Part shown: piece after piece, positions 1-8,920 of the stretch
How positions within the stretch are numbered: the stretch's first letter is position 1
How the letters are laid out: the number at the start of each line of letters is the position of its first letter
NCBI GenBank assembly: GCA_022709105.1
Contig: JAKIXL010000053.1
Location: forward strand, 1 to 8,920
From: Thermoplasmatota archaeon
GTDB lineage: Archaea > Thermoplasmatota > Thermoplasmata > Methanomassiliicoccales > Methanomassiliicoccaceae
Direction of reading: 5' to 3'
Length of the DNA: 8,920 nt
Position numbers and translations under genes: made by a program
The notes under the pieces: model-generated
Database searches by the model: none
Seen by the model: the letters and a program-made list of their open reading frames with translations, nothing else
What the model was told of the DNA's origin: nothing

Positions 1-533
1 AAGATGCCTCTCTTCAGAGCGGTGAACCCTGCCCCTGCCGAACCGATAGGGCCGGTCACGGCCAGAAGGTCCCCTTTCCGAGCACCGCGACGGAGCAGCA
101 GCTTGCCCTTGTCCGCCACACCCAAGGCGGTGCCGGCGATGACCATGCTGTCCCCTTCCTTTGTATCCCCCCCTAGGAGTTCCGCGCCGACGAACGTGCA
201 GCAGTCCTGAGCCCCCTTGCTGATGCGAGCAAGGTCCTCGTATGGCAGGTCGCGAGGCAGCACGTATGCCAAGAGCAGGCCTACCGGCCGTGCGCCCATG
301 GCCGCAATGTCGCTGAAGTTCACCGCTGCGGCGAACCAGCCTATCTGCCAATCTGTCATCCCCTTGGGAAGATGGGAGGCCCGGGAGACCACGTCGGTCG
401 AGATTACCACGCACTTATCTCCGAGCTCCACCGCCGCGGCATCATCCCCAGGGCCCACAACGGCGCTGGTCCTCACATCATCAAGGAGCTGCGAGATGAC
501 GGCCTTTTCCCCGAGATCGGCCAAGGTCTTCAT
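1..533 (-). CDS. thiL: Thiamine-monophosphate kinase, C-terminus beyond window
   Basis: The family phosphorylates thiamine monophosphate to thiamine diphosphate with ATP, the last step of thiamine cofactor synthesis in the cytoplasm. The first 177 codons are present; the family is about 300-330 residues, so the C-terminal half lies outside. Visible motifs are GPGDDAA (27-33) and STD (45-47), both nucleotide/Mg sites, then NFSDIAAMGARP (72-83), GGDT (121-124) and RRGARKGDLLAVTGPIG (148-164). This order is typical of ThiL within the PurM/SelD/HypE-like superfamily, and SDIAAMGA is its signature. I chose the ATG at 533 because the product then opens MKTLADLGEK as in the family, and because a TATA box sits 26-27 bp upstream, which implies a leaderless message. 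An in-frame ATG at 578 would add 15 unfamiliar residues and lie upstream of that TATA box. A GGAGGT at 541-552 lies unusually far (about 13 nt) from ATG 533. Confidence 0.93.
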   Translation of the reverse strand, partial: MKTLADLGEKAVISQLLDDVRTSAVVGPGDDAAAVELGDKCVVISTDVVSRASHLPKGMTDWQIGWFAAAVNFSDIAAMGARPVGLLLAYVLPRDLPYEDLARISKGAQDCCTFVGAELLGGDTKEGDSMVIAGTALGVADKGKLLLRRGARKGDLLAVTGPIGSAGAGFTALKRGI

Positions 534-555
534 GCTCTGCGAACAGACCTCCAGG

Positions 556-563
556 CATATATC
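556..563 (-). promoter_or_regulatory. TATA box for thiL (leaderless)
   Basis: On the minus strand the sequence reads GGAAAT then GATATATG, a purine-rich BRE-like stretch followed by a TATA element. Its centre (about 559.5) is 26-27 bp from the A of the thiL ATG at 533. This is the usual archaeal distance from TATA box to transcription start, so the message should begin at or next to the start codon. Confidence 0.6.
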
Positions 564-802
564 ATTTCCATTTTTCATCGCTAAGTGCCGCTTTCACCGA
601 GGGCGATCGTGCATGGGGCTGATGCTGGATCGGACAATCTCTCGAGACCGCTCTCCCCATTTTCCGATCGGATTTGATGACAGGATGCGTAAGGTCATTC
701 CTCAGGACGATATGGTCCACCGGTAGGCGATGAACATCCTCCGCTTGCCCGATCAAGCACTGGTCGGATGCCAGGCGCGACGCCGGGGTCAAGAGTGGGA
801 CC

Positions 803-1153
803 ATGCTCGACCCTCAACCGGACACCAACCTCATGATCATTGACCCGTCGATCTCCATGCCGGAGGGGCGGGAAGGGGCCTCGGCGGCGAAGGGAGGGCA
901 GGGACTCCCAGGTCGTGTTGAGGGAACGTTCTATGCGATCACCGCGTTCGAATGCCATCACCACCTCTCGATGGATGAGATGGTGAAAGGCGTGCAAGCC
1001 TGCATTGACCTCCTGGCGGTCAGTAGTCCTCGTGGCCTTTTCGAACATACCTCATTCAAACCGGAGAGGGACCGAGATGGGCGAGCGTTATTGGCAACGG
1101 TCCTCGATGGAGAACTGCAGCATCCTGGAGGAAGCGACCGTCCACAACGCTAG
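803..1153 (+). CDS. Doubtful hypothetical protein or gene remnant
   Basis: This is an open frame of 116 codons from an ATG. I do not recognise the product. Residues about 1-36 look non-coding in composition. From residue about 38 (VEGTFYAITAFECHHHLSM, then a helical segment up to LLAV) the codon choice resembles real genes of the window, with frequent C or G in third positions. The ribosome-binding site is weak (GAGTGG) and no TATA box is evident. It is either the middle of a frameshifted older gene whose later parts lie in other frames down to about 1239, or a chance ORF. The overlapping minus-strand frame (695-1048) is arginine-rich and looks like a shadow. Confidence 0.2.
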   Translation: MLDPQPDTNLMIIDPSISMPEGREGASAAKGGQGLPGRVEGTFYAITAFECHHHLSMDEMVKGVQACIDLLAVSSPRGLFEHTSFKPERDRDGRALLATVLDGELQHPGGSDRPQR

Positions 1154-1283
1154 GGCCGACGGAACGCTTCCCGACCATGGCGGAGGAGCGCATCGATATC
1201 TTGCGCCGCTCCGGCTTAGAGGCAGTGGAAATGCTGTGATGATCATGCGTTCAAGCGGGCCCCGATCGCTCGAGGCAGGCAAA

Positions 1284-1308
1284 CGGTTCAAGCATTTTGG
1301 CCGGGGCC
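1284..1308 (-). repeat. Copy A of a 25-nt dispersed repeat
   Basis: Read on the minus strand it begins GGCCCCGGC and continues CAAAATGCTTGAA, then CCG. It matches copy B (5187-5214) at 24 of 25 positions if a 3-nt gap is allowed. Read on the plus strand it encodes RFKHFGRG in the frame ending at 1337. Confidence 0.4.
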
Positions 1309-1429
1309 TACGCTTATCTCCGCGCATGGGTCCATAAGTGCACCTGAGTGTTGTTGAAAAGGTGTTTTTCGCAGCTACGGTCCGGACCCTGTCGGAAAGC
1401 TCCCGATACCATGTCATACCTTATCAAAG

Positions 1430-1438
1430 TTTAAAATA
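1430..1438 (+). promoter_or_regulatory. TATA box for the larA operon
   Basis: TTTAAAATA preceded by CAAAG is a close match to the archaeal BRE/TATA consensus and the most AT-rich spot for hundreds of bases. The predicted transcription start is about 1460, which leaves a leader of about 10 nt before the ATG at 1470 and excludes the in-frame ATG at 1338 as a start. No other promoter-like sequence occurs before the two downstream genes. Confidence 0.65.
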
Positions 1439-1469
1439 CGGGGTCCATCATTCCAAAACGGACCAAGCC

Positions 1470-2711
1470 ATGAGATTGACCATCCCTTACGGAAAGGACG
1501 ATAAGCAGTTCCTCAATCTGCCAGAGGAGAACTTCGCCGGTAAGATATATCCTAAGGACGTGGAGGTCGGCGACGAGCGCGCTGAGCTGCGGCGGGCCCT
1601 CGACAGGCCGGTGGCCGGGCCCTCTCTGGAAAAGTTCCTGGAGGGCGGCAAGGACATCGTGTTCATCGTGAACGACGGGACCAGACCGACGCCGACCTGC
1701 AAGGTCCTGGATGCGCTGGCCGAGAGGATGGACCTCACAAATGCCAGGTACCTCATCGCCACAGGCGATCACCGGGCCCCGACCGAGGGCGAGTACCGCT
1801 TCATATTCGGCAAACATCTGGAGAAGCTCCGTCCCAACATCCATTCTCATAGCTCCAGGAACGATCCCTGCGTGTTCCTGGGCACCTCAAAGAACGGCAC
1901 CGAGATGCTGGTGAACGAGATGGCGGTGAACGCCGATCGGCTCGTGATCATCACATCGGTGGAACCGCACTACTTCGCCGGTTATACCGGCGGCAGGAAA
2001 TCGTTCCTGCCAGGTGTGGCGGCCAGGAAGACGATCGAACAGAACCACAAGCTGGCGATGAAGCAAGAGGCACAGGCCCTGGTGCTCGAGGGGAACCCGG
2101 TGCACGAGGACATGATGGATGCCCTGAAGGTGGTGAAGGACAAGCCCATATTCGCTATCCAAATAGTGCTCGATCGCCACCAGAACATCTACAAGGTAGA
2201 GGCCGGGGACCTGCACGAGTCGTTCGCCCACGCCGTCAAGTGGGCCAATGAGGTGTTCTCTGTCAAGATCAAGGAAAAAGCGGAAATCGTGGTATCGATC
2301 GCCCCATACCCCATGGACGTTGACCTTTACCAGTCACAGAAGGCGCTGGACAACGGCAAGTGGGCCCTCAAGGAAGGGGGAACGATCATCATGGTCTCGA
2401 AGTGCCGGGAAGGCATAGGGCACGATACCTTCCTTCAACAACTATCCTTGTCCGAGGACCCCCGCAAGGTCCTGGAGAACCTGGCCAAGGAGTACAAGCT
2501 CGGCTACCATAAGGCGGCCAAGATGGCCGAGATCGCAGTATGGGCTGATGTCTGGGCCGTCACAGATCTCGACCCTGAGCTATTGAAAAAGGCCAACATC
2601 AGGCCGTTCGCCACGGTGCAAGAGGCCGTCGACGCCGCGCTGGCCAAGAACAAGGATGCCAAGGTGCTGATCAACATGGATGGCAGCATAACAGTTCCCA
2701 GGGTGGGATAG
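1470..2711 (+). CDS. larA: LarA-type nickel-dependent racemase/epimerase
   Basis: The product has 413 residues, the usual length for lactate racemase family proteins. These enzymes use a nickel-pincer nucleotide cofactor to racemise or epimerise alpha-hydroxy acids. Key positions known from Lactiplantibacillus LarA map at constant offsets. The NDGTRP motif (68-73) supplies D69 and R72 (D72/R75 there). ATGDHRAPT gives H101 (H108) and EPHYFAGYTGGRKSFLPG gives H167 and K177 (H174 and the cofactor-bearing K184). NH at 192-193 gives the nickel ligand H193 (H200), and K291 matches K298. Nothing obvious is missing, so it should be catalytically competent. The substrate is open, because family members act on lactate, malate, phenyllactate and sugar acids. 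The cofactor-making larB/larC/larE genes are not in the window. It is first in an operon; the next gene starts one base after its stop. The start was chosen from the TATA position and the MRLTIPYG beginning. Confidence 0.88.
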   Translation: MRLTIPYGKDDKQFLNLPEENFAGKIYPKDVEVGDERAELRRALDRPVAGPSLEKFLEGGKDIVFIVNDGTRPTPTCKVLDALAERMDLTNARYLIATGDHRAPTEGEYRFIFGKHLEKLRPNIHSHSSRNDPCVFLGTSKNGTEMLVNEMAVNADRLVIITSVEPHYFAGYTGGRKSFLPGVAARKTIEQNHKLAMKQEAQALVLEGNPVHEDMMDALKVVKDKPIFAIQIVLDRHQNIYKVEAGDLHESFAHAVKWANEVFSVKIKEKAEIVVSIAPYPMDVDLYQSQKALDNGKWALKEGGTIIMVSKCREGIGHDTFLQQLSLSEDPRKVLENLAKEYKLGYHKAAKMAEIAVWADVWAVTDLDPELLKKANIRPFATVQEAVDAALAKNKDAKVLINMDGSITVPRVG

Positions 2712-2712
2712 G

Positions 2713-3816
2713 ATGGCCGACAAGATCGATGCGAAGAACCTCATGGATGTCAAGAAAGAGATGATGACCTGCACCATGTGCGGGTTTTGCAAGAGCGTGT
2801 GCCCGGCCTTCGAGGACATCGGTTGGGACCCCGGGGTGGCGAGAGGCAGGGTGATCCTCTCTTACGGGCTCATGCAGGGCGAGATACCGGCCGACGAGTC
2901 GGTGGTGGAGGCCCTCTATCAATGCACTACCTGCAAGGACTGCGAGCGTCGTTGCCCGTCAAAAGTGAAGGTCGTCGACATAGTCGAGCGGGCCCGAAGG
3001 GATATCGTCGCCTCAGGAATAATGCTGCCCAGCCACCGCAAGGTGGTCGAAAGCATCCTCGACAACGGCAACCCCTACGCGGAGCGGCGCCCCGTCCCCG
3101 AGGTCTTCGGGGAAAAGCCTCGAAAGGCCAAGCTTGGCTACTTCATCGGGTGCACCTCGGCCTATCGGAACCCTTCGACGGCAAAGGCCACGATATCGAT
3201 ATTGAAGAAGCTGGGCGAGGACTACACCCTGCTGGATGAGTCCTGCTGCGGCAGCGTCATGGAAAGGATCGGTTGGAAGGAGGAGGATGTGGCGGCGCAG
3301 ATGAGGAAGAACATCGACGCCATAGTCTCCCTGGGAGTGGAGGAGGTGATCTTCTCCTGCGCAGGTTGCTACCGCATGTTCAAGGAGGAGTACCCGAGGC
3401 ATGTGGACGTGCCGTTCAAGGTGCTCCATGTGGCTGAATATCTAGCGTCAAAGGACCTCAAGCCTTCAAAGCTGGAGAAGAAGATAACCTACCATGACCC
3501 GTGCCACCTGGGACGGCACACCAAGGTGTACAAGGCACCGAGAGAGGTGCTGGCCAAGATCCCGGGAGCGCAGTTCAAGGAGATGCCCCGCAACGCCGAG
3601 ACCTCTCGCTGCTGTGGCGGCGGTGGAGGCGTCCGCTCCGCTTACCCCGAGCTGTCCGGTCAGATCGCGGAGAAGCGGGTGGAGGAGGCCAAGTTCGCCG
3701 ATGTCATGGTGACCACCTGCCCATTCTGCGTGAACAACCTGAAAGTTGGAAAGGAAAGCTCCAAGGCCAAGGTGGAGATAATCGACCTGGTCGAGCTGAT
3801 CGAGCCTCTGCTATGA
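2713..3816 (+). CDS. HdrD/GlcF-like Fe-S oxidoreductase, two CCG domains
   Basis: The 367-residue cytosolic protein has two classical [4Fe-4S] motifs, C20-C23-C26-C30P and C71-C74-C77-C81P. These are followed by two complete CCG (cysteine-rich) domains: C147, C178-C179, C216-C219 and C264, C300-C301, C336-C339. This is the layout of HdrD (a fusion of HdrC and HdrB), GlcF, GlpC and LldE-type subunits. In HdrB the CCG domains hold non-cubane [4Fe-4S] clusters that act on disulfides; in GlcF/GlpC relatives they transfer electrons from a flavoprotein. No flavin domain is present, so an FAD partner should be encoded elsewhere. The start is one base after the larA stop, with GGGTGG ending 6 bases before the ATG, so translation is probably coupled. 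Position beside larA favours hydroxy-acid oxidation, but HdrD activity cannot be excluded from sequence. Confidence 0.85.
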   Translation: MADKIDAKNLMDVKKEMMTCTMCGFCKSVCPAFEDIGWDPGVARGRVILSYGLMQGEIPADESVVEALYQCTTCKDCERRCPSKVKVVDIVERARRDIVASGIMLPSHRKVVESILDNGNPYAERRPVPEVFGEKPRKAKLGYFIGCTSAYRNPSTAKATISILKKLGEDYTLLDESCCGSVMERIGWKEEDVAAQMRKNIDAIVSLGVEEVIFSCAGCYRMFKEEYPRHVDVPFKVLHVAEYLASKDLKPSKLEKKITYHDPCHLGRHTKVYKAPREVLAKIPGAQFKEMPRNAETSRCCGGGGGVRSAYPELSGQIAEKRVEEAKFADVMVTTCPFCVNNLKVGKESSKAKVEIIDLVELIEPLL

Positions 3817-3817
3817 T

Positions 3818-4963
3818 ATGTTCGTCCGCCTAAGGCGCTACCGCTCGTGGGCCGAGGTCCGCGAAGACCTCTCAAGGATGAGGATGCCTATGCCACCTAT
3901 GCCGGACGCTCCCCTTCCTCTCGCTCTCTTCATCGAGGGGGTGGGAGCTGAGGATGCATCGAGGCGGGCCAGGGATGCCGGGCTCACCTCGAGCTTCTCG
4001 GACATGGGACATCATCCTCGGGCCTGCCTACTGGGCGGTGCGGACGACCTGCCTTCCGGAGCCAGAGCGTTGCTGGGGGACGATGCTGCGGCAAAGGTCA
4101 TCGAGGCCTATCGCTCGAACGATGCCCCGTCAATGGCCATGCCCGGCGGTAAGCTGATATTCGACCGCCCTCTGGTCATGGGCATTTTGAACCTGACGCC
4201 CGATTCCTTCTCCGACGGCAGCTCGCACACCACTGTCGAGGCAAGCGTTCTCAGAGCGTTGGCGATGACCGAAGAGGGGGCGGACATAATCGACATCGGA
4301 GGCGAATCCACACGGCCTGGGGCGGACCCTGTCAGCGCGGAGGAAGAGCTTCGCCGCACCATCCCGGTGATCAAGGAACTAGCAGAGCGCACCGACGTGC
4401 CAATATCCATAGACACGATGAAGCCAGAGGTGGCGAGGGAGGCCGTCCGGGCGGGTGCCCAGATGATCAACGACGTTTCCGGGCTTAGGTCCAGAGAGAT
4501 GGTGGAGGTGGTCGCGGACACAGGAGCGCCCGTAGTGCTCATGCACATGTTGGGCGAGCCCAAGACCATGCAGAAAGAGGTCAGCGAGGAGAGCTACGAT
4601 GATGTCATCAGCGACATCATGTGGTTCTGGGAGCAGCGGATGGAGACGGCAGAAAGCTTGGGACTGCCAAGGGAGCGCATCCTGCTCGATCCCGGCATCG
4701 GCTTCGGCAAGCTCCAGGAACACAATCTCGATATACTGCGGCGGACCAGGGAGCTGAGGTGCAGTGGACGCCCTCTGTTGATCGGGGCCTCGAGAAAGGG
4801 CTTCGTGAGCAGGATAGCCGGAGACACCGCAGAGCGCCGTGGCGGGGGCAGCTTAGCCGCCGCGGCGGTGGCAGCCCTTAACGGGGCGAACGTCGTGCGG
4901 GTGCATGATGTGCCGGAGACCGTGGGGGCTCTCAGGCTGCTCGATGCCCTCCGATCTAGATGA
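3818..4963 (+). CDS. folP: Dihydropteroate synthase, archaeal type with N-terminal extension
   Basis: The enzyme joins a dihydropterin diphosphate to p-aminobenzoate, or to a ribosylated aminobenzene in methanopterin makers. The product has 381 residues. The TIM-barrel core starts near 117 and carries the family motifs in order: MGILNLTPDSFSDGS (121-135), GGESTRPGA (161-169), SIDT (197-200), INDVSG (217-222), MHMLGEPKTMQ (242-252), DPGIGFGK (291-298), GASRKGF (323-329) and RVHD (361-364). The first about 110 residues form an extra domain that bacterial enzymes of about 280 residues lack; archaeal homologues often carry one. The ATG lies one base after the previous stop, with no strong ribosome-binding site, so it probably depends on read-through translation in the operon. 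Whether the product is folate or tetrahydromethanopterin cannot be told from this sequence. Its 3' end overlaps the opposite-strand gene by 8 bp. Confidence 0.93.
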   Translation: MFVRLRRYRSWAEVREDLSRMRMPMPPMPDAPLPLALFIEGVGAEDASRRARDAGLTSSFSDMGHHPRACLLGGADDLPSGARALLGDDAAAKVIEAYRSNDAPSMAMPGGKLIFDRPLVMGILNLTPDSFSDGSSHTTVEASVLRALAMTEEGADIIDIGGESTRPGADPVSAEEELRRTIPVIKELAERTDVPISIDTMKPEVAREAVRAGAQMINDVSGLRSREMVEVVADTGAPVVLMHMLGEPKTMQKEVSEESYDDVISDIMWFWEQRMETAESLGLPRERILLDPGIGFGKLQEHNLDILRRTRELRCSGRPLLIGASRKGFVSRIAGDTAERRGGGSLAAAAVAALNGANVVRVHDVPETVGALRLLDALRSR

Positions 4964-5150
4964 AGGACAGCACCCATATCAGCACCAGGGCGGCCGCCGC
5001 GCCGACGTAGAACAGCTTCATCCTAGCGCTCCCCCGTTTCCTCTTGACGGCGTGATCGACCATGCACTGCTCCGAGCAATATTCCAAGCGCTCGGACATG
5101 GGATCATCGCAGTTGGGACAGTGCTTGTGCGGCGGAAGATGTACGGGCAT
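4956..5150 (-). CDS. Small zinc-finger protein with C-terminal membrane anchor
   Basis: The protein has 64 residues. C11-x2-C14 and C25-x3-C29 form a compact four-cysteine zinc site (CPNC and YCSEQC). A basic linker KRKRGSARMK (36-45) leads to one hydrophobic helix of about 18 residues (46-63) that ends the chain. This is the layout of the short archaeal zinc-ribbon/transmembrane proteins of the DUF2116 type. The positive linker before the helix predicts a tail-anchored protein with the zinc domain in the cytoplasm. Function is unknown. The small size, clean zinc motif and clear helix make it a real gene. A TATA-like box 29 bp upstream of the ATG suggests a leaderless message. Alternatively it is co-transcribed with the doubtful ORF ending 10 bases upstream. 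Confidence 0.8.
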   Translation of the reverse strand: MPVHLPPHKHCPNCDDPMSERLEYCSEQCMVDHAVKRKRGSARMKLFYVGAAAALVLIWVLSFI

Positions 5151-5160
5151 ACATTGGTTG

Positions 5161-5388
5161 CTATGTCCCGGCCTGATTTAATCCTTGGCCCCGGCGAACA
5201 AAATGCTTGAAGCGGTTCCGGACAAGCGGCCCCATGAGCCCTTCGGTCCCCCGCGGTACGATGGTCGCCGCCACATGGCCGATGGGCATCTCGGCCTCGA
5301 CATCTAGCTCCAAGCAGGACTGCGAACCGTTAGGCTGCCGATCTGATCGAGGCCCCGCTCCGTAGAGTTCTCCATCGCCGGCCCGCAT
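5161..5388 (-). CDS. Doubtful small hypothetical protein or gene remnant
   Basis: This is an open minus-strand frame of 75 codons from an ATG; the frame stays open further upstream without a better start. The last 45 or so residues look coding, with codon choice like the neighbours: CLELDVEAEMPIGHVAATI and then a segment ending in VRNRFKHFVRRGQ. I do not recognise the family. There is no ribosome-binding site or convincing promoter at the ATG. It stops 10 bases before the zinc-protein start, so it could be the first gene of a pair, or the surviving 3' end of a broken gene. Part of it corresponds to the 28-nt repeat copy B, whose copy A also reads RFKHF in an open frame. Confidence 0.3.
   Translation of the reverse strand: MRAGDGELYGAGPRSDRQPNGSQSCLELDVEAEMPIGHVAATIVPRGTEGLMGPLVRNRFKHFVRRGQGLNQAGT
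5176..5182 (-). promoter_or_regulatory. Possible TATA box for the small zinc protein
   Basis: On the minus strand AAGG is followed by ATTAAAT, centred 29 bp from the ATG at 5150. The spacing suits an archaeal promoter with almost no leader. The match to consensus is moderate. The box would lie inside the last codons of the weak ORF 5161-5388 if that ORF is real. Confidence 0.4.
5187..5214 (+). repeat. Copy B of the dispersed repeat
   Basis: On the plus strand it reads GGCCCCGGC, then GAA, then CAAAATGCTTGAA and GCG. It differs from copy A (1284-1308, opposite orientation) only by the 3-nt insertion and one substitution. Both copies lie in the two gene-poor parts of the window. Confidence 0.4.
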
Positions 5389-5550
5389 GGCCGTCGCTGC
5401 CTGCAGGCCAATAGATGATGGCGCTTCAGGGCCAAATGAGCAGACCGCATAAAGGAAAATGGTGCTGGGACGGAGACGGTGCTGTGGGCCGATAGGGACA
5501 TCAGGTCCTGCCTGTCCGATCCCCTCACGCTCGGGACGGCGGTCTAAGGA
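5215..5550. other. Stretch without a confident gene
   Basis: Apart from the weak minus-strand ORF ending at 5161, this stretch shows no recognisable gene, RNA or repeat. The open frame of that ORF continues upstream to 5661 but becomes arginine-rich and antisense to the 5582 gene, so I do not accept the longer version. A second minus-strand frame ending near 5304 contains MENSTERGLDQIGSL and could be chance. Confidence 0.4.
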
Positions 5551-5558
5551 TTTATCTA
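5551..5558 (+). promoter_or_regulatory. Possible TATA box for the 5582 gene
   Basis: TAAGGA followed by TTTATCTA resembles a BRE plus TATA element. Its centre is 27-28 bp from the ATG at 5582. Initiation here would exclude the upstream ATG at 5558 and fit either a leaderless start at 5582 or a 30-nt leader to the ATG at 5612. Confidence 0.45.
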
Positions 5559-5581
5559 TGGATAATCTCTTCCGGGCGGTC

Positions 5582-5974
5582 ATGTGGAAGGTACTCGGAG
5601 TGGAGACCATAATGATCAAGGCAGATGAAGTATGGGTAGATCGCCTGACCAATCTGTCCAAGAGGAAAAGGGACAGTCCCCGGTTCCGTGAGCTCCTGGG
5701 AAAGGCCGATCTAAGATACTTCTATGATACCGTCAGGAACGTCCACGTGTTCTTCCTCAAGTTTCCCCCGACCGTCACCATGGAGGAACTGGAGTTCCTG
5801 CGAGATTATATCGTCAAGCTCCATGCCGCTGCCAACGTCCCGGTCGTGGAGTTCGACGGGGTCCCCCAGCGAGCCTCTGTGGCCATGACCTCGGAGGAGG
5901 ACGTGGACGACCACAAGAAGCGCAACAATTGGTGGGAGAAGGAAGATGGCGGGGAGCAGACCCAGTCCATCTGA
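5582..5974 (+). CDS. Uncharacterised small protein with charged C-terminal tail
   Basis: The product has 130 residues and I do not recognise the family. It looks coding: C/G-ending codons dominate and the composition is balanced. Residues about 12-95 look folded and soluble, with alternating strand- and helix-like stretches (VRNVHVFFLKFPP, then MEELEFLRDYIVKLHAA, then NVPVVEFDG). From about 103 the chain is acidic and polar (TSEEDVDDHKKRNNWWEKED) and probably disordered. There is no signal peptide or membrane segment. Start choice is uncertain. ATG 5582 lies where transcription should begin from the TATA box, implying a leaderless message. ATG 5612 has GGAG six bases upstream and would give MIKADEVW. 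ATG 5558 overlaps the TATA box and is unlikely. It converges on the trpD-like gene, with 6 bases between the stops. Confidence 0.7.
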   Translation: MWKVLGVETIMIKADEVWVDRLTNLSKRKRDSPRFRELLGKADLRYFYDTVRNVHVFFLKFPPTVTMEELEFLRDYIVKLHAAANVPVVEFDGVPQRASVAMTSEEDVDDHKKRNNWWEKEDGGEQTQSI

Positions 5975-6003
5975 CCAGGGCTAGGCCGGTATGCCTGCCC
6001 TGG
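5975..6003. terminator. Strong hairpin between convergent genes
   Basis: CCAGGGC (5975-5981), a single bulged T, then AGGC (5983-5986) pairs with GCCT (5993-5996) and GCCCTGG (5997-6003). That makes 11 base pairs around a 6-nt CGGTAT loop. It begins right after the stop of the 5582 gene and covers the last codons of the trpD-like gene, so it could mark both 3' ends. No T-rich tract follows on either strand, and archaeal terminators normally rely on one, so a role in RNA 3'-end stability is equally possible. Confidence 0.35.
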
Positions 6004-7099
6004 CGATCAGGCCCTGAAGCTTCGACGCCCCTATTGCGGGGTCCGCACTCTGAGACCTCGTCCAATCCTGAAGCTTCCTCAATCCTCGACCGTTCTCCAA
6101 GATGGACCTAGCCCTTTCCACGCCGTTCCGCAATGAATCCGCTCGCCCCATCATGTAGAGGATAGGGGAGGCGTTCAGGCAGACGATGTCCTGCTCAACC
6201 CGGCCCCCACCGCCTCCAAGGATGCGGAGCAGCCTCAGGGCCTCCGACTCTCGGTCACCGGAGGTCAGCAGGTCCTCCTCCCTCGCAAGCCGGATGCCCA
6301 TCATTTCGGGCGTTATGAAATAGGATGAGATGGACCCTTTGCGGTCCAGCTCCATGATGGTCGTCGGTCCGAGGGTGGACATCTCATCCATCCCTTTGGT
6401 GCCTGGTCCGTTCTTTCCGTGAAATACAATGGCCCTATGATATCCAAGCTCCCTCATCGTCTCCAAGGTGGGAGCGATCATAGAGGGCGAGTACACCCCC
6501 CTCACGCCAAAGCGAGGCAGAGCAGGGTTCGCCATCGAGCCGGCGACATTGAGGATCGTTCCGAACCTGATCTGAGACAGTATCCTCCCAAGCGCCGTGG
6601 GGTGCACCTTGGAAGACATCCCGTTGAACACCCCTATGCCTGCGGTCTCGATGCTCCTCTTCACCACGGACACATCACACTCCACGTCCACGCCGAGCGC
6701 CTCAATGATGTCGATGGTCCCACATCGAGAGGTTATCGCTCTCGCACCATGCCTGGCCATGACCACCCCATCGGCAGCAGCGATGATCGAGGCGGCGGTG
6801 GATATGTTGAACGTCTTAAGCGCGTCCATGCCCGTTCCGCAGTTGTCCACCAGAGGCGAGCTGACGTTAGGGGTGACCTTGATGGTATCGAACTCATAGA
6901 TGGCCTCCCAGCTTCCCGCGATCTCCTGGGGCGTGGCGCCCTTGGCAGTGATGGCGGCAAGGAACGCCCCTTGCTGCAGGTCCGGCTGTTCGCGGAGAAG
7001 CACCTGCCGAAAAAGCTCCTTGGCCTGGGCACGGGAGAGGTGCTTTCCTTTCATGAGGCTGTTCACTGCTGCACCGAAGGTCCGTAGCTTCTCATCCAT
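5981..7099 (-). CDS. TrpD-like phosphoribosyltransferase, acceptor probably not anthranilate
   Basis: The 372-residue product has the N-terminal helical domain (about 5-70) and the glycosyltransferase fold of anthranilate phosphoribosyltransferase. Family motifs remain for the sugar-diphosphate and metal site: GTGMD (88-92), KTFNISTAA (95-103), ITSRCGTIDIIEALGV (122-137) and the metal-binding DE (238-239). Several differ from true TrpD. GTGGDG has become GTGMDA, KHGNR has become RHGAR (Asn to Ala119), and LGPLxNP has become AGSMANP (Pro to Ser188). A few residues are inserted between HG (227-228) and GMDE. The Asn and Pro are anthranilate contacts in characterised TrpD, so the acceptor is likely different. 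No other trp gene is nearby. It starts 4 bases after the dehydrogenase stop, with GGGTGA five bases before the ATG, so the two form an operon. TrpD, as annotation pipelines may call it, remains a fallback. Confidence 0.85.
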   Translation of the reverse strand: MDEKLRTFGAAVNSLMKGKHLSRAQAKELFRQVLLREQPDLQQGAFLAAITAKGATPQEIAGSWEAIYEFDTIKVTPNVSSPLVDNCGTGMDALKTFNISTAASIIAAADGVVMARHGARAITSRCGTIDIIEALGVDVECDVSVVKRSIETAGIGVFNGMSSKVHPTALGRILSQIRFGTILNVAGSMANPALPRFGVRGVYSPSMIAPTLETMRELGYHRAIVFHGKNGPGTKGMDEMSTLGPTTIMELDRKGSISSYFITPEMMGIRLAREEDLLTSGDRESEALRLLRILGGGGGRVEQDIVCLNASPILYMMGRADSLRNGVERARSILENGRGLRKLQDWTRSQSADPAIGASKLQGLIARAGIPA

Positions 7100-7103
7100 C
7101 CTT

Positions 7104-8138
7104 TCACCCTTTCATGTCATCGATCACACACTTGAGCGCAAGGCGTTCCTCGATCAATGTGAACGCCTCCTCGATCGAGGTCAGGGGCATCCTCCTTGAG
7201 ATAAGGGGGCGAAGGTCCAACTTTCCCGATGCCAGGGTCCGCAACGCCTCCGCATCGCTGGAGCTGGTGCAGCCGTACGCTCCTACCAGAACAAGCTCGC
7301 GGTAGTGCAGAATATTCATGTCCAAGGTGCTCGGGGGTTCTCCCTTACGTAGACCGGAGAAAGCGCAAATGCGTCCGCGCGGGGCCATGGCCCTGAGAAG
7401 TCCATCGTTCACTTTCACCTTCGGAGTGGCAAGGATGGCCACGTCCGCCCCTCTCATGGCCGTTCGTTCCGCGATCGCATCGAACGGGCCATCTGCAGGG
7501 TCCACCGCATGCTCCGCGCCCATGCGCAGCGCGAGCCTCCTTCGCTCCGGGTCAGGCTCGATCACGAGAACGCTCGCTCCTTTGCTCGAGGCAAGGGCCG
7601 CGTGCATCAGGCCCATTGGCCCTGCGCCGAAGATGGCCACCACGTCGTCTTGTTCGACCCGGGCCATAGATTGGCCGTGCACGCAGCACGCCAAAGGCTC
7701 GGTCAAGGTCGCCATGACGGGGTCCAGGTCATCGGGGAGGAGGTTCGTTCCATGGCCGTCGATCAGCTGCCCAGGGATGGCCATCCGCTCAGCGAAGCCG
7801 CCGTCCTGATTGAATCCGACGATGCCTTGTTCGGAACACATGTTGTCCTGGCCTCTCAGACAGGACCGGCATCTCCCGCAGGGGATCCCTGGCCATATCT
7901 GTATGGCATCGCCGACGCTTAGGCTTGAGGAACGTGTCTTCACCACGGTCCCCACGACCTCATGGCCAAGCACGCGGGGATAGGTCAGGTCCTTCTGCCC
8001 GGTCCTGACCATCTTGATGTCGGTCGGGCAAACGGCACATGCGATGACCTCGATGATCGCTCCGCGCTCAGGACATCGAGGCTCGCATATATCCTCGATC
8101 GACAGGTTCCCGGGCCCTCTCAGAACTGCAGCCCTCAT
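7104..8138 (-). CDS. Zinc-dependent medium-chain alcohol/polyol dehydrogenase
   Basis: The product has 344 residues, standard for the medium-chain dehydrogenase family of sorbitol and threonine dehydrogenases. Catalytic zinc ligands are C37 (in VCPTD), H59-E60 (in LGHE) and probably E147 (in TEPLACC). The structural zinc lobe is complete: C87, C90, C93 and C101. The Rossmann motif is GAGPMG (171-176), and the acidic E194 at the end of the next strand favours NAD over NADP. It should oxidise a secondary alcohol or polyol to a ketone, or the reverse; the substrate is unknown. The ATG at 8138 has GAGGGTGG four bases upstream and opens MRAAVLRGPG as in the family. The in-frame ATG at 8165 lies inside an operator-like palindrome and is rejected. 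First gene of an operon with the TrpD-like enzyme. Confidence 0.88.
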   Translation of the reverse strand: MRAAVLRGPGNLSIEDICEPRCPERGAIIEVIACAVCPTDIKMVRTGQKDLTYPRVLGHEVVGTVVKTRSSSLSVGDAIQIWPGIPCGRCRSCLRGQDNMCSEQGIVGFNQDGGFAERMAIPGQLIDGHGTNLLPDDLDPVMATLTEPLACCVHGQSMARVEQDDVVAIFGAGPMGLMHAALASSKGASVLVIEPDPERRRLALRMGAEHAVDPADGPFDAIAERTAMRGADVAILATPKVKVNDGLLRAMAPRGRICAFSGLRKGEPPSTLDMNILHYRELVLVGAYGCTSSSDAEALRTLASGKLDLRPLISRRMPLTSIEEAFTLIEERLALKCVIDDMKG

Positions 8139-8142
8139 GTTG

Positions 8143-8150
8143 CCACCCTC
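8143..8150 (-). promoter_or_regulatory. Ribosome-binding site deciding the dehydrogenase start
   Basis: GAGGGTGG on the minus strand ends four bases before ATG 8138. It combines GAGG and GGTG, both complementary to the 3' end of archaeal 16S rRNA. It lies directly next to operator-like palindrome 1, so a bound protein or a folded RNA there could affect translation as well. Confidence 0.6.
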
Positions 8151-8171
8151 GGTTGGATGGTCCATCCAACC
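8151..8171. promoter_or_regulatory. Operator-like palindrome 1
   Basis: This is a perfect inverted repeat with 10-base arms (GGTTGGATGG and CCATCCAACC) around a single T. The core GTTGGAT-N5-ATCCAAC (8152-8170) is shared exactly with palindrome 2. It lies just downstream of the predicted transcription start (about 8173) and directly upstream of the ribosome-binding site, a position where a bound repressor would block the polymerase. Confidence 0.7.
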
Positions 8172-8196
8172 ACGTTCGGTGCACGACAGCTAGGAG

Positions 8197-8203
8197 TATA
8201 TAT
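8197..8203 (-). promoter_or_regulatory. TATA box for the dehydrogenase/TrpD-like operon
   Basis: On the minus strand AAAACCG is followed by ATATATA, a good archaeal BRE/TATA pair. The predicted transcription start is about 8173, giving a leader of about 35 nt that carries palindrome 1 and the ribosome-binding site. Confidence 0.6.
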
Positions 8204-8222
8204 CGGTTTTCCAGGGTCAGTG

Positions 8223-8247
8223 AGAGTTGGATTATATATCCAACTCT
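8223..8247. promoter_or_regulatory. Operator-like palindrome 2 with embedded TATA
   Basis: This is a perfect inverted repeat with 10-base arms (AGAGTTGGAT and ATCCAACTCT) around TATAT. It shares the core GTTGGAT-N5-ATCCAAC (8226-8244) with palindrome 1; the two centres (8235 and 8161) are 74 bp apart. The AT-rich middle could act as a second TATA box for the operon, which binding would hide. It could also fold as a hairpin after the ferredoxin-like gene, which stops 18 bases away, but the shared core argues for a protein-binding site. Confidence 0.65.
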
Positions 8248-8265
8248 ATCTGGATGATGGATGGA

Positions 8266-8920
8266 TCAGGCCTCATCCTTAACCATAACGCCTGTCCTCC
8301 TAACTGTGTAGGAGATTACCGGGACCGAGCTGTTCGCCCTCTTGCGAGCTTCGTGGACGAGCCGTTTCATCTGCCCGCAGCAGGGTACTTCCATATGCAC
8401 CACGGTGATCTCCTTGATCGAGTTTGCTTTTAGGATCGACGCCAGTTTTTCGATGAACTCCTCGTTATCATCGAGCTTGGGGCATCCTATGACCGTGGTT
8501 CGGTCCCTGATGAACGAAGGATGCATGGCAGCAAAGGCGAATGCCGTGCAATCACCGGCCAGAAGGAGCTTCGCATCCTTGAAGTACGGTGCGTTCGGGG
8601 AGACGAGTCGCATCTGTATAGGCCAGTTGGTCAGCTCGGAGCCCTCCCCGACCGGAGTGACCGGTCCGGCCATAGGCTTCATGACCATAGGCACCGCCGA
8701 AGGGCAGCCGCATTCCGCGTTCCTTTTCTTGGACTCGACGTATCTCATCGCCGCCTCCTCATCGAACGGCTCCGCCTCCCGCTCCACGATCCTCAGAGCC
8801 CCTTGGGGGCAGTTGCCCAGGCATGCGCCCAACCCGTCGCAGAACATGTCTCGGACGACCCTTGCCTTTCCATCCCTGATCTCAATCGCGCCTTCGGCAC
8901 ATGCTTCCACGCACTTGCCG
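8266..8920 (-). CDS. Ferredoxin-like Fe-S protein, N-terminus beyond window
   Basis: The window shows 217 C-terminal residues. The visible part opens GKCVEACAEGAI, the end of one [4Fe-4S] motif, followed by CDGLGACLGNCPQGA, a second one with unusual spacing. A long C-terminal domain follows with conserved-looking cysteines: CGCPS, GDCTAF, IGCPKLDD and EVPCCG. It also has the stretch NWPIQMRLVSPNAPYF. This layout is familiar from stand-alone 4Fe-4S ferredoxin-like proteins of strict anaerobes (clostridia and methanogens); their function is not established as far as I know, and an electron-carrier or redox-sensing role is an inference. No membrane segment is visible. It lies upstream of the dehydrogenase operon on the same strand, but that operon has its own promoter and operators in the 127-bp gap. 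The GTG at 8910 is internal, not a start, because the cysteine motif continues upstream of it. Confidence 0.85.
   Translation of the reverse strand, partial: GKCVEACAEGAIEIRDGKARVVRDMFCDGLGACLGNCPQGALRIVEREAEPFDEEAAMRYVESKKRNAECGCPSAVPMVMKPMAGPVTPVGEGSELTNWPIQMRLVSPNAPYFKDAKLLLAGDCTAFAFAAMHPSFIRDRTTVIGCPKLDDNEEFIEKLASILKANSIKEITVVHMEVPCCGQMKRLVHEARKRANSSVPVISYTVRRTGVMVKDEA

Follow-up and report, generated by a model that had tools for sequence, protein, structure and literature searches.

A predicted corrinoid and cobalt operator set in Methanomassiliicoccales with a DUF4443 winged-helix protein as its candidate regulator

Two palindromes with a common core precede a dehydrogenase operon in the window, as we call the whole 8,920-nt stretch of DNA analysed here, and raise the question of whether they are operators and, if so, of which regulator and for which set of genes. 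A pattern scan with GTTGGAT-N5-ATCCAAC gave two exact matches, 8152-8170 and 8226-8244, which are 74 bp apart from start to start. The perfect inverted repeats, the unlike spacers (GGTCC and TATAT) and flanks, and the 74-bp spacing were all as an earlier note on this DNA had described them. Allowing up to three mismatches, the window held three matches against 0.38 expected, a number reached by 1 of 200 shuffles.

Both palindromes lie in the gap between the ATG of the dehydrogenase gene (8138, minus strand) and the end of an upstream Fe-S gene (8266..8919, minus), an open frame with weak 4Fe-4S matches that runs off the window and whose stop codon is the boundary of the promoter region. The proximal operator GTTGGATGGTCCATCCAAC (8152..8170) and the distal operator GTTGGATTATATATCCAAC (8226..8244), both exact matches, are centred 23 and 97 bp upstream of this ATG, respectively. 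Between them is the TATA-like octamer GATATATA (8197..8204, minus; hand-made TATA score), at distances of 35 bp (distal) and 39 bp (proximal) from the operator centres, which makes a transcription start near the proximal palindrome plausible. The operon begins with a zinc-type medium-chain dehydrogenase (7104..8138, minus; ADH_N and ADH_zinc_N), followed by a TrpD-like phosphoribosyltransferase (5981..7099, minus; Glycos_transf_3 and TIGR01245). Elsewhere in the window (1338-4963, plus), Pfam matches revealed a run of lactate-racemase-type (LarA), Fe-S/cysteine-rich-domain and pterin-binding (dihydropteroate-synthase-type) proteins.

Rather than standing alone, this operon belongs to a set in which corrinoid and cobalt genes predominate. 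In the window's genome, an assembly of 319 contigs that is 80% complete, the pattern occurs with 0-2 mismatches at ten distinct places, one of which matches in two overlapping registers; the reversed pattern gives one. Their neighbours, identified by Pfam/NCBIfam or by clustering with an annotated relative, are CobO, CobT, a CobN/Mg-chelatase-type protein, CbiM, a ChlI-like ATPase, McrB, a CbiT-like methyltransferase (below the family cut-off) and the window's dehydrogenase (two places), while the remaining place is flanked by a zinc-ribbon protein gene and a helicase-like gene. The operator before mcrB (L040:2873-2895) has one mismatch and stands about 80 bp from the gene; no recurrence at mcrB was found among the sites fetched from relatives.

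The group was placed by homologous records as Methanomassiliicoccus and other Methanomassiliicoccales, and the exact 12-base core occurred in 37 of 41 genomes of this order (own included), with 0-18 copies per genome against 0-1 for the reversed control. Stretches around part of the sites of each of eleven further genomes, together with those of the window's own genome, contained 109 exact sites. A predicted gene start was found at -70 to 260 bp from 98 of them, compared with 1193 of 4000 positions drawn at random from those stretches; by this measure and by the reversed controls, the core is not scattered at random. A shift of the pattern to GGGAT-N5-ATCCC in family f6 was considered and rejected, the variant being not commoner in six f6 genomes (2, 3, 0, 3, 1 and 0 copies) than in six others (1-5).

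The genes that recurred beside these sites encode BtuF-like binding proteins, CobT, CobO, CbiM, CobN, CobQ, CobB/CbiA, CbiC, CbiT (then CbiL), CbiX/CfbA with precorrin-2 dehydrogenase, a BtuC-like permease and a NifH/NifD-like protein. The label 'corrinoid/cobalt/Ni-tetrapyrrole' covers 75 of the 109 sites, a figure that includes 12 instances of the window operon itself and takes in surface propeller and dockerin-type binding proteins on thin evidence. No labelled target adjoins the other 34 exact sites, and targets outside the theme include a TMAO/amino-acid-type permease, an acetate-uptake-like protein, a radical SAM CbpB with an amidohydrolase, and several unknowns. In held-out stretches from four further genomes, 12 of 25 exact sites adjoin a gene of the labelled types; in held-out G015 the count was 0 of 5. 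Several targets are binding-protein/BtuC-like importers that score below family cut-offs and could be carriers of other chelates. The CbpB gene (L104:3464-4963; TIGR04163, above cut-off) is divergent from the amidohydrolase gene (5194-6261) across an operator, and the pair is also present in other genomes of the window's family.

Capture of B12 at the cell surface may be part of the same set. DUF4430 is found in vertebrate B12 binders (PMC4350170), and a match to it is clear in the targets of family f16 and weak in the beta-propeller targets, for which reason we do not call the latter B12 binders. In f16 (L186:1529-2565, L187 and L190), a single operator precedes a DUF4430 protein and then a DUF6580 membrane protein, possibly a pair for B12 capture and uptake.

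Conservation of the window's own promoter was traced through the TrpD-like gene. Close orthologues of it (54-100% identity) were found in 25 of the 41 genomes, and a second match of about 30% identity in 17 of these. The dehydrogenase gene adjoins the orthologue in all 25 genomes, and 24 of them have an operator (up to two mismatches) no more than 120 bp from the start of the dehydrogenase, the exception being G018, so that the site is not absent upstream of orthologous operons. This conservation and the recurrence at promoters agree with the earlier note in marking the palindromes, from comparison of sequences, as predicted protein-binding operators under selection. Two operators precede the operon in all 15 genomes of the window's family, with centres 66-74 bp apart; in another family, G027 has two operators 26 bp apart, and the remaining eight site-bearing orthologous operons have one operator each.

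The earlier note had placed the two palindromes on one helical face and had suggested two alternative promoters, and neither idea was supported by the comparison. The centre spacings of the 15 family members (74, 72, 72, 73, 72, 72, 72, 73, 67, 67, 71, 67, 66, 67 and 66 bp) correspond to 6.3 to 7.0 turns and form two clusters, 66-67 and 71-74 bp, which differ by about half a helical turn; a shared face is therefore not kept. What is conserved instead is the position of the distal site relative to the TATA-like box: in 12 of 15 members, the best octamer (hand-made TATA score) is found between the operators and 35-37 bp away from the centre of the distal one, and of the three remaining members, two have their second-best octamer at 36 bp. 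The distance is exactly 35 bp in all eight members of the window's genus and in G009. Meanwhile, the TATAT within the distal palindrome fits the AT-rich spacer of the whole set, and a separate conserved TATA-like element stands between the sites, leaving a second promoter unsupported. The twin is a promoter-centred design, with one site at the presumed start region and one upstream of the TATA box. Other operons are also preceded by twin operators at 70-73 bp and by pairs at 23-35 bp, and many operator-bearing promoters have a single site.

The search for a co-conserved regulator gene, which the earlier note had left nameless, now points by co-distribution and adjacency to a winged-helix protein with a DUF4443 domain, which resembles PH0730 and is the best of the candidates considered. 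The exact site is found in 46 of 150 genomes of the class, mostly as a single copy in distant families. In families f13, f15 and f21 this single site lies between a surface-protein gene and the winged-helix DUF4443 gene, while in f16 and some f13 genomes it is elsewhere, before DUF4430 or BtuF-like genes. Within the order, the adjacency of site and DUF4443 gene was also seen in G028, G031, G017 and G040. DUF4443 is present in 43 of the 150 genomes; the site occurs in 39 of these 43 against 7 of 107 without the domain (Fisher 3e-24), and 39 could read as 37, since the sites of G099 and G118 are inside predicted ORFs. Because the genomes are related, families were also tallied by hand, with the site in 10 of 10 DUF4443 families and in 3 of the 19 others (p 1.4e-5); with f26 taken as a miss, the former count is 9 of 10 (p 1.9e-4). 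In 12 genomes of six families the site is 59-337 bp from the DUF4443 domain, where about 0.14 would be expected by a rough count.

The DUF4443 domain matches above the Pfam cut-off, with 3.9e-32 in the window's genome (G000:C1) and 66-93 bits against a cut-off of 27 for the neighbours outside the order. The N-terminal winged helix is of the PH0730 type: 2P8T aligned over residues 14-194, in structure searches that show folds only, and several members score at or slightly below the Pfam cut-off for PH0730-like_N. The DUF4443 gene often adjoins an S-adenosylmethionine synthetase gene (by Pfam in two order loci, elsewhere by eye), although not in the window's own genome (L237).

The association has its exceptions. 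G153, G086, G112 and G137 carry DUF4443 and lack the exact site, and no DUF4443 was found in G004 (67% complete, eight sites). The gene is not adjacent to a site in most lineages, given that only 4 of 80 named DUF4443 loci (~6 kb) contain one (up to one mismatch), 3 of them no more than 200 bp downstream; G019, G022 and G025 have variants with one or two mismatches at the DUF4443 locus. Autoregulation was not apparent, as no site was found upstream of the gene in the order loci examined, and among the 80 named loci one site with a single mismatch was found 429 bp upstream. On balance, we consider it quite likely that the DUF4443 protein is the operator binder, on the strength of its co-distribution with the site and its adjacency to it.

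Alternatively, another regulator or a longer DUF4443 paralogue may bind the operators, with the 194-aa protein merely a frequent neighbour. Paralogues of ~330 aa are present in most order genomes and could themselves be binders; the one examined (L241:1210-2175, plus, in G029) has a C-terminal DUF2111 domain. This alternative draws on G020 (99% complete), which keeps three sites with a ~338-aa paralogue as its sole DUF4443 protein, and on the regulators considered being a partial inventory. We regard it as unlikely, because in f13, f15, f16, f17 and f21 a lone DUF4443 match in a frame of ~200-250 aa co-occurs with the site, and the association extends over ten families. An HTH_10 protein (L037:3640-4380, minus), which also has an HVO_A0563_N domain and begins with a Cys/His-rich region, is encoded some 3 kb away from the operators of a few loci, and was rejected as the regulator since homologues (E 1e-25 or better) are found in only 12 of 41 genomes. 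Lrp-like genes were seen by eye beside single sites in G009 and G027, one genome each.

Regarding the mode of action, we propose that the DUF4443 protein would repress its target genes at B12 or cobalt sufficiency. An AT peak is found 34-37 bp upstream of the site centre across the operator set (74 oriented exact sites), so the usual site, ~35 bp downstream of this peak, would cover the start region; it is from this position that we infer repression. In four of the seven single-site promoters of family f3, or six if the second-best octamer is counted, a distance of 11-13 bp separates the TATA-like box from the site centre downstream of it. The twin promoter would probably be repressed by the proximal site covering the start region, with the distal site ~35 bp upstream of the TATA box adding occupancy as a second contact across that box. 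Two dimers may cooperate, for which the comparison requires no fixed helical face. A different division of labour, in which the distal site serves activation from upstream of the TATA box and the proximal site alone represses, would account for the fixed distal distance, as the proximal one varies between 30 and 39 bp in the same 12 promoters. It is nevertheless improbable in our view, since for most oriented sites the AT peak lies upstream, which is the arrangement of a repressor at the start, and many promoters have a single site.

The signal perceived by the DUF4443 protein may be deduced from its putative targets as B12, a precursor or cobalt, with SAM as a further possibility. The 17 invariant residues of the protein include no Cys and no His, which tips us towards a corrinoid or a corrinoid-pathway metabolite over bare metal, a choice we hold at even chances. 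Another candidate considered was the FUR-family protein encoded beside cbiM (L039:5543-5962, minus; PF01475, 1.2e-14), a relative of Fur that would sense cobalt or nickel and whose gene directly adjoins the cbiM operator of the window's genome. We consider this very improbable and rejected it for its patchy distribution: the protein is present in 21 of 41 order genomes and in 20 of 37 site-bearing ones, and absent from the other 17, including G002 and G003 (99% complete, with 11 and 10 sites). The FUR-family gene is perhaps a target or a second metal regulator. That the palindromes, being inverted repeats, act as RNA hairpins of a terminator, attenuator or riboswitch is scarcely credible, considering that transcription from the TATA-like box would not include the distal copy, which lies upstream of that box, that no Rfam family reached its gathering score in eight sources (the window and seven site loci), and that no terminator-like site was found in 8050-8350.

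Collectively, we find it reasonably probable that the palindromes form a corrinoid/cobalt operator set of Methanomassiliicoccales that is bound by the PH0730-like DUF4443 protein, with repression predicted when B12 or cobalt is sufficient.

Under this regulation, the dehydrogenase and the TrpD-like enzyme would speculatively serve corrinoid metabolism, for example in nucleotide-loop or lower-ligand assembly. The dehydrogenase is below every NCBIfam equivalog cut-off, and its nearest solved structures are L-threonine 3-dehydrogenases. The TrpD-like protein exceeds the TIGR01245 cut-off (260 vs 199 bits) and yet departs from GTGGD, KHGN and the arginine stretch of the anthranilate site (VRKEL-GxRT-type), which we take to be the defining TrpD motifs. 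GTGGD is replaced by GTGMD or GSGMD in 25 of 25 orthologues, KHGN by KHGA/RHGA in 24 of 25, and the arginine stretch by LSxxxFGT in 25 of 25, whereas the canonical TrpD copies compared (five or six) keep GTGG, KHGN and the arginine. Because this active-site pattern has changed across 25 orthologues, the enzyme is likely not (only) a tryptophan enzyme, and is probably a phosphoribosyltransferase for another acceptor. Given the corrinoid regulon, a lower-ligand base as acceptor is an attractive guess.

These results name an operator, list its predicted targets and single out one candidate regulator, and are therefore directly testable. If true, they would assign a function to a domain of unknown function and would tie methanogens reliant on corrinoid methyltransferases, among them gut lineages, to the supply of B12 and cobalt. 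Furthermore, the conserved TrpD-like enzyme with its changed active site is a candidate for an unknown corrinoid-related reaction.

Among the closest known systems is PH0730 of Pyrococcus horikoshii (PDB 2P8T), which combines PH0730-like_N with DUF4443 as our candidate does. We take 2P8T to be a structural-genomics entry for PH0730 as a hypothetical protein. For PH0730 we found no operator, ligand or targets in the open-licence literature searched, where we likewise found neither the present operator nor any DUF4443 regulon or B12/cobalt regulator of archaea described; PH0730 is named in a table of Pyrococcus regulators (PMC6316755). CggR and the MarR-type winged helices are also among the closest known systems. 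In operators of E. coli-type NikR, a distance of about 16 bp separates the half-sites. NikR and FUR-family regulators control metal uptake genes in other microbes (PMC2667541, PMC3087415), while the FUR relative found here is not co-distributed with the operator. In many bacteria, B12 and cobalt genes are tuned by the B12 riboswitch, whose choice of targets is alike, namely B12 synthesis, B12 uptake and cobalt supply (PMC7689651). The riboswitch is an RNA element, whereas the window's operators are DNA palindromes of 19 bp, with the distal one upstream of a TATA-like box, and no cobalamin aptamer matched at the Rfam gathering score in the window or the seven site loci. More tentatively, DUF4443/PH0730 might be an archaeal counterpart of the B12 riboswitch across the class, and the dehydrogenase/TrpD-like pair an unrecognised step of cobamide assembly, a combined proposal that we hold possible though rather doubtful. 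The regulator, with its winged helix and AspRS-insertion-like domain, would then be a direct sensor of corrinoids or of their pathway, and would control the synthesis, cobalt supply and surface capture of B12. A winged-helix regulator with palindromic operators is a known kind of system; what is new, as far as can be told, is the regulator family, its second domain, the archaeal target set and the twin of sites that flanks the TATA box.
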